The position numbers were made by a program, and so were the translations under genes. The notes beneath the pieces were generated by a model. That model had not been told where the DNA came from and did no database searches. It saw only the letters and a program-made list of their open reading frames with translations. Source: Sodalis praecaptivus (GTDB taxonomy: Bacteria; Pseudomonadota; Gammaproteobacteria; Enterobacterales; Enterobacteriaceae). From it: 64,000 bases of DNA. The stretch lies in assembly GCF_000517425.1 (NCBI RefSeq), contig NZ_CP006569.1, positions 3,090,760-3,154,759 on the forward strand, written 5' to 3'. Shown in pieces: positions 1 to 64,000 of this stretch (its first letter is position 1; each line of letters begins with the position of its first letter).

Positions 1-874
1 CGCCGTCCACCACCGAAACATCGGTATTGACCCGCAGCGGAGACAGCAGGCCCGGGCTTTGCAAAATCAGCGCATTGTCGGAACGCGCTTTAAGCAACCC
101 CTCGAACATATTTACCGAGCCGATGAATTCGGCGCTGAACCGGCTGTTGGGGTGCTCATAAATTTCCTCCGGCTCGCCGATTTGCACAAACTTGCCGCGG
201 TTCATGATGGCGATACGGCCCGCCATGGTCATCGCTTCTTCCTGATCGTGGGTGACCATGACGCAGGTCACGCCGACCCGCTCAAGAATGTCCACCACTT
301 CTAGCTGCATGCGATCGCGCAGTTTCTTATCCAGCGCGCCCATCGGTTCATCCAGCAGCAGCAGCTTGGGCCGTTTGGCCAGGCTGCGCGCCAGCGCCAC
401 CCGTTGCCGCTGGCCGCCGGACAGCTGATGGGGTTTACGCGCCGCGTATTCCTGCATATGCACCATCGCCAACATCTCATCCACCCGCTGTTTTATCTCC
501 GCGCGCGGCAGCTTGTCCTGTTTCAGGCCGAAGGCAATATTCTGCTCCACCGTCATGTGGGGGAACAGCGCATAGGATTGGAACATCATATTGATCGGAC
601 GCTGATAGGGCGGCGTATGGGAGAGGTCCTGACCATCAAGAACAATGGCGCCGTGAGTCGGCGTCTCGAATCCCGCCAGCATCCGCAGCAGAGTGGACTT
701 GCCGCAGCCGGAAGCCCCCAACAGGGCGAACATCTCCCCTTTATAGATAGTCAGACTGACATCATCCACCGCCATCTGTCCGTCAAAGCTTTTGGTCAGA
801 TTGCGGATTTCCAGCAAAGGCGTCACCATTTTGCGGGCGCTGTTGGACGGCGGACGGGGTAGTGCATCGTTCAC
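1..874 (-). CDS. potG: Putrescine ABC transporter ATPase PotG (3' end off window)
   Basis: This is the ATP-binding subunit of the PotFGHI putrescine importer and acts on the cytoplasmic face of the inner membrane. The reading frame runs open to the window edge, so the C-terminal part is missing. Visible motifs are the Walker A GASGCGKS, the Q-loop region NMMFQSYALFPHM, the signature LSGGQRQR and Walker B LLLLDEPMGALD, all nearly identical to E. coli PotG. The GTG at 874 gives the N-terminus MNDALPRP seen in E. coli and lies 8 nt after GGAGAG; an ATG at 880 is an in-frame alternative. It follows potF on the same strand after a 126-bp gap, as in the potFGHI operon. Confidence 0.95.
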   Translation of the reverse strand, partial: MNDALPRPPSNSARKMVTPLLEIRNLTKSFDGQMAVDDVSLTIYKGEMFALLGASGCGKSTLLRMLAGFETPTHGAIVLDGQDLSHTPPYQRPINMMFQSYALFPHMTVEQNIAFGLKQDKLPRAEIKQRVDEMLAMVHMQEYAARKPHQLSGGQRQRVALARSLAKRPKLLLLDEPMGALDKKLRDRMQLEVVDILERVGVTCVMVTHDQEEAMTMAGRIAIMNRGKFVQIGEPEEIYEHPNSRFSAEFIGSVNMFEGLLKARSDNALILQSPGLLSPLRVNTDVSVVDG

Positions 875-1000
875 TAACATCACTCTCCGGTATCGGCGGG
901 GACAGCGGACCGGCTCGGCCGGCGCATTGCCGCGAACAAAGCATAACAGGCGGGGGTGAGCCGCCTGTCGGTTAAGGTAAGCGTAGCGTAATTCGCCGGG

Positions 1001-2110
1001 TTATTTGCCGCTTTTTACTTTCGTCCAGGAGCGGGTAATCACGCGGTCGATTTTCGGCGGCTGCACTTTCAGGGTAAACAGTTTGGCGCGCACCTCCGCC
1101 GGCGGGTAAATACCTGGGTTGTCACGCACTTCCGGGTTTACCAGCGCCGTGGCCGCTTTATTGCCGTTTGCGTAAAAAATTTGATTGCTGGCGTCGGCAA
1201 TGACCTGCGGCTCCAGCAGATAGTTGATGAACTGGTAGGCTTCATCGAGGTTTTTGGCGTCCGCCGGAATAGCCAGCACGTCAAAGAACGCCAGCGCCCC
1301 CTCTTTCGGAATCGAATAGGCGATATTAACGCCGTTTTTCGCTTCCTTGGCCCGGTTGGCGGCCTGCATCACATCACCAGCCCAACCGATGGCGACGCAA
1401 ATATCACCGTTGGCCAGATCGTTAATGTACTGCGAAGAGTGGAAGTAGCGAATGCTCGGCCGCAGTTTCAGCAGCAAATCGGTGGCCGGCCCGGTGTAGT
1501 CGGCAGCGTTGTCGCTGTTGGGGTCTTTACCCAAGTAGTTGAGCACCGTTGCGTAAATCTCGGAAGGAGCGTCGAGGAACGAGACGCCGCAACTTTTCAG
1601 TTTCTCCAGGTTCTCCGGCTTGAGCACCAGATCCCAGCTGTTAACCGGCGCATCTTTGCCCAGCACCGCCTTCACCTTATCGACGTTATAGCCGATGCCG
1701 GTGGTAGCCCACATGTAGGGAACGGCATATTTATTATCGGGATCGTGGCGGCTGATAAGCTTGAGCAACTCTGGGTCGAGGTTTTTGTAATTGGGCAGTT
1801 TGCTCTTATCCAGCGGTTGGAATACCCCGGCCGACAGCTGGCGCTCCAGGAAACTGGCGGAGGGCACAACGATATCGAAGCCGGTGCTGCCGGCCATCAG
1901 TTTCCCTTCCAGCACCTCATTGGAATCGAAAACGTCATAGACCACCTTGATGCCGGTTTTCTTTTCAAAATCAGGCACCGTATTCGGCCCGATATAGTCC
2001 GACCAATTATACACGTGCAGCGTTTTCTGCTCCGCGAACGCAGAGGCGGAAACGGCCATCAGTAAGCCGGCAATCGCACCGGTAAGCCATGTTTGACGTT
2101 GGGTGAACAT
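1001..2110 (-). CDS. potF: Putrescine-binding periplasmic protein PotF
   Basis: This is the substrate-binding protein of the putrescine importer. Its 369 residues match the family (E. coli 370). It has a signal peptide with a hydrophobic core and probable cleavage after AFA near residue 26. The mature protein begins EQKTLHVYNWSDYI and carries the family stretches KVVYDVFDSNEVLEGKLMAG and YMWATTGIGYN, ending in WTKVKSGK. The ATG at 2110 is preceded by a strong GGAGGA ribosome site. It is the first gene of the operon and is followed by potG. The 700-bp region upstream should carry its promoter, but no sharp consensus could be assigned. Confidence 0.97.
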   Translation of the reverse strand: MFTQRQTWLTGAIAGLLMAVSASAFAEQKTLHVYNWSDYIGPNTVPDFEKKTGIKVVYDVFDSNEVLEGKLMAGSTGFDIVVPSASFLERQLSAGVFQPLDKSKLPNYKNLDPELLKLISRHDPDNKYAVPYMWATTGIGYNVDKVKAVLGKDAPVNSWDLVLKPENLEKLKSCGVSFLDAPSEIYATVLNYLGKDPNSDNAADYTGPATDLLLKLRPSIRYFHSSQYINDLANGDICVAIGWAGDVMQAANRAKEAKNGVNIAYSIPKEGALAFFDVLAIPADAKNLDEAYQFINYLLEPQVIADASNQIFYANGNKAATALVNPEVRDNPGIYPPAEVRAKLFTLKVQPPKIDRVITRSWTKVKSGK

Positions 2111-2820
2111 CCGTTACTTCCTCCCTAAACCTTCATCTAAAGGCGGCGTTAATGTCGCTGCACCGATCCCGCCGATTGGCAATAAGCGCGAGCCCGGCAT
2201 TCAAGGGTGGCCCGTGCGGTAAAACCGCCGCTCAACGGCCGGTGGCTTGCGCGAGGCGGCGCCGCGGTTGCACGCGCTAACCTCCCGCGTCAGACGCCCG
2301 CAGAGCCGATCGCCAGCATAACCGTACAGGCGTTCCCGCGCCAGTATTCGGCGTAAAAAACGACTTTAAGTGATTAATTATGCATTTCCCCGCATTTTCG
2401 GGCGTAACCGGCCGGCGTAAGGCAAATAAAATAGCGCATACTGTCCCTTAGGCAGTATAAAGGAATACGACACTTGCGATCGGCAGGATAACACCTTGGC
2501 GCGGCCGATAGGACCATCGGCCATGATGCGGCCAATCAGGCCGCGGGCCGGGCGGCAGCGGTTAAGCCTGGGGTAATGCAACACGCGACGGTGGTAGGAA
2601 CGGGCGGAACGCGGCAGACCCGATCGCGGGCCGGGCGGCAGCGGTTGAGCCTGGGGTAATGCCACACGCGACGGTGGTAGGAACGGGCGGAACGCGGCAG
2701 ACCCGATCGCGGGCCGGGCGGCGGCGGTTAAGCCTGGGGTAATGCCACACGCGACGGTGGTAGGAATGGGCAGAACGCGGCAAACCATGAGGTATGCCGG
2801 GCACGCGGACCCGAGGCGAG
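2111..2820. other. Spacer upstream of potF with a repeat array
   Basis: No gene is supported in these 710 bases. The part next to potF presumably holds its promoter. An AT-rich patch lies around 2350-2400. The right half is occupied by the 83-bp tandem repeat annotated separately. Open frames that cross this area on the minus strand follow the repeat and resemble no protein I know. Confidence 0.6.
2541..2789. repeat. Tandem repeat, 83-bp unit, three copies
   Basis: The landmark GGGTAATG recurs at 2571, 2654 and 2737, and GCGGGCCGGG at 2543, 2626 and 2709, so the period is exactly 83 bp. Copies differ by only a few bases; a fourth copy starting near 2792 is too degenerate to count. The array lies between the end of ybjN and the start of potF, both on the minus strand. 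Because 83 is not a multiple of 3, the array does not encode a clean peptide repeat. Confidence 0.9.
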
Positions 2821-3300
2821 TTAATGAATCACCGGCGTTGAAGGGGCATGGGCGTCGCTGTCGTCCTCTTCACCCATAAATAACAGATCGTTGGCGCGCG
2901 CCTCCATAATCAGCATGGAAATCTGCTCCTCCGCCTGCTGCATAAAGTGGCGAAACTGGCCGAGGGTCACCCCGGCGGCGCTGACCAGGGCCTGGCAGGC
3001 CACAAGTTTGGGCAAGTTGTCGTCTTGAATATCGATGAACGCTTTCACCGTCAGCGAACTGGCGTTGATCTGGCTCAAATCCCCCACCAGGGCGATAAGG
3101 GCCGTCGGCCGTACCTCCGCCATAGCGGAAAACAAGATGACATTGTCAACCAGATCGACCTTGGCATCAAAAATACCGTCGAAATTCTGCATATGCGGCA
3201 AGTGCAACGCCTGGCAAGAGTCACATTCATAGAATGATAAATTCAGCTTCTCCAGCCAGCGCCTCAGGATATCCAGATCCGGTACGACAAGTGAATCCAT
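2821..3300 (-). CDS. ybjN: YbjN family stress-associated protein
   Basis: This is a 159-residue cytoplasmic protein of the YbjN family, close to the E. coli protein (158 aa). E. coli ybjN has been linked to motility, biofilm and stress phenotypes, but its biochemical role is unknown. Matching stretches include CDNCQALHLPHMQNFDG-like (here CDSCQALHLPHMQNFDG) and INASSLTVKAFIDIQDDN. It lies downstream of rimK on the same strand, as in E. coli. The start ATG at 3300 follows a modest GAGG site. The C-terminus is slightly divergent and acidic (GEEDDSDAH). Confidence 0.95.
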   Translation of the reverse strand: MDSLVVPDLDILRRWLEKLNLSFYECDSCQALHLPHMQNFDGIFDAKVDLVDNVILFSAMAEVRPTALIALVGDLSQINASSLTVKAFIDIQDDNLPKLVACQALVSAAGVTLGQFRHFMQQAEEQISMLIMEARANDLLFMGEEDDSDAHAPSTPVIH

Positions 3301-3483
3301 ATAAGGCCAACCTCTTCTCTAGTATGAAACGGGGCATAGCTTACGGAATAATAAATAGTAGCGCTATGGTCAAATGCAGCAATTTCACCTTCCCTTACCG
3401 GAGATTGGCGACGACGAGACAAATCCGGCCGCCGCTGACCGCGTCGGCCGGGGAACAGGCGATTGATTTTTAAGCAATCCCCA

Positions 3484-3514
3484 GGCGCGCGGCGGCGACG
3501 ACGCCCCGCGCGCC
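3484..3514. other. GC-rich hairpin between rimK and ybjN
   Basis: GGCGCGCGG at 3484-3492 pairs with CCGCGCGCC at 3506-3514, leaving a 13-nt loop. The stem lies just past the rimK stop. The minus strand has no immediate T run, so this could be a processing or partial termination hairpin rather than a classical terminator. Confidence 0.4.
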
Positions 3515-3544
3515 GGTTTTATCCGAAAAACGGGTTATTCTAGC

Positions 3545-4435
3545 TTACCGGCAGGGTCGAGCGGCGAGACGGGCTTCAATAAAGGCGATCATCAGCGTGG
3601 CGATATCGAGATCGCTCGCGGTTTCTATGCCTTCCAGCCCCGGTGACGCATTCACCTCCATGATCAACGGCCCCCGCTTTGCGCGCAGGATATCCACGCC
3701 GGCCACGTTCAGGCCCAGCGTTGCCGCCGCGCGAATCGCCATCGCCCGCTCCGCCTCGCTGATGATTACCGGCCGCGCGCTGCCGCCGCGATGCAAATTG
3801 GAACGAAAATCGCCCGCTTTGGCCTGGCGCTCAATCGCCGCCACGACTGTATCGCCTATCACCAGACAGCGGACATCGCGCCCATCGGCTTCGGCGATAA
3901 ACTCCTGCACCAGAAACTGCGCTTTCAGGCCGCGAAACGCGTCGATGAGGCTTTCCGCCGCCTGTCGGGTCTCCGCCAGCACCACGCCTATCCCCTGCGT
4001 CCCCTCCACCAGTTTGACCACCAGCGGCGCGCCCCCCACCATCGTTATCAGATCGCCGGTATCGTCCGGCGAGTCGGCAAAACCGGTGATAGGCAGGTCA
4101 ATCCCCTGGCGCGCCAGAAGCTGTAGCGAGTGCAGTTTGTCGCGCGCGCGGGTAATGGCGGCGGACTCGTTCAGGGCATAGCTGCCCAGCATCTCGAACT
4201 GGCGCAGCACGGCGGTACCGTAAAAGGTCGTCAAGGGACCGATACGCGGAATGACGGCATCGTAAAACTTAAGCCGCCGGCCGCGATAGTGAATCGAAGG
4301 GGCCGCGCTATTGATATTCATATAACAGGAAAGCGGATCGATAATGTCGACCTTATGGCCTCTGGCCTGAGCGGCTTCGCGCAGCCGGCGGCAGGAGAAC
4401 AGGGTCCCATCGCGGGAGAGAATGGCTAGTTTCAC
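3545..4435 (-). CDS. rimK: Ribosomal protein S6--L-glutamate ligase RimK
   Basis: RimK adds glutamates to the C-terminus of ribosomal protein S6 and belongs to the ATP-grasp superfamily. The 296 residues compare with 300 in E. coli, the loss being at the very C-terminus. Visible matches include [18 protein letters not shown] at the N-terminus, [20 protein letters not shown] in the ATP-grasp fold and [13 protein letters not shown] near the end, which carries metal-binding residues. The start is GTG at 4435 with a weak ribosome site. In E. coli nfsA and ybjC lie directly upstream; both are missing here, so rimK now faces grxA divergently. Confidence 0.96.
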
Positions 4436-4719
4436 ACTTTATCCAGGCAAAATATCGCGTTGGCGACATCATAATCCCCCCGCCGGCGGGGGTCGAGAAA
4501 AGATTCGGGCGGCGCCCGGGGCTACCACAGGGCAGCGTTGCGCCCGCGGTTCACGCCCCGCGGACGCCCGCTTGACGCCAAAGATTGGCTACGGCCATGA
4601 AATCGAGAGGTAATTTCTGCTTTTTTTTACCCGCCGGGGCAGGCATAGTGAATCGCGGCAAAACAGCGGCGTACGTCGCGCTTGCCGTTTCGATATTCGT
4701 TCATGTAAGAGGAGTGGTT

Positions 4720-4986
4720 ATGTTTGCAGTCATTTTCGGTCGTCCGGGTTGTCCTTATTGTGTTCGCGCTAAATCGTTGGCTGAAAAACTGACCGCGGAA
4801 CGGGATGACTTCACCTACCGTTATGTTGATATCCACGCCGAAGGCATCTCCAAGGCCGATCTGTCCAAAACCGTTGGAAAACCGGTGGAAACGGTGCCGC
4901 AGATTTTTGTCGATCAAATTCATATTGGCGGCTGCACCGATTTTGAAGCCTATGCCAAGGAAAATCTGAGCCTGTACCCGTCCTGA
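4720..4986 (+). CDS. grxA: Glutaredoxin 1
   Basis: This 88-residue glutaredoxin is a cytoplasmic glutathione-dependent dithiol reductase that serves ribonucleotide reductase and other targets. The redox motif GCPYC (Cys11 and Cys14) follows the first strand MFAVIFGRP, and VETVPQIFVDQIHIGGCTD supplies the cis-proline and glutathione-binding segment. The ATG at 4720 follows AAGAGGAG at good spacing. The frame is open further upstream, but that part lacks family similarity. The gene is divergent from rimK and convergent with ybjM. E. coli grxA is OxyR-regulated; I could not place an OxyR site here with confidence. Confidence 0.97.
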   Translation: MFAVIFGRPGCPYCVRAKSLAEKLTAERDDFTYRYVDIHAEGISKADLSKTVGKPVETVPQIFVDQIHIGGCTDFEAYAKENLSLYPS

Positions 4987-5062
4987 CGGCGGCTACCGCC
5001 CGCCGGTGGGGTGCTTTCACCCGGTGGGACGTCGGCGCCACGCCGCCGTTTCAGCCGGCGCT

Positions 5063-5431
5063 TCAATGGGCCGGATGGTGCATCAGCATCCCGGCGAAGC
5101 AGCAGCCCAGCGCGCCAAAACCGCACCAGAACACGGCGCTCAACAGATAAGTCAGCTGATGCCACAGGCTGTAGCCGGTCGTAACGCCGATATTGAACAG
5201 CAGCCAACAGACCGCCGCGGCCAGCAGTGCGCCCAGCGACGGGTAAACCAGCTTATTGTTGCCCGCCAGCAGTGCGCCGAGTATACCGGGCAGCATAAAC
5301 AGCAGCAGGCCGAATTGCCCGCCGTGGCCCTCTGCGGCCAAGGACAGCAGAGCGGTTTTTTGACTGATGAAAATAAGCACAAAAACCAGCGAGCTGACCG
5401 CAATGCCCGCGTTATACCGATGAATCGCCAT
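5063..5431 (-). CDS. ybjM: YbjM family inner membrane protein
   Basis: This is a small protein of 122 residues with about four hydrophobic membrane segments. It resembles E. coli YbjM, which is likewise next to grxA: the segments GLLLFMLPGILGALL and LTYLLSAVFWCGFGALGC match its fold pattern. Function is unknown. I set the start at ATG 5431 because a GGGAGG ribosome site sits 5 nt upstream; a longer in-frame extension to 5500 lacks similarity. The gene is convergent with grxA, and the stop codons are 76 bp apart. A terminator-like hairpin lies in its leader region. Confidence 0.85.
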   Translation of the reverse strand: MAIHRYNAGIAVSSLVFVLIFISQKTALLSLAAEGHGGQFGLLLFMLPGILGALLAGNNKLVYPSLGALLAAAVCWLLFNIGVTTGYSLWHQLTYLLSAVFWCGFGALGCCFAGMLMHHPAH

Positions 5432-5489
5432 AGTTGCCTCCCTCATAGATACCCGCCACGATGGCGGCAATAATGCCTGTTTCCCGGTG

Positions 5490-5521
5490 AAAAAAAGCAA
5501 GCGCCCCCGGGTGGCGGGGGC
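5490..5521 (-). terminator. Possible terminator or attenuator upstream of ybjM
   Basis: On the minus strand GCCCCC pairs with GGGGGC (5503-5521, 7-nt loop), followed by GCTTGC and a run of seven T (5490-5496). It lies about 60 nt upstream of the ybjM start, so it would stop leftward transcription before ybjM or attenuate it. Confidence 0.45.
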
Positions 5522-6310
5522 AGAAATCCCGGCAGACGGCCGTTACGCCCGTCTGACTTTTGGCATTCATGTGCCTGTATGCGCGTCGCAGCAAGTAACG
5601 TCGCGGGAGGTCAGGCAAGCCTGGCCGCCGGTGAGATTGGTCAAGTAAATTTAACGGTTAACTTCAACTATATCAAGGCGTTGCAGGTAAAATATCGGTT
5701 ACGCGTTCGGGTAAATCCGGTCATATTTTTGTTACGGCGCGCTGCAAAAGTGTTAGTGATTTGCTGCCGGGCGCGGGCGTCAATGGCGGTGACGACAGTG
5801 CAACGTCCCGCCAACACGATAAAAGGATTGAGCTTTTCCCCTGTTAACCCGATGGCCCAACGCCATCAACGCCGGCGCTATTTTTTCCGGCGACGTCCCC
5901 GGGGGTTATTTACTGGTTAACGGACTGTCACCGTTTTTGAGGGACTTTTGCCCCGGCGAGCGCAATTTTCGGAAATTTCCCTAATACATGGACGTTCAAT
6001 CAGGCAGGGGCATTGGGCAAGTGTGGTCCGTCGCGCTACGGCTATGACCGCCAGTCAGGTTCAGTTACCTTGTCAAGCAAGGAGTGCGGCAGTCGCCAGA
6101 CGCCGTGGCGACAACGTTACGCAAGCGTCACCCTCAGAAGCGGGTTAGGAGTGTTTGCTGTCAGGCCGCGCGGGCCGCGTGGGTCTCGAGGGATCCCGCC
6201 GACAGGCTTAGGCCGATAGCGGCCGCGTTAAGCAGCCGATGATAGCCGGACCCGCGCCGCCGATACGCGGCGGCTTAACGGAGAGTAAAAAATTATTTCT
6301 CGCGGCGGCA
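5522..6310. other. Decayed spacer where ybjL lies in E. coli
   Basis: In E. coli the transporter gene ybjL sits between ybjM and rybB. Here the 790 bases contain only short open frames with no recognisable similarity, including a frame at 5579-5920 that lacks a ribosome site and family match. I infer that ybjL was deleted or eroded beyond recognition. Confidence 0.55.
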
Positions 6311-6337
6311 GAACTTTTGCCCCGCCTCCCGGTCTTA
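6311..6337 (+). promoter_or_regulatory. Sigma-E type promoter of rybB
   Basis: GAACTT at 6311-6316 and GTCTTA at 6332-6337 are separated by 15 bp and fit the sigma-E pattern (GGAACTT then GTCTAA). Transcription would start at G6344, which is exactly the known first base of RybB. E. coli rybB is a sigma-E-controlled small RNA. Confidence 0.85.
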
Positions 6338-6343
6338 CTTTAT

Positions 6344-6422
6344 GCCACTGCTTTTCTTTGATGTCCCCATTTTGAGGAGCCCGAGCGTCCCGCCTATTAG
6401 GTTCAAGACGCTCGGGTTTTTT
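6344..6422 (+). ncRNA. rybB: Small regulatory RNA RybB
   Basis: RybB is an Hfq-dependent small RNA that represses outer membrane protein mRNAs during envelope stress. The 5' part from GCCACTGCTTTTCTTTG to the following CCCCATTTTG matches E. coli RybB from memory, including the seed region used for target pairing. The 3' terminator stem CCGAGCGTC/GACGCTCGG with its T run differs in sequence from E. coli (there ATCAACC/GGTTGAT), but keeps the structure by compensatory change. The length is 79 nt, as in E. coli. Gene order next to ybjM also fits. Neighbours ybjL and rcdA have gone while this RNA remains. Confidence 0.93.
6378..6422 (+). terminator. Rho-independent terminator of rybB
   Basis: A 9-bp stem CCGAGCGTC/GACGCTCGG with a loop of about 18 nt is followed by six T. 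It is part of the small RNA itself and ends the transcript. Confidence 0.9.
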
Positions 6423-7108
6423 ATTTTGCTTCGTCCCTGTCCTTTTATCATCCTCGCCGCCGCGACTTCCTTGGCCGTAATATCGATTTGCGTTACACCA
6501 ATAGACACGGCGAGCGTCAGCAACTTGCGCCAAACGGTCGCGTCACAGGCACTAACCCGTCAATAGCGACCGTACAAGGCGTGTTATCAACCAAACAAAG
6601 CCAGCATTTTATGCGCTGTTGTCCTTATTGCACAATTAATCACCACAACTGGGGTGTATTTTCTTCACGTGATATATTTCCCGGAATAGCGTCCCGTTAT
6701 GCGTATTATTTAGCCACTCTTCATGACACGTAAATTTTACATGTAACCTGCGCAATTAACAAAAAATAACCTAGAGACGAAAAAGAGAAAACTAAATTTT
6801 AACCTATTGAAATATAAGCACTACCTTTAAACTTTTATAGCATGAACGCCAATGTATTCGCTCATTGATTGACTCATGCCAGAGAATATTATGCCATAAT
6901 CGGTTATTGCAATTAAATATTCGACCGGTGTCAAAAAAAATGGCATTAACGCTGGCAGTGGCAAATAAACGCATTATTATTCCCCCGAAGATTTTCGATA
7001 AATCCAAGACGGATAATTGAACCACCTCAATATAATTATTCAAAACAGAGTAACGGCGGCGGCGAGAATTTATTGCCCGCCAGCCTTTGCGTTTTATTCG
7101 GAGAATTT
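6423..7108. other. Spacer upstream of sdaC
   Basis: No gene is supported in these 686 bases. The stretch 6720-7060 is markedly AT-rich and probably holds the sdaC promoter and regulator sites, but none could be named. The E. coli neighbour rcdA, expected near rybB, is not recognisable. Confidence 0.5.
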
Positions 7109-8392
7109 ATGGACATAACAAAAGCTTCCCCCGCGCGGGCTATCCCGTCCGACGCGGCCTGGCGCAAAACCGATACGGTATGGATGTTGGGACTTTATGG
7201 CACGGCTATCGGCGCCGGCGTTTTGTTCCTGCCCATTAATGCAGGTATCGGCGGGCTGCTGCCGCTGCTTATCATGGCGCTTATTGCCTTTCCCATGACC
7301 TTTTTCGCCCACCGGGGCATGACGCGGTTCGTGCTGTCGGGCAACGGTAAATGCAACGACATTACCGATGTGGTGAAGGAGCATTTCGGTAACCGCATGG
7401 GTAACCTTATTACGCTACTGTATTTCTTCGCCATCTATCCGATCCTGCTGGTCTACAGTGTCGCTATCACCAATACCGTCGAGAGTTTCATCGTGCATCA
7501 GCTCGGCTACAGCGCGCCGCCGCGGGCTTTGCTGGCGCTGCTGTTGATAGTGGGGCTGATGATGATTATCTGGCTCGGGAAGGACATTATCGTCAAGTCA
7601 ATGAGCGTGCTGGTGTTCCCTTTCGTCGCGGTGCTGGTGTTTTTGTCGTTCTATTTAATTCCGTACTGGAGCGGCGCGATATTTCATGCGCCGCTGGTGC
7701 AGCCGCAGGCCGACGGCGGCGGGCTGCTCAGCACCCTGTGGTTAGCGGTGCCGGTCATGGTGTTTTCCTTTAATCATTCCCCTATCATCTCGTCATTCGC
7801 CATGTCTAAACGCGAAGAATATGGCGATGCGGCCGAATCGAAATGCTCCCGCATCCTGGCCTGTAGCCATGTAATGATGGTGTTGACCGTGATGTTTTTC
7901 GTTTTTAGCTGCGCTTTAAGCCTTTCGCCGGAAAACATGCAGGAGGCCAAGGAGCAAAATATTTCTATGCTGTCGTATCTGGCCAACCATTTTGATAATC
8001 CCTTTATCGCCTCGCTCGGGCCGATTATCGCTTTTGTCGCCATCGCCAAATCCTTTTTGGGGCACTATCTCGGCGCCAGCGAAGGGTTTAGCGGGCTGGT
8101 AACCTCGGCCCTGCAGGCGCGCGGCAAGGAAATTTCCGCCGGCGCCATGGGCAAGATAACCGCCGTATTCATGCTCTTGACCGCTTGGCTGGTCGCCACT
8201 ATCAACCCAAGCATTCTCGGGATGATTGAAACCTTGGGCGGCCCGGTTATCGCCATGCTGCTGTTCTTGATGCCGATGTACGCCATCAACAAAGTGCCCG
8301 CTATGGCGCGCTATCGCGGATTGGCGAGCAATTATTTTGTTTGGGCGGTTGGGCTCGTCGCGCTGACCGCGACCGTCTATAAGCTCATGTGA
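7109..8392 (+). CDS. sdaC: Serine transporter SdaC
   Basis: This is an inner-membrane serine/proton symporter of the hydroxy/aromatic amino acid permease family, with about eleven hydrophobic segments over 427 residues (E. coli 429). Long stretches match E. coli SdaC: AWRKTDTVWMLGLYGTAIG, LLYFFAIYPILLVYSVAIT, PVMVFSFNHSPIISSFAMSK and PSILGMIETLGGPVIAMLLF. The ATG at 7109 follows CGGAGAAT; a start 36 nt upstream is open but lacks a good site. In E. coli sdaC sits beside sdaB in another part of the chromosome, so it has been relocated here next to dacC. It is convergent with dacC. Confidence 0.92.
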   Translation: MDITKASPARAIPSDAAWRKTDTVWMLGLYGTAIGAGVLFLPINAGIGGLLPLLIMALIAFPMTFFAHRGMTRFVLSGNGKCNDITDVVKEHFGNRMGNLITLLYFFAIYPILLVYSVAITNTVESFIVHQLGYSAPPRALLALLLIVGLMMIIWLGKDIIVKSMSVLVFPFVAVLVFLSFYLIPYWSGAIFHAPLVQPQADGGGLLSTLWLAVPVMVFSFNHSPIISSFAMSKREEYGDAAESKCSRILACSHVMMVLTVMFFVFSCALSLSPENMQEAKEQNISMLSYLANHFDNPFIASLGPIIAFVAIAKSFLGHYLGASEGFSGLVTSALQARGKEISAGAMGKITAVFMLLTAWLVATINPSILGMIETLGGPVIAMLLFLMPMYAINKVPAMARYRGLASNYFVWAVGLVALTATVYKLM

Positions 8393-8396
8393 GGCG

Positions 8397-8456
8397 TTGC
8401 GCCGGCGATGTCTGTCTAAAGCGGCAGCGTCGCCCGACGGCACAGCGCCGGCGCAA
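8397..8456. repeat. 11-bp inverted repeat between convergent sdaC and dacC
   Basis: TTGCGCCGGCG at 8397-8407 is the perfect reverse complement of CGCCGGCGCAA at 8446-8456. It starts 5 nt past the sdaC stop. A 38-nt loop separates the arms and there is no T run, so it may protect the mRNA 3' end or act as a loose bidirectional terminator. Confidence 0.6.
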
Positions 8457-8524
8457 TCAGCCGACGGGCGCTAACGGGAGGCGCCCGCGGCGGTGCCAGC
8501 GTCGGCAGATTGCATAGGCGGAGT

Positions 8525-9718
8525 TTAGCTGAACAAACCGTGGATCTTCAGTAAGATCCAGTCCCACAGCGTGCGGAAAATGCCGCCTTTCTTCACCTCC
8601 TCCATCACCACCAGCGGGCGCTGCTCGATGACATTGCCGTCCAGACTGAAGTTGATGGTGCCCACCACCTGATCCTTGGCCAGCGGCGCTTCCAGATGCG
8701 GGGAGGAGAGCGTGAAGGACGCCTTCAGGTTTTTCAATTGCCCTTTCGGCAAGGTAATCGCCGCATCCTGCGCGACGCCTAAATTCACCTGGCTGCGATC
8801 GCCAAACCACACCCGCTGTTGAGTAAAGGGGCGGTCTTTCGGAATAGGCATCACGGTTTCATAAAACCGGAATCCCCAGGTCAACAACTTCTCACTCTCG
8901 CGAAAGCGAATACCATCGGTCGGCGCGCCCAGCACCACGGAAATGAGCCGCATGCCGTTATCGGTGGCCGACGCCACCAGATTGTGACCGGCGCCGCTGG
9001 TATAACCGGTTTTCACGCCATCGACGGCCAAATTACCGCTCCACAACAGACGATTACGGTTAGGCTGTTTGATTTTGTTGTAGGTGAACTCTTTCTCTTT
9101 GTGCAGCGCGTACTCGTCCGGCGCATTGCGAATCAGCGCCTGGCTGAGAATGGCCATGTCGCGCGCGGTGCTGTACTGCCCTTGCGCATCGAGGCCGTGT
9201 ACCGTCAGAAAATGGGTGTTCTTCAGCCCCAGCGCCGCGGCGTACTGATTCATCAAACTGACAAAGGCGTCCTGGCTACCGGCAACGTGGTCCGCCAGCG
9301 CGATGCTGGCGTCATTGCCGGATTGGATAACAATACCTTTATTGAGATCATCGACCGTCACCTGTTCGCCCGGTTTCAGGAACATCAGCGACGAGCCGCG
9401 CAGAACCGGATTGCCGGTGGCCCAGGCGTCTTTACCGATCGTCACTTTGTCCGCCGGATGAATTTTGCCGGCCTTCATCGCCTGCCCAATGACATAGCTG
9501 GACATGATTTTGGTGAGGCTCGCGGGGTCTAGGCGCTGATCGGCATTGGCTTGTGCCAGCACCTTGCCGCTTTGGTAATCCATCAGGATATACGCGCGGG
9601 CGTTGATTTCCGGCGCGGCGGGCGGGGCCTCAGCGGCGTGGGCAACAGGGATGGCAAGAACCAGTAAGGTGCCCAAAGCAAGGGCATAACGTTGAGTGCT
9701 GAAAACAGGTTTCATCAT
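8525..9718 (-). CDS. dacC: D-alanyl-D-alanine carboxypeptidase DacC (PBP6)
   Basis: This penicillin-binding protein trims the terminal D-alanine of peptidoglycan stem peptides in the periplasm. All three active-site motifs are present: SLTK (residues 67-70), SGN (133-135) and KTG (236-238). A signal peptide with cleavage after AHA near residue 28 precedes them, and a C-terminal amphipathic stretch ([15 protein letters not shown]) serves as the membrane anchor. From ATG 9718 the protein has 397 residues (E. coli 400). The frame also opens at a TTG at 9742, which has a GGTGA site; the start is therefore uncertain by 24 nt. deoR and ybjG, its E. coli neighbours, are absent. Confidence 0.95.
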
Positions 9719-10249
9719 GACGAGGCCAGAGTATCCATTCAATAAGAGTCACCGCGGGTAATCCGGTGGCGGATGTTGCGCGCATGGCCGGCAGGGGCCG
9801 CGCGCATGTCTATATCATGTTCTAGCAAATCTACTCTAATCGAAACCGTTTAACTTTGCCGCATTGGCGCGCGCCTGTCAGCCCTTTTATTGTCAATTTT
9901 TTCAGCGACCACGCGGTATTGAGGAAATAAAACCCTTCCGGCGCGGGCAATTGATTAAACGCCGCTAATACGTCACAGTATAAGAATTATTAACTAATAA
10001 CTCCATTTGCAATCAAATAGATTGCAAATAGACATAATCAGTCAAGCCGGCGGCATCCCCGCGCCGGACGAGGCATCATCACCTGCGTAGCGTCCAAGAA
10101 CCCGCCCGCGCCGTCTGCCGTGTTTTCTGGCGATCGGCGCGCGGCCGTCGGCGCCGCGGCTTGGGCAGGGCACATCGCTGAACGTAGCCTACCCGCCGTA
10201 ATTGCCGACAGGAAAAGCGTAACAACCATCATTTCGCTGTGGAGGCGTT
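9719..10249. other. Spacer between divergent dacC and gstB
   Basis: These 531 bases hold no supported gene. The part 9820-10040 is AT-rich and should contain the two divergent promoters; it also carries the perfect inverted repeat at 10005-10029. The part 10040-10240 is GC-rich and featureless. Confidence 0.55.
10005..10029. promoter_or_regulatory. Perfect 10-bp inverted repeat, possible operator
   Basis: ATTTGCAATC and GATTGCAAAT flank a 5-bp spacer, a 25-bp footprint typical of a dimeric helix-turn-helix repressor. It lies about 220 bp upstream of gstB and 290 bp upstream of dacC. Which regulator binds cannot be told from the sequence, and no regulator gene is adjacent. Confidence 0.55.
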
Positions 10250-10876
10250 ATGTTAACGATTTGGGGTCGTGAAAATTCGGTCAACGTCAAAAAGGTACTG
10301 TGGTGCGCGGCGGAGCTGCAGCTGGTGTTTAATTTCATCCCGGCGGGGGGCCAATACGGTAAGAATCAGGATGCCCCCTTCTTGTCGCTGAATCCCAACG
10401 GGCTGGTCCCCTGCCTGCAGGATGATGAAAACGATTTGGTCCTGTGGGAATCCAATACCATTGTACGCTACCTCGCCGCTCGCTACGGTCAGGATGTCTG
10501 GCTGCTCAGCGATGCCGCGGAGCGGGCGCGCAATGAAAAATGGATGGACTGGACGCTGTCGTTACTGGCCCCCGCGCTGCAGCCGCTGTTTGTCAGCCTG
10601 GTGCGCACGCCCGCCAAACAACGCGACCCGGCGGCCATCGAGCGCGGTATTGCGGCCTGTGAGAAGCTGTTCGCCATCGCCGACGGCGCGCTGGAGAAGC
10701 AGCCGTGGTTTGCCGGCGACGCTTTCGGCATTGGCGATATTCCTCTCGGATGCCTGGCCTATAATTGGTTCAACCTGGCCATTGAGCGGCAACCCCGCCC
10801 GCGCTTGGAGGCCTGGTATCAGGCGTTGTGCGAACGAACGGCCTATCAACAGCGGGTCATGCTGCCGCTCAGTTGA
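10250..10876 (+). CDS. gstB: Glutathione S-transferase GstB
   Basis: This is a 208-residue cytosolic glutathione transferase, the same length as E. coli GstB. The N-terminal thioredoxin-fold domain shows LTIWGRENSVNVKKVLW, the cis-proline segment NPNGLVPCL and the glutathione-contacting WESNTIVRYLA. The C-terminal helical domain includes GDAFGIGDIPLGC. The ATG at 10250 follows GGAGG. In E. coli the enzyme is reported to act on halogenated substrates such as bromoacetate. It is convergent with yliI, 14 bp away, as in E. coli where these two genes are neighbours. Confidence 0.92.
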   Translation: MLTIWGRENSVNVKKVLWCAAELQLVFNFIPAGGQYGKNQDAPFLSLNPNGLVPCLQDDENDLVLWESNTIVRYLAARYGQDVWLLSDAAERARNEKWMDWTLSLLAPALQPLFVSLVRTPAKQRDPAAIERGIAACEKLFAIADGALEKQPWFAGDAFGIGDIPLGCLAYNWFNLAIERQPRPRLEAWYQALCERTAYQQRVMLPLS

Positions 10877-10890
10877 AGCCGGCGCGCGAC

Positions 10891-12006
10891 TTAGTCCTCC
10901 TCCAGGCCCACCCGCAACAGCTTACCGTTGCGATCATCGGTCAGCACATAGAGGTAACCGTCGGGGCCGGCGCGGACATCGCGGATACGCTCGGCGCGAT
11001 CCGTAAGCAAGCGCTGCTCCGACACCACATCGTTTCCCTTCAGGCTAAGGCGCAACAGCGCCTTGGTTTTTAGCGCGCCGATGAACAGCGAATGGCGCCA
11101 GGCGGGAAAGCGCTCGCTCTGATAAAACGCCATTCCGCTTACCGCCGGTGAATGTTGCCAAAACCAAACCGGCTGATCGGTCCCCTCGACGATGCCGCCG
11201 CGCGCCTCGGGGATCTTCAACCCGGAATAATTGATGCCATAAGTGGCGATCGGCCAGCCGTAATTGGCGCCTTTATGCAGGATATTTATTTCGTCTCCGC
11301 CGCGCGGGCCGTGTTCATTCTCCCACATATCGCCGGTCCAGGGATTCATGGCCAGCCCCTGCGGGTTGCGGTGGCCGTAGGTCCAGATTTCCGGCCGCGC
11401 GTTCTCCTGATGCACAAAGGGATTGTCCTCCGGCACCTCGCCGTTGGCGTGCAGGCGCACTACTTTGCCCTGATGCTTGCTGAGGGACTGAGCGGTGGGG
11501 CGGCGATTGTTTTCCCCCAGGCTGATATAGAGCATGCCCTGGCGATCAAACGCCAGCCGGCCGCCGAAATGCTCGCCGCTGGACAGTTTCGGCCCCTGGC
11601 GAAAAATGATGTTGAAATCGGCGAGATGGCGGTTGTCTTCCGACAGACGACCATAGCCGACCGCGGTGCCCGCATCCTGTTTGCCCTGCTCGGCGAAGCT
11701 GAGGTAAATCCGTCGGGATTGGGCGAAATCCGGCGCGGGCAGGACGTCGAACAGCCCTCCCTGCCCGTGGGCATACACCGCCGGCACGCCGCTGATCGGC
11801 GGCGACAGCGACGCACCGGGCTGCCAATAGCGCAACCGGCCCGGTCGTTCGGTGATAAGCATCCCGCCGGCATCGTTTAGAAACGCCAAAGACCAAGGGT
11901 GTTCCAAACCGCCGAGTACTTCCGTGACCTGGGTGCGGGCGGCATTGGCCGCCAGGGGCAATCCCAGCAGGCCGGTGGCAAATAACAAAACGAGCAACCC
12001 TCGCAT
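10891..12006 (-). CDS. yliI: PQQ-dependent soluble aldose sugar dehydrogenase YliI
   Basis: This periplasmic beta-propeller enzyme oxidises aldose sugars with pyrroloquinoline quinone. From ATG 12006 it has 371 residues, exactly the E. coli length; that ATG follows GGGAG. A signal peptide ends after AANA near residue 20. Propeller motifs include EHPWSLAFL near the N-terminus, GGRLAFDRQGMLYISLGE, YGHRNPQGLAMNPWTG and ENEHGPRGGDEIN with its calcium/PQQ-site residues. A second PQQ enzyme, Gcd, is encoded at 53.9 kb. No PQQ synthesis genes are in the window. Confidence 0.93.
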   Translation of the reverse strand: MRGLLVLLFATGLLGLPLAANAARTQVTEVLGGLEHPWSLAFLNDAGGMLITERPGRLRYWQPGASLSPPISGVPAVYAHGQGGLFDVLPAPDFAQSRRIYLSFAEQGKQDAGTAVGYGRLSEDNRHLADFNIIFRQGPKLSSGEHFGGRLAFDRQGMLYISLGENNRRPTAQSLSKHQGKVVRLHANGEVPEDNPFVHQENARPEIWTYGHRNPQGLAMNPWTGDMWENEHGPRGGDEINILHKGANYGWPIATYGINYSGLKIPEARGGIVEGTDQPVWFWQHSPAVSGMAFYQSERFPAWRHSLFIGALKTKALLRLSLKGNDVVSEQRLLTDRAERIRDVRAGPDGYLYVLTDDRNGKLLRVGLEED

Positions 12007-12129
12007 GGTGAATTCTCCCGGTGACATGATGTGTTAAGCGTAGAAATGTTGCGTCGGATCCGCGACAGCGAAACGGCGGTTTTACATTTACTGACACAGG
12101 ACTTTCCTCGTCGCGGGCTTTTACTATTT

Positions 12130-12159
12130 ATAATTAATAACTAGCGTGTTATTAATTAT
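12130..12159. promoter_or_regulatory. 12-bp perfect inverted repeat upstream of phosphatase gene
   Basis: ATAATTAATAAC and GTTATTAATTAT flank a 6-bp spacer (TAGCGT). It lies between the divergent genes yliI and the acid phosphatase, about 94 bp upstream of the latter, inside an AT-rich patch likely to be the promoter. It may be a repressor site or simply an AT-rich hairpin. Confidence 0.5.
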
Positions 12160-12252
12160 TTAAGGCTTTTATTGCACAATAGGATTATTTGCGCCGGCGT
12201 GACGCGTCACGCAGCGGCGGTGGATGATGTTGGGAAAGCAACAGGAGTGACA

Positions 12253-13083
12253 ATGCAGAGGTTAACCCGCGGTATCGCCCTACTCGCCCTTGGCTGCCTA
12301 ATAAGCGGCTGCGCCCCGCGTCAGCCACCCGCCGCGACGGCGTCGACGGCCCAGGCGCAATTGACCAGTCAAACGGTCATGGCGGTGAACTGGATGCAGC
12401 AATCCGGCGAAATCAGCGCGCTCGCCTATCAGGCGTTTAACAGCGCCCAAACGGCGTTTTTACAAGCCAAGGCGCGGCCGGGGATGAAGAAAGCCGTGGT
12501 GGTGGATTTGGATGAAACCATGATCGACAACAGCGCTTATGCCGGTTGGCAGATTAAACACGCGCAACCGTTTAGCGAGCAAACCTGGAGTCAATGGACC
12601 CAGGCGCGCGAAGCCAAAGCCATGCCGGGCGCCGTGGCCTTTTCCCAATTCGTGGCCCAGCATGGCGGACGCATGTTTTACGTCTCCAACCGCGCGCAAG
12701 CGGATTTCGTCGCCACCGTGGATAATCTGAAAGCGCTGGGCTTTGCCGACGTGACGCCGCAAAGTCTGCTGCTAAAACCCTCCAGCGGCAGTTCCGACAA
12801 AACCGCCCGCTTCCACGAGGTGGAGCAGCAGGGCTACGACATTGTCGTCTATGTCGGGGACAATCTGAACGATTTCAGCGGCGAGCCCTATCACCGGCTT
12901 AATAGCGAACGTCGGGATTTCGTCAACCGTCATCAGGGCGATTTCGGCCGTAAATACATTGTGCTGCCTAACCCGAGTTACGGCGATTGGGAAGGCGGGC
13001 TGTCGAAGGATTATTGGCCCGCCAGCGATGAGCAGAAGCTGAAAATCCGCGCCGAGCGCATTGATGCCTGGGACGGCAAATAA
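12253..13083 (+). CDS. Class C acid phosphatase lipoprotein (e(P4) family 5'-nucleotidase)
   Basis: This is a 276-residue outer-membrane lipoprotein of the HAD superfamily. The lipobox LISGC places the lipidated cysteine at residue 20. The catalytic motif VVVDLDETMIDN (nucleophile near Asp85) is followed by YVSNRAQ and by VVYVGDNLNDF carrying the metal-binding aspartates. The family removes phosphate from nucleotides such as NMN at the cell surface and in Haemophilus supports NAD and haem uptake; the substrate here is not known. ATG 12253 follows CAGGAG; a longer upstream frame lacks a signal sequence. The gene is absent at this place in E. coli. Confidence 0.9.
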   Translation: MQRLTRGIALLALGCLISGCAPRQPPAATASTAQAQLTSQTVMAVNWMQQSGEISALAYQAFNSAQTAFLQAKARPGMKKAVVVDLDETMIDNSAYAGWQIKHAQPFSEQTWSQWTQAREAKAMPGAVAFSQFVAQHGGRMFYVSNRAQADFVATVDNLKALGFADVTPQSLLLKPSSGSSDKTARFHEVEQQGYDIVVYVGDNLNDFSGEPYHRLNSERRDFVNRHQGDFGRKYIVLPNPSYGDWEGGLSKDYWPASDEQKLKIRAERIDAWDGK

Positions 13084-13158
13084 CCCGCGTCGCGCCTCGG
13101 CAGACGCGGTCGGCCCGCGCCGCGCCGGGTGACGCCGGCGCGGTCATCGCGCGGCCCC

Positions 13159-14064
13159 TCAGCCCTTTAGCCGCGAGTCCAGCGCATCGCGTAAACCGTC
13201 TCCCAGCAGGTTAAACGCCAGGACGGTCAGAAATATCGCCAGACTGGGGAATAGCGCGACATGGGGCGCAACGACCATATCGGCCCGCGCTTCATTAAGC
13301 ATCGCGCCCCATTCCGGCGTCGGCGGCTGTGCCCCGAGCCCGAGGAAGGACAGACTGGCGGCGGTAATGATCGACGTGCCGATACGCATCGTGAAAAACA
13401 CCACAATGGACGACAGCGTGCCCGGCAGAATATGGCGCAGAAGAATGGTCCTGTCCGTCGCGCCGATACTGCGGGCGGATTCGATATAGGTCTGGTGCTT
13501 GAGCACCAGCGTATTGCCACGCACCAGACGGGCGAAAGCCGGGATGCTGAAAATGGCCACCGCGACAATCACATTCGACATGCCGCTGCCCATGATCGCC
13601 ACCACCGCAATCGCCAGCAAAATACCCGGGAAGGCGAACAGCACATCACAGATACGCATGATAATGCGGTCCCAGGCGCCTTCATAATAGCCGGCCAGCA
13701 GGCCGAAAAAGGTGCCGGCGGCCATCCCGATAATGACTGAAAACACCCCCGCCGCCAAAGAAATGCGGGCGCCCATCAGTATCCGGCTAAAAATATCCCG
13801 TCCCAGCGAATCCACCCCCAGCCAGTGAACGGCCGAGGGCCCCTCGTTCAGGCGGTCGTAATCGAAGTAGTTTTCGGCGTCAAACGGCACCAGCCAGGGC
13901 GCCAGCAGCGCCGCAATAATGAGCAGCACCACGAATATCCCCGCCGCCACCGCCACCGGCTGCTGGCGGAAGCGACGCCAGAATTCGCGCCAGGGCGTGC
14001 GTATACGCTGGGGAGCCACCGTGGGCATCGCCGCCAGCGCGGCGTTGCGTCGCCAAAATTGCAT
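13159..14064 (-). CDS. gsiD: Glutathione ABC transporter permease GsiD
   Basis: This is the second inner-membrane permease of the GsiABCD glutathione importer. It has 301 residues against 303 in E. coli, with about six membrane segments and the dipeptide-permease stretch [20 protein letters not shown] followed by the coupling loop [15 protein letters not shown]. The N-terminus resembles that of E. coli, with [16 protein letters not shown] chose the ATG at 14064; a GTG lies one codon earlier. It is the last gene of the operon, 9 bp after gsiC. The downstream 75 bases are GC-rich with no clear terminator. Confidence 0.95.
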
Positions 14065-14073
14065 CACGTTTCG

Positions 14074-14994
14074 TTACCTGTAGCGAATGGAGGGGTTAAT
14101 GGCGGCATACAGCATGTCCACCATCAGATTAATGAGGATAAACTCCAGGGAAAACAACAGCACCTCGGCCTGGATAACCGGATAATCACGCAGCGTGACC
14201 GAATCCACCAGCAGACGGCCCAGGCCGGGCCAATTAAATACCGCTTCCACCACGATCGATCCCCCCAGCAGGAACCCGAATTGTAAACCCATCATGGTCA
14301 CCACTGGGATCATGGCGTTGCGCAGGCCGTGCTTAACCACCACCAGACTCTCGCGCACCCCTTTGGCACGGGCGGTGCGCATATAATCTTCTTGCATCAC
14401 TTCGATAAACGAAGCGCGGGTAAAACGCGCCATAATCGACGCCACCGCCGCGCCAAGGGTAATCGACGGCAGGATATAGTGGCGCAGCGAGTCCGCCCCG
14501 ACCGTGGGTAGCCAGCCCAACTGCACCGAGAAAATTTGCATCAATAGCATGCCGAGCGCGAAAGCGGGAAAGGAGATACCCGATACCGCAAGCGTCATCC
14601 CTAATCGATCGGGCCAGCGGTTACGCCACACCGCGGACAGAATGCCCAGCGACATGCCAAAGATAACTGACCAGACCATACTGGTCACGGTCAGCCACAG
14701 CGTGGGCATAAACCGGCTGCTTATCTCGCTGCTTACCGGTCGCTTGGAAACCATCGAGGTACCAAAATCGCCCCGCACCGCATGGGTGAGAAAGCGCCAG
14801 AACTGCGTCGGCAGCGGTTGATCCAGCCCGAGATCGTGGCGCACCAGAGCCACCACCGACGCATCCGCTTCCGGCCCCGCCGCCAGCCGGGCGGGATCGC
14901 CCGGCAACAGATGGACAAACCCGAACACCAGCACCGCCACAATCAGCAGCGTCGGGATGAGCCCCAACAATCGCTTGATGAAATAATTCAGCAT
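14074..14994 (-). CDS. gsiC: Glutathione ABC transporter permease GsiC
   Basis: This is the first permease of the glutathione importer, 306 residues, the same as in E. coli. The N-terminus [18 protein letters not shown] and the periplasmic motif [16 protein letters not shown] are characteristic of DppB/GsiC proteins, and the coupling loop [21 protein letters not shown] is visible. About six membrane segments are seen. It sits 11 bp after gsiB and 9 bp before gsiD. Confidence 0.95.
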
Positions 14995-15005
14995 AACGGC
15001 CTGGA

Positions 15006-16547
15006 TTATTTCATATCGGCGTGCGAGAACTCGAAGGAGCCGTCCGGCATCACATAGAAGTCGCTCAGGTTTTTATTGCGCGCATACACCAGCTTTTCGG
15101 TCGCTAGGAAAATCCAGGGGGCATCGGCCCAGAGGGTATCCTGCGCGTCTTTATACAGCCGGGCTTTTTCTTCGCGCGAGGTAGTTTTCAGCGCGGCGGC
15201 CAAATCCTGATCCACTTTCGGACTGCTGTAAAACGCGGTGTTGAATAACGCCGGCGGCGCCGATTGGCTGGCGAACAGCGGTGAAATGGCCCAATCCGCC
15301 TCGCCGGTGGACGCGGACCAGCCGGAGTAGAACATCCGCACGCCGGTCTCTTTCACGCCCTTGCTCTCCACCTGCGCCACGCGCTGGCCGGCGTCCATCG
15401 CCGTTACCGTGGTTTTCACCCCCACCTGATTCAACTGCTGTTGCACGAACTGCAACACTTTCTGGCTGGTGCTGCTGTTGTTGTACGACCACAGCGTGGT
15501 GGCGAAACCGTTGGGATAGCCGGCTTCTTTCAGTAACGCGCGCGCCTTGGCCACGTCATAAGGCCAGGGCTGGTATTGCGTCGAGAAATCAATGCCTTTC
15601 GGCACCGGCCCCTGCGCCGGCGTGGCGTAGCCGGAGAACGCCACTTTGATCAGCGCGTCTTTATTGATGGCGTAGTTTAACGCCTGGCGCACTTTGACGT
15701 TATCAAACGGCTTTTGCGTGACGTTGAGGCTGATATAGCGCTGCACAATCGACGGCGCGGAGATAAGCTCCACCTTGCTATTATTGTCCAATACCTTGGC
15801 CTGCTCATAGGGAATCGGATACGCGAAGGTCGCTTCGCCGGTCGCCAACATGGCCGCGCGCGTGTTGTTATCCACCACCGGGCGCCAAGTGATGCTGTCG
15901 AGCTTGTTTTCCCCCTGCTGCCAGTAGCCGTCGAAGCGCGTGACTTTGACGAAGTCGGTTTGATTCCAGGTATCAAACCGATAGGGACCGGTACCGACCG
16001 GGTGGAAACCGATCTCTTTGCCGTATTGTTTCAGCGCCGCAGGAGAGATCATGGCCGCCGCCGGGTGCGCCAGGTTATTGATAAAGGCCGAGAACGGGGT
16101 TTTTAGGGTGACTTTAACCTGATAGGGATCAATGACCTCCGTCTTGGCGATCATTTTAAACAGGTTATAGCGCTTGAGATGGTTATCCGGGTTGCTGGCG
16201 CGATCCAGGTTCACCTTCACCGCTTCGGCATTGAAATCGGTGCCGTCCTGGAATTTCACCCCCTGGCGCAGCTTGAAGGTGTAGGTCAGGCCGTCATCGC
16301 TGGCGGTATAACTCTCCGCCAGGACATTTTGCCGCTTCATATCTTTATCGAAGCCGAACAATCCCTGATAAAACGATTTGGCCACCGCCTGCGACAGCGT
16401 GTCGTTGGCGTCATAGGGATCCAGGGTGGTGAAATTGGAGTTCACCGCCACGACGACATCTTTGGCGGCCCAGGCCGGCGCGGCGGCCAGCGTGGTTAAC
16501 ACCGCCGTGGCCATCAGCCAGTTACGCTTACCATGTTGCTGCATCAT
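15006..16547 (-). CDS. gsiB: Glutathione-binding periplasmic protein GsiB
   Basis: This solute-binding protein of the extracellular family 5 type delivers glutathione to GsiCD. It has 513 residues (E. coli 512) with a signal peptide cleaved after AWA near residue 27. Recognisable parts are [22 protein letters not shown] at the N-terminal lobe, [11 protein letters not shown], and [15 protein letters not shown]. The ATG at 16547 follows a GGAGAG site. Its gap to gsiA is 27 bp. Confidence 0.95.
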
Positions 16548-16574
16548 TCGCTACTCTCTCCTTGAAAAGACCTG

Positions 16575-18521
16575 TCAGTAAGCGCCGCCTATCCCGTGGC
16601 GGGCGACATAATGTCCCTCGCCCACCCGTTCGAGCGGCGCAACCACCGGTTCATCATCCAGCGCCCGGATGGGGCTGGGGATTTCGTCTGCCTGTAACAC
16701 GCGATCGCGGCGACGGCGCTCGGGATCGGCCACCGGTACCGCGGACATCAATTTGCGGGTATAGGGATGGCTGGGATGCTCGAAGACCTGCCGGCGCGGA
16801 CCGATTTCCACGATCTGCCCCAAATACATCACCGCCACCCGGTGGCTGACCCGCTCCACCACCGCCATATCGTGGGAAATAAATAAAAACGCGATGCCGT
16901 ATTCCCGCTGCAGATCCAGCATCAGATTGACTATCTGGGCCTGGATGGAGACATCCAGCGCCGACACCGATTCGTCGGCAATCACCACCTTGGGATTAAG
17001 GGCCAGCGCGCGAGCGATACAGATCCGCTGCCGCTGTCCCCCGGAGAATTCGTGGGGATAGCGCGCGGCGTGCTCCGGCAACAGGCCGACACGTTCAAGC
17101 AGCGCCGCGACCCGCAGCTCGGCCTGCTTGCCCTGCGCCACGCCGTGTACCAGCAGCGGCTCCATAATGGAATAGCCTACCGTGAGGCGCGGATCCAGTG
17201 ATGCGTAGGGATCTTGGAAAATAAACTGAATATTGCGCCGCAAATGCTGCAACGCGTTACCGTGCAGGCGGTTGATGGACTGGCCGTCAAACACGATATC
17301 GCCGCCCTGACTTTCCACCAGACGCAATAACGCGCGGCCGGTGGTGGATTTACCGCAGCCGGATTCTCCCACCAGCCCCAGCGTCTCGCCGGGGTAGAGA
17401 GAAAAGCTGACCTTTTCCACCGCGTGTACCCGGCGCTGGATGCGGTTAAAGATACCGCCGCGGATATCGAAGCGCGTGACCAGATTGCGCACCTCCAGTA
17501 TCGGACCGCCGTCGGTGCGCACCGTATTCTGCGGCCAAAGGGAGTGCGCCGCGGCGTCAACGGGCGCTGTAGCGGGAACAGCAGGCGACGGCGCTGCCGT
17601 GGCGCTGGCCGCGCGCAGGAGCGGGAATTTCGCCGGGTAATCGCTGTCCGCCATCGAGCCCAGCCGCGGCACGGCGGCCAGCAGCGCTTGCGTATAGGGA
17701 TGGCGCGGCCGGTGAAACACGTCGCTGACCGCGGCGGATTCCACGTCATTGCCCTGATACATCACCAGCACCCGATCCGCCATTTCCGCCACCACGCCCA
17801 TATCGTGGGTAATAAACATCACCCCCATGCGCATCTCTTGCTGCAGCAGCCGAATCAATTGCAGGATTTGCGCCTGAATGGTGACATCCAGCGCGGTCGT
17901 GGGCTCATCGGCAATAAGCAGCGCCGGCCGGCACGACAGCGCCATGGCAATCATCACCCGCTGGCGCATCCCGCCCGAAAGCTGATGCGGGTAGCGATCG
18001 AGAATATTGCGCGCTTCGGGGATCCTCACCAAATCCAGCATATGCAGGGCTTCTTGTCTGGCGCTGCGATGATCTTTACCCTGGTGCAGACGCAGGGATT
18101 CCGCTATTTGTTCCCCGACCGGGAATACCGGATTCAACGAGGTCATCGGCTCTTGGAAAATCATCGCCATATCCGCGCCGCGCAGCGAGCGCAACGTCGG
18201 CGCAGAGGCGCGGCGCAGATCCACCACCTGCCCCGAGCGCCGGCGGAACAGCAGCGTACCGCCCTCGATGCGCCCGCCACCGAGCTCCACCAAACGCATC
18301 ACCGACAGCGACGTGACGGATTTCCCCGACCCCGACTCGCCGACGATAGCCAGCGTCTCACCGCGGTTGACGTCGAAAGAGAGGTTACGCACCGCTTCGA
18401 TACGCCGTCCTTCCCGCTGGAACTGGACGCTGAGATTGCGCACCGATAATACCCGGTCCCCCGGCAGCGCCAGGGCGCCGTTGTCGGCGGCGAACGTCGC
18501 GGCGGCATCTGACGGCGCCAT
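16575..18521 (-). CDS. gsiA: Glutathione ABC transporter ATPase GsiA
   Basis: GsiA is a double ATPase that powers glutathione uptake. Two nucleotide-binding domains are visible: the first with Walker [10 protein letters not shown] and signature LSGGMRQR, the second with VGESGCGKS and FSGGQRQR, each followed by Walker B and an oligopeptide-transporter C-terminal tail ([12 protein letters not shown] and [12 protein letters not shown]). At 648 residues it is longer than E. coli GsiA (623), largely owing to an Ala/Pro-rich linker between the domains around residues 300-335. Its ATG overlaps the iaaA stop by one base, indicating translational coupling. Confidence 0.95.
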
Positions 18522-19477
18522 CAGCGGTAAATTCCTACGTCCGGCGCCTGGCCCACATAGCCGACCGCGCGATACATGCCTTCGCTGTTGAACGGCAGCG
18601 CCACATGACCGGCGGCGTCCACCGCGATAAGCCCGCCCGACCCGCCCAAGGGCAGGATTTGATCAAATATTACCCGCGCGGCCGCCTGCTCCAGCGTCAA
18701 GCCGGCATAGGCCACCAGCGCCGCCACGTCATGCGCCGCGGCGGTGCGGATAAACACTTCGCCGCTGCCGGTGCAGGAGACGGCAACGGTGGCGTTATCG
18801 GCATAACAGCCGGCGCCGATGATCGGCGAATCTCCGACCCGCCCCGCCTGCTTATTGGTCATTCCGCCGGTGGAGGTGGCGGCGGCCAGATTACCCTGGC
18901 TATCGCAGGCCACGGCCCCGACGGTACCCAATTTCCGATCCGGGTCGATAGGATCCGTCGCGGCGGCCGCCCCGTCGTGATCGAGCAGCGCCCCGCTGTC
19001 CGCGGCCAGGGCGCGCTGGAGTTGCTGATACCTTTCAGGCGTCGAGAAAAAGGCGTTCTCCACGCGCGCCAACCCCCGGTTGAACGCGAACTGCTCCGCG
19101 CCCTCGCCGGTAAACATGACATGGGGGCTGTGCTCCATGACCGCCCGCGCGGCCAAGATGGGATTGCGAATATGCCTGACCCCGCAGACGGCGCCCGCCG
19201 CGCGGTTGCGGCCGTCCATGATGCTGGCATCGAGTTCGTGGGCGCCCTGATGGGTGAACACCGCCCCGATGCCGGCGTTGAACAACGGGCACTCCTCAAG
19301 CAACCGTACCGCTTCCGTAACGGCGTCCAGAGCGCTGCCGCCGTCGGCCAGGATCGCTTGGCCGCTGCGGGTGATAGCGTCAAGCGCCCGGCGGTAGTCG
19401 CGTTCTTTTTCAGCGCTCATCGTCTGACGCGACAGTGCGCCGGCGCCACCGTGGAGTGCTATCACTGCTTTGCTCAT
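18521..19477 (-). CDS. iaaA: Isoaspartyl peptidase / L-asparaginase IaaA
   Basis: This Ntn-hydrolase cleaves isoaspartyl dipeptides and asparagine. It is made as an inactive precursor that cuts itself before the catalytic threonine; the site is seen in KLGTVGAVA (Thr185). The N-terminus IALHGGAGA, the segment [23 protein letters not shown] and the C-terminal [10 protein letters not shown] are family hallmarks. Length is 318 residues (E. coli 321). It is the first gene of the iaaA-gsiABCD operon, as in E. coli, which suggests that imported peptides are processed in the same pathway. It is divergent from moeA. Confidence 0.95.
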
Positions 19478-19827
19478 TGCAACGGTTACCCTGTCGATAC
19501 GTAATGATGGGCTCGCCCTGCCAGGGTTCCGGCACGGGTCGCGGACAATAACGGTTCAGGCTATTAAGTGTTAGGCTAAACGTTAACATGTTATCGATTT
19601 TGACTATATGGACGCGCTTGGCTGCTGTAAAGTAGAAATACGTGATATTAATCACTGAGGTGATATTGTTCCCGAGCGCAATGCTCCGCCAGCGCGTCGG
19701 GCATCACGTCCTGAACCTGAGCGCAGCATCGCCGGCCCGGTTCTCTGGTATCGGGTTCTCTGCCATAATAGGGGCAGCTTAAAACCCGGCGGCTCGCGAG
19801 GAGTACTCGCCGCCTACAGGAGTTGTC
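19478..19827. other. Divergent promoter region iaaA / moeA
   Basis: The 350 bases between the two start codons contain no supported gene. An AT-rich section at 19560-19670 probably holds both promoters. A short symmetric element ATCAC-TGAG-GTGAT lies near 19654-19667. The 19680-19800 part is GC-rich. Confidence 0.5.
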
Positions 19828-21069
<1,242 letters not shown>

Positions 21070-21078
21070 GGAAGCAGC

Positions 21079-21834
21079 GTGGCGGAGGAATTGAGTCATC
21101 AGGAAATGCTGCGCTATAACCGCCAGATAATACTGCGCGGCTTCGATTTTGCCGGCCAGGAACGGTTAAAAGCCAGCTGTGCGCTGATTGCCGGCCTGGG
21201 CGGGCTGGGCAGCGCGGCGGCGCTGTATCTGGCCGCCGCCGGCATTGGCCGGCTGGTGCTGTTGGATTTCGATACCGTCTCGCTGTCGAATCTACAGCGT
21301 CAAGTGTTGCATACCGATGAGCGTATCGGCCAGACGAAAGTCGCCTCGGCCCGCCAGGCGCTCGCGGCGGTCAATCCGCACGTCACGCTGACCACGGTGG
21401 ACGACGTGCTGGACGATGACGGGCTGTCCGCGCTACTGGCCGAATGCGATATCGCGCTGGATTGCACCGATAATGTTGCGGCGCGCGAACAGCTCAACCG
21501 CTGCTGTTATCCGCGGCGCCTGCCGCTCATTTCCGGCGCGGCGATCCGAATGGAGGGGCAAATCAGCGTCTTTCGCTATCGGCCGGATGAACCCTGCTAT
21601 CGCTGTCTGAGCCGGTTATTCGGCGCCGAAAGCCTGACCTGCGCCGAAGCGGGGGTGATGGGGCCGCTGGTGGGGATCATCGGCGCGCTACAGGCGATGG
21701 AAGCCATCAAGGTGCTAACCGATTACGGGCAATCGCCCTCGGGAAAACTTCTGATGTTGGATGCGATGACGCTGCAACTGCGGGAAATGCGGCTACCGCG
21801 ACATCCCGATTGCGAGGTGTGCGGCGCGCCCTAA
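21079..21834 (+). CDS. moeB: Molybdopterin-synthase adenylyltransferase MoeB
   Basis: MoeB activates the C-terminus of MoaD by adenylation so that it can receive sulfur; it is an E1-like enzyme. The nucleotide-binding motif GLGGLG (residues 39-44) and two zinc-binding CxxC pairs (Cys173/Cys176 and CEVC at the C-terminus) are present. Length is 251 residues (E. coli 249). The start is GTG at 21079, following AGGGA, which gives MAEELSHQEMLRYNRQI as in the family. It is convergent with rlmF, whose stop is 20 bp away. Confidence 0.97.
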   Translation: MAEELSHQEMLRYNRQIILRGFDFAGQERLKASCALIAGLGGLGSAAALYLAAAGIGRLVLLDFDTVSLSNLQRQVLHTDERIGQTKVASARQALAAVNPHVTLTTVDDVLDDDGLSALLAECDIALDCTDNVAAREQLNRCCYPRRLPLISGAAIRMEGQISVFRYRPDEPCYRCLSRLFGAESLTCAEAGVMGPLVGIIGALQAMEAIKVLTDYGQSPSGKLLMLDAMTLQLREMRLPRHPDCEVCGAP

Positions 21835-21854
21835 CCTTAGCACCCGCCGCGCCA

Positions 21855-22895
21855 TCAGTCGCGCCAGCGGCGCGCGGCCCACTCCGCCTGGCCCGTTGCA
21901 TCATAAAAACTCCAGGCGACAAAACGGCTGATTTTCTGTCCCTGCCCCATTTGCACCGTGCGCACCGCGCTGGCGCCCGCTTGCTCGATGGCGCGATACA
22001 GCGGCGCTAACGAACTGCTCTTCGACAACAACGCCGTGAACCACAGGCAGTGACGCGCATAGGCAACGCTTTCCGCGACCATACGGCGGACAAATGCCAG
22101 CTCGCCGCCTGGACACCATAGTTCATTATGCCGACCGCCAAAATTGGCTGCCGCCGCGTCGGTGTGGCGCACCGGGAAACCGTCGCCCGCTGCGCCACCC
22201 CGATCCCCCGCACCGAGGGTGCTTCCCCGCCGGCGCTGCGTCGACCGTGCCAATTGGATCTGCTTACGTCGCGTGCTGGCCTCGGCCTCGCGCGCCGATG
22301 CGTGAAACGGCGGATTGCACAAGGTGGCGTCGAATCGTTCCGCCGCACCAATGATACCGTCAAAGATAGCCGCCGGCTGGGATTGTCGACGCAGGCGCAA
22401 CGCGCCCGCCAGCGAGGGATTCATGTCGGCGAGGTGTCGCGCCCAGCGCAGCGAGGGCGGATCGATATCCGAACCGGTGAAGCGCCAGCCGTATTCATGA
22501 TGGCCTATGATGGGGTAAATACAATTGGCGCCGACGCCGATATCCAGCAGCATCACGCGCCGACCGCGCGGAATGTTGCCGCCGTTGCCGGCCGCCAGTA
22601 GGTCCGCCAGGTGATGCAGATAATCCGCCCGTCCCGGGACCGGCGGGCAGAGAAACCCGGCGGGGATATCCCAGTGCCGCAGGCCGTAATGGTGCAGCAA
22701 CAGCGCGCGGTTGAGCAGGGTCACCGCCGCCGGCGAGGCGAAATCCACCGAGGGCGTACCGCCGGGCGTCGGCCGGACAAACGGGGCCAGCGGCGGGCAA
22801 GCGGCCACCAGCGCGGCGAAATCATAGCGGCCACGGTGGCGATTGCGCGGATGTAAGGACGTCTTTTCCGCTGTGGGCGGAACGGATTTTTTCAC
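21855..22895 (-). CDS. rlmF: 23S rRNA (adenine1618-N6)-methyltransferase RlmF with internal insertion
   Basis: RlmF methylates A1618 of 23S rRNA using S-adenosylmethionine. The SAM-binding LDIGVGANCIYP (about 117-128) and catalytic NPPF (194-197) are intact, as are the N-terminal LHPRNRH and the C-terminal GGELAFVRRM and MGQGQKISRF. The 53 residues between NPPF and NFGG compare with 26 in the E. coli protein; the extra 27 or so are Arg/Gly/Ala-rich and unlike the family. The gene stays in frame, so it may still work. The start is GTG at 22895; no ATG fits. Confidence 0.88.
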   Translation of the reverse strand: MKKSVPPTAEKTSLHPRNRHRGRYDFAALVAACPPLAPFVRPTPGGTPSVDFASPAAVTLLNRALLLHHYGLRHWDIPAGFLCPPVPGRADYLHHLADLLAAGNGGNIPRGRRVMLLDIGVGANCIYPIIGHHEYGWRFTGSDIDPPSLRWARHLADMNPSLAGALRLRRQSQPAAIFDGIIGAAERFDATLCNPPFHASAREAEASTRRKQIQLARSTQRRRGSTLGAGDRGGAAGDGFPVRHTDAAAANFGGRHNELWCPGGELAFVRRMVAESVAYARHCLWFTALLSKSSSLAPLYRAIEQAGASAVRTVQMGQGQKISRFVAWSFYDATGQAEWAARRWRD

Positions 22896-22916
22896 GGCAA
22901 ACTCATTGGGCTAACG

Positions 22917-22945
22917 GCCGGCGCCCGCAAGTGCGGGACGCCGGC
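22917..22945. other. Strong GC hairpin between ybiT and rlmF
   Basis: GCCGGCG-CCCGC pairs with GCGGG-CGCCGGC around a 4-nt loop AAGT with one bulged A. It lies 21 nt upstream of the rlmF start on the transcript that would come from ybiT, so it may be a 3' stabiliser of ybiT mRNA or a structure in the rlmF leader. There is no T run. Confidence 0.5.
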
Positions 22946-22991
22946 GCGGGGTAAGGCAAACCTTGGCCGCGGCAATAATAACCCGAGCAGG

Positions 22992-23097
22992 TTCGGCGCA
23001 CGCTTGGCCGCGCAGGTGAATAATGTCGCGGGCGCAACCCCTACCTGGGCCGCGCGCAGATTACGCCTGAAGATTCGGCGCACGCGTGACCGCGCAA
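22992..23097. repeat. Imperfect direct repeat downstream of ybiT
   Basis: TTCGGCGCACGC followed by TG and CCGCGCA occurs at 22992 and again at 23074, an 82-bp spacing. The copies differ by a few bases. It resembles the start of a minisatellite like the other arrays in this window. Confidence 0.5.
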
Positions 23098-23115
23098 GGA
23101 GAGGCCATTACCGAT

Positions 23116-24711
23116 TCAGTTCACACCCTGACTGCGCAGGTAGTCTTCATAGTTGCCGCTAAAATCGACCACCCTGTCCGGCAGGATTTCCACGATACGC
23201 GTTGCCAGCGAACTGACGAATTCGCGGTCATGAGAGACAAACAGCAGCGTCCCCTGATACAGCTCAAGGGCGGCGTTCAGCGATTCGATGGACTCCATAT
23301 CCAGATGGTTGGTGGGCTCGTCCATCAGCAAGATATTGGGCTTTTGCATCATCAGCTTACCAAACAGCATCCGGCCCTTCTCGCCGCCGGACAGCACGCC
23401 AACCGGCTTTTTAATATCATCCTGGCCAAACAGCAGCCGGCCAAGAATGCCGCGCACCGCCTGCTCATCGTCGCCGGCCTGTTTCCACTGGCTCATCCAG
23501 TCGAACACCGTCATCGTCTCGGCGAACTCGGCGGCGTGATCCTGGGCGTAATAGCCGATATTGGCGTTTTCCGACCATTTTATCTCACCGCTTTGCGGCG
23601 TCAGCTCGCCCATCAGCGTTCTGAGCAGGGTGGTCTTACCGATACCGTTGGCGCCGAGAATCGCCACTTTCTCACCCACCTCCACCATCATATTCAGGGC
23701 GCGAAATAGCGGCGACGCCGCCTCGAAGCCCTGGGTCACCTGCTCTACCTGTAGAGCATTACGAAACAGTTTCTTCTCTTGCTCAAAGCGGATAAACGGA
23801 TTTTGCCGGCTGGAGGCTTTGATTTCGTCAAGCTTGATCTTATCGATCTGCCGGGCGCGAGAGGTCGCCTGGCGCGATTTGGACGCGTTAGCGCTAAAGC
23901 GGCTGACGAACGACTGCAGCTCGGCAATCTGGGCTTTTTTCTTGGCATTATCCGCCACCAGCCGTTCGCGCGCCTGCGTCGATGCCGTCATATACTCGTC
24001 ATAGTTGCCCGGATAGATGCGCAACTCGCCATAATCCAAATCCGCCATATGGGTGCAGACCATGTTCAGGAAATGCCTGTCATGGGAGATGATGATCATC
24101 GTGCTGTTGCGCTCATTCAGCACCTGCTCCAGCCAGCGGATGGTATTGATATCCAGGTTGTTGGTCGGTTCGTCAAGCAACAGAATGTCTGGATTGGCAA
24201 ACAGCGCCTGCGCCAACAGCACGCGCAGCTTCCAGCCGGGCGCCACTTCGCTCATTGGACCGTAATGCTGTTCCAGCGGAATGCCGACGCCCAGCAGCAG
24301 CTCGCCGGCGCGCGCCTCCGCGGTATAGCCATCCATTTCACCGTACAGCACTTCCAAATCCGCCACCCGGTATCCCTGCGCTTCGCTCATCTCCGGCAGG
24401 GCGTAAATGCTATCGCGCTCCTGTTTGACCGCCCACAACTCGCCATGGCCCATGATGACGGTATCCAACACGCTATTTTGTTCAAAAGCGAATTGATCCT
24501 GGCGCAATTTACCGAGGCGCTCGTTGGGATCCAGGCTGACGTTGCCGGCGGTAGGCGTCAAATCGCCGCCCAAAATTTTCATCAGGGTAGATTTACCGCA
24601 GCCGTTGGCGCCAATGAGGCCGTAGCGGTTGCCGCCGCCAAACTTGACGGAAATGTTCTCGAACAGCGGTTTACTGCCGAATTGCATGGTGATGTTATTA
24701 CTGATCAGCAA
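23116..24711 (-). CDS. ybiT: ABC-F family ATPase YbiT
   Basis: This is a soluble protein with two ABC ATPase domains of the ABC-F class, which act on ribosomes rather than in transport. Both Walker A motifs (GANGCGKS and GANGIGKT) and both Walker B/DEPTNNLD and DEPTNHLD motifs are present, with the linker region [19 protein letters not shown] between them. Length is 531 residues against 530 in E. coli, with very high similarity. The frame begins with TTG at 24711 (AAGAG 8 nt upstream); an ATG eight codons later is the fallback start. It is the upstream gene of rlmF on the same strand. Confidence 0.95.
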
Positions 24712-25300
24712 AGGAGAGACTCTTAATAAAGTGTGACATTCGCCATATTATGCCATAAAGCGGCGCGAGATGGCGCCAAATCTGTCGTCTGTTGCGATAG
24801 GATGACGACACGACGCGCAACAGGGCCGTTTCGCAAGCCGGGCGGCAAAATGGCAAAGCCCCACCCCAGAGAAGGAGGACCGAACGCAGGGGGGAAATGC
24901 GCCAGAGGCGAAAGGGTCTCGGCCACGCGCCTGTCAGCGAGGCCCGCGCGCGGGTGGGGTCGATAAACGCAAAGCGCATTACGGGTAACCAAAGGGGAAA
25001 CGCCAGTGGCGTTATGTCAGGCACGAAGGAGGTCGGCGTCCAATCACGCTGCGGTAAGTGATGCATGACAGCGACGCGTCAAGCATGGGTAGTCTTCGCT
25101 TCAGGAAGGGTGTCGTCAGGCAGATTGCGGGAGAAAGCAAGTAGAGGCGTCTGGCTCGAGGACGAAACGGTTGCCAAGGCGCGGGGCGATCATAAGGCGC
25201 GCAAAAAAAACGGCGCGCCTTCACCCGGTGAAACGTCAAACCTTCCACCGGAGCAGTCATCAGGCGGCAAAGCCACGAAGGGTTGCCGCCCGCATGAGAC
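24712..25300. other. Spacer between ompX and ybiT
   Basis: No gene is supported in these 589 bases. A hairpin just past the ompX stop (GGCGGCAA at 25263-25270 with TTGCCGCC at 25283-25290) may end or stabilise the ompX transcript; it lacks a T run. In E. coli ldtB and other genes lie in this interval and are not recognisable here. Confidence 0.5.
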
Positions 25301-25819
25301 TTAGAAGCGGTAACCTACACCGGCAATCCAGGTACCGACGTCGGTGGAACGGATACGGCTTTGTTCATAGGAGACGTCAAGCGCAACGTTTTCCATCGGG
25401 TTGAACTGCAGACCGGCACCGTAGGCAACGCCGACATCGCTGCTGCCGCCACGGCGATTACCGTCCTGGGCATTCGAGATGGATTTGCCATAGCCCAGAC
25501 CGACGACGCCGTACAGGCTGGCCCAATCATTGATGCGCCAAGCCGGACCAGCGGTGAAGCCGTAGTATTGACCTTTATCGTAATCGCCGCTTTCAGCGCG
25601 GTTTTTTTCGATATAGGTGAACGAGGAGATCACGCCCAGCGGCTGGTCATTGTCCCACTCGTAGCGGTATTTTAAGTTAAAGCCGTTAGCTTTGTTCGCT
25701 ACGCCCTGCAGGTCACCCTGTGCGTAACCGGCGGAAACGGTGCTTTCACCTGCTGTTGCGGAACCTGCTGCCACTGCCAAAACGCAAGCTAAAGCTGAAA
25801 GACATGCAATTTTTTTCAT
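25301..25819 (-). CDS. ompX: Outer membrane protein OmpX
   Basis: OmpX is a small eight-stranded outer membrane beta-barrel. The 172-residue precursor (E. coli 171) has a signal peptide cleaved after ATA near residue 23, mature start GESTVSAGYAQGD, strands such as NGFNLKYRYEWDN and SLYGVVGLGYGK, and the terminal aromatic residue in VGYRF required for outer-membrane assembly. The ATG at 25819 follows GAGGTGG; longer in-frame starts upstream are not needed. The leader is AT-rich. E. coli ompX neighbours rhtA and dps; rhtA is missing here. Confidence 0.96.
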   Translation of the reverse strand: MKKIACLSALACVLAVAAGSATAGESTVSAGYAQGDLQGVANKANGFNLKYRYEWDNDQPLGVISSFTYIEKNRAESGDYDKGQYYGFTAGPAWRINDWASLYGVVGLGYGKSISNAQDGNRRGGSSDVGVAYGAGLQFNPMENVALDVSYEQSRIRSTDVGTWIAGVGYRF

Positions 25820-26758
25820 AACCACCTCAAATGTGAATGTACGTCCTAACCATGAAAATATACCAAAACCTAGCATGAAACTCTGCTTAATAATTGTTGT
25901 CCAAGTAAAGGTATCGTGTAACATAAGTTTTCAGACACTTCTATCCTATTCATTTTACTTATGTTTTGAACCGCCGTCCCAAAAGGACCTTTACTTATCC
26001 TTACAACATATCCAGAACATTCCGAATCGACCGTTTAAAAAATAGACCTTTACCGATGATTTTGCCTATTTTTTTACGTTTTTTTTTCACGCTTCCGTAC
26101 AGGCGAAACGGCAAAAAAAGAAATCTCATTTAATAAGTATTTAATTTCATACCTTGCCGGCGGGCTTATTTTCGCCCTCAACGGCAGAAAAAGCACTTTT
26201 GCGCCGCGCGCAAGAAGGTCTTAAAACGAAATAATAATTATTCCCAACGCAGTGCCACGCAGTGGGTGTCCAAAAATAGATTCCCTGCCTTTAAACAATA
26301 GCGGCGGCGCGGTGCTGAAAAGGGCGTTATATCTCGCTCACCGCCTGGGCGTTATCCCGCTGCCGAGGAAAGAATAGAGCCAAATAGCGGGGAATAAAAG
26401 CGCCACCTGCACTGAAAATATAAGATGTCTTCATTAAACCCGCCGCTTTTTATTCCCGCTGGCTATAACCTCATCGCCCGTAGCCACCATGCCCCCGTGA
26501 GAGGCGGTTGCGCAAGGGGAAGAATCGGAGGAGGATAGAACCTGCCCTTATTCCCTACCCGCATCCTCGCCGGCAGGGCGTGGCAGCGCAGCCTACCGTC
26601 GCAAGCGCGGACGATTACGCAAAACCCCCGGCGCCGTCGCGGCATCCGAAAAACGCGCGCAGGCCAGTGCTGATACACAGGTCTGACTGTCAGCCGGCAT
26701 TGCTATTGCGCCCCGTCTGCTGCATGGCGCAAACGGTCGGCATGCTTGAAGCGCTAAT
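25820..26758. other. Large spacer upstream of ompX
   Basis: No gene is supported over 939 bases. The part 25820-26450 is AT-rich and should contain the ompX promoter and regulatory region. The part 26450-26758 is GC-rich. E. coli rhtA would lie in this interval, but no fragment of it could be recognised. Confidence 0.5.
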
Positions 26759-27001
26759 TTGGCCGCTGTGGATGACGTGTCCCACGTGCTTGCTGGGCTG
26801 ATGTTGCCGCTAGGAATGACGCGTCCAACGTGCTTGCTGGGCTGATGTTGCCGCTAGGGATGACGCGTACAACGTGCTTGCTGGGCTGATGTTGCCGCTA
26901 GGGATGACGCGTTCAACGTGCTTGCTGGGCTGATGTTGCCGCTAGGGATGACGCGTTCAACGTGCTTGCTGGGCTGATGTTGCCGCTAGGGATGACGCGT
27001 C
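26759..27001. repeat. Tandem repeat, 44-bp unit, about five and a half copies
   Basis: The landmark GATGACG (first copies with small changes) occurs at 26771, 26815, 26859, 26903, 26947 and 26991, an exact 44-bp period. Each unit also contains CAACGTGCTTGCTGGGCTG and TGTTGCCGCTAGG. Copies 3 to 5 are nearly identical and the first is most diverged, suggesting recent expansion from one end. There are no unique spacers, so it is not a CRISPR array. Confidence 0.93.
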
Positions 27002-27248
27002 CTGCATAAATGGCATAGCCGGCAGCGTAGCGGCGAGTAATGCTACCGCGCGTCGCCAGCGCCGTACGCTGGGCCTACAGCGCCAATCACGCCGGCGTGG
27101 ACGGCGCCAGAGGGTGTCATTGCCTCACCGTCCTTTCCGGCGGTTATAGGCGAGAGACTGTGGTGGCAGCGGATGCGGCCGCGGCCAAGTCGATTAAGAT
27201 AATAAATCAGCGATAGCTTTGATAGGGAGCAAGATTCTAAATCGCTGC

Positions 27249-27254
27249 TATAAT
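27249..27254 (+). promoter_or_regulatory. Probable -10 element of dps
   Basis: TATAAT within GCTATAATTA lies 59 bp upstream of the dps start. The preceding C/T context and the absence of a good -35 box resemble sigma-S promoters, and E. coli dps is sigma-S and OxyR controlled. The sigma-factor assignment is an inference. Confidence 0.5.
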
Positions 27255-27312
27255 TATTATCTGAATGAAATTAAAAACGAGCCGTTACGAACTAATAAGA
27301 GGATGAGTAATT

Positions 27313-27816
27313 ATGAGTACCGCTAAACTGGTTAAAACGAAATCTTCTGAACTCATTTTTACGCGCAATGATGTGGACGAACAGGTTAAAACCTCGACTA
27401 TCGCCACGCTTAACCGTATTGTGATTGAACTGGTGGATCTGGCGCTAATCACCAAACAGGCGCATTGGAATATGCGTGGTAACAACTTTATTGGCGTGCA
27501 TGAAATGCTGGACGGTTTCCGTACCGCTATTCTTGACCATCAGGATACGATTGCCGAACGCGTGGTGCAACTGGGCGGCGTCGCGTTGGGTACGGTGCAG
27601 GTGACCAATGATAAAACCCCGCTGAAAAGTTATCCGACCACTATTCATACGGTGCAGGATCATTTGAGAGCCCTGGCCGACCGTTATGGTATTGTCGCTA
27701 ACGATGTACGCAAGGCAATCACCGAAGTTGAGGATGAAGATACGGCTGATATCTTCACGGCGGCTTCCCGCGATCTGGATAAATTCCTGTGGTTTATCGA
27801 GTCTAACATCGAATAA
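27313..27816 (+). CDS. dps: DNA-protecting ferritin-like protein Dps
   Basis: Dps forms a dodecamer that coats DNA in starved or oxidatively stressed cells and oxidises iron with hydrogen peroxide. The length of 167 residues equals that of E. coli. The ferroxidase residues His51, His63, Asp67 and Glu82 are all in place ([19 protein letters not shown]). The lysine-rich N-terminus used for DNA binding ([11 protein letters not shown]) is retained. The ATG at 27313 follows AAGAGGA. Two hairpins follow the gene, the second a clear terminator. Confidence 0.98.
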
Positions 27817-27824
27817 ATCCGCGT

Positions 27825-27848
27825 CAGTGCCAACGCGGGTTGGCACTG
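27825..27848 (+). other. Hairpin after dps
   Basis: CAGTGCCAAC and GTTGGCACTG form a perfect 10-bp stem with a GCGG loop just after the dps stop. No T run follows; it probably stabilises the mRNA 3' end ahead of the terminator. Confidence 0.6.
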
Positions 27849-27867
27849 GCTTGCGTAATACCCTAAA

Positions 27868-27896
27868 GGCCGACGGCACGATCGTCGGCCTTTTTT
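27868..27896 (+). terminator. Rho-independent terminator of dps
   Basis: GGCCGACG and CGTCGGCC form an 8-bp stem around GCACGAT and are followed by six T. It separates dps from ybiI. Confidence 0.9.
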
Positions 27897-27938
27897 ACTG
27901 ACTCATTTTTCACTGACTTAATGGCCGGAGGTGACACC

Positions 27939-28205
27939 ATGGCAAGTGGATGGGCGCCGGAGGGTGCCGTGCAGGATCAAATTGATGCCACTCTCAACGA
28001 TGCGGTACAGCGCGTTCGACAGGGGCTTACCGGCGGCGTAAGCGCGCAATATTGCCAGGAATGCGGCGATCCCATTCCCGAGCCGCGCCGTGCTGCAGTG
28101 CCTGGCGTGCAGTTATGTCTGACCTGCCAACGCGAACAGGATAAACATCGAGCGAGTTATGCCGGCTACAATCGCCGCGGCAGTAAAGATAGCCAGCTGC
28201 GTTAG
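27939..28205 (+). CDS. ybiI: DksA/TraR-type zinc-finger protein YbiI
   Basis: This 88-residue protein belongs to the DksA/TraR zinc-finger group. The four zinc-binding cysteines are Cys39, Cys42, Cys60 and Cys63 in CQECGDPIPEPRR and VQLCLTCQ. The C-terminus GYNRRGSKDSQLR is the same as in E. coli YbiI, which has the same length. The ATG at 27939 follows GGAGGTGA. The role is not established; related proteins bind RNA polymerase. It follows the dps terminator and is transcribed independently or by read-through. Confidence 0.95.
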   Translation: MASGWAPEGAVQDQIDATLNDAVQRVRQGLTGGVSAQYCQECGDPIPEPRRAAVPGVQLCLTCQREQDKHRASYAGYNRRGSKDSQLR

Positions 28206-28441
28206 GGTAGCGCTGACCGTGCATGGCGACCGTGCCGCCCCAACGCGGTACACGTCCGGTGCAGAGGGCGCATCGACGGCGCAGGGGCGAGAAGGACCTG
28301 CACGGTCTGGCCCCGCTCTTGGCACCCTCGGATAAGCGCGCCGGCCGCAGGCCGCCTATAATCGACGTTTTACGATTCGGCCTGTGGCCTGCGCACGGGC
28401 GAGCCACATGGTGGCGTAAGCATTGGCTGGAGGATGCCGAT

Positions 28442-29083
28442 ATGACCCGCAGTTCGCACTACTTTTACGAACCGGCGCTAGGCCACGGTTTGCCGCACGA
28501 CCCGTTAAACGCCATCATTGGCCCGCGGCCCATTGGCTGGATAGCGTCGGTTAATGCCAAAGGCCAGCGCAATCTGGCACCCTACAGCTTTTTCAATTGT
28601 TTCAACTATCATCCGCCGATCATCGGCTTTTCCAGCGCCGGCTGGAAAGATAGCGTGGCGAATATCCACGCCACCGGGGAATTCGTCTGGAATCTGGTCA
28701 CGCGTCCCTTGGCCGCCGCCATGAACGAGACCTCCGCCTCGCTTCCCGCCGGCGAGGACGAATTTGCTGTTGCCGGCCTGACGCCTGTCCAAGGGGAGCG
28801 GGTGAAGGCCCATCGCGTGGCCCAAAGCCCGGTCAATTTTGAATGTCGTCTGAGTCAGTGTATTGCGCTGGTGGACGCCAGCGGCCACGAAACCGGCAGT
28901 TGGCTGGTATTAGGGGAAGTGGTGGCGGTGCATATCGATCGCCGGCTACTGGATGCCGACGGCGTGTATCAGACCGCCGCCGCGGAGCCGGTACTGCGCG
29001 GCGGCGGTCCTAGCGCCTATTTTGGTATCTCCGCACAGCAGCGCTTTGACCTGGTGCGTCCCGACGATCGCAACCGTCGCTAA
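28442..29083 (+). CDS. Flavin reductase family protein (FMN-binding split barrel)
   Basis: This 213-residue protein matches the flavin reductase-like split-barrel fold: IGPRPIGWIASVNAKGQRNLAPYS-type N-terminal flavin-contacting segment, PIIGFSS, and NLVTRPLAAAMNETSA. Such proteins bind FMN and act as flavin reductases or small oxygenase partners; the substrate is not known. The ATG at 28442 follows GGAGGATG. A 236-bp gap separates it from ybiI. No oxygenase partner is adjacent, so it may work alone. It is not at this place in E. coli. Confidence 0.85.
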   Translation: MTRSSHYFYEPALGHGLPHDPLNAIIGPRPIGWIASVNAKGQRNLAPYSFFNCFNYHPPIIGFSSAGWKDSVANIHATGEFVWNLVTRPLAAAMNETSASLPAGEDEFAVAGLTPVQGERVKAHRVAQSPVNFECRLSQCIALVDASGHETGSWLVLGEVVAVHIDRRLLDADGVYQTAAAEPVLRGGGPSAYFGISAQQRFDLVRPDDRNRR

Positions 29084-29235
29084 GCCGACGCCGACGGACG
29101 CTGCGGCAGGTGTAAAGATAATGGGACGGTGTTATCAAAAAAAATGATGGTCTCGTTCAAAAATTTTTTAAGCAAAATCGTATCAGCCAGCGTATTATAC
29201 GCTTCCGTTATGATATAGTTTACAGAGTGATTAGT

Positions 29236-29466
29236 ATGAAACTCTCATTTAAGACTGCTATTATTCTCTGCGCCGTGGCCCTAAGTCAGGGCGCCGTCGC
29301 TTCCCGTCTCACGGATATGCCGCGCGATCCGCGCAGCGACAGCGCCTGCATGGCGCAGACCACCGCCGACACCGCCGGCCGCTGCCCCGCCCAGCGGTTT
29401 TCCGCCGAAAATAACCAGGCCATCAAAGGCTACAGCCCGGAATACCATCAACAGCACGGCGCTTAA
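29236..29466 (+). CDS. Small exported protein of unknown function
   Basis: This 76-residue protein has a clear signal peptide (KLSFKTAIILCAVALSQG core, cleavage probably after AVA near residue 22), leaving a mature part of about 54 residues that is polar and has two cysteines (SACMAQ and GRCPAQ) able to form one disulfide. I do not recognise the family. The ATG at 29236 follows AGAGTG; an in-frame GTG lies three codons earlier. An AT-rich stretch with TATGAT at about 29210 could be its -10 box. Its 3' third is repeated in degenerate form directly downstream. Confidence 0.6.
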   Translation: MKLSFKTAIILCAVALSQGAVASRLTDMPRDPRSDSACMAQTTADTAGRCPAQRFSAENNQAIKGYSPEYHQQHGA

Positions 29467-29470
29467 CGCC

Positions 29471-29567
29471 GGCCGCTGCACTGCCCGCGCTTCGCCGCCG
29501 AGAATCAACTCACCCGGCCAGCAAAGGCTACCTCTCGGGGTACCCTCGGACAGCGCGGCGCCTAGCG
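29471..29567 (+). pseudogene. Degenerate tandem copy of the end of the preceding gene
   Basis: Starting with GGCCGCTGC at 29471, this stretch aligns with 29377-29466 of the preceding gene at a 94-bp offset. Shared parts include CCGCCGA(A/G)AATAA/CAA and CAAAGGCTAC and the end GCGGCGCCTAG versus ACGGCGCTTAA. Small insertions and deletions break the frame, but RFAAENQ in one frame matches RFSAENNQ of the intact copy. It has no start codon of its own. Confidence 0.6.
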
Positions 29568-29580
29568 CCCGGCCTTTTGC

Positions 29581-31440
29581 TCAGCCGTAGCGCCGCCGTA
29601 TCGCTTGCGCGAATTGCCGGCACATCGTGTCATCTCCCTCGGCATTGCTTGCCAGGACCTCATCGCCATCCACGACCTGTATCTCGGCCTGCCAGGCGAA
29701 ATCCGCCGGCGGTTGGGGACGCGTCTGCGCCTGCGCCATGCGGTCCTGCGCCTGCCGCCACGCCTGCTCGACGGTCTGGTTGCAGGCGTTGGCCAGATAG
29801 GCCGGATTAAAGCCTTCGCCGGTCAGACTGACCAGGGTGGCGTCATGGCTGACGCTGTTGCCCGGTTGCCAATAATGCCGCGCCAAACTCGGCCCAATCG
29901 TCGGATTATCGGTCAGGTAACCGTCACGCTGCATAAAGAAATGCCGGGTCTGTTCCACCGCCATCAGCGCCAGTAAGTAGCCTTGATAGGAGCAGGCGGA
30001 CTCCTGCGACAGCAAATGCGGGATCGCCATGGTTGGCCGTGGACTGCCGTCGATGCCCAGGATGCGCCGTTCATTGTCCCGCGCCAGACGGGTGATGGCC
30101 TCAGGCGTTAATTGTGCGTCATCCCATTGATACAGCGCCCACTCAAAATAGGGCACCAGCAGGATATGGCGCTCGTTAAAAGCGCGCATCGGCTGGCGCG
30201 CGGCGATAGCGTCGTGGATAAGCGCGTCCGGTACCGCCTCGCCACGATCGTTGACGGCGTAGCGTTTCAACCAGTCCGCATCGTCAAGCAGACTGTCGCA
30301 AAACATTGATTGCGTTTCCGCATAGGCCATCGAAGTGGGCGGAAACTCCTGTGAAAAGCAGGGCGCATTCTGGCGGATATTGGCGAAATGGGCGGCATGT
30401 CCCCCTTCATGGAATAAGGTGGCAATGCCGCTAATGCCGCTGCCGAGCTGATCGGGCCGCGCCAGGCTGGTAAAATTGATGCGCGCCGGCACCCAAGTGC
30501 CCTGCGCCAGAAACGGCGGCACCGGGCCGTGCATAAAACCGTTTTCATATTTACCCTGCCGCACCAGCAGATCCAGCTGCATGCGCGCGCCGTTGAAACC
30601 GATATGCAGCCGCTTGAAACTGTTCACCCAGCGGCGTAGCGAATCGGCAAACGGCAAGTAGGGATCCAACTGCCGGGTAACATCGCCCGCGCTGGCGTAG
30701 CGAATATTCCAGGGCGCCAGCGCCGCATCGCCCTTTTCGCTCGCCAGCCGCCGCAGGCTGGCCTGCATGCCGTCGCGGGTCTGCCGCTCGAAGCTGTCGA
30801 GGATAGCGAACAGCTGCTCCGGCGTCATCTGCTCGGTTTTGTTTACCTTATAATCAAAAAAATTGCGGTAGCCCATCTGCCGGGCGAAGCGGTTACGCAG
30901 GCTGACCAGTTCGGGAAAACCGTTATGCAATAGCCACTGCTCCAAATCCCGCAGCGCCTGCTGCGAACTTTGCCGGCAGCGTTCGCTGTCGTTATTGGCC
31001 TGATTGGTCAGCAATTCGCCCAGGGTTGCGGCGACGGGAGGGTCCTGCTCGGCCAACAGATGTTTGAGCGTGAGCGTTTTACGCCGCGCGTAAAGATCGT
31101 TCTCTGCGGCGATAATCTCATCCATCAACCCCTGCGCCAGCGGATCTTCGATGACGTTGCAATCAAAAAAACGCGCCCAGCCGCGTAAGCCATGCAACAT
31201 CTGATCCCGTTCGGGCGAGGACGGCGCCGTCGCCAGCTGGCTGATTAAATGGCGCAACTCGGCGGGGCGCGTTGGCTCGGCGATAAAGCGTTTGTAGGCG
31301 GTTTCCGCCGCGGCGAATCGCCCTGACACCACCGCTCCGCCGGTGCCCATATAGTGTTGCCAGAACAGGTCTTCTTTGGCCTGGTGCACCGCCAGATAAT
31401 CCTGATTCAGGCGGTTGAAATAGTCGATAGCATGTTGCAT
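29581..31440 (-). CDS. M3 family zinc metallopeptidase
   Basis: This 619-residue protein is an oligopeptidase-like enzyme of the M3 family. The zinc site is HEGGH at residues 344-348 in GIATLFHEGGHAAHFAN, with downstream ETQSMFCDSL giving the third ligand region. There is no signal peptide, so it should act in the cytoplasm on short peptides. The ATG at 31440 has a GGAAG site. It lies between the ybiI and ybiB genes, where E. coli has ybiJ and ybiC; no counterpart is in the E. coli locus. It is on the same strand as ybiB but is separated by 34 bp, so it may be co-transcribed. Confidence 0.88.
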   Translation of the reverse strand: MQHAIDYFNRLNQDYLAVHQAKEDLFWQHYMGTGGAVVSGRFAAAETAYKRFIAEPTRPAELRHLISQLATAPSSPERDQMLHGLRGWARFFDCNVIEDPLAQGLMDEIIAAENDLYARRKTLTLKHLLAEQDPPVAATLGELLTNQANNDSERCRQSSQQALRDLEQWLLHNGFPELVSLRNRFARQMGYRNFFDYKVNKTEQMTPEQLFAILDSFERQTRDGMQASLRRLASEKGDAALAPWNIRYASAGDVTRQLDPYLPFADSLRRWVNSFKRLHIGFNGARMQLDLLVRQGKYENGFMHGPVPPFLAQGTWVPARINFTSLARPDQLGSGISGIATLFHEGGHAAHFANIRQNAPCFSQEFPPTSMAYAETQSMFCDSLLDDADWLKRYAVNDRGEAVPDALIHDAIAARQPMRAFNERHILLVPYFEWALYQWDDAQLTPEAITRLARDNERRILGIDGSPRPTMAIPHLLSQESACSYQGYLLALMAVEQTRHFFMQRDGYLTDNPTIGPSLARHYWQPGNSVSHDATLVSLTGEGFNPAYLANACNQTVEQAWRQAQDRMAQAQTRPQPPADFAWQAEIQVVDGDEVLASNAEGDDTMCRQFAQAIRRRYG

Positions 31441-31474
31441 GTGGTGTGCTTCCGGTTAGCGGCAAAAAGGGTAT

Positions 31475-32455
31475 TCAACGGCGGGCCAGTCGGTTATCCA
31501 CGTCGAGGAGCGCCGTCGGCAGGTCGGCGCTCTGCCCGGTGGCGATCAGACAACAGCCGAGCTGCAAACGGATGGCCTCGGGCAAAGGCCGATGACCGTC
31601 CAGACAGGATTCAACCCAGCGGGCGGTGGCGGCGGCCTCGCGGCTATCCGGCAGACTTTCCAACGGCGGCAGCGCATTGAGTGCGGGATCCAGCAGCAGC
31701 CGCGGCTCGCCCCCTTGAACATGATAGATACGCGTTAGGCGCTTGGGATTGGCATAGCTTTCGCCTTCGGTGCCGTTCATCAACAGAGCAGTGGCGTTGA
31801 TAGCGCTGAAAAATCCCGCGACGCGCGGTATGTATTCCGGATGGGAAACGCTGCACAGCCGCCAATGGGGATGAAAAGGAAACGGCGTCGCCAATTTCGC
31901 CAGCGTGTGGGCGCTGTTGCGCACCCCCAGCCGCCAGCGTAGCTTCAGCTGGCGCGCCAACGGCGGCGAGAGCACCTCCACCGGAATAAACAGCACCCGC
32001 GGCGCTTGCGCCAGCGCGGCCTGCGCCTCGTCGCGCGAGGTAACGCCGTGAACGCCGAGCTCGCGGAAGATAGCGGCGCTGGTCACCCGGCCGGGATCCT
32101 CGGTCACGCCATGCACCACGACAGGAAACCCGAGCCGGGCGAGCGCCAGCGCCAGCAGCGGGGTCAGATTCGCCTGCTTACGCGCGCCGTTGTAACTGGG
32201 AATGACGATAGGCGGCGGCAGCGATGCGGAGGCCTGTAGCGCCATCACCTGCTCCTGCATCGCCTGATAAAAACCGAGCAACTCCTCGGGGGCTTCCGCC
32301 TTGATGCGCATAGCGATGAGCAAAGCCCCCAGCTCCAGCTCCGGTACGTCGTCGGCCAACATGGCGCGATAGAGGGTATAGGCCGTTTCGCGGTCCAGAT
32401 CCCGGGCGTGATGTTTGCCGCGCCCGATCTCTTTAATAATTTTGTTGTAATCCAT
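31475..32455 (-). CDS. ybiB: YbiB, TrpD2-like nucleic-acid-binding protein
   Basis: YbiB belongs to the TrpD2 family, which resembles anthranilate phosphoribosyltransferase but in E. coli binds nucleic acids and is LexA-regulated. Its 326 residues (E. coli 320) begin MDYNKIIKEIGRGKHHARDL, almost identical to E. coli, and include PSYNGARKQANLTPLLALAL and MRWRMGVRNSAHTLAKL-like LRWRLGVRNSAHTLAKL. It starts at ATG 32455. It is downstream of dinG with one gene in between, keeping the E. coli association with this SOS gene. Confidence 0.94.
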   Translation of the reverse strand: MDYNKIIKEIGRGKHHARDLDRETAYTLYRAMLADDVPELELGALLIAMRIKAEAPEELLGFYQAMQEQVMALQASASLPPPIVIPSYNGARKQANLTPLLALALARLGFPVVVHGVTEDPGRVTSAAIFRELGVHGVTSRDEAQAALAQAPRVLFIPVEVLSPPLARQLKLRWRLGVRNSAHTLAKLATPFPFHPHWRLCSVSHPEYIPRVAGFFSAINATALLMNGTEGESYANPKRLTRIYHVQGGEPRLLLDPALNALPPLESLPDSREAAATARWVESCLDGHRPLPEAIRLQLGCCLIATGQSADLPTALLDVDNRLARR

Positions 32456-32487
32456 TCATCACCTATTCATGGCAGGGGAGAGGCCTG

Positions 32488-33108
32488 TCAGCCGCGCCCC
32501 ATCGCCCGGGCCAGCGGCCCATTACCGTCGGCCATCAGTCCGGCTATCGCGCCGTCTCGGTCCGCGCGGCTGCGGTTTTGGCTCAATTTCCATTTTGCCT
32601 CGGTGCGCGTCACGCGAATTTCAATCCCCACAATAGCGCCTATCAGGGTGTCGATAAACCCCGCGGGGGCATCTTCAACCCGCCAGGGCGCCTGCCGCCG
32701 CGCCTCCTGGTTGTCGGTCAACGCCCGCAGCAGCGCCATCAGCCACGCCGGGTCGTTTATCATCTGCGCCTGGCCGTGGCAATGCACCGTTTGGTAATTC
32801 CAGGTCGGCACGACTTTGCCGTGCTCCGCCTTGGCCGCGTACCAGCCGGGAGAAATATAACCGGCCTCCCCTTGAAAAATCACCAGACAGGCGCCATCGC
32901 GCGCCAAAGATTTACCGTGAGGATTGGCACGCGCCAAATGCCCGCGCAGCCGCCAGGCGCCGTCGGGATAACTGTCCAGCAGCAGCGGCAGCGGATCCGC
33001 CTGCAAGCCCTGTTCGCCGAGGCTTATCAACTGCGCCAGCGGATGGGCCGCGATAAGGGCGCGCTGCGCCTCGACATCCGTCTGTCGGAACGCGGGAGGA
33101 ATATACAT
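32488..33108 (-). CDS. PaiB-like FMN-binding negative regulator family protein
   Basis: This 206-residue protein belongs to the FMN-binding split-barrel PaiB family. It begins MYIPPAFRQTD, typical for the family, and carries HLARANPHGKS, YISPGWYAAKAEHGKVVPTWNY and KWKLSQNRSRADRDG. Family members are annotated as transcriptional regulators from Bacillus PaiB, but direct regulation is rarely shown. The ATG at 33108 follows CAGGAGAG. It is inserted between dinG and ybiB, all on one strand, 95 bp after dinG. Confidence 0.88.
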   Translation of the reverse strand: MYIPPAFRQTDVEAQRALIAAHPLAQLISLGEQGLQADPLPLLLDSYPDGAWRLRGHLARANPHGKSLARDGACLVIFQGEAGYISPGWYAAKAEHGKVVPTWNYQTVHCHGQAQMINDPAWLMALLRALTDNQEARRQAPWRVEDAPAGFIDTLIGAIVGIEIRVTRTEAKWKLSQNRSRADRDGAIAGLMADGNGPLARAMGRG

Positions 33109-33203
33109 GTGGCTCTCCTGAACACTAAAGCCTAGGCCTTAAACATTGACTTTATCCTGCTGTTAAAGCAATAACACTTCATCCGGCCGCGCGTTTGCGG
33201 CTC

Positions 33204-35345
33204 TTAGTCGCTCGACGCGGCCGGTTGCGTGTTGGCCCCCGCCGCAGGGGCCAGCGCCGGCTGGACAATAGGAAATACCGGCAGCGCCGCCAGCAGACGA
33301 GCGCCATAGGATTTGGTCAATAACCGCCGATCATAGATGATCACCTCGCCGTGACAGTCGTGGCTGCGGATAAGACGGCCGACCTGCTGAATCAAATTGA
33401 AAGAGGCGCTGGGCAAACTCTGTACCTCAAACGGATGGCGCTGCTGAGTTTTCAGCCACTCGCCCTCGGTCAATATCACCGGACTGTCCACCGGCGGAAA
33501 AGCCACCTTATGAATATGTACCTGGGTGAGCCATTCCCCTTTCAGATCCAACCCTTCGGCAAAAGATTGCAGCCCCAAAAGCGCGCTGGTCCGCCCGCGG
33601 TCAACGCGCCGGCGATGTTCCTCCACCAGACGGTAACGGGGCTTATCCCCCTGCACCAGCAAATGCGGGCGCAGATCGGTCACCTGGTCCAAAAACAGCC
33701 GCAGCGCGCGATGGCTGGCGAACAATACCAGCATGCCCCGGTGCGACGCCTTCTCCCATTCGGCGCGAAAATAGCGCGCCATCCAGGCGATATGGTCCGC
33801 TTCCTGCGCTATGACCGGATCCATCGGCATACGGGGGATAACCAGACGGCCCTGGCGGCGGTGATCGAAAGGCGACGCCAGCGTGACGAAGCGATCGCCG
33901 TTGCGCTCATGCAGGCCGGACAGCTCCTGAAGACGCGCGAAACTTTCGAGGGACCGCAGCGTGGCGGAGGTGATAACCACGTGGGGGATCCTTGACCACA
34001 GCAGTTTTTCCAACTGATCGCTGACGCGGATGCCGACGCAGTGCAAAAAGAGTTGGACGCCGTTATCGCCCTGCTTTCGGGTCAACCATTTGGAAATCGG
34101 CGCATTTGAAGCCTTCTCGAGGGCGGCCAGCCGCCACAGCCGGCTGGTGGCCTCCCAAAATCCCTGAATACGGCTGGTCTGCAGCAGCGCCTGGCGCAGG
34201 CGCACAATATCGTGCTTGCCGGTTTTTTCGCCCAGGTCCGCCAGCAAAAACTCCGCCAGCATCCGCAGCCTGTCCGACAGTTTGCAGAGTTGCGCCGCCG
34301 CCTCGCTCATCGGCGCCGGCAGTATGCCCAGCGCAAAGCGGTGCTCACCCTGCACGCTGTCGTGAGGCAAATACGCTTCGGCCTGCTGCTCGAACAGGCC
34401 GATAAGCGCCAGCAGCTCGTCGCAATGGGCCTGAAGGCGCGTCTCCTGACTGAGCTGCGGCGGGCGCGCGGGCCGAAACTGGGTCAGGATCAGCGCCGTT
34501 TGCCGCCGGAACTGCTCTAGCTGGTGGGCAATAAAGCGGCTGGATATCTCGCCGTCCATTTCCAGCGCATCCCGCGCCACGTCCGGCAGATGGTGACCTT
34601 CATCAAGCACCAGCAGCATGTTTTTCGCCTCCGGCAGCACCGACTCGCTTTCCAGCGCCGCCATGACCAGCGCATGGTTGGCCACCACCACATCGGCGTT
34701 TTCTATCTCTTTGCGCGCCAGATAAAACGGACAGTTGCGGAAATAGTGGCAATTACGCCCGAGACAGTTCGCTTTATCGGTGCTGAGCCTGGCCCAGAGC
34801 GGATCGCTCACGGCCTGGGGATAGTGGTCGCGTAAGCCGTCCCAGCTGGCGTTGTTCAGCGACGTTTGCAGCGCCACACATTGCTGATGTTCGGCGCCGC
34901 TGGCGGGGGCCAGCGGGTCATCGAGAAAGAGCAGCAGATCGCCCTGACTGACGCCATCGGCCGCCAGCGCCGCCAGATTGCGCGGGCAGACATAGCGCCG
35001 GCGTCCGAATGCGCCGATAAAGGTCAAATCCGGTATGAGCTTTCTCAGCAGCGGCAGATCCTTACTGAAGATTTGATCCTGTAGAGCGACATTGGCGGTG
35101 CTCACCACCAGCGGTTTTTGCTCGGCGCGGCCGATGGCGATGCCCGGAATCAGATACGACAGCGTTTTGCCGACGCCGGTGGGCGCTTCGATCACCAAAT
35201 GGCGTTCAATATCCCCCGCCAGCGCGCGAGCCACTTCCGCTATCATCTGCCGCTGCGGTTCGCGGGGGATAAAATCAGGAATCTGCTGCTGTAGCGCTTT
35301 ATACCAGTCGTGGATTTGCGCTTTGGTTGCTACGGAGAGCGCCAT
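33204..35345 (-). CDS. dinG: ATP-dependent DNA helicase DinG
   Basis: DinG is an XPD-like superfamily 2 helicase that unwinds 5'-tailed DNA, R-loops and other structures, and is part of the SOS response in E. coli. It has 713 residues (E. coli 716). Walker A APTGVGKT (54-61), the DEGHHL box (248-253) and the four iron-sulfur cysteines 120, 194, 199 and 205 are all in place at the E. coli positions. It starts at ATG 35345, three bases after the stop of an upstream GNAT gene, so the two are probably co-transcribed. I did not find a clear LexA box. Confidence 0.96.
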   Translation of the reverse strand: MALSVATKAQIHDWYKALQQQIPDFIPREPQRQMIAEVARALAGDIERHLVIEAPTGVGKTLSYLIPGIAIGRAEQKPLVVSTANVALQDQIFSKDLPLLRKLIPDLTFIGAFGRRRYVCPRNLAALAADGVSQGDLLLFLDDPLAPASGAEHQQCVALQTSLNNASWDGLRDHYPQAVSDPLWARLSTDKANCLGRNCHYFRNCPFYLARKEIENADVVVANHALVMAALESESVLPEAKNMLLVLDEGHHLPDVARDALEMDGEISSRFIAHQLEQFRRQTALILTQFRPARPPQLSQETRLQAHCDELLALIGLFEQQAEAYLPHDSVQGEHRFALGILPAPMSEAAAQLCKLSDRLRMLAEFLLADLGEKTGKHDIVRLRQALLQTSRIQGFWEATSRLWRLAALEKASNAPISKWLTRKQGDNGVQLFLHCVGIRVSDQLEKLLWSRIPHVVITSATLRSLESFARLQELSGLHERNGDRFVTLASPFDHRRQGRLVIPRMPMDPVIAQEADHIAWMARYFRAEWEKASHRGMLVLFASHRALRLFLDQVTDLRPHLLVQGDKPRYRLVEEHRRRVDRGRTSALLGLQSFAEGLDLKGEWLTQVHIHKVAFPPVDSPVILTEGEWLKTQQRHPFEVQSLPSASFNLIQQVGRLIRSHDCHGEVIIYDRRLLTKSYGARLLAALPVFPIVQPALAPAAGANTQPAASSD

Positions 35346-35348
35346 CGT

Positions 35349-35897
35349 TCAGGCCTTATCGCTTGGGAATGCGCCATTGTCCCACAGTCGCGGCGCGGCG
35401 TCAGCTTGTGCTGTATAAAACTGCAGGGCTTTTCCCAAACAGAGCGATTCCGGCCGGTCGCGATAGTGCCGGTAAGGCGCCACCGGCAGATAGCCATGGC
35501 GGCGATAAAAAGCTACCGCGCGCCGGTTGATACGGCGGGTAGACAGCCATACTTGCCGGTAACCCCCCGCGCAAGCCTGCTGTTCTAAAAACTGCAGCAG
35601 CGCGGCACCCACGCCCCGCGTGCCCCGACGGGCATACAGGCGTTTCAATTCCACGACGCCGGGCGCCAGCGGTTGCAACGCGCCGCAGCCCAGCGCGCTA
35701 CCGTCGGGCAGGGCGTAGGCGATGGCGAAACAGCCGCCCGCGCCGAGCGTCTGCGCCGGATCGAATGAGGTGCGACCATCGTCGCCGGTCAGCACGCTTA
35801 AGGCGGCGGAAAGTTCATCCATCAGGCTGCGCGCCGCGGCGCTGTGCGGCGACGCCAGACGGATCGCCAGCGGCGTCGGCGTCACACGGCGCTCCAT
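35349..35897 (-). CDS. GNAT family N-acetyltransferase
   Basis: This 182-residue protein has the GNAT fold: the acetyl-CoA loop RGTRGVGAALLQFLEQQA follows the strand VELKRLYARR, and AVAFYRRHGYLPV is the typical final helix-strand. The substrate is not known. It ends three bases before dinG and has its own ATG at 35897. This tight link with dinG is not seen in E. coli and would put the enzyme under the same promoter. Confidence 0.88.
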   Translation of the reverse strand: MERRVTPTPLAIRLASPHSAAARSLMDELSAALSVLTGDDGRTSFDPAQTLGAGGCFAIAYALPDGSALGCGALQPLAPGVVELKRLYARRGTRGVGAALLQFLEQQACAGGYRQVWLSTRRINRRAVAFYRRHGYLPVAPYRHYRDRPESLCLGKALQFYTAQADAAPRLWDNGAFPSDKA

Positions 35898-35996
35898 GTT
35901 AACGGCGAGCGCCCGCGCCTTTGCTTTCCCCCGGGGAAGGTCACCTCCCTACCCTCATCATTCCGCCCTGGCTGCGAGAGCGCCGCAGCGTCAACC

Positions 35997-36024
35997 TTGT
36001 ATCGCCGCGGCGAATATTTATAAT
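35997..36024 (+). promoter_or_regulatory. Sigma-70 type promoter for the small membrane peptide
   Basis: TTGTAT at 35997-36002 and a perfect TATAAT at 36019-36024 are separated by 16 bp. The start codon of the 34-residue peptide lies 28 bp downstream of the -10 box. Confidence 0.7.
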
Positions 36025-36052
36025 GTCTGATGCCCTGCATATAAGGATGCCC

Positions 36053-36157
36053 ATGAAGCTTATCAAAACCGCCGTTTTCGGCGTGATTTCCCTGCTCTCG
36101 CTCGGCGCCATCGGCGGCGTCATGCTGGCGGGCTATATCATCATCGTCCATAGCTAA
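36053..36157 (+). CDS. Small single-pass membrane peptide, 34 residues
   Basis: The reading frame starts ATG at 36053 after AAGGA at 6-nt spacing and encodes a 34-residue peptide with two lysines at the N-terminus and one continuous hydrophobic stretch, ending IIIVHS. The inside-positive pattern suggests a single membrane helix with its N-terminus in the cytoplasm. A good promoter precedes it. Its last 17 bases overlap the end of yehW on the opposite strand. I do not recognise it; small membrane peptides of this size often modify a larger membrane protein or respond to stress. A remnant of a longer gene is possible, though the stop is clean. Confidence 0.6.
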
Positions 36158-36884
36158 CGTCCAGCGCCCGCAGCCAGCGTTCAAACAGCATATCGCTGAT
36201 GATCGCCAGCAGCGCCACCAATAGCGCGCCCTGTAGCACATAGGCGGTATTGAAGCCGCTCAAGCCGATAATAATCGGTGAGCCCAGGCTTTTTACCCCT
36301 ACGGTGGACGCTATCGCGGCGGTGCCAATGTTGATAATGACCGACGTCCGAATGCCGCTGATGATAACGGGCGCCGCCAGCGGCAGTTCCAGCCGTCGCA
36401 AAATTTGCCCGCGGCTCATGCCCGCCCCGGTCGCGATATCATGTAAGGACGCCGGCACCGTCTCAATACCGGCAATCGTCGCCTGGACGATGGGCAGCAG
36501 GCCATAGAGGACCAGCGCGATTACCGCCGGCTCGGCGCTAAAGCCCATGACCGGCACCGCCACCGCCAGCACCGCCACCGGCGGGAACGTTTGCCCCACC
36601 GCCGCCACGGTTTCCAGCAGCGGGCGGAACGCCCGGCCCGCCGGCCGCGTCACCCAGATGCCGGCGCCAACGCCGATAACCACGGCAAGCATACTGGACA
36701 CCAGCACCAGCCACAGGTGGGCGAAGGCCAGCGAGGCGAAACTGTCCTGCCGGTATACCGGGCGCTCGAGCGCGGGGAAGAGCGCCGCGAAGAGCCGCGT
36801 CATATGCGGCATGCCAAACACCAGCGCCAGCAGCAACAGCAGACACCATAACAGCGGATCGGTCAGAATGCGCCGCGTCATCAT
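36141..36884 (-). CDS. yehW: Osmoprotectant ABC transporter permease YehW
   Basis: This is a membrane permease of 247 residues (E. coli 243) in the YehWXY-OsmF system, which imports betaine-like osmoprotectants weakly in E. coli. Matches include [36 protein letters not shown], the coupling loop [20 protein letters not shown] and [19 protein letters not shown]. It overlaps yehX by 4 nt (ATGA), showing coupling. It is the last gene of the operon. Confidence 0.94.
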
Positions 36885-37822
36885 TCCGTTTCCTTAAGCG
36901 GGCGCAAGAGGTCGGCGAAGTGCAGCACGCCCAGCGCGCCTCCCTGTTCGTCCACCACCGGGAGTCGATCGGTTGCGCGGGCGATGAATTCGGATAGCGC
37001 CGCGCGTCGGGACATCGCGGCCGAAATCGGCGGTCCCGGCAGAGGCTCCCCCGGACGGGCAAGCTCACCGGCGGTGCCCAGCGACAACAGGCGGATCCCC
37101 CTCTCGCCGCCGCCGAAGAAATCGCGCACCAGCCTGCTTGCCGGGCGTAACAGCATTTGTTGCGGCGTCCCCTGCTGCACAATCCGCCCGCCGTCCAGCA
37201 GCAGGATGCGGTCAGCCAGGATCAGCGCCTCATCGATATCGTGGGTCACCAGCACGATGGTGCGGCGTGAGATCTGATGGATGCGGGCAATTTCCCCCTG
37301 CAGGGCGCTGCGGGTCACCGGATCGAGCGCGCCGAACGGCTCGTCCATCAGCAGCACCTCCGGGTCGGCGGCCAGCGCGCGCGCCACGCCGACCCGCTGC
37401 TGCTGGCCGCCGGAGAGCTGGTGCGGATAGCGGTGACGAAACTGCTCCGGATCGAGATGCAGCAGCGCCAGCAATTCGCCCACGCGCTGGTGAATGCGTT
37501 GACGCGGCCATTTCAGCAGTTGCGGCACGGTGGCAATATTCTGCTCCACGGTCCAGTGGGGAAATAACCCGATAGACTGTATCGCGTAGCCCATGCGCCG
37601 GCGAAGCTGCTCGGCGGGCCAGCGGCCAATCTCCTCGCCGGCAAACAAAATGTTACCCGTATCATGCTCTATCAGACGGTTTATCATCTTCAGAGTGGTG
37701 GATTTGCCGGATCCCGAGGGGCCTATGAGCACCGTGATGTCACCGGCGGGCAGCGTGAAACTCACCTCCTCCACCGCCGGCTTGCCGTGGAAAAATTTAC
37801 TGACCCCTTGAAATTCAATCAC
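36881..37822 (-). CDS. yehX: Osmoprotectant ABC transporter ATPase YehX
   Basis: This is the ATPase of the osmoprotectant importer, 313 residues (E. coli 308). Walker [10 protein letters not shown], the segment [14 protein letters not shown], signature [10 protein letters not shown] and Walker [13 protein letters not shown] are visible, followed by a C-terminal CBS-like region ending [20 protein letters not shown], which in related systems senses ionic strength. The start is GTG at 37822, overlapping the yehY stop by 4 nt. Confidence 0.94.
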
Positions 37823-38967
37823 AGGCGCACCTTCTGTAACATCGAGATAATCACTTTAAACAGGGTATCGACCAACAGCGCCAGCGCGATAGCCGGGATC
37901 ACCCCCAGCAGTACCAGCTCCAGCGCGCTGCTCAACAGTCCCTGAAACATCAGGGCGCCGAATCCGCCGGCGCCAATAAGCGCCGCAACCATCCCCATGC
38001 CCACCGTTTGCACGGCGATGACCCTCACTCCCGACAGCATGACCGGCAGCGCCAGCGGCACTTCCACCCGCCAAAAAAGCTGCCGACGGCTCAACCCCAT
38101 GCCGCGCGCGGCGTCAACCACGCTGTCCGGTACCTGGGCCAGACCGGCATGCACGCTGCGTACCAGCGGCAACAGCGCATACAGCACCAGCGCGATCAAC
38201 GCCGGCGCCAGGCCGATACCGCCGATACCCCATTCGCGCAGCCATGGCCAAGCGGCGGCCAAACCGCTTAGCGGCGCTATCAGTAAACCGAACAGCGCGA
38301 TGGCGGGCAGCGTCTGGATGATATTTAGCACGGCGAACAGCGAGGGACGCCACCTGGCCGAGCGGTGGCAGACGAAACCCAGCGGGATACCGATAAGCAG
38401 CGCCGGGGCCAATGTACCGAATAACAGCGTAAGGTGCTCCCCCAACGCCTGATGAAACACCTGCGCGCGGTTGGCATACTCTTTCATCAGCGACAATTCG
38501 TCCAGCCGGCCGCTGGCGAGCAAGAGCGCCAGCGGCAGCCACAATTGCCCGTTGCCCAGCGCCCGCAGGCACGGGTTGGCGGTGAGGCGGCCGACGGCCT
38601 CGGCGGCGGTCAATAAACACAATGCCGCCATAAGCCAGAAACCGCTGCCGAACGAGGTGCGCACCAGCCTACCGCCCTGCGCAGCCAACTCGCGGGCGCC
38701 TTCGCCCGCCAGCCAGAGCAAACCGCACAGCAGTCCCTCCGCCAGCAGCAACACGATGAGATAGCGCACGCGGGTGGGCGCCACGAAACTCAGGGCCAGC
38801 AGCCCGAGCGCCGGCAAAAGCAGCAATAGCCGAGCGCCGCTCAGCAGTTCCGCCAGCCCGATTCCGCGACCGGACACCAGCCGGTTAGGCGCGAAATTCA
38901 CCAGCGGCAGCAGTCCCCCCGCCGCCAATAGCAGCACTGTAAGGGTCAATATCACCCGATTTTGCAT
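37819..38967 (-). CDS. yehY: Osmoprotectant ABC transporter permease YehY
   Basis: This is the larger permease of the system, with about ten hydrophobic segments over 382 residues (E. coli 385). The C-terminal half carries the conserved permease domain, including LLFGTLAPALLIGIPLGF, NIIQTLPAIALFGLLIAP and the coupling loop GMGLSRRQLFWRVEVPLALP. The ATG at 38967 follows AAGAGG; a longer TTG-started frame reaches 39021 but adds a polar, unconserved head. It lies 97 bp after osmF. Confidence 0.92.
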   Translation of the reverse strand: MQNRVILTLTVLLLAAGGLLPLVNFAPNRLVSGRGIGLAELLSGARLLLLLPALGLLALSFVAPTRVRYLIVLLLAEGLLCGLLWLAGEGARELAAQGGRLVRTSFGSGFWLMAALCLLTAAEAVGRLTANPCLRALGNGQLWLPLALLLASGRLDELSLMKEYANRAQVFHQALGEHLTLLFGTLAPALLIGIPLGFVCHRSARWRPSLFAVLNIIQTLPAIALFGLLIAPLSGLAAAWPWLREWGIGGIGLAPALIALVLYALLPLVRSVHAGLAQVPDSVVDAARGMGLSRRQLFWRVEVPLALPVMLSGVRVIAVQTVGMGMVAALIGAGGFGALMFQGLLSSALELVLLGVIPAIALALLVDTLFKVIISMLQKVRL

Positions 38968-39064
38968 GACGCAACGCCTCTTGCGGCGGCCAGCCCCCTC
39001 AAGGACCGGCGGTGTCACCAAAGGGCTTCACCGCCGCCGCGTTATCCATCCAGTGCTTACCCCG

Positions 39065-40003
39065 TCAAGAGGGGATAAAGCCCTTTTGCTTGAGGAAATC
39101 CGCCGCCACCTTGCTGGCGTTTTGCCCCTCGACGGCGATACTGGCGTTCAGTTGTTGCAGCGTCTCGGTGTCCAGCGCGGCGAAGACCGGTTTCAACCAT
39201 TGGGCGATTTCCGGATGCTGCTTAAGCACCGCTTCCCGAATAATCGGCGCCGGGGCGTAAATCGGCTGCACGCCCGCCGGATCCGACAGGGTATGCAGCC
39301 CCAGCGCGGCCACCGGCCCGTCGGTACCATAGGCCATGGCGGCGTTAACGCCGGAGGTCTGTTCGGCGGCGGCCTTGATGGTCACCGCGGTATCGCCCCC
39401 CGCCAGCGACAGCAACTGATCCTGCTGTAAGGTGAAGTGATAAGCCTTTTCAAACGCCGGCAGCGCATCGGGCCGTTCGATGAACTCCGCCGACGCGGCC
39501 AGTTTGAATGTGCCGCCCCCCTGCAAATAGCGGCTCAGGTCGGCCAGAGAGTCGAGATGCTGTTCTTTGGCCAGCTCATCGCGTACGGCAATGGTCCAGG
39601 TATTATTGGCCGGTGCCGGGCTAAGCCACACAATATGATTTTTGTCATAGTCCAGCTGTTTGACTTTTTGATAGCCGGCGTTGGTGTCCTTCCAAGCTTT
39701 ATCCTGCTCCGAGGAGAAGAAAAAGGCGCCGTTGCCGGTGTATTCCGGATAAATATCGATCTCGCCGGCGGTAATCGCCCCGCGTAATACCTGGGTCGCG
39801 CCCAGTTGCAGTTTATTAACCGTTTTAACCTGATGGGATTCAAGAACTTGTAAAATGATATTGCCCAGTAGCGATCCTTCCGTATCAATTTTCGACCCCA
39901 CGCGCACCGCCGTATCCGCAGCCTGCGCCGCTGGCGTGATGCCGAGCATTATGGCGGCGAGCAACACCGCGCGGCCATAATTAACCCTGGTTGCCATAGA
40001 CAT
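39065..40003 (-). CDS. osmF: Osmoprotectant-binding protein OsmF
   Basis: This periplasmic solute-binding protein belongs to the OpuAC family. It has 312 residues (E. coli 305) with a signal peptide cleaved after AQA near residue 27, then ADTAVRVGSKIDTEGSLLGNI. Further on, GEIDIYPEYTGNGAFFF and the C-terminal ADFLKQKGFI are recognisable. The ATG at 40003 follows AAGGA; a second ATG lies two codons later. It heads the osmF-yehYXW operon. In E. coli osmF lies next to bglX; here idi, a repeat array and an oxygenase gene intervene. Confidence 0.93.
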   Translation of the reverse strand: MSMATRVNYGRAVLLAAIMLGITPAAQAADTAVRVGSKIDTEGSLLGNIILQVLESHQVKTVNKLQLGATQVLRGAITAGEIDIYPEYTGNGAFFFSSEQDKAWKDTNAGYQKVKQLDYDKNHIVWLSPAPANNTWTIAVRDELAKEQHLDSLADLSRYLQGGGTFKLAASAEFIERPDALPAFEKAYHFTLQQDQLLSLAGGDTAVTIKAAAEQTSGVNAAMAYGTDGPVAALGLHTLSDPAGVQPIYAPAPIIREAVLKQHPEIAQWLKPVFAALDTETLQQLNASIAVEGQNASKVAADFLKQKGFIPS

Positions 40004-40199
40004 TGTTTCCTTTTGGAAGTGACGATAATCGGCACCGAACGGGCATCGCCGGTCGGCGGTTTTGCAATAATAGCCCAAAATAGCGGGTCGATAGCGAAAA
40101 TGCGCGCGTTAACCGCACGTTAGGGGCGAAATAATCCCTCCACGGCGCGGCAGCGCCGCGGTCCCTATCGCTATCAACCTGGATAGCCGGCGCCGCAAC
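40004..40199. other. osmF leader region
   Basis: About 200 bases between osmF and the repeat array. It should contain the osmF promoter, but no consensus element was clear. Confidence 0.4.
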
Positions 40200-40525
40200 G
40201 GCGAGTTGCATTGTGCTGCCGACCGCCTCGGCGGCAAGCGGGCTCAGCGTTGCCGGCACCCTACCGGCAGGAGAGCATAAAGGCGGCGAAGGCGCTGGCG
40301 CCACAGCGGCGAGAAGCATCGTTCTGCCGACCGCCTCGGCGGCAAGCGGGCTCAGTTTTGCCGGCACCCTACCGGCAGGAGAGCATAAAGTCGGCGAAGG
40401 CGCTGGCGCCACAGCGGCGAGAAGCATCGTTCTGCCCACCGCCTCGGCGGCAAGCGGGTTCAGCGTTGCCGGCACCCTACCGACAGGAGAGCATAAAGTC
40501 GGCGCAGGCGCTGGCGCATCGGATT
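40200..40525. repeat. Tandem repeat, 108-bp unit, three copies
   Basis: The landmark CTGCC(G/C)ACCGCCTCGG occurs at 40216, 40324 and 40432, a 108-bp period. Each unit holds three short inverted elements: CCGCC-TC-GGCGG, TGCCGG...CCGGCA and GGCGC-TG-GCGCC. The third copy runs into the 3' end of idi. Since 108 is a multiple of three, long open frames cross the array in several frames, but they are artefacts of the repeat. Confidence 0.92.
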
Positions 40526-41066
40526 AGCTGGCTTGCCGAGCGCGTAGAAACGCGGCGTACTGGGCCGGAATTTTCTCCATGGTCAATCTGAACCAGGGCG
40601 TGAACACTTCGGGTTCGCTGGCGAGTTGCGCCACCACCGACGGCATCGTTTGCCAGCGCCAGGCCATCGCTTCGTCGGGATCGGGCGTTGGCGCCAACGG
40701 CGTGACGCCAAAAAACACATGGCCGTATTCGTGTTCAATCAGCCCATTGGGCAGCGGCAGGCGGTAGCGCAGTTGCAATACCGGCGTTAACGCCACCCGC
40801 ATGCCCATCTCTTCATACAGACGGCGGCGGGCGGCGGCGGCGCTCTCTTCCGCCGGCATGGGGTGGCCGCAGCAGGTGTTGCTCCAAAGACCGCCGCAGT
40901 GGTATTTCTCCCGCGCGCGCTGCTGCAGCAGCAGTTGGCCGTCGGGGTTAAACAAGTAAACGGTCACCGCGCGGTGCAGCGCGCCTTCACGGTGGGCCTG
41001 CAGTTTTTCCATAGTGCCCACCGCCCGGTCCCGTTCATCGACCAGGATGACTTCCGTTAATGCCAT
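40524..41066 (-). CDS. idi: Isopentenyl-diphosphate delta-isomerase (type 1)
   Basis: Idi interconverts isopentenyl and dimethylallyl diphosphate for isoprenoid synthesis. It is a Nudix-fold enzyme of 180 residues (E. coli 182). Metal and catalytic residues are visible: His25 and His31 (AHREGALHR), the cysteine in NTCCGHP, the Nudix segment AAARRRLYEEMG and the glutamates in LIEHEYGHVF. The ATG at 41066 follows GAGGCG; a longer frame to 41087 lacks a better site. In E. coli idi is in another region, so it was moved or inserted here. Its 3' end touches the 108-bp repeat array. Confidence 0.94.
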   Translation of the reverse strand: MALTEVILVDERDRAVGTMEKLQAHREGALHRAVTVYLFNPDGQLLLQQRAREKYHCGGLWSNTCCGHPMPAEESAAAARRRLYEEMGMRVALTPVLQLRYRLPLPNGLIEHEYGHVFFGVTPLAPTPDPDEAMAWRWQTMPSVVAQLASEPEVFTPWFRLTMEKIPAQYAAFLRARQAS

Positions 41067-41149
41067 ATTCGCCTCGCTGCGTGCCACCCGTGTCGGCGTG
41101 CTTACCCATAAGCACCGATTTTTACCCGGGGGCGCTATTGTGCCTTTGA
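41067..41149. other. Short spacer between idi and the 18-bp array
   Basis: These 83 bases form the idi leader. No distinct promoter was identified. Confidence 0.3.
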
Positions 41150-41320
41150 GCCGCTATTTTTGCCCGCAGGCATGCATTCACCTGTAGGTACACGTTTACC
41201 CGCAGGCATGGGTCTGCCCGCGGACATGCGTTTGCCCGCAGGCACGCATTCACCTGTGGGCACGCGTTTACCCGCGGGCATCCGTTCACCTGTGGGCACG
41301 CGTTATCGCCCGGGGCAGCT
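41150..41320. repeat. Minisatellite of about 18-bp units
   Basis: Roughly nine units alternate between CCCGCAGGCATGC-like and CTGTGGGCACGCGTTTAC-like forms, each about 18 bp. One plus-strand frame reads it as six-residue blocks (LPAG-- and SPVGTR), from a TTG near 41160 to 41351, but without a ribosome site. I take it as non-coding minisatellite DNA upstream of idi, with the peptide reading as an alternative. Confidence 0.8.
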
Positions 41321-41439
41321 ATTTTTGCCCGCGGCGCGTGGAAGTGATTAGTTTATCGGCCCGGGACGATAATGTCTGTGCGAGGAAGTGACATTCCCGT
41401 CCGCCATGCCCATTTTTTGCAAAAAGCCGGCTTCAACCG

Positions 41440-42351
41440 TTAGACGGGCTGGCGCCCCATGCGGCGCATGGCGCGATGCCAGGCGCCGTTGCGTACCGAC
41501 CAGCGCAGGACGCGGGCCAGGTAATGTACCGCCGGAGTCACCAGAACCCGCCGCAGGGCCGGGCCGTCGAGGTGCAATTGGTCAATAGCCCAGTCCGGCA
41601 ACAGATCAATGCCGGCGCGCATCAAGAGCCACCCCGCCGGCTGCGCCAATCGGCTGGGCATGGGCGCATGGAGCAGCAGCCGGGTCACCTCACGGGTGCG
41701 GTCATCGCACACCAGCCGCGGCCGCATCGCCTGCAAATAGGCCTCTACCTCGGCCCGGCTGGCGGGCACGTCGCGGGCGCCCAGGGCCCAGGCCACTTTC
41801 ATCGCCTGGCGATAGTAAGCGTCTTGGTCGGCGCCGCTCAGGCGGGGATTGCGAAAGCGCAGATGCGCCGCCAGGAAGCTGCGCGCTTCCGCCACATGCA
41901 CCCAGGTAAGCAAGGCCGGATCGCTTGCCCGGTAGGCGTTACCTGAAGGATCCACGCCATTCACCTGCCAATGGATTTGGCGCACGCGCGCGATAAGCCG
42001 TTCGGCCGCCGCGGTCGGGCCGAAGCTGGTAACGGAAATAAACTGCGCCGTGCGCCGCAGCCGTCCCAGCATGTCGCTGCGAAAATGAGAGTGATCCCAG
42101 ACCCCCGCCAGCGCCGAGGGATGCAACATTTGCAGCAATAGCGCGCTAATGCCGCCGCACAGCATCGAGGTAAAGTCGCCGTGTACCCGCCAGATAATCG
42201 ACTCCGGCCCGTACAGGCCCGGATCATTGGCGGGCTGCGTGAAATCCACGGTACCCAGACCGACACCGCTCAGGCCCAGCACCTGCTGTTCGATGCGGCG
42301 CCGAACCGGTTCCAGCAACCGGTCCACTTTATTGCAGCGTAAAGCGGGCAC
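41440..42351 (-). CDS. MpaB-type (DUF2236) oxygenase family protein
   Basis: This 303-residue protein belongs to the oxygenase MpaB / latex-clearing-protein-like group (DUF2236). Typical features are WRVHGDFTSMLCGGISALLLQMLHPSALAGVWDHS near the N-terminus with the histidines thought to bind haem, and WVHVAEARSFLAA further on. Members include rubber oxygenase and fungal MpaB, so an oxidative role on a terpenoid or lipid is possible; being beside idi is suggestive but not proof. The GTG at 42351 overlaps the end of bglX by 23 bp; a GTG at 42327 would avoid the overlap. Confidence 0.8.
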   Translation of the reverse strand: MPALRCNKVDRLLEPVRRRIEQQVLGLSGVGLGTVDFTQPANDPGLYGPESIIWRVHGDFTSMLCGGISALLLQMLHPSALAGVWDHSHFRSDMLGRLRRTAQFISVTSFGPTAAAERLIARVRQIHWQVNGVDPSGNAYRASDPALLTWVHVAEARSFLAAHLRFRNPRLSGADQDAYYRQAMKVAWALGARDVPASRAEVEAYLQAMRPRLVCDDRTREVTRLLLHAPMPSRLAQPAGWLLMRAGIDLLPDWAIDQLHLDGPALRRVLVTPAVHYLARVLRWSVRNGAWHRAMRRMGRQPV

Positions 42352-44620
42352 GGTTCACTCTAGCGGAATCGAGGCCAATCATAACGTCCACCTCACCCGG
42401 CTCGGTGACCTGCTGCATTGGCTGATTATAAAACCGCAGCATGGCCGGCGTGACGGTAAATTGGACGGATTGCGACGCCCCCGCTTTCAGAAAGACCTTG
42501 TGGAAGCCCTGTAGCGTCGCCACCGGCCGGCTGATGGAGGCGGTGACATCGTGCAAATACAGTTGCACCACGGTGGCGCCGTCCCTGTCGCCATCGTTGG
42601 TCAACGTGACCGTAGCGGTCAGACTGCCCGCCGGCGCCAACTGCGTCGCCGACAACGTCACCGGCGACAAGGTGAAATGGGTGTAGCTCAGGCCATAGCC
42701 GAACGGAAACAGCGGGCCGTTGGCTTCATCATAATAATGAGAAGTATACTTCTCCGGCTTCTGCGGGTCGTAGGGGCGACCGGTGGGCAGATGATTGTAA
42801 TAGATAGGAATTTGCCCCACCGAGCGCGGGAACGACATGGGCAATTTGCCGGACGGGTTGTGATCGCCGAACAGCACGTCGGCGATGGCGTTTCCCCCTT
42901 CGGTACCGGGGAACCACGCCTCCAGCAGCGCGTCCGCCTGCTGGTTTTCCCGCACCAGCGCCAGCGGCCGTCCGTTCAGCAGCACAACCACCAGCGGCTT
43001 GCCGGTGGCCTTGAGCGCGCGCAGCAGCCTGCGTTGGCTTTCCGGGATGGTGATATCGCTGCGGCTGGAGGCTTCGTGGGCCATACCCTGCGCTTCCCCC
43101 ACCGCGGCAATGACGACATCCGCCTGCCGGGCGGTGCGCACGGCGTCATCGATCATTGCCTGCGGGGTCCGCGGATCCACCTTGACGGTTTGTTCATATT
43201 GGTTGAGATAGGCTATCAAGTCCTGGTGGTCGGTGATATTGGCGCCGCGGGCATAGAGCACCTTGGCCTTATCGCCCACCGCGTGGCGGATCCCTTCCAA
43301 CAGGGTAACGGATTGATCGGCGCGACCCGCGGCGGACCAGCTGCCCATGATATCGCGCTTACTGTCCGCCAGCGGGCCGATGACCGCCAGCGTACCCTGT
43401 TTTTTCAGCGGCAGCGTGCTGAGGCGGTTTTTTAGCAGCACCAGGCTCTCGCGCGCCACCTGACGCGCCTCGGCCCTGTGCAGTCGACTTTCCGCGTTGG
43501 TATCCGCCGGATCGCTGCCCGCCGGCCCCAGATGTACATAGGGGTCGCGGAACAGGCCCATGTCGTATTTGACGTTCAATACATGGCGTACCGCGTCGTC
43601 GAGCGTTGCCTGGCTTACCTCGCCGCGCTGAATCAGCCCCGGCAGATATTTCAGAAAATACTCATCGCTCATGCTCATATTGATGCCGGCGTTAATCGCC
43701 ATTTTCGCCGCCTGCTCAGGATCGGCCGCCACGCCGTGCTTGATGAGCTCCTTGATCGCGCCGTGATCGCTGACCGTGATACCGGTAAAATGCCACGCTT
43801 TGCGCAATACATCCTGCAGCAGCCAGCGATCCACCGTGGCCGGCGTCCCGTTGATGGAATTGAGCGCCACCATGACCCCGCCGCTGCCGGCATCAAGCGC
43901 CGCTTTGTAAGGAGGCAGGTAATCCTGAAACATTTTTTGCGGGCTCATATCCACCGTGTTGTAATCCCGGCCCCCTTCCACCGCGCCGTAAAGCGCGAAA
44001 TGTTTTACGCTGGTCATCAACGAATGACGATCACCAGGATGCTTCCCCTGTATGGCGCTCACCAGCGTGCGGCCGATTTCCTGCGTCAGAAAGGTATCCT
44101 CGCCCAGCCCTTCCGACACGCGGCCCCAGCGCGGGTCGCGGGTGATATCCACCATCGGCGCCCAGGTCATATTCAGACCGTCTTCGCTTCCCTCAAAGGC
44201 GGCGATACGTCCACTGGTTGCCACCGCCTGTAGGTCCCAACTGGACGCCAGCCCGAGGCTTATCGGGAAAATGGTGCGCTGACCGTGGACGATGTCGTAG
44301 GCGAAAAACAGCGGGATTTTCAAGCGGCTCAGTTGCATGGCCTGATCCTGCATGACCCGAATATCCGGGCGGGTGACGGTATTAAAGATACCGCCTACCT
44401 GGCCGCGTTGAATCATCTCGCGGATGGCCTCTTTCGGATTATCCGGCCCTACGCTGATTAAGCGTAGCTGGCCGATTTTTTCCTCGGTGGTCATCTTCGC
44501 CAGTAGCGCATTGACGAAAGCATCGCGGGGTAAGCTAGGGGAAGGGAGTGAATTATTGTCCGCCAAAGCGGGAGCGACGACACATGCCAGCATTAGGCCA
44601 AATGACCAAAGCCATCTCAT
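42329..44620 (-). CDS. bglX: Periplasmic beta-glucosidase BglX
   Basis: BglX is a glycoside hydrolase of family 3. The precursor of 763 residues (E. coli 765) has a signal peptide cleaved after ALA at residue 20, the N-terminal barrel with nucleophile Asp285 in TVSDHGA, the second domain with the acid/base region around EASSRSD, and a C-terminal fibronectin-III-like domain from about residue 660. Recognisable stretches are GGIFNTVTRPD, WAPMVDITRDPRWGRVSEG and GSWSAAGR. In E. coli it neighbours osmF and pbpG, both also found nearby here; dld is missing. Confidence 0.96.
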   Translation of the reverse strand: MRWLWSFGLMLACVVAPALADNNSLPSPSLPRDAFVNALLAKMTTEEKIGQLRLISVGPDNPKEAIREMIQRGQVGGIFNTVTRPDIRVMQDQAMQLSRLKIPLFFAYDIVHGQRTIFPISLGLASSWDLQAVATSGRIAAFEGSEDGLNMTWAPMVDITRDPRWGRVSEGLGEDTFLTQEIGRTLVSAIQGKHPGDRHSLMTSVKHFALYGAVEGGRDYNTVDMSPQKMFQDYLPPYKAALDAGSGGVMVALNSINGTPATVDRWLLQDVLRKAWHFTGITVSDHGAIKELIKHGVAADPEQAAKMAINAGINMSMSDEYFLKYLPGLIQRGEVSQATLDDAVRHVLNVKYDMGLFRDPYVHLGPAGSDPADTNAESRLHRAEARQVARESLVLLKNRLSTLPLKKQGTLAVIGPLADSKRDIMGSWSAAGRADQSVTLLEGIRHAVGDKAKVLYARGANITDHQDLIAYLNQYEQTVKVDPRTPQAMIDDAVRTARQADVVIAAVGEAQGMAHEASSRSDITIPESQRRLLRALKATGKPLVVVLLNGRPLALVRENQQADALLEAWFPGTEGGNAIADVLFGDHNPSGKLPMSFPRSVGQIPIYYNHLPTGRPYDPQKPEKYTSHYYDEANGPLFPFGYGLSYTHFTLSPVTLSATQLAPAGSLTATVTLTNDGDRDGATVVQLYLHDVTASISRPVATLQGFHKVFLKAGASQSVQFTVTPAMLRFYNQPMQQVTEPGEVDVMIGLDSARVNRARFTLQ

Positions 44621-45034
44621 AAAGGTTTCTCACAATCGCGCAAGCCAGCCGGAACGGAACGTCCCGGTCACGAAAAAATAAGGCATTACTATGCCATAAA
44701 TGTGGCATAACAAGAGTATAGCGACTCACACAGCATAAAGCCTGCGTCAGATTTATTGAAACGGATTGTTTCCTTTGTGCTGACCGGCGCCGGGCGGCGC
44801 CCGTATGCTAAGCCTCTTCGTCGCAACCTTCTGGCGGGGGGGCTTGGCAAGCGCCGGAAGCTTTGCAATACTGCCTTACCGTGTAACAAAGTATTTTTCG
44901 CCTATACCGCGCTTTACGATTGCCGCTTCACGGCATCTGTCGCCTCCGCCACAGGATAAGGAAACTCGGGTTACTTCTACCGGGGGCGTAGTTTCAGGGA
45001 TGATCGGGTCTGTTATCACTCTAGGGCACCGATA
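44621..45034. other. Divergent spacer upstream of bglX
   Basis: About 410 bases between bglX and the oxidoreductase gene, holding both promoters. No distinct element was identified. The plus-strand frame running through 44805-45236 contains the original start region of the oxidoreductase but ends after the frameshift described for it. Confidence 0.5.
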
Positions 45035-46042
45035 TTGTATGAAATATGTCATTGTGGGTACATTGTGGGTACGGGGAATATCAGTGGCACCTACGCCGAC
45101 GCGCTGCAGGCGGTCGCGGGGTGTGAGCTCACGGGATTTATTTCCCGCCGGCAGCCAAGCCACGGGCTGGCCGGCCACCCCTCCCTGCCCTGCTGGCCGA
45201 CGCTTGCGGAGGTCGATAAACCCTTTGATGCGGTGATCGTCGCCACCCCTAACGGGCTGCATCCGCACAGCGCCATTGAGGCCGCCGGGTTGGGCAAACA
45301 CATTTTAGTCGAAAAGCCGCTGGCCATTACGGTCGCGGCCATGGATAACATGATAGACGCTGCCCGCCAACACGGCGTGACCCTGGCGGTAAGCTACCAG
45401 CGCCGCAGTTATCCAGACAACCTGGCGGTGAAGGCCTTGCTGGCGCGGGGTGCGCTGGGACGGATTTACTCCGCCGATCTCAGTTGCCGCTTCTGGCGCG
45501 ACCAGCCCTATTATGACAGCGCGGAGTATCGCGGCGGCTATCGGCTCGACGGCGGCGGCGTCTTCATGCAACAGGCAAGCCACGCCATTGACACCTATAT
45601 TTGGCTGTTCGGCATGCCCGCACGGCTGCACGGCGAGCTGGCCACGTTCGCCCACCAAATGGAGGCGGAGGATCACGGCGCCGTCGTTTTGCGCTATGAC
45701 AACGGCATGATAGGCACGATTGTCGCCTCGACCTGCGCGCGGCCCGGCTACCCGCCACGTTTAGAGGTGTGCTGTGAAAAAGGGACGTTTACCCTGCTCA
45801 ACGACTGTATTGACGTCTGGCAGATTGAGGGTGTCGACAATCCCGCGCAGCCGCGCCCGCCGTTGGCGGATAACGGCGCCAGCAGCGCAACGCTCAACGA
45901 CAGCCGTCGCCACCAGGCGATACTGGCGGATTTCGAGCGGGCCGTCGCCGAGGGGGAGCCACCGTTGGCCGCCGCCGACGACGCGCGACGCGCCACCGAA
46001 CTCATTTTGCAGATTTACCATCAGCACGAGAGGAAAGAGTAA
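45035..46042 (+). CDS. Gfo/Idh/MocA family oxidoreductase with disrupted start
   Basis: This is an NAD(P)-dependent sugar-type oxidoreductase of 335 residues. The Rossmann motif appears as IVGTGNISGTYADAL, followed by ILVEKPLAITVAAMD and YQRRSYPDNLAVK, and the catalytic segment GGGVFMQQASHAIDTYIW. The natural start appears to be ATG 45039 (MKYVIVGTGNIS expected), but an 11-bp direct duplication (45051-45061 and 45062-45072) shifts it out of frame. The open frame can start only at TTG 45035 or GTG 45065, both poor. The gene is thus either weakly translated or a recent pseudogene. Its stop overlaps the next start (TAATG). Confidence 0.8.
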   Translation: MYEICHCGYIVGTGNISGTYADALQAVAGCELTGFISRRQPSHGLAGHPSLPCWPTLAEVDKPFDAVIVATPNGLHPHSAIEAAGLGKHILVEKPLAITVAAMDNMIDAARQHGVTLAVSYQRRSYPDNLAVKALLARGALGRIYSADLSCRFWRDQPYYDSAEYRGGYRLDGGGVFMQQASHAIDTYIWLFGMPARLHGELATFAHQMEAEDHGAVVLRYDNGMIGTIVASTCARPGYPPRLEVCCEKGTFTLLNDCIDVWQIEGVDNPAQPRPPLADNGASSATLNDSRRHQAILADFERAVAEGEPPLAAADDARRATELILQIYHQHERKE

Positions 46043-46521
46043 TGCATCAGCTCAGAGAAGCACGCATTGAAGAGTTGGCCCAACTCACTGAGCTCTGTCT
46101 GCAATCCAAAGCGTTATGGGGATATGACGATGCGATTATGCAGTGCTGTCGACAAGAGCTGACCTTTCGGCCGGCTGATATGGAAAATTCGCTGATTTGC
46201 GTGGCGGAAAGCGATAGCCAACTGCTGGGGGTCGCCCAATTGCAGGTGGAAGAGGATGAGGCTTTCCTGGCGCGCTTATTTGTCTCACCCGCGCGGCAAA
46301 AAGCGGGGATCGGCAAGTCCCTGTTCGGCTGGTCGATCAAAGCGGCACACCGCGCCGGCGCGACTCGGCTGTTAATTGACGCCGATCCGCTGGCCGCCGG
46401 TTTTTATCAACGTATGGGCGCACGCCAGGAAGGCAGCGTAGATTCCGTCACGGTACCGGGCCTGCGCAAGCCCCGTTTCCGGGTAACGCTATCGACCTGT
46501 GCGTCGGCGCACGGTTTTTAA
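46042..46521 (+). CDS. GNAT family N-acetyltransferase
   Basis: This protein of 159 residues carries the GNAT motifs ARLFVSPARQKAGIGKSLFGWSIK for acetyl-CoA binding and AAGFYQRMGARQEG near the end. The substrate is not known. The ATG overlaps the stop of the oxidoreductase gene by one base, so translation is coupled to it, and damage to that gene could affect this one. It is followed 21 bp later by a glutathione transferase gene. Confidence 0.88.
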   Translation: MHQLREARIEELAQLTELCLQSKALWGYDDAIMQCCRQELTFRPADMENSLICVAESDSQLLGVAQLQVEEDEAFLARLFVSPARQKAGIGKSLFGWSIKAAHRAGATRLLIDADPLAAGFYQRMGARQEGSVDSVTVPGLRKPRFRVTLSTCASAHGF

Positions 46522-46542
46522 CCCCCATGGGAGAACGCAAGG

Positions 46543-47235
46543 ATGTATCAACTGCATATCGCCAACAAAAACTACTCGTCCTGGTCATTACGGCCGTGGG
46601 TGCTGATGAAAGCCCTGGCGCTGCCGTTCGAGGAGAGTCTGCACCCCTTTGAACCCCCGGCGGCCGGCTCCCCCTTCCACGGCTTTTCCCCTACCGGCAA
46701 AGTACCGGTGTTGATCGATGGCGCGCGGACGGTATGGGATTCGCTGGCCATCGTGGAATATTTGGCGGAACGCCACGCCCAAGTCTGGCCGGGTGACGCG
46801 GCGGCGCGGGCCTGGGCTCGCTGCGCGGCGGCGGAGATGCATTCCGGCTTTGTCGCGCTGCGCAATCAGTGTCCCATGTCCTGCGGTGTACGCGTGCGCC
46901 TGTCGTGCCCGTCGCCGTCGCTGAAAAAAGACATTGCCCGCCTGGATGCCCTGTGGCAAGACGGGTTGACCACCTTCGGCGGCCCCTGGCTGGCGGGACC
47001 GGCCTTCAGCGCCGTTGATGCGTTTTACGCCCCGGTCGTTTTTCGGGCGCAGAGTTTTGGCTTCAGTCTTAGCGCGCCGGCGCAGGCGTGGTGTGAACAC
47101 ATGCTGGCGCTGCCGGCGATGCGGCTTTGGTACCAGCAGGCGCTGGAGGAAACCTGGCGCGACGCCGACCATGAACAGGAAATGCGGGCCTGCGGCGAGG
47201 TGATCCACGACTTCCGCGTGGCGGTGCCCGACTGA
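46543..47235 (+). CDS. Glutathione S-transferase family protein
   Basis: This is a 230-residue glutathione transferase. The thioredoxin-fold domain begins YQLHIANKNYSSWSLRPWVLMKA, with FSPTGKVPVLIDG holding the cis-proline and WDSLAIVEYLAERH the glutathione site; the helical domain has AGPAFSAVDAFYAP. The beginning with NKNYSSWSLRPW is typical of a bacterial GST subgroup of unknown substrate. It has an ATG at 46543 following GGGAGAACG. It is probably in one operon with the two genes upstream. Confidence 0.87.
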   Translation: MYQLHIANKNYSSWSLRPWVLMKALALPFEESLHPFEPPAAGSPFHGFSPTGKVPVLIDGARTVWDSLAIVEYLAERHAQVWPGDAAARAWARCAAAEMHSGFVALRNQCPMSCGVRVRLSCPSPSLKKDIARLDALWQDGLTTFGGPWLAGPAFSAVDAFYAPVVFRAQSFGFSLSAPAQAWCEHMLALPAMRLWYQQALEETWRDADHEQEMRACGEVIHDFRVAVPD

Positions 47236-47347
47236 GTAGCACGAGCGCAGCGGCAGGGAGTAGCACCTGCCGCGGTGAGCATGCCACCCGCTACATCGCC
47301 GCCTCTCTCTGCTGCAAACCGCCGCCGGTTCTATCGTTAACGGTACC

Positions 47348-48310
47348 TCACTCCATAATCTGCCCGTCGTCACGGCCGGCGTTGCGCGCGGTCTGGTCAA
47401 CCTGGCGCGCTTTCTGCCGCTTATAGTCCAGCGCCGCCGGCGGCACCGGCGACGCTTTGCCGGTTTCAAGCCAGCTGCGGATGCGGTTGGCGTCGGCGAA
47501 GTGGGTAAACTTGCCGAAGGCATCAAGCACCACCAGCGCCACCGGGCGGTGATTGATGACGGTGCGCATCACCAGGCAATGCCCGGCCTGGTTGGTGAAG
47601 CCGGTTTTGGTCAACTGGATTGTCCAGTCATTGCGATAGACCAGATGGTTGGTATTACGAAACGGCAGGGTGTACGCCGGGTGACGAAAGGTGGCCATGG
47701 TTTCGTGGGTGGTACTGAGTTCGCTCAGCAGCGGATAGTTTTTGCTAGCCATTAGCAGCTTAGACAGATCGCGCGCGGTAGACACGTTGTGCATCGACAG
47801 CCCGGTCGGTTCTACATAATGCGTATGCATCATGCCCAGGGCGCGGGCCTTGGCGTTCATGGCATTGATAAAGGCGCCGTAACCGCCGGGATAGTGGTGC
47901 GCCAGGCTAGCGGCGGCGCGGTTTTCCGAGGACATCAGCGCCAGTAATAGCATGGTGCGGCGATCGATCTCGCTGCCGACCCGCACGCGGGAAAAGACGC
48001 CGCGCAGTTCCGGGGTTTGGTGGATATCCACCGATATCATCTCGTCCATCGGCTGTTTCGCGTCCAGCACCACCATGGCCGTCATCAGTTTGGACAGCGA
48101 CGCGATGGGCACCACTTTGTCAGGGTGCGCGGCGTAGAGCAGATGGTTATCCGACATATCCAGCACCAACGCGCTGCCCGACGCGATTTGCAGCGGCGAG
48201 ACCAGCGGCGCGGGCTCGGCGCTCAGCGCCGCCTGAGCGGGACCGATAACCAGATTGCCGAGGGTCAAAAGTGACACGCCAATATAAACCACACGTAAAA
48301 GTGAAAGCAT
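47348..48310 (-). CDS. pbpG: D-alanyl-D-alanine endopeptidase PbpG (PBP7)
   Basis: PbpG cleaves D-Ala-meso-DAP cross-links in peptidoglycan. The catalytic motifs are SLSK (71-74), SEN (128-130) and KTG (235-237). A signal peptide ends after AQA near residue 27. Length is 320 residues (E. coli about 310). The ATG is at 48310. In E. coli pbpG lies next to dld and bglX; here the oxidoreductase-GNAT-GST cluster takes the place of dld. It is convergent with that cluster. Confidence 0.95.
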
Positions 48311-48633
48311 TATCCGTTACCCGATCAATACCGCTGGAGCGCAGTGAATTGCGCATTAGTATATCCGATTAACAAAAAACGAGAATCATCAGGAAGATGT
48401 ATTTTTTTGTCACCTTTTTGCCGCATCGTTGACTTGACAGAGGGGAATAGTTAGCGGTTGTCTTGTTAATTCTGCGCCGCTGCGTATGCTTAATCCCCGT
48501 GTTTTAGCTTTTAATGGCGTAACGGCAATTCTCGTCGTGCGCGGACTGGCGTTTAGCGAAAATCCTTTTACCCTTAATGACACAGTTTCCTTTTATTCTG
48601 GCGCAGCGCTTGCCACGTTAGTAGACGGAGCCT
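48311..48633. other. Divergent spacer pbpG / efflux operon
   Basis: These 323 bases contain no supported gene. A possible promoter for the efflux operon is TTGTTA near 48463 with TATGCT about 16 bp later; this is tentative. A long run of T near 48400 lies on the plus strand. Confidence 0.4.
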
Positions 48634-50007
48634 ATGGATAGCCACAAACCCAATGATACTTCCGATACATCCCGACCCAATGATAACGATGATGTCAACC
48701 GCGCTTCTCCCCCTCCCGCCGGCACCGACAGCGGGGCGCGCCGCGCAGAGGATGACCGCCGGCATGACGATCACCGCGGCGGCGATGGCGACGCCCCTCG
48801 GCGCGACGACAACCGCAGCGATAGCGACAACCGCCGGCAGGACGACCACCGGGATAACGATGGCGACACCCGCCGGCAGGACGACGGCCGGAACAATGAT
48901 GACGACGCCCGGGGCGGTGATGACGACGGCAATAATGACGGCGGCAATGACGACGGCGGCAATCAGCGCAAACGCCCCGGCAAAAAGCCGCTGATTATCC
49001 TGGCCATCGTGGGGGTCGTGATGCTGATCGTCGGCCTGTGGTTCTGGCTTTCCAGCCGCAACCAGGAAACCACCGATGACGCCTATACCGAAGGCAACGC
49101 GGTGACCATCGCGCCGAAAATCTCCGGCTACGTGGTGAAACTGCTGGTCAAGGATAATCAGCGGGTCCGTAAGGGGGATCTCCTGGTGCAAATCGACCCG
49201 CGCGACGCCACCGCCGAGCGCGACCGCGCGCGCGCGCAGCTGGGTCTGGCGCAGGCGCAGCTTCATCAGGCGCAGGCGCAGTTGGCGCTGTCAAAGGTGC
49301 AATATCCCGCCCAATTGGCCCAGGCCAAAGCACAGCAGGCCCGCGCCGAAGCCAACTTGCAGAATGCCGAGGCGGATTACCGCCGGCAGCGCGGCGTCGA
49401 CCCCCGCGCCACCTCACAGCAAAACATCGATAACGCCAGCGCCCAGCTGCGCTCCGCCCGTGCCGAACTGGCCAACGCCCAGGCGCAGGTCGAGGTGGCC
49501 GCCCAGGTGCAGTTGCAGGTGCGTCAGGTCGAGACCAACGTAGAAGCGCGCGAACGCCAGGTCAGTCAAGCGCAGGCACAATTGGAAACCGCCGAACTGA
49601 ATCTCTCCTACAGCGATGTCCGCGCGCCGTTCGACGGTTTCGTTACCCGGCGCAATGTCCAGCTTGGTACGCTGGTTCAGGCGGGCAGCTCGCTGTTCTC
49701 GGTGGTCTCGCCGGACATCTGGATTACCGCCAATTTCAAGGAATCCCAGCTTGAACGTATGCGCCCCGGCAATCAGGTGGAGGTGACGGTGGATGCCTAT
49801 CCTAATCTGACCCTGCACGGCCATGTCGACAGTATTCAGCAAGGCTCGGGCTCGCGCTTTTCCACCTTTCCGGCCGAAAACGCCACCGGCAATTTCGTGA
49901 AGATAGTTCAGCGGGTACCGGTCAAAATCGTCATCGACAGCGGCCTGGATCCCAACACGCCGCTGCCGCTGGGGCTGTCGGCCGAGCCGAAGGTTACGCT
50001 TGAATGA
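48634..50007 (+). CDS. EmrA-like membrane fusion protein with charged N-terminal extension
   Basis: This is the periplasmic adaptor (HlyD family) of a tripartite efflux pump. From about residue 118 it has one membrane helix (PLIILAIVGVVMLIVGLWFWL), then TTDDAYTEGNAVTIAPKISGYV, a long coiled-coil rich in Ala/Gln (about 195-325) and the second barrel half ending DAYPNLTLHGHVDSIQQGSGS. Before the helix stands an unusual cytoplasmic region of about 115 residues made almost only of Asp, Arg, Asn, Gly and Gln. EmrA proteins normally have a short head there. The start ATG 48634 follows GGAG closely; internal ATG starts are lacking before the helix, so the extension seems to be translated. It overlaps the next gene by 4 nt. 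Confidence 0.88.
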   Translation: MDSHKPNDTSDTSRPNDNDDVNRASPPPAGTDSGARRAEDDRRHDDHRGGDGDAPRRDDNRSDSDNRRQDDHRDNDGDTRRQDDGRNNDDDARGGDDDGNNDGGNDDGGNQRKRPGKKPLIILAIVGVVMLIVGLWFWLSSRNQETTDDAYTEGNAVTIAPKISGYVVKLLVKDNQRVRKGDLLVQIDPRDATAERDRARAQLGLAQAQLHQAQAQLALSKVQYPAQLAQAKAQQARAEANLQNAEADYRRQRGVDPRATSQQNIDNASAQLRSARAELANAQAQVEVAAQVQLQVRQVETNVEARERQVSQAQAQLETAELNLSYSDVRAPFDGFVTRRNVQLGTLVQAGSSLFSVVSPDIWITANFKESQLERMRPGNQVEVTVDAYPNLTLHGHVDSIQQGSGSRFSTFPAENATGNFVKIVQRVPVKIVIDSGLDPNTPLPLGLSAEPKVTLE

Positions 50008-51572
50008 GCGGCGATCGCCACTGGACGCCGTCCAGCAACCCCTGGGCGGTCGCCATCGTCGTTACCCTGGCGGTGTTCATGGAAATCCTGGATACCACCA
50101 TTGTCAACGTGGCGCTCCCCCACGTAGCCGGTACCCTCTCCTCCAGTTACGACGAGTCCACCTGGGTGTTGACCTCTTACCTGGTGGCGAACGGTATCGT
50201 GCTGCCCATTTCGGCGTTTCTCAGCCGCGTGCTGGGACGCAAACAGTACTTCCTGATTTGCGTGGCCATGTTTACCGTCTGCTCTTTTTTGTGCGGTATC
50301 GCCACCGAGCTGTGGCAGATGATCTTGTTTCGCGTCATGCAGGGTTTTTTTGGCGGCGGTCTGCAGCCGGTCCAGCAGTCGGTACTGCTCGATTATTTTA
50401 AACCCGAAGATCGCGGTAAAGCGTTCGGCCTCTCCTCCATCGCGATTATCGTCGCGCCGGTAGTCGGCCCGACGCTTGGGGGCTGGATAACCGATAACTA
50501 CAGCTGGCGGTGGGTATTTTTGATTAACATCCCGGTAGGCGTGCTGACCTTTCTGGCCATATACCAGATGCTTGAAGATCCGCCGTGGGAGCGCAAAGTG
50601 AAGAACGGTAAGCTCAATATCGATTATATCGGTATCGGGCTTATCGCGCTGGGGCTGGGCTGCTTGCAGGTGATGCTGGACCGCGGTGAAGATGATGATT
50701 GGTTCTCCTCGGGCTTTATTCAGCTCTTCGCGCTACTGGCCGTGGTCGGACTGGTGGGGGCGGTGTACTGGCTGCTTTATACCCGCAAACCGGTGGTGGA
50801 TTTGCGCTGCCTGAAGGACCGCAATTTTGCCGTTTCCAGCCTGCTGATGGCGGGCATGGCGATGATTCTCTACGGCAGTTCGGTGGTCATGCCGCAGCTG
50901 GCGCAGCAGGAGCTCGGCTATACCGCCACCTGGTCCGGGCTGGTGCTTTCGCCGGGGGCGGTGTTGATCGTCATGTCCATCCCGCTGGTGCTGAAGCTGA
51001 TGCCGGTGGTGCAGACCCGCTGGCTGATAGCGTTCGGCTTTACCTTAATGACGCTGTCGTTTATTTATTCCAGCCATTTGGTCCCGAATATCGATTTCAG
51101 CACGATGGTGAAAATGCGCGCCGCGCAGTCCATCGGCCTCGGTTTCCTGTTCGTACCGCTGACCACCCTGGCTTTTATTACGCTTGCCCCGCGGCTGAAT
51201 GCCGATGGTTCAGCGCTGTTCACCATGTTCCGCAACGTGGCGGGCTCTATCGGCATCTCGCTGTCCACCGCCGCCATTACCGAGCGCTCCCAGGCCCACA
51301 GCGCCTATATGGTGCATAATATGTCGCCGTTCAACGAGCAATTCCAGCAGGCGATTCAGCGTGCCGCCCAGGCGTTCCGCGACGCCGGCAGCCTCATCGG
51401 CGATCCGACATCGCTTGCCACGGGACAACTCTACCAACAGATGGTGGCGCAGTCGCGGATCCTGGCCTACGTCGATGTCTTCAGTCTCTGCGCGCTGGTT
51501 TCGTTAATCCTTATTCCATTTTGTTTGCTGCTTTCGCCGGTGAAAAGCGAAGGCAACGCGGGAGCTCACTAA
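50004..51572 (+). CDS. EmrB-like DHA2 family drug efflux MFS transporter
   Basis: This is a drug:proton antiporter of the DHA2 family with fourteen predicted membrane segments in 522 residues. Typical motifs are AVFMEILDTTIVNVALPHVAG (motif in helix 1), ESTWVLTSYLVANGIVLP, and SSIAIIVAPVVGPTLGGWI (motif C). It pairs with the adaptor upstream (ATGA overlap) and the outer membrane factor downstream. It exports hydrophobic drugs or fatty-acid-like compounds in related systems; the substrate here is not known. The last part has a periplasmic loop around residues 430-470. Confidence 0.93.
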   Translation: MSGDRHWTPSSNPWAVAIVVTLAVFMEILDTTIVNVALPHVAGTLSSSYDESTWVLTSYLVANGIVLPISAFLSRVLGRKQYFLICVAMFTVCSFLCGIATELWQMILFRVMQGFFGGGLQPVQQSVLLDYFKPEDRGKAFGLSSIAIIVAPVVGPTLGGWITDNYSWRWVFLINIPVGVLTFLAIYQMLEDPPWERKVKNGKLNIDYIGIGLIALGLGCLQVMLDRGEDDDWFSSGFIQLFALLAVVGLVGAVYWLLYTRKPVVDLRCLKDRNFAVSSLLMAGMAMILYGSSVVMPQLAQQELGYTATWSGLVLSPGAVLIVMSIPLVLKLMPVVQTRWLIAFGFTLMTLSFIYSSHLVPNIDFSTMVKMRAAQSIGLGFLFVPLTTLAFITLAPRLNADGSALFTMFRNVAGSIGISLSTAAITERSQAHSAYMVHNMSPFNEQFQQAIQRAAQAFRDAGSLIGDPTSLATGQLYQQMVAQSRILAYVDVFSLCALVSLILIPFCLLLSPVKSEGNAGAH

Positions 51573-51573
51573 T

Positions 51574-53145
51574 ATGCCGGCTCGTATTCGCACCGTCAGG
51601 AAGCGGCCAACCCCCCTGTTACCGCTGCTCGGTTTGGCCGCACTGACGCTTAGCGCCTGTTCGGTGGGGCCCGATTACCAACCGCCCCAACCCTCTACGC
51701 CGTCGGCCTTTAATGACCTGCGCAGCACCGACCGCACCGCCTCCCGGGCGCTGGCCGCGCAGCCAGACCCAAAGTGGTGGCGCACCTTTAACGATGCGCA
51801 GCTCGATAGCCTTATCGACCGTGCCATCGCCGGCAATCTCTCTTTGCAGCAGGCGGTGTTGCGTATCGCCGGCGCCCGAGAACAAACGCTGCAAGCGGGC
51901 GCCGCCGGCCTGCCGACCGTGAGCGCCAACGCCAGCGCCACGCGCCAGCAGTTGGGCCTGAAAGGCGAACTGGACTCCTATGGCGTCCGCGCCCAGGTGG
52001 CTGAAAGCAGCGAAGAGCTCGCCTCGCGCCTGGATTCGCTCACGCGGCCGATTCACCTTTATCAAGGCAGTTTCGACACGTCTTGGGAGTTGGACTTATG
52101 GGGTCGGGTGCGCCGCTCCGTTGAAATGGCCAACGCGCAAACGCAGGCCTCGGTGGAAAGCCGCAATGATGCTCTGGTCTCGCTGGAGGCCGAAGTGGCG
52201 CGGGCCTATCTACAGTTGCGCGGCGCGCAAAGCGTCAGCGACACGCTGATGGCGCAAATCGACGTGGCGCAGCAGTCGCTGGAGCTGACCCAAAGCCGCG
52301 CGCACAGCGGTTTGGCGCCGCAGTTGGATGTGGAAAACGCCAGCGCTCAGATAGGGTCGCTGCGCGCCCAATTGCCGCAGTATCAAGCCCAACAGCGCCA
52401 GGCAATGAATGGGCTGGCGGTGCTGCTGGGGCTGCCGCCGGGGGCGCTGAACGCCGAGCTGACGCAGACCAAACCGCTGCCGCGCCTGCCGGCGGCGGTG
52501 CCGGTGGGCGTCCCCGCCTCCCTGGCGCGTCGCCGTCCCGATGTACGCGAGGCGGAAGCGCAGCTGCACGCCGCAACCGCCAATATCGGCGTCTCGGTCG
52601 CGCAGCTGTTCCCGGATCTGTCGCTGACCGGCCAATTCGGGATGCGCAACACCGATTCTGATTATCTCACCCATTGGAGCAGCCATTTTTATTCCTATGG
52701 TCCGCAGGTGTCTATTCCCATTTTCCAAGGCGGGAGGCTGGTGTCGAATGTGCGGCTGGCGCGGGCGCAACAGGCGAATGCCGTCCTCGCCTATCGCCAA
52801 ACGGTACTGACCGCGCTCCAGGATGTGGAAAACGCCTTGGTCAGTTATCGCGCCGACCAGCAGCGGGTCGACGGGTTGGAACAAACCGCCGACGCGCTGC
52901 AAAATGCCTTCAATCTGGCCAGCAACAGCTATCGCCAGGGGATAAGCACCTTTATCGAGGTGTTGGACGCGCAGCGTCAGCTGGCACAGGCGCGGCAGCA
53001 GGCCGCCAGCGCCCGCGTACAATCCAGCGTGGACCTGGTCTCGCTGTATAAAGCGCTGGGCGGCGGCTGGGAGCTCTATCCGCAGGGAGATTTGCCCAAG
53101 TTTCAGGTATTTGGCCCGGCCGAGACGGTAAACGGAAAATCTTAA
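51574..53145 (+). CDS. Outer membrane factor lipoprotein (NodT/TolC family)
   Basis: This is the outer membrane channel of the efflux pump, 523 residues with a lipobox LSAC (lipidation near Cys29). The two OEP repeats are seen as DLWGRVRRSVEMANAQ... and IFQGGRLVSNVRLARAQQ, each followed by long helices; VGVPASLARRRPDVREAEAQL is a hallmark. It starts one base after the transporter stop. Having adaptor, transporter and channel in one operon makes it self-sufficient and independent of TolC. Confidence 0.93.
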   Translation: MPARIRTVRKRPTPLLPLLGLAALTLSACSVGPDYQPPQPSTPSAFNDLRSTDRTASRALAAQPDPKWWRTFNDAQLDSLIDRAIAGNLSLQQAVLRIAGAREQTLQAGAAGLPTVSANASATRQQLGLKGELDSYGVRAQVAESSEELASRLDSLTRPIHLYQGSFDTSWELDLWGRVRRSVEMANAQTQASVESRNDALVSLEAEVARAYLQLRGAQSVSDTLMAQIDVAQQSLELTQSRAHSGLAPQLDVENASAQIGSLRAQLPQYQAQQRQAMNGLAVLLGLPPGALNAELTQTKPLPRLPAAVPVGVPASLARRRPDVREAEAQLHAATANIGVSVAQLFPDLSLTGQFGMRNTDSDYLTHWSSHFYSYGPQVSIPIFQGGRLVSNVRLARAQQANAVLAYRQTVLTALQDVENALVSYRADQQRVDGLEQTADALQNAFNLASNSYRQGISTFIEVLDAQRQLAQARQQAASARVQSSVDLVSLYKALGGGWELYPQGDLPKFQVFGPAETVNGKS

Positions 53146-53178
53146 ATCAACAGAAAGCAAGCGGCGGGGGTAATTATT

Positions 53179-53553
53179 ATGACCCTCGTCACATATTTTT
53201 GTGGCGCAATGCAAAAAAACGAGGGAAAATTACACCATCAGTTGATGATTGGAGGAATTTTCACCGTGGGAACGCTTGCCGCAAGCTTTCTTGTGATGCG
53301 CTGGGAACTGCTCAGCGCGATGATGATGTTTTTTGCCAGCCAGCTGCACGTGCAGTGCCGCCGGTCCAGCCGCAACGCGATGGCGTTTATTTTCACCGGC
53401 GTGGGCATCGGTATGGCGTGCTGGTTTGTCACCGGGCTGCTGGGGATTACTTTGGCGCAATTGCTGATGATTCGTCACGAAATGTGGGAAAGCATGAAGC
53501 AAGGTATGCTGTTTATGATGGCCAACACGCCGCCCGATCTGCAGTTCACCTAA
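53179..53553 (+). CDS. Small membrane protein at the end of the efflux operon, unknown family
   Basis: This 124-residue protein has about three hydrophobic segments (around residues 26-40, 45-55 and 70-95). I do not recognise the family. It starts 34 bp after the outer membrane factor on the same strand, with a GGGGG site before ATG 53179; an alternative ATG at 53209 gives MQKNEGK. Methionine is unusually frequent in the C-terminal part (MMMFF, LLMIRHEMWESMKQGMLFMM). It probably shares the efflux operon transcript. A role in assembling or regulating the pump is conceivable but unsupported. Confidence 0.65.
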   Translation: MTLVTYFCGAMQKNEGKLHHQLMIGGIFTVGTLAASFLVMRWELLSAMMMFFASQLHVQCRRSSRNAMAFIFTGVGIGMACWFVTGLLGITLAQLLMIRHEMWESMKQGMLFMMANTPPDLQFT

Positions 53554-53897
53554 CCCTAATCGTCTAAAGGATCACCGCTGGGGATAACGGATAACGCCTC
53601 CGTATCGCCCCTGCGCGGCGTAAAACGCCAGCGATACGGCGTCTGAGCCGCACGCCGCGCCGCGATAGGCCCCAACGCCAGCCCGCGAGACCCGTTTGCG
53701 CCCGCGTGCCGCGCCGCGATAGGCCCCAACGCCAGCCCGCGAGGCCCGTTTGCGCCCGCGTGCCGCACCGCGATAGGCCCCAACGCCAGCCCGCGAGACC
53801 TTTTGCGCCGGCCTGCCGCACCGCGATAGGCCCCAACGCCAGCCCGCGAGACCTTATGCGCCGGCGTCCCCGAGCGTGACCGACGTTCGCCGCGCCG
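53554..53897. other. Spacer between efflux operon and gcd
   Basis: The 344 bases hold the 54-bp tandem repeat and no supported gene. The genes on either side are convergent, so transcription terminators would be expected here, but no classical one is visible. Confidence 0.5.
53640..53865. repeat. Tandem repeat, 54-bp unit, four copies
   Basis: GATAGGCCCCAACGCCAGCC occurs at 53664, 53718, 53772 and 53825 (spacing 54, 54, 53). Units include CCGCGAGACC and GCGCCGCGATAGG-like ends. As 54 is a multiple of three, minus-strand open frames cross the array with an 18-residue repeat; they have no ribosome site or family and are treated as artefacts. Confidence 0.93.
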
Positions 53898-56336
53898 TCA
53901 TTTCCCTGCGGCGCGGCGAGCGGGCAGCGCCCAGGCCATCACGCTGTCGCCGGTACGGGTGCCGAGCCCGCCGTGTCCCCCGGCGGCAATCACCACATAC
54001 TGGCGACCGTCGGCGCCCAAATAAGTGATGGGCGTCGCCTGCCCGCCGGCCGGCAGGCGGCCGCGCCACAGCTCTTTGCCGCTGGCTTCGTCGAAAGCGC
54101 GCAGATAGTCGTCGGCGGTGGCGCCCATAAAAATCAGCCCGCCCGCGGTGATAATATTGCCGCCCATGGTAAAGATCCCCGTCGGCAGCGCCGCATTGGT
54201 ATGGGTATTTAAAATATTCATATCGCGAGTGGTGCCCACCGGCCGCTCCCAGCTGATTTTTCGGCTTTGCAAATCAATCGCCGCCAGTTTACCCCAGGGT
54301 GGCGCATTGCAGGGCGCGCCAAGGGGCGATAGCCAGGGACGCACAATCTCGGCATACGGCGTACCGTACTGCGGCCCCACCGCGAACTCCTTCGGTTTGG
54401 GATACGGCTGATTACTTTCCCAACCGGCCCAGGGTTGCATCAACCCGCGGCGTAGCGCTTTTTGCTCGGTGACGCCCTCGGCGATAAACGGGATATAGCT
54501 GGTATTGGCGATCAGTACGTGACGCGCCGGGTCAATCGAGGCGCCGTACCAGTCCATCACCCCGTCAAACGCCGGATAAGCGATACGGGTTCCCAGCCCC
54601 GGTGGCGTGTATTGCCCCTGATAACCGAACCGGCGGAACTGCACGCGGCACCAAAGCTGATCGAACGGCGTAGCGCCCCATAAATCCTTTTCGGTCAGAT
54701 TGGCGGGCGCGAACGTTGGCATGCCGGTGGAGTAGGGCTGGGTGGGCGATAGACGCTCTCCCGGGAAGGGATCCGCCTGCGGCACCGGCCGCTCCTCGAC
54801 CTGCGCTAACGGTTTGCCGGTACGCCTATCCAGCAGAAACAATTGGCCCATTTTGGTGGTCTGCACCAGCGCGGGCACCGTCCCTCCGCCGGGCTGGGGC
54901 AGATCCACCAGCGAAGGCCCGATGGGCAAATCAAAATCCCACACATCATGATGGACGGTCTGGAAATGCCAACGCTCTTTCCCCGTCGCCAAGTCCAGCG
55001 CCACGATAGCGCTGGAATACTTGTCATCAAACGGCCGGCGCTGTGCGCCGTAATAATCTGGCGTGGCGTTCCCCAGGGGGATATAGACCAGACCCAGCGC
55101 CGGGTCAGCGGTATAGGTGCCCCAGCCATTCGGCGTGCCGCGGGTGTAAGTTTCGCCGGGTTTCAACGGCGCGGTGGGATCGCTGCGGCCCATATCCCAT
55201 GCCCAGGCCAATTTGCCGCTTTGGGGATCAAAGGCGCGCACCACGCCGGACGGCTCGCCGCGCGCCTGATTATCATAGATCCAGCCGCCCAGCACGACGC
55301 GATCGTTCACCACCAGGGGCTGTGAGGTGATGAAATGAAAGCCCGGCGGAACCTTGCCCATCAAATCGGTCAGGTTCACGCGGCCCCCTGCCCCGAAATC
55401 CTGACACAACCGCCCCGTGTCGGCATCAAGCGCGATGAGTTTGGCATCGGCGGTGGTGCTGATAATGCGCCGATCGCAAGGGGCATTGGTGGGAGTGGGC
55501 GATTGGTAATAGGCCACCCCGCGGCAGGCAAGATACTCGTTGGCGCGGGTGTCGTTGTGGGGATCGTAGGTCCAGAGGGTTTTACCGGTGGTCGCATTCA
55601 GCGCCAGCACCTGCCGATGCGGCGTACAGAGATAAAGCCGGTTGGCCACTTTAATCGGGGTAGCCTCAAAATTGAATTCGCGCCCTTTTTTATCTTCCCC
55701 CGGCTGCATGACATCGCCGGTGTGGATCGCCCAGGCGGGGGCGAGTTGCGCCACATTGTCGGGCGTGAGCTGGGTCAAGGGCGAATAACGCTCCCCGGCG
55801 GGGGTGCGACCATAGTGGCGCCACTCATTGCGCCCGGTCCTGTCTGTCTCGGTCTCGGCCGCCGCCGCAGCAGCCGCAGCCGGCAACGGTGCATGCTGAA
55901 CGTACAGACGTTCGCTGGTTATGTAGCCTGCCCCTATCACACCGGCGCCGACCAGGAGATAGAACAGCCCCGCGACGGCGGCCAGCACCCGCTGCCGGCG
56001 CGACAGCGTCAGCGGCCGAGTAATGAATGGCATGCTGCACCACAGCCCGAGCACCGCCAGCACCAGCAAACGCGGCATGAGTTTCCAGCCGTCCAGGCCG
56101 ACCTCATACAGTGCCCATAGCGCGGTCAGCACGAACGTCAGCAAATAGATCCAAAGCCCCAGAATGCGCCGTTCGATGATGAGAAACCCGCTCACGCTCA
56201 GCAGTATGCCGGCCGGCAGATAATATGCGGAGCCGCCAAGCGACAGCAGCCACAGGCCAACCACCAGAAAAAATAATCCACAGACACAAATCAGCAGACC
56301 GGTGAGGCCCGGCAAGGAAAAAAGACGACGTAGCAT
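53898..56336 (-). CDS. gcd: Membrane-bound PQQ-dependent glucose dehydrogenase Gcd
   Basis: Gcd oxidises glucose to gluconolactone at the periplasmic face and passes electrons to ubiquinone. The 812 residues (E. coli 796) comprise five membrane segments in the first 140 residues and a large PQQ beta-propeller. Propeller tryptophan-type motifs include WRHYGRTPAGERYSPLTQL, LYLCTPHRQVLALNATTGK and HHDVWDFDLPIGPSLVDLP. The ATG at 56336 follows CAGGAG. A longer frame to 56399 adds an unconserved head. A poly-alanine stretch lies after the membrane part. PQQ must come from elsewhere in the genome or from outside. Confidence 0.95.
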   Translation of the reverse strand: MLRRLFSLPGLTGLLICVCGLFFLVVGLWLLSLGGSAYYLPAGILLSVSGFLIIERRILGLWIYLLTFVLTALWALYEVGLDGWKLMPRLLVLAVLGLWCSMPFITRPLTLSRRQRVLAAVAGLFYLLVGAGVIGAGYITSERLYVQHAPLPAAAAAAAAETETDRTGRNEWRHYGRTPAGERYSPLTQLTPDNVAQLAPAWAIHTGDVMQPGEDKKGREFNFEATPIKVANRLYLCTPHRQVLALNATTGKTLWTYDPHNDTRANEYLACRGVAYYQSPTPTNAPCDRRIISTTADAKLIALDADTGRLCQDFGAGGRVNLTDLMGKVPPGFHFITSQPLVVNDRVVLGGWIYDNQARGEPSGVVRAFDPQSGKLAWAWDMGRSDPTAPLKPGETYTRGTPNGWGTYTADPALGLVYIPLGNATPDYYGAQRRPFDDKYSSAIVALDLATGKERWHFQTVHHDVWDFDLPIGPSLVDLPQPGGGTVPALVQTTKMGQLFLLDRRTGKPLAQVEERPVPQADPFPGERLSPTQPYSTGMPTFAPANLTEKDLWGATPFDQLWCRVQFRRFGYQGQYTPPGLGTRIAYPAFDGVMDWYGASIDPARHVLIANTSYIPFIAEGVTEQKALRRGLMQPWAGWESNQPYPKPKEFAVGPQYGTPYAEIVRPWLSPLGAPCNAPPWGKLAAIDLQSRKISWERPVGTTRDMNILNTHTNAALPTGIFTMGGNIITAGGLIFMGATADDYLRAFDEASGKELWRGRLPAGGQATPITYLGADGRQYVVIAAGGHGGLGTRTGDSVMAWALPARRAAGK

Positions 56337-56551
56337 GGTCGCTCCTGAACAGTACCTGTAGAAAAAAAGCTTTGCCGCGGGCCGGAGATAGAAAAGCAAC
56401 GCTTACCCGCCCTATCGCCGCACGGAACGCTTGCATGTCAAGATTTGTATAGAAATACTGATATTATAGTAGTCGTATAAGCCATACTCTGCAGACGTAA
56501 TAGTGTTAATGATAATGTGGCGCTTATGCCCGCCAGGTAACCGAACGATTT
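56337..56551. promoter_or_regulatory. Divergent promoter region gcd / gpm
   Basis: An AT-rich section at 56440-56520 lies between the two genes. ATGATAATG occurs twice (56519-56527 and 56550-56558), the second overlapping the gpm start; GATAAT motifs of this type resemble parts of Fur boxes, and E. coli gpmA is iron-regulated. No full Fur box is present, so this is tentative. Confidence 0.3.
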
Positions 56552-57331
56552 ATGATAATGACTCCTGCTACGACGGCGACGGCCGAAAAACGTCTGGTGA
56601 TCGTGCGCCATGGCGAAAGTCTGTGGAATCGGGAAAATCGATTTACCGGCTGGACCGACGTCAAACTGACCGAACGGGGACGAATCGAGGCTATCGAGGC
56701 GGCGCGGCTATTGAAACAGCACGGCTACCGCTTCGACTTTGCCTGTACGTCGCTGCTGGTCCGGGCCGTGCATTCGCTCTGGCTGTTGCTCGATGAACTG
56801 GGTCAAAGCTGGCTGCCGGAAGAGAAAAGCTGGCGGCTGAACGAGCGCCATTACGGCGCGCTGGAAGGATTAAATAAAGCGGTTACCGCCGAACGCTACG
56901 GCCACGAGCAGGTCATGGCCTGGCGGCGCGGCTACCGCGCCGCGCCGCCGCCGCTGCTGCCGGACGATCCCCGCCATCCCGGACGCGATGCCCGCTACCG
57001 CAGGCTGGCCGTCGCGAGCCAACCGCTCAGCGAAAGCCTGGCGGCAACCGAACAGCGTGTCATCAACTACTGGCGCGAAGTTATCGTGCCGCGACTGCGG
57101 CGCGGTGAACACGTCCTGCTTGTGTCCCATTCCAATGTGATTCGGGCGTTGGTCAAGCACCTGGACGGTCTGGAAGAAGATGCCCTGACGGCGCTGTATA
57201 TTCCGACCGGCGTACCTATCGTTTACGAATTCGACGACAAGATAGCGCCACGTCAGCGCTATTTTCTTGGCGATGAGCAGGACATCGCCAATCGTATTGC
57301 GGCGGTGATCCGTACCGGCAGTAAAAAATAA
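56552..57331 (+). CDS. 2,3-bisphosphoglycerate-dependent phosphoglycerate mutase (GpmA type)
   Basis: This is a glycolytic mutase of the histidine phosphatase fold, 259 residues (E. coli GpmA 250). The phospho-histidine motif IVRHGESLWN (His20) and the following NRFTGWTDVKL, SLLVRAVHSLWLLLDEL, the acid SWRLNERHYGALEGLNK and the second His in LVSHSNVIRALV are all present, followed by IPTGVPIVYEFD. It is clearly of the GpmA type but diverges (LVSHSN instead of the usual AAHGN), so it could be a second copy and gpmA itself may be elsewhere. The head MIMTPATTATAEK is longer than usual. Confidence 0.85.
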   Translation: MIMTPATTATAEKRLVIVRHGESLWNRENRFTGWTDVKLTERGRIEAIEAARLLKQHGYRFDFACTSLLVRAVHSLWLLLDELGQSWLPEEKSWRLNERHYGALEGLNKAVTAERYGHEQVMAWRRGYRAAPPPLLPDDPRHPGRDARYRRLAVASQPLSESLAATEQRVINYWREVIVPRLRRGEHVLLVSHSNVIRALVKHLDGLEEDALTALYIPTGVPIVYEFDDKIAPRQRYFLGDEQDIANRIAAVIRTGSKK

Positions 57332-57636
57332 GCTACACCGACGGTGAAAAGATGTGCCGGCGGCAAAACGGCGTCCACACCCACGGTAAAAGGGTGTCGC
57401 CGGTGGCATAAAAGGCGTCCGCGCCGACGCTAAAAAGATGTCGCCGGCGGCAAAAAAGGCGTCCGCGCTGGCTGAAAGTCTTGCGCTGCACGGCGGCTCA
57501 CGCGGGTGCGCCGGCCTGAGGCCTTATCGGCCCGCGGCGGCGCTTCGCCGGCGTTGGCCATGGCCTGCCGCGGACAGTGGCGCTCCGCCGTGAGAAACCG
57601 CCCAGATCGAATACCCCCGCCCGCGCGCCGTGGCTA
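57332..57636. other. Spacer between gpm and the EamA gene
   Basis: These 305 bases hold a 44-bp repeat array at their left end and GC-rich sequence without a supported gene. The flanking genes are convergent. Confidence 0.5.
57338..57480. repeat. Tandem repeat, about 44-bp unit, three copies
   Basis: Units of 42, 44 and 44 bp share AAAA(G)GTGTCGCCGGCGGCA-like and GGCGTCC(G/A)C(G/A)CC parts. Copies differ at about a fifth of positions. The sequence differs from the 44-bp repeat near dps. Confidence 0.8.
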
Positions 57637-58548
57637 TCACCGCTGCTTGGAGCTGCCCTCAGGCCTGTCCGCGGCGGCGGCTGGCGGTACGCCCCTGACC
57701 GCTTTCGCGCGCACCGGTCGGCGCGGCGCAGTGGGAATTTTCATCAACAGCACGGCGAGCAAAATCAATGCGATACCGAGCCACTGCGGCCACGATAACC
57801 GCTCCGGCAACAGCATGACCCCCAGCAACACCGCGCTCAGCGGATTAAGTAACGACACTATCGACATCACCGCGGGGCCAAAGCGGTTCAGCGCCCATAC
57901 CCAACACCAATACGCCAGCGCGCTGTTGGCCAGCACCAGCCAAATAAGTCCCGGCCAGGCGTGCGGCCGCGGCAGGGCCGGCGGCCCCGTCAGCGTCAGC
58001 GCGACCGGCAGCAACATCATGCCGCCGAGCAGCAGTTGCCAGGCGGTCAGCGCCAGCGCATCCCGATATTGCCAGCGACTCATCCACAGCGTGGACTGCG
58101 CAATCAACAGCGTCGCCGCCAGCGCCGCCGCGACCCCGACCGGATCCGGCGACGACGAGGGATTAAATAATAACGCCACGCCGGCAATCCCGGCCAATGA
58201 CAGCAGCGCCATCCACCACGACGGCCTTTTTCCTTCCTGCAACCAGCGTAGCAGCATCACCTGCAGCGGCATGGTGGCGCTTAACGTGCCGGCAATCGAT
58301 CCCGGCAACCGGTAGGCAGCGATAAAAAGCAGCAGAAAAAACGCCGCAATATTGCAAAAGCTTAGCGCCAGCATTTTTTTCGCCGGCAGCGGCGGTTTGG
58401 TGGGATGAATCATTAACAGCAGGATACCGGCCGGTAGCGCGCGCCAGACCGCCACCCAAACGGGAGATTGTTCTTGCAAAAACAATCCGACCGTCGCGTA
58501 GGTACTGCCCCACAGTATCGGGGCAAGCAAAGCGAGGAGAATAGGCAT
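57637..58548 (-). CDS. EamA/DMT family transporter
   Basis: This is an inner-membrane transporter of the drug/metabolite superfamily with ten hydrophobic segments in 303 residues and the two EamA halves. It begins MPILLALLAPILWGSTYATVG and carries WRALPAGILLL, hallmarks of the family. A basic tail of about 30 residues (KIPTAPRRPVRAKAVRG) follows the last helix. It is divergent from the MarR-type regulator, and a perfect palindrome lies between them, 17 bp upstream of this start. Export of a metabolite or drug controlled by that regulator is likely; the substrate is unknown. Confidence 0.9.
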   Translation of the reverse strand: MPILLALLAPILWGSTYATVGLFLQEQSPVWVAVWRALPAGILLLMIHPTKPPLPAKKMLALSFCNIAAFFLLLFIAAYRLPGSIAGTLSATMPLQVMLLRWLQEGKRPSWWMALLSLAGIAGVALLFNPSSSPDPVGVAAALAATLLIAQSTLWMSRWQYRDALALTAWQLLLGGMMLLPVALTLTGPPALPRPHAWPGLIWLVLANSALAYWCWVWALNRFGPAVMSIVSLLNPLSAVLLGVMLLPERLSWPQWLGIALILLAVLLMKIPTAPRRPVRAKAVRGVPPAAAADRPEGSSKQR

Positions 58549-58565
58549 TTTATCTTTCCAAAAAG

Positions 58566-58583
58566 TATCTTTTATAAAAGATA
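58566..58583. promoter_or_regulatory. 18-bp perfect palindrome, MarR-type operator
   Basis: TATCTTTTATAAAAGATA is a perfect 18-bp palindrome between the divergent EamA and MarR genes. A second half-site, AAGTATCTTTT, lies at 58610-58620. The size and symmetry fit MarR dimer operators. Its place just outside the EamA start suggests repression of both genes by the adjacent regulator. Confidence 0.8.
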
Positions 58584-58645
58584 TAATGCTTGAAACATTT
58601 CAGCTTCTCAAGTATCTTTTGGTTACTGCACTGTCGGGGGAAATG

Positions 58646-59128
58646 ATGAACCAGGATCACGTCGACCGCGTACTGGAACAATGGCGCAGCCAGCGCCCGG
58701 ATTTGGATTGCCTGCCCATGGGTCTGGTTGGCCGTCTTGCCCGGATGAATAACCTGATCGGCGCCCAGGTCAATGCGCTCCATGCCCGCGCGGGCCTGGA
58801 GCCGGTGGAGTTCGATATTCTCGCTACCCTGCGCCGTAGCGGGGAAGAGGTGACGCCGACCCGGCTGTATCAGACGTTAATGTTATCCTCCGGCGCCATG
58901 TCGGTGCGGCTGGACAAGCTGCTCGCGCGCGGGCTGATTTACCGCCAGCCCCATGAGCACGATCGCCGCAGCTGCAAAGTCGGCTTGACCGATGCCGGGC
59001 TGGCGCTCATCGACAGCGCCATGACCGCCCATGTAAAGAATGAACAACGCCTGCTGGCGCCGCTTGATGTGGCGCAGCGCCAGCAGTTAACCGCATTGCT
59101 GCGCCTGTGGCTGCTGGCGAACGAATAG
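58646..59128 (+). CDS. MarR family transcriptional regulator
   Basis: This winged helix-turn-helix protein has 160 residues. The recognition region is LEPVEFDILATLRRSGEEVTPTRLYQTLML, and the wing is DKLLARGLIYRQPHEHDRRSCKVGLTDAG. I set the start at ATG 58646 because a GGGGG site precedes it; an ATG three bases earlier is equally possible, while a longer frame to 58586 overlaps the operator region. It probably represses itself and the divergent transporter, being released by a small molecule. It resembles regulators of drug or aromatic compound efflux. Confidence 0.92.
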   Translation: MNQDHVDRVLEQWRSQRPDLDCLPMGLVGRLARMNNLIGAQVNALHARAGLEPVEFDILATLRRSGEEVTPTRLYQTLMLSSGAMSVRLDKLLARGLIYRQPHEHDRRSCKVGLTDAGLALIDSAMTAHVKNEQRLLAPLDVAQRQQLTALLRLWLLANE

Positions 59129-59498
59129 CGCCGGAGCACTGCCCTCAACGCGCACTGCCTTGCCTGCCCTCAACCCGCACCGCGCTGCCTGCCTTCAAAG
59201 CGCACCGCCTTGCTTGCCCTCAATGCGCACCGCGCTACCTGCCCTCAACCCGCACCGCGCTGCCTGCCCTCAACGCGCACCGCGCTGCCTTGCCTGCCCT
59301 CAATGCGCGCCGCGCTGCCTTGCCTGCCCTCAACCCGCCCGCGCTGCCTGCCCTCAATGCGCACCGCCTTGCCTAAAGCGAGGCCGCCGTTTGCCTCCTG
59401 CCAATCGCGTTCGCCGGTATGGCAGGCCGTAACGCACAACGGCGCCGGCGCCAAAGTCTTGCGCCGCGACACCGCCATCCAGACTGTCGGCGTTCGCC
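59129..59498. other. Spacer between the MarR gene and the ABC operon
   Basis: These 370 bases include the 25-30-bp repeat array and no supported gene. The flanking genes are convergent. Confidence 0.5.
59140..59375. repeat. Minisatellite of 25- and 30-bp units
   Basis: About nine units built on CCTGCCCTCAACGCGCACCG (followed by CGCTG) repeat in tandem, some lengthened by five bases (CCTTG). The plus-strand frames translate to CLPSTRTALPALNAHR-like repeats without a ribosome site and are treated as artefacts. Confidence 0.92.
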
Positions 59499-60212
59499 TT
59501 AAGCTCCCGGACGGCGTTCGCCACCGCGACGCAGCCCGGCGCTACGACCGGACCAGGCCGCCAGCGCGGTAAGCGAGGCGCACAAAACATAATACAGTGC
59601 GCCGACCAGCAAGAAGATTTCGGCCGGATAAATTTGCAGCCGGCTGTTGACCTGGCCTGCCACGGTGGTCAGCTCCGGCACATTGACGATAAACGCCAAC
59701 GACGTATCCTTAATCAGCGACGTTAGCAGACCGGTCCAGGAGGGCAACAAATTCGGCCAGGCCTGGGGCAGCAGAATCAACCGCAGGACGTGCCAATGGC
59801 TTAGACCGCTGGCCAGGCCGGCTTCCACCTGACCGGTCGGCAAGGCCCGCAGACCGGCCAGCGTCGCGTGCATGACCGCCGCGGAGGTAAACCAGGCCAG
59901 CGCCAGCGTGACGGTCACCGCGCCAGGCAGAGAGTGGCCGAACGCCACCGGCAGCAGAAAGTAGAGCCAGAAAATGACGAAAATAAGCGGGATACCGCGG
60001 ATAAGATCCGCCCAGACAAACAGTAAGCGACGCGTCCAGCCGCCGTAACGCCAGGCCAGCGCCGCCAGCAGCACACCCAGCGCCAGGGCGATGACGCCCG
60101 CAGCAAGCGCTATCAAAATCGTCAGCAGCAGGCCGCCGGGTTCCCCTTCCGCCACCCTGCCCCAAAGCAGATACGTCAGATTATCCTGCACCACCGCCCA
60201 ATTAAAGTTCAT
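59499..60212 (-). CDS. Polar amino acid ABC transporter permease (second)
   Basis: This is a HisM/GlnP-type permease of 237 residues with about five membrane segments and the coupling loop ASGLSHWHVLRLILLPQAWPNLLPS. The segment ADLIRGIPLIFVIFWLYFL is typical of the family. The ATG at 60212 overlaps the end of the preceding permease by 11 nt. It is the last gene of the operon. Confidence 0.92.
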   Translation of the reverse strand: MNFNWAVVQDNLTYLLWGRVAEGEPGGLLLTILIALAAGVIALALGVLLAALAWRYGGWTRRLLFVWADLIRGIPLIFVIFWLYFLLPVAFGHSLPGAVTVTLALAWFTSAAVMHATLAGLRALPTGQVEAGLASGLSHWHVLRLILLPQAWPNLLPSWTGLLTSLIKDTSLAFIVNVPELTTVAGQVNSRLQIYPAEIFLLVGALYYVLCASLTALAAWSGRSAGLRRGGERRPGA

Positions 60213-60960
60213 GACCGGCCTCCCGCCCACCGGGCCGAGGCGGCCGCGGGCCCAGCCGCAGCAAGATGGCGCCCATCGCCAGCCCCAGCAGCAAATACAG
60301 CGCCGTACCGACGGCGAACCCCTCGAGCGCGTGGGCATTGTAACTTTCAATCTGGCTGATGTAGTAAGTCAACTCGCCAAAACCGATGGCGGAGGCCAGG
60401 GAGGAGAGCTTCATCAAGTTGAGGTATTGCCCAACCAGGGGCTGCCAAGCGTTGCGCACCCCCTGCGGCAACAGGATGTAACGCAGCATCGCCAGGCGGC
60501 TGAAACCTTGCGCGATCGCCGCTTCGCGCTGCCCCGCCGGCAGGGCGTTAAGCCCCGCCTGCAACTCTTCAAGCAGGTAAGCCGCGCTGAACACCGCCAA
60601 TCCCCAGGCGGCACAGATAAATTCCGGCGTCAGCCAAGGAACATTACCGGGCAGTGTCGCCCAGCGGTGGTCGTCGGCCAAATAGTCGCGCCATTCGACC
60701 GGCAGCGCGCTCCAGGCGGCAAAATACCAAAAAAACAGCTGTACCAGCAAAGGCGTGTTGCGAAAAAGCGAAACCCAGCCCGCCACCAGCAACCGCCCGC
60801 TACGGCCCGGCATCATGCGCAGCGCCAAGAGCAGCAGCATCATCACCGTCGCCAAAAGCGACCCCACCAGCGTCACCAGCAAGGTAGTGACAAAGCCGGT
60901 ACCAATCCACGCCAACGGCTGGCCGCTCAGCACGCCGGCCCAATCAGGATGCCAAATCAT
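60202..60960 (-). CDS. Polar amino acid ABC transporter permease (first)
   Basis: This is the partner permease of 252 residues, with the motif [19 protein letters not shown] and the coupling loop [26 protein letters not shown]. It overlaps the ATPase gene by 4 nt (ATGA). Similarity to the glutamate/aspartate GltJ type is suggested by a long periplasmic loop after the second helix (around residues 90-115). Confidence 0.92.
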
Positions 60961-61778
60961 AACGGCGTCGGCTCCCCGACGCCGAGCGGCGACAGCACCC
61001 TTTCCAGAAAACGTTGGGCGCGGGGGTGCTGCGGCCGGGTGAAGAATAGCGCCGGCTCGGCCTGTTCGAGGATCTCGCCGCCGTCCATGAAGACCACCCG
61101 ATCGGCTATCTCTCGGGCGAACTGCATCTCATGGGTGACAACCATCATGGTCATCCCGCTGCCCGCCAAATCGCGCATCACCGCCAACACTTCGCCGATC
61201 ATCTCGGGATCCAGCGCCGAGGTAGGTTCATCGAACAAAATAATATCGGCGTCGGTGGCCAACGCGCGCGCGATAGCCACCCGCTGCTGCTGGCCTCCCG
61301 AAAGCTGATGAGGGAAATGCTGCGCCTTGTCCGCCAATCCGACCTGGCGCAGCTTCTCGCGCGCGTGCTGATGCGCCGCGGCCACGCTTAACTTCTGAAT
61401 TTTGATAAGGGCCAGCGCGACATTATCCAGCGCGGTCAGATGGCTATAGAGATTAAACTGCTGGAAGACGAAACCGATGCCGGTACGCAGCGCCCGCAGC
61501 CGTCGGCCGCGCAGTCCGGCGGTGGCGCGCTGGTGAACAAAAATCTCGCCGCTGCTCAGGGTTTCGAGCTGATTGATAAGGCGGATCAGGGTGGACTTAC
61601 CGGAGCCTGACGGCCCGCAGATCGCCACTACTTCCCCTGCGTTAACGTGAAAATTGATATCCCGCAGCACCGGCTGCTGACCGAAAACTTTACTTACCCG
61701 GCGAAACTCCACCGCTACCGGAACATCGCCCGCCCCCGGCGGCAACGTTGCCGCCGGGACATATAATGACTTCACCAC
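60957..61778 (-). CDS. Polar amino acid ABC transporter ATPase
   Basis: This is the ATPase of the importer, of the GlnQ/GltL type, 273 residues. Walker [25 protein letters not shown], signature [15 protein letters not shown] and Walker [15 protein letters not shown] are in place, with the H-loop [16 protein letters not shown]. The start is one of two adjacent GTG codons (61778 or 61775); the first 20 residues are not conserved. It lies 11 bp after the binding protein gene. Confidence 0.94.
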
Positions 61779-61789
61779 GGCACCGCCTG

Positions 61790-62617
61790 TTAATGGGAGG
61801 TGATGGTGAACGACCGCGGTTGCGGCGCCGGGGATTGCGGTCCAAACCAGCTGTTGTAAATCCGCTGTGCCTCCCCGCTATGTTCAAGCGCGATAAGCTG
61901 CTGATTGACTGCATTCAACAGCGCGTCCTCGCCTTTTTTAACGCCGATGCCAATTTGCTCCTCGCTTAGCAACGCCGGCAAAATCTTGTAGCTCGCCTTA
62001 TCCGGCGCGCCGGCCAACAGCCCGGCCAGAATGGTGCTGTCCTGGGTGATGGCTTTGACATTGCCGTTGCGCAGCGCCGACAGCGCCAGCGGAATATCGT
62101 CATAGGCCAGTACCCGGGCGTTGGGAAAACGGTGATGCAGCGCCTGTTCGCCGGTGGTGCCCTTCACGGCGCCGATCCTGGCCGAAGCATAGTCCTCCAG
62201 CTTATCCGACGAGGCGGCCGGCACCAGGAATTGCTGACCGGTGACAAAGTACGGGGTCGAGAAATCAATCACCTGTGCCCGTTCAGGGGTAATCGTAATA
62301 TCGGCAATAATCAGATCGGCCTTGCCGGACTGCAGCAGAGGAATGCGGTTAGCGGGGTTGGTGGGCACCAGCGCCAGCTTTACGCCGAGCGCATCGGCGA
62401 TGGCGCGGGCGAAATCCACGTCATAGCCAACAATACGATGGGTTTTGGCATCAATGGCGCCAAACGGCGGATTGGCGTCGAAGGTGGCGACGCGCACGAC
62501 CCCCGCGCGCTGAATATCCGCCAACTGATCCGCCCGCGCCGCCAGCGGAGCGAGACTTAACATTAGCAGGGCGCCCGCCGCCCTGATCAACCTGGAGTTC
62601 TGCCTAAAATAAGCCAT
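61790..62617 (-). CDS. Polar amino acid ABC transporter binding protein
   Basis: This is a periplasmic binding protein of family 3 with 275 residues. A signal peptide ends after ARA near residue 29, then [39 protein letters not shown], the anionic-ligand motif [15 protein letters not shown], and [12 protein letters not shown]. The exact ligand cannot be told; the combination with GltJ/GltL-like partners suggests glutamate/aspartate or a close relative. The ATG follows AAGGAAAA. It is the first gene of a four-gene operon. Confidence 0.92.
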
Positions 62618-63331
62618 CGGTTTTCCTTATCGATCTTATTATCACTTGAGCGCTAACGCCCTTCCTGGGCGTGATTGATGGTGGGACGGCACGCCCCGTT
62701 CACAGCACTTCCGCCCGAAATCAGAGTGTTACACAGGATCCTCGCCGCCACTACGTACTTAAGCGCATAACATTATTCTGTCTGGTCATAAGAAAATGCT
62801 ATGGACGCTGTTTTACGCTATCTCATGGACGACCCACTAGCGTGAAAACAGAGCCGTCATGCGCGCCGCTGGCGGCGGCCGGCGAAGACGGGACTGGCCG
62901 TACGCCGTGCCGTGGCGTGCGGCGAAGAGGAATGACCGCACGCCGTCGCGGCGGCGGCCGGCGAAGGCGGGAATGGCCGTACGCCGTGCCGTGGCGTGCG
63001 GCGAAGAGGAATGACCGCACGCCGTCGCGGCGGCGGCCGGCGAAGGCGGGAATGGCCGTACGCCGTGCCGTGGCGTGCGGCGAAGAGGAATGACCGCACG
63101 CCGTCGCGGCGGCGGCCGGCGAAGGCGAGAATGATCGCGGTCCTTTCTTTACCGCCGGGGGATGAAGATGACGCTCGTCTCGACCGGCTAGCGACGGATG
63201 GCGGGATAAGAAGCAATCCCATTTCGGCACTCGGTGAGCCAAACGCCCGCCCACCCGAGGCCGCGGCCCGCGCTCCAGCGGTTAGCGGCAAAGTGCGCGC
63301 CACGTGAAACGAGCGGGTCGCCGACTGGCGC
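62618..63331. other. Spacer with a tandem repeat upstream of the ABC operon
   Basis: No gene is supported over 714 bases. The left part, 62618-62850, probably holds the promoter of the ABC operon. The 79-bp array lies at 62871-63135, and GC-rich sequence follows up to the methyltransferase gene. Confidence 0.5.
62871..63135. repeat. Tandem repeat, 79-bp unit, about three and a third copies
   Basis: GGCCGTACGCCGTGCC occurs at 62896, 62975 and 63054, a 79-bp period; GGCGGCGGCC marks the unit starts at 62871, 62950, 63029 and 63108. Each unit holds a hairpin made of GGCGTGCGG and CCGCACGCC with a 13-nt loop. Copies two and three are virtually identical. Confidence 0.93.
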
Positions 63332-64000
63332 TCACGATGCGCCCGGACCGGGATGAGGGAGCGCGGGCTCGCCCAGCTTGGTGAGTTGAATGTAAAATTC
63401 ATCCTCGTACTGCTGCGGGGCAGAGACCGCAACGTTCAAAATGCCCAGTTCAACCACTTCGGCCAATAACGCCGCGGCGCTCTCGGGGGTGAAAACCGAG
63501 CAATGGGCATCAAAATAGTGGCCGGTCGTCCAGGCGTTCAACACGAATTCCAACGCTTGCTGCTGCGTATAATGCGGGCAGCGGGTGTTTTGGTAGGCTT
63601 CGGGGGTCAAATCTTTCAATCGCTCGTACATCTCGCCGTCGTCGGAGGTGCAATTGCGCAGGAAATCATACAGCTGCTGCGGCGCCGGTATTCGCTGGCG
63701 GGTCAACCACCATTGCAACCACTGCGCCGCGCTGCTGGTTTGACGAAACCGGTCAAAACAATACCGTTTATTGGGCAACACCAATGAAAAGATCGCCCCG
63801 TCGTTGAGTACCGCCAGCACCTCCAATATCCACCCCAGCGGGTCCGGGACATGCTCCAGAACGTGCGAAGCCACCGCCCAGTCGAAGCGCTGGTGCCCCG
63901 GCACACAGCTTTCAAGCGTCGCGTGAGGGTGCCAGATAAAATCAATGTCGACGATGTCATCGTGTTCATAATGCGCGTGTTTTTGTCGGGAATCCTCCGC
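63332..64000 (-). CDS. SAM-dependent methyltransferase, 5' end off window
   Basis: The open frame continues to the right edge, so the N-terminus is missing; 223 codons are visible. The methyltransferase motif DWAVASHVLEHVPDPLGWILEV matches class I methyltransferases of the Methyltransf_11 group. Downstream parts (SLVLPNKRYCFDRFRQTSS) are seen in methyltransferases associated with cell-surface polysaccharide genes, but the function is not known. Upstream residues (YEHDDIVDIDFIWHP) are in frame, supporting continuation beyond the window. Confidence 0.75.
   Translation of the reverse strand, partial: AEDSRQKHAHYEHDDIVDIDFIWHPHATLESCVPGHQRFDWAVASHVLEHVPDPLGWILEVLAVLNDGAIFSLVLPNKRYCFDRFRQTSSAAQWLQWWLTRQRIPAPQQLYDFLRNCTSDDGEMYERLKDLTPEAYQNTRCPHYTQQQALEFVLNAWTTGHYFDAHCSVFTPESAAALLAEVVELGILNVAVSAPQQYEDEFYIQLTKLGEPALPHPGPGAS

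What the first reader, a model, noticed from the sequence alone, without database searches (positions are those of the whole stretch)
48634..48980. EmrA-like adaptor with a 115-residue Asp/Arg-rich cytoplasmic head
Membrane fusion proteins of the EmrA type normally have 10-30 residues before their single membrane helix. Here the frame codes for about 115 residues of nearly pure Asp, Arg, Asn, Gly, His and Gln, in short repeats such as RRQDDHRDNDGD. The DNA under it is repetitive, so it may have grown by slippage. It is in frame with the helix and there is no later ATG before the helix. A disordered charged head could bind nucleic acid, metal or a partner, or phase-separate at the pump.
Basis: partly seen in the sequence, partly recalled or inferred. 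Interest (0 to 1): 0.72.

Follow-up and report, generated by a model that had tools for sequence, protein, structure and literature searches.

The report
Efflux adaptor with repeat-grown disordered head
A membrane-pump adaptor protein in a Sodalis-like bacterium really does start with about 116 floppy, charged residues, but every close relative found has such a head (usually shorter), and in this lineage it appears to have changed length by copying of short DNA repeats, so it is a modest curiosity rather than a new kind of protein.

Summary
Frame 48634-50004 codes a 457-aa EmrA/HlyD-type adaptor whose first 116 residues (33 D, 19 R, 15 G, 13 N; no start codon before the helix) are predicted disordered (AlphaFold pLDDT 36-50; helix and most of the periplasmic part about 90 or more). 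It begins an operon: adaptor, DHA2-type MFS pump, NodT-type outer-membrane channel. The reading as an exceptional domain does not hold as stated. In 82 orthologues (Enterobacterales, Burkholderiales) a polar, hydrophobic-poor head is always present, 22-188 aa (median about 41), unalignable between genera but ending in a near-invariant RKRPGKKPLII. Two orthologues have longer heads. Other EmrA-type adaptors have 1-33 aa. Within Sodalis the head behaves like a coding minisatellite: a near-identical relative lacks 75, 39 and 27 nt (all in frame), each at direct repeats, and another has 188 aa made of different repeats. Best reading: a subfamily-typical, fast-evolving, weakly constrained cytoplasmic tail of a tripartite efflux adaptor, resized by repeat slippage and constrained mainly to stay soluble and inside. 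A specific binding or phase-separation role is untested and not favoured.

The parts
48634..50007 (+). HlyD/EmrA-like periplasmic adaptor gene, 457 aa
   Evidence: ORF; Pfam HlyD_D23, HlyD_3, Biotin_lipoyl_2 above cut-off; TIGR00998 EmrA/EmrK 281 bits, below its 390.8 cut-off; nearest solved chain EmrA 8zar
48634..48981 (+). 116-residue charged, predicted-disordered cytoplasmic head
   Evidence: translation; composition; pLDDT 36-50
48755..48906 (+). coding minisatellite, 39-nt unit, 4.0 copies, inside the head
   Evidence: TRF
48755..48829 (+). 75 nt absent from the near-identical relative L008; direct repeat ACCGCCGGCAkGACGAyCAC at its start and just after its end
48859..48897 (+). 39 nt (13 codons) absent from L008, repeat-flanked
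48920..48946 (+). 27 nt absent from L008, flanked by ATGACGACGGC direct repeat
48967..48990 (+). RKRPGKKP juxtamembrane basic motif, nearly invariant in 84 loci
   Evidence: column counts
48985..49059 (+). single N-terminal transmembrane helix, residues 118-142
   Evidence: AlphaFold model
50004..51572 (+). DHA2-family MFS efflux permease, EmrB-like; its ATG overlaps the adaptor's stop codon
   Evidence: TIGR00711 442.6 bits, above cut-off 230.2
51574..53145 (+). NodT-family outer-membrane efflux channel
   Evidence: TIGR01845 413.4 bits, above cut-off 210.05; Pfam OEP

Best explanation
The gene codes the periplasmic adaptor of a tripartite MFS efflux pump (adaptor, DHA2 permease, NodT channel in one operon). 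Its head is a cytoplasmic, disordered, low-complexity polyampholyte tail that the whole orthologous subfamily carries. Selection keeps it polar, free of hydrophobic residues and ending in a basic RKRPGKK stretch before the helix, which holds the N-terminus inside by the positive-inside rule; length and exact sequence are largely free. In Sodalis the DNA is a minisatellite that gains and loses in-frame units by slippage or recombination, which produced the 116-residue Asp/Arg version. Shown: the frame, the repeats, the in-frame length changes, the presence of a head in all orthologues measured, predicted disorder. Inferred: cytoplasmic location, translation of the whole head, weak functional constraint, absence of a specific ligand.
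For: 82 of 82 orthologues have a polar head, 22-188 aa; hydrophobic fraction averages 0.02 in the coding frame against 0.21 in frame +1, and frame +2 has 329 stops in total. RKRPGKKPLII nearly invariant while the rest is unalignable. AlphaFold: head pLDDT 36-50, folded part about 90 or more. Relative L008 differs by three in-frame deletions of 75, 39 and 27 nt at direct repeats; Ca. Sodalis SoCistrobi L042 has a 188-aa head of different repeats (GTPPEY, PPQHNHR) but the same N-terminal MDSHKP and C-terminal DDGGNxRKRPGKK anchors. Head pN/pS 0.30 (window/L008; Fisher p 0.02) and 0.41 (L093/L106; p 0.03): constrained, but in L093/L106 far less than the body (0.04). The label 'head of 80+ aa' needs 7 changes on the tree, so length changed repeatedly. 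Operon conserved.
Against: Translation of the head is not shown directly. Head pN/pS below 1 leaves room for a more specific role. Net charge is negative in 73 of 82 heads, which might be selected rather than incidental. The window/L008 count rests on 14 changes, and the L008 gene is itself frameshifted later in the body; in that pair the 80-codon body segment has only 6 changes, so head and body cannot be compared there. A third pair (L057/L070) gave a head ratio of 1.80 on 8 changes.
Confidence: 0.72

Rival explanations
1. The head is a functional regulatory or assembly element on the cytoplasmic side, as the N-terminal cytoplasmic part of HlyD is for its transporter; six heads cluster under one permease and tune docking, proton or substrate access, or channel recruitment.
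For: A review (PMC4446572) reports that HlyD lacking its N-terminal cytoplasmic helix fails to recruit TolC or activate HlyB; in E. coli EmrAB-TolC the adaptor is a hexamer on one EmrB and its N-terminal helix contacts EmrB near the inner leaflet; a version with residues 1-47 of free EmrA replaced was inactive (PMC13139468). A head is kept in all orthologues and is mostly acidic.
Against: The HlyD element is a helix; this head is predicted disordered, unconserved in sequence and 22-188 aa long. The EmrA replacement removed the membrane helix too, so it says nothing about the head alone.
Confidence: 0.17
2. The long head is neutral slippage junk in a symbiont-type lineage with weak selection, with no function at all beyond not harming insertion.
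For: The window is rich in tandem arrays, nine stretches by TRF; head length differs by dozens of residues between close Sodalis relatives; the L008 body and the L044 head carry frameshifts.
Against: Orthologues in Pantoea, Enterobacter and Burkholderia also keep a polar head of at least 22 aa; head pN/pS is below 1 in two of three close pairs. The genome is large (5.16 Mb) and the three genes are intact here.
Confidence: 0.08
3. The head is not translated: the true start lies near the helix and the upstream frame is open by chance.
For: No proteomic evidence was available.
Against: No ATG, GTG or TTG between codon 1 and the helix; the only later ones (codons 126, 129, 130) lie inside it. The ATG, the GGAG before it and at least 35 nt upstream are nearly identical in four Sodalis lineages; length changes in three of the four keep the frame; synonymous excess in the head.
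Confidence: 0.03

Closest known systems
EmrA of E. coli EmrAB-TolC (PDB 8zar, 8zal)
   Same: Same domain order (single helix, lipoyl, hairpin, barrel), DHA2 MFS partner in the next gene; significant sequence match over residues 114-450
   Different: Head of about 20 aa, not 116; E. coli borrows TolC while this operon codes its own NodT-type channel; the window protein scores below the EmrA/EmrK curated cut-off
HlyD-family orthologues in Pantoea, Erwinia, Mixta, Enterobacter, Kosakonia, Paraburkholderia, Caballeronia
   Same: Orthologous (about 55-82% identity), same operon, same RKRPGKKPLII motif, same kind of polar head
   Different: Head usually 22-60 aa, built of D/E/N/Q/K rather than Asp/Arg repeats
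Candidatus Sodalis sp. SoCistrobi orthologue (L042)
   Same: Sister sequence on the tree; same N- and C-terminal head anchors; repeat-grown head
   Different: 188 aa, different repeat units
HlyD of the haemolysin type I secretion system
   Same: Adaptor with a cytoplasmic stretch before the membrane helix
   Different: That stretch is described as a helix with a reported role in TolC recruitment and HlyB activation (PMC4446572); the partner is an ABC transporter

Membership tests
HlyD/EmrA-type periplasmic adaptor (membrane fusion protein) superfamily | lipoyl/barrel-sandwich and hairpin domains | tested here: met
   Pfam HlyD_D23 71.3 bits, HlyD_3 59.6, Biotin_lipoyl_2 42.5, all above cut-off; AlphaFold elements
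HlyD/EmrA-type periplasmic adaptor (membrane fusion protein) superfamily | single N-terminal membrane helix | tested here: met
   helix 118-142, pLDDT about 90
EmrA/EmrK subfamily (TIGR00998) | score above the curated cut-off 390.8 | tested here: not met
   281.3 bits; it is the best model for the window protein and matched by all 41 aligned orthologues, best E-value 4.7e-84, close to the window's own 8.5e-84
EmrA/EmrK subfamily (TIGR00998) | paired with a DHA2 EmrB-type permease | tested here: met
   TIGR00711 442.6 bits, next gene; MFS gene present in 80 of 80 loci
EmrA/EmrK subfamily (TIGR00998) | drug efflux through TolC or a like channel | not testable with these tools
   needs an efflux assay
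HlyD-type cytoplasmic element | ordered helix before the membrane helix | tested here: not met
   no secondary structure in residues 1-117 of the model

The most novel reading that the evidence does not exclude
A subfamily of MFS efflux adaptors uses a hypervariable, slippage-tuned acidic disordered skirt of six cytoplasmic tails around one permease, whose length or charge adjusts pump assembly or activity, so that repeat-number change gives quick heritable tuning of efflux.
Probability: 0.07. Interest if true: 0.65.

Novelty: new variant of a known kind. Interest (0 to 1): 0.27.

Why it matters
It shows a protein part whose composition is kept while its sequence and length drift fast by in-frame repeat change, in a widespread and little studied efflux operon. 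If length affected pump activity it would be a phase-variation-like dial on efflux; as it stands it mainly warns that a striking low-complexity head can be a subfamily-typical, loosely constrained tail.

Tried and rejected
Later start near the helix: rejected, none exists. Mobile or genome-wide repeat: head DNA and protein have no second copy in the genome. Metal binding: 4 His, no Cys, no enrichment across orthologues. Asp/Arg make-up explained by genome G+C: only partly; R/(K+R) does not follow body GC3 (rho 0.04), while Gly/Ala/Arg/Pro and Asn/Gln contents do (rho 0.46 and -0.51), and relatedness was not corrected for. Single 117-nt deletion in L008: rejected in favour of three smaller ones. 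E. coli counterpart: no DNA match in 20,395 records. Literature on disordered cytoplasmic heads of MFS adaptors: searches found none; absence in this open-access library is weak evidence. Plasmid search: only the juxtamembrane and body part matched, in Burkholderia/Caballeronia.

Full report
Observation. The frame 48634-50004 (stop to 50007) codes 457 aa from an ATG preceded by GGAG. The 116 residues before KKPLII hold 33 D, 19 R, 15 G and 13 N, with one V and one M besides 6 A as the only non-polar side chains apart from Pro, and a net charge of -13. There is no ATG, GTG or TTG between the first codon and the helix; the next ones fall within it. Tandem Repeats Finder reports a 39-nt unit, 4.0 copies, at 48755-48906, with smaller units downstream of it.

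Identity and setting. The folded part is a HlyD/EmrA-type adaptor. The best curated family is EmrA/EmrK, TIGR00998, at 281 bits against a cut-off of 390.8. It is matched by all 41 aligned orthologues, with a best E-value close to the window's own, so the group looks like a sister subfamily rather than EmrA proper. The closest solved chain is E. coli EmrA, 8zar. The next genes are a DHA2 permease (TIGR00711, above cut-off) and a NodT-type channel (TIGR01845, above cut-off). The gene set is kept: permease in 80 of 80 loci, channel in 77 of 80, the rest being loci that end too early to show it. The window's nearest sequences are from Sodalis symbionts; the organism name is inferred from these, not given.

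Comparison of heads. A start was resolved in 84; four were not (L044 frameshifted, L092 and L105 without a start codon in frame, L096 cut off). Of the 84, all have a polar head; leaving out two copies of one frameshifted Enterobacter gene (L007, L121), 82 heads are 22-188 residues, median about 41. Start choice is heuristic and some Burkholderia heads may be shorter than listed, since 26 of 84 have a further start codon inside, mostly an ATG three codons on. Two heads exceed the window's 116: L042 with 188 (185 from its second ATG) and L116 with 126, the latter with an uncertain start.

Constraint. The coding-frame translation of the heads is 2% hydrophobic on average against 21% in frame +1, while frame +2 is also polar but broken by 329 stops in total. 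The coding frame is the most hydrophilic of six in 55 of 84. The juxtamembrane RKRPGKKPLII is nearly invariant. In two close pairs head pN/pS is 0.30 and 0.41 (Fisher p 0.02 and 0.03); body values are 0.67 (window/L008, only 6 changes and one partner a broken gene, so uninformative) and 0.04 (L093/L106). A third pair, L057/L070, gave a head ratio of 1.80 on 8 changes. The head is thus under weak constraint at most on exact sequence. Seventy-three of 82 heads are net negative.

How the length changed. Against the near-identical relative L008 the window head has 141 extra nucleotides in three blocks of 75, 39 and 27 nt, all multiples of three, each flanked by direct repeats such as ACCGCCGGCAkGACGAyCAC. 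This is the signature of slippage or recombination between repeats; which of the two states is older cannot be told. L042 has an unrelated repeat set between the same two anchors. L044 carries a 1-nt frameshift inside the head, which may be decay or a sequencing error. On the tree of the folded parts, heads of 80 or more residues need 7 changes of state. The window contains further tandem arrays, those checked lying mostly between genes, so an array-forming tendency of this genome is a plausible driver.

Structure. AlphaFold with 41 orthologues gives pLDDT 36-50 for residues 1-116 and about 90 or more for the helix (118-142) and most of the periplasmic part, with no secondary structure in the head. 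Low pLDDT is expected for disorder, though also for unalignable sequence.

Mechanism. Most likely the head is a cytoplasmic disordered tail kept soluble and inside by its composition and by the basic stretch before the helix, and otherwise free to vary. In E. coli EmrAB-TolC the adaptor is a hexamer on a single EmrB (PMC13139468); if the same holds here, about 700 disordered residues would lie under one permease, an inference that makes a crowding or docking effect thinkable. HlyD needs its N-terminal cytoplasmic helix to recruit TolC and activate HlyB (PMC4446572), but that element is ordered and this one is not. I found no evidence for nucleic-acid, metal or partner binding or phase separation.

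Verdict. A real, correctly described and somewhat extreme instance of a subfamily-wide feature; interest modest.

Noticed in passing
2542-2786, 26762-27002, 40189-40517, 41159-41304, 53654-53867, 57338-57468, 59139-59374, 62871-63133: Eight further tandem arrays with units of 18-108 nt; those whose surroundings were checked lie mostly between genes. The genome stretch seems unusually rich in minisatellites.
   Followed up: partly
L008 (G025, chromosome 4.513 Mb): The adaptor gene of this near-identical Sodalis relative is broken by a frameshift in the body, while its head stays in frame.
   Followed up: partly
L044:5000-5305: Candidatus Sodalis endolongispinus orthologue has a 1-nt deletion next to a run of C within the head, which separates the start from the helix frame; decay or sequencing error.
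   Followed up: partly
L116, L108, L109: Three Burkholderia orthologues have very long upstream open frames (up to 190 codons before the helix) with uncertain start; the part next to the helix is a Gly/Asp/Asn/His-rich stretch similar in kind to the window's head.
   Followed up: no
47348-48310 (-): The divergent neighbour gene (by its sequence a serine-type D-Ala-D-Ala endopeptidase-like protein) is next to the operon in the Sodalis loci L042 and L044 only; it was not found in the 78 other loci, so the operon sits elsewhere there.
   Followed up: partly
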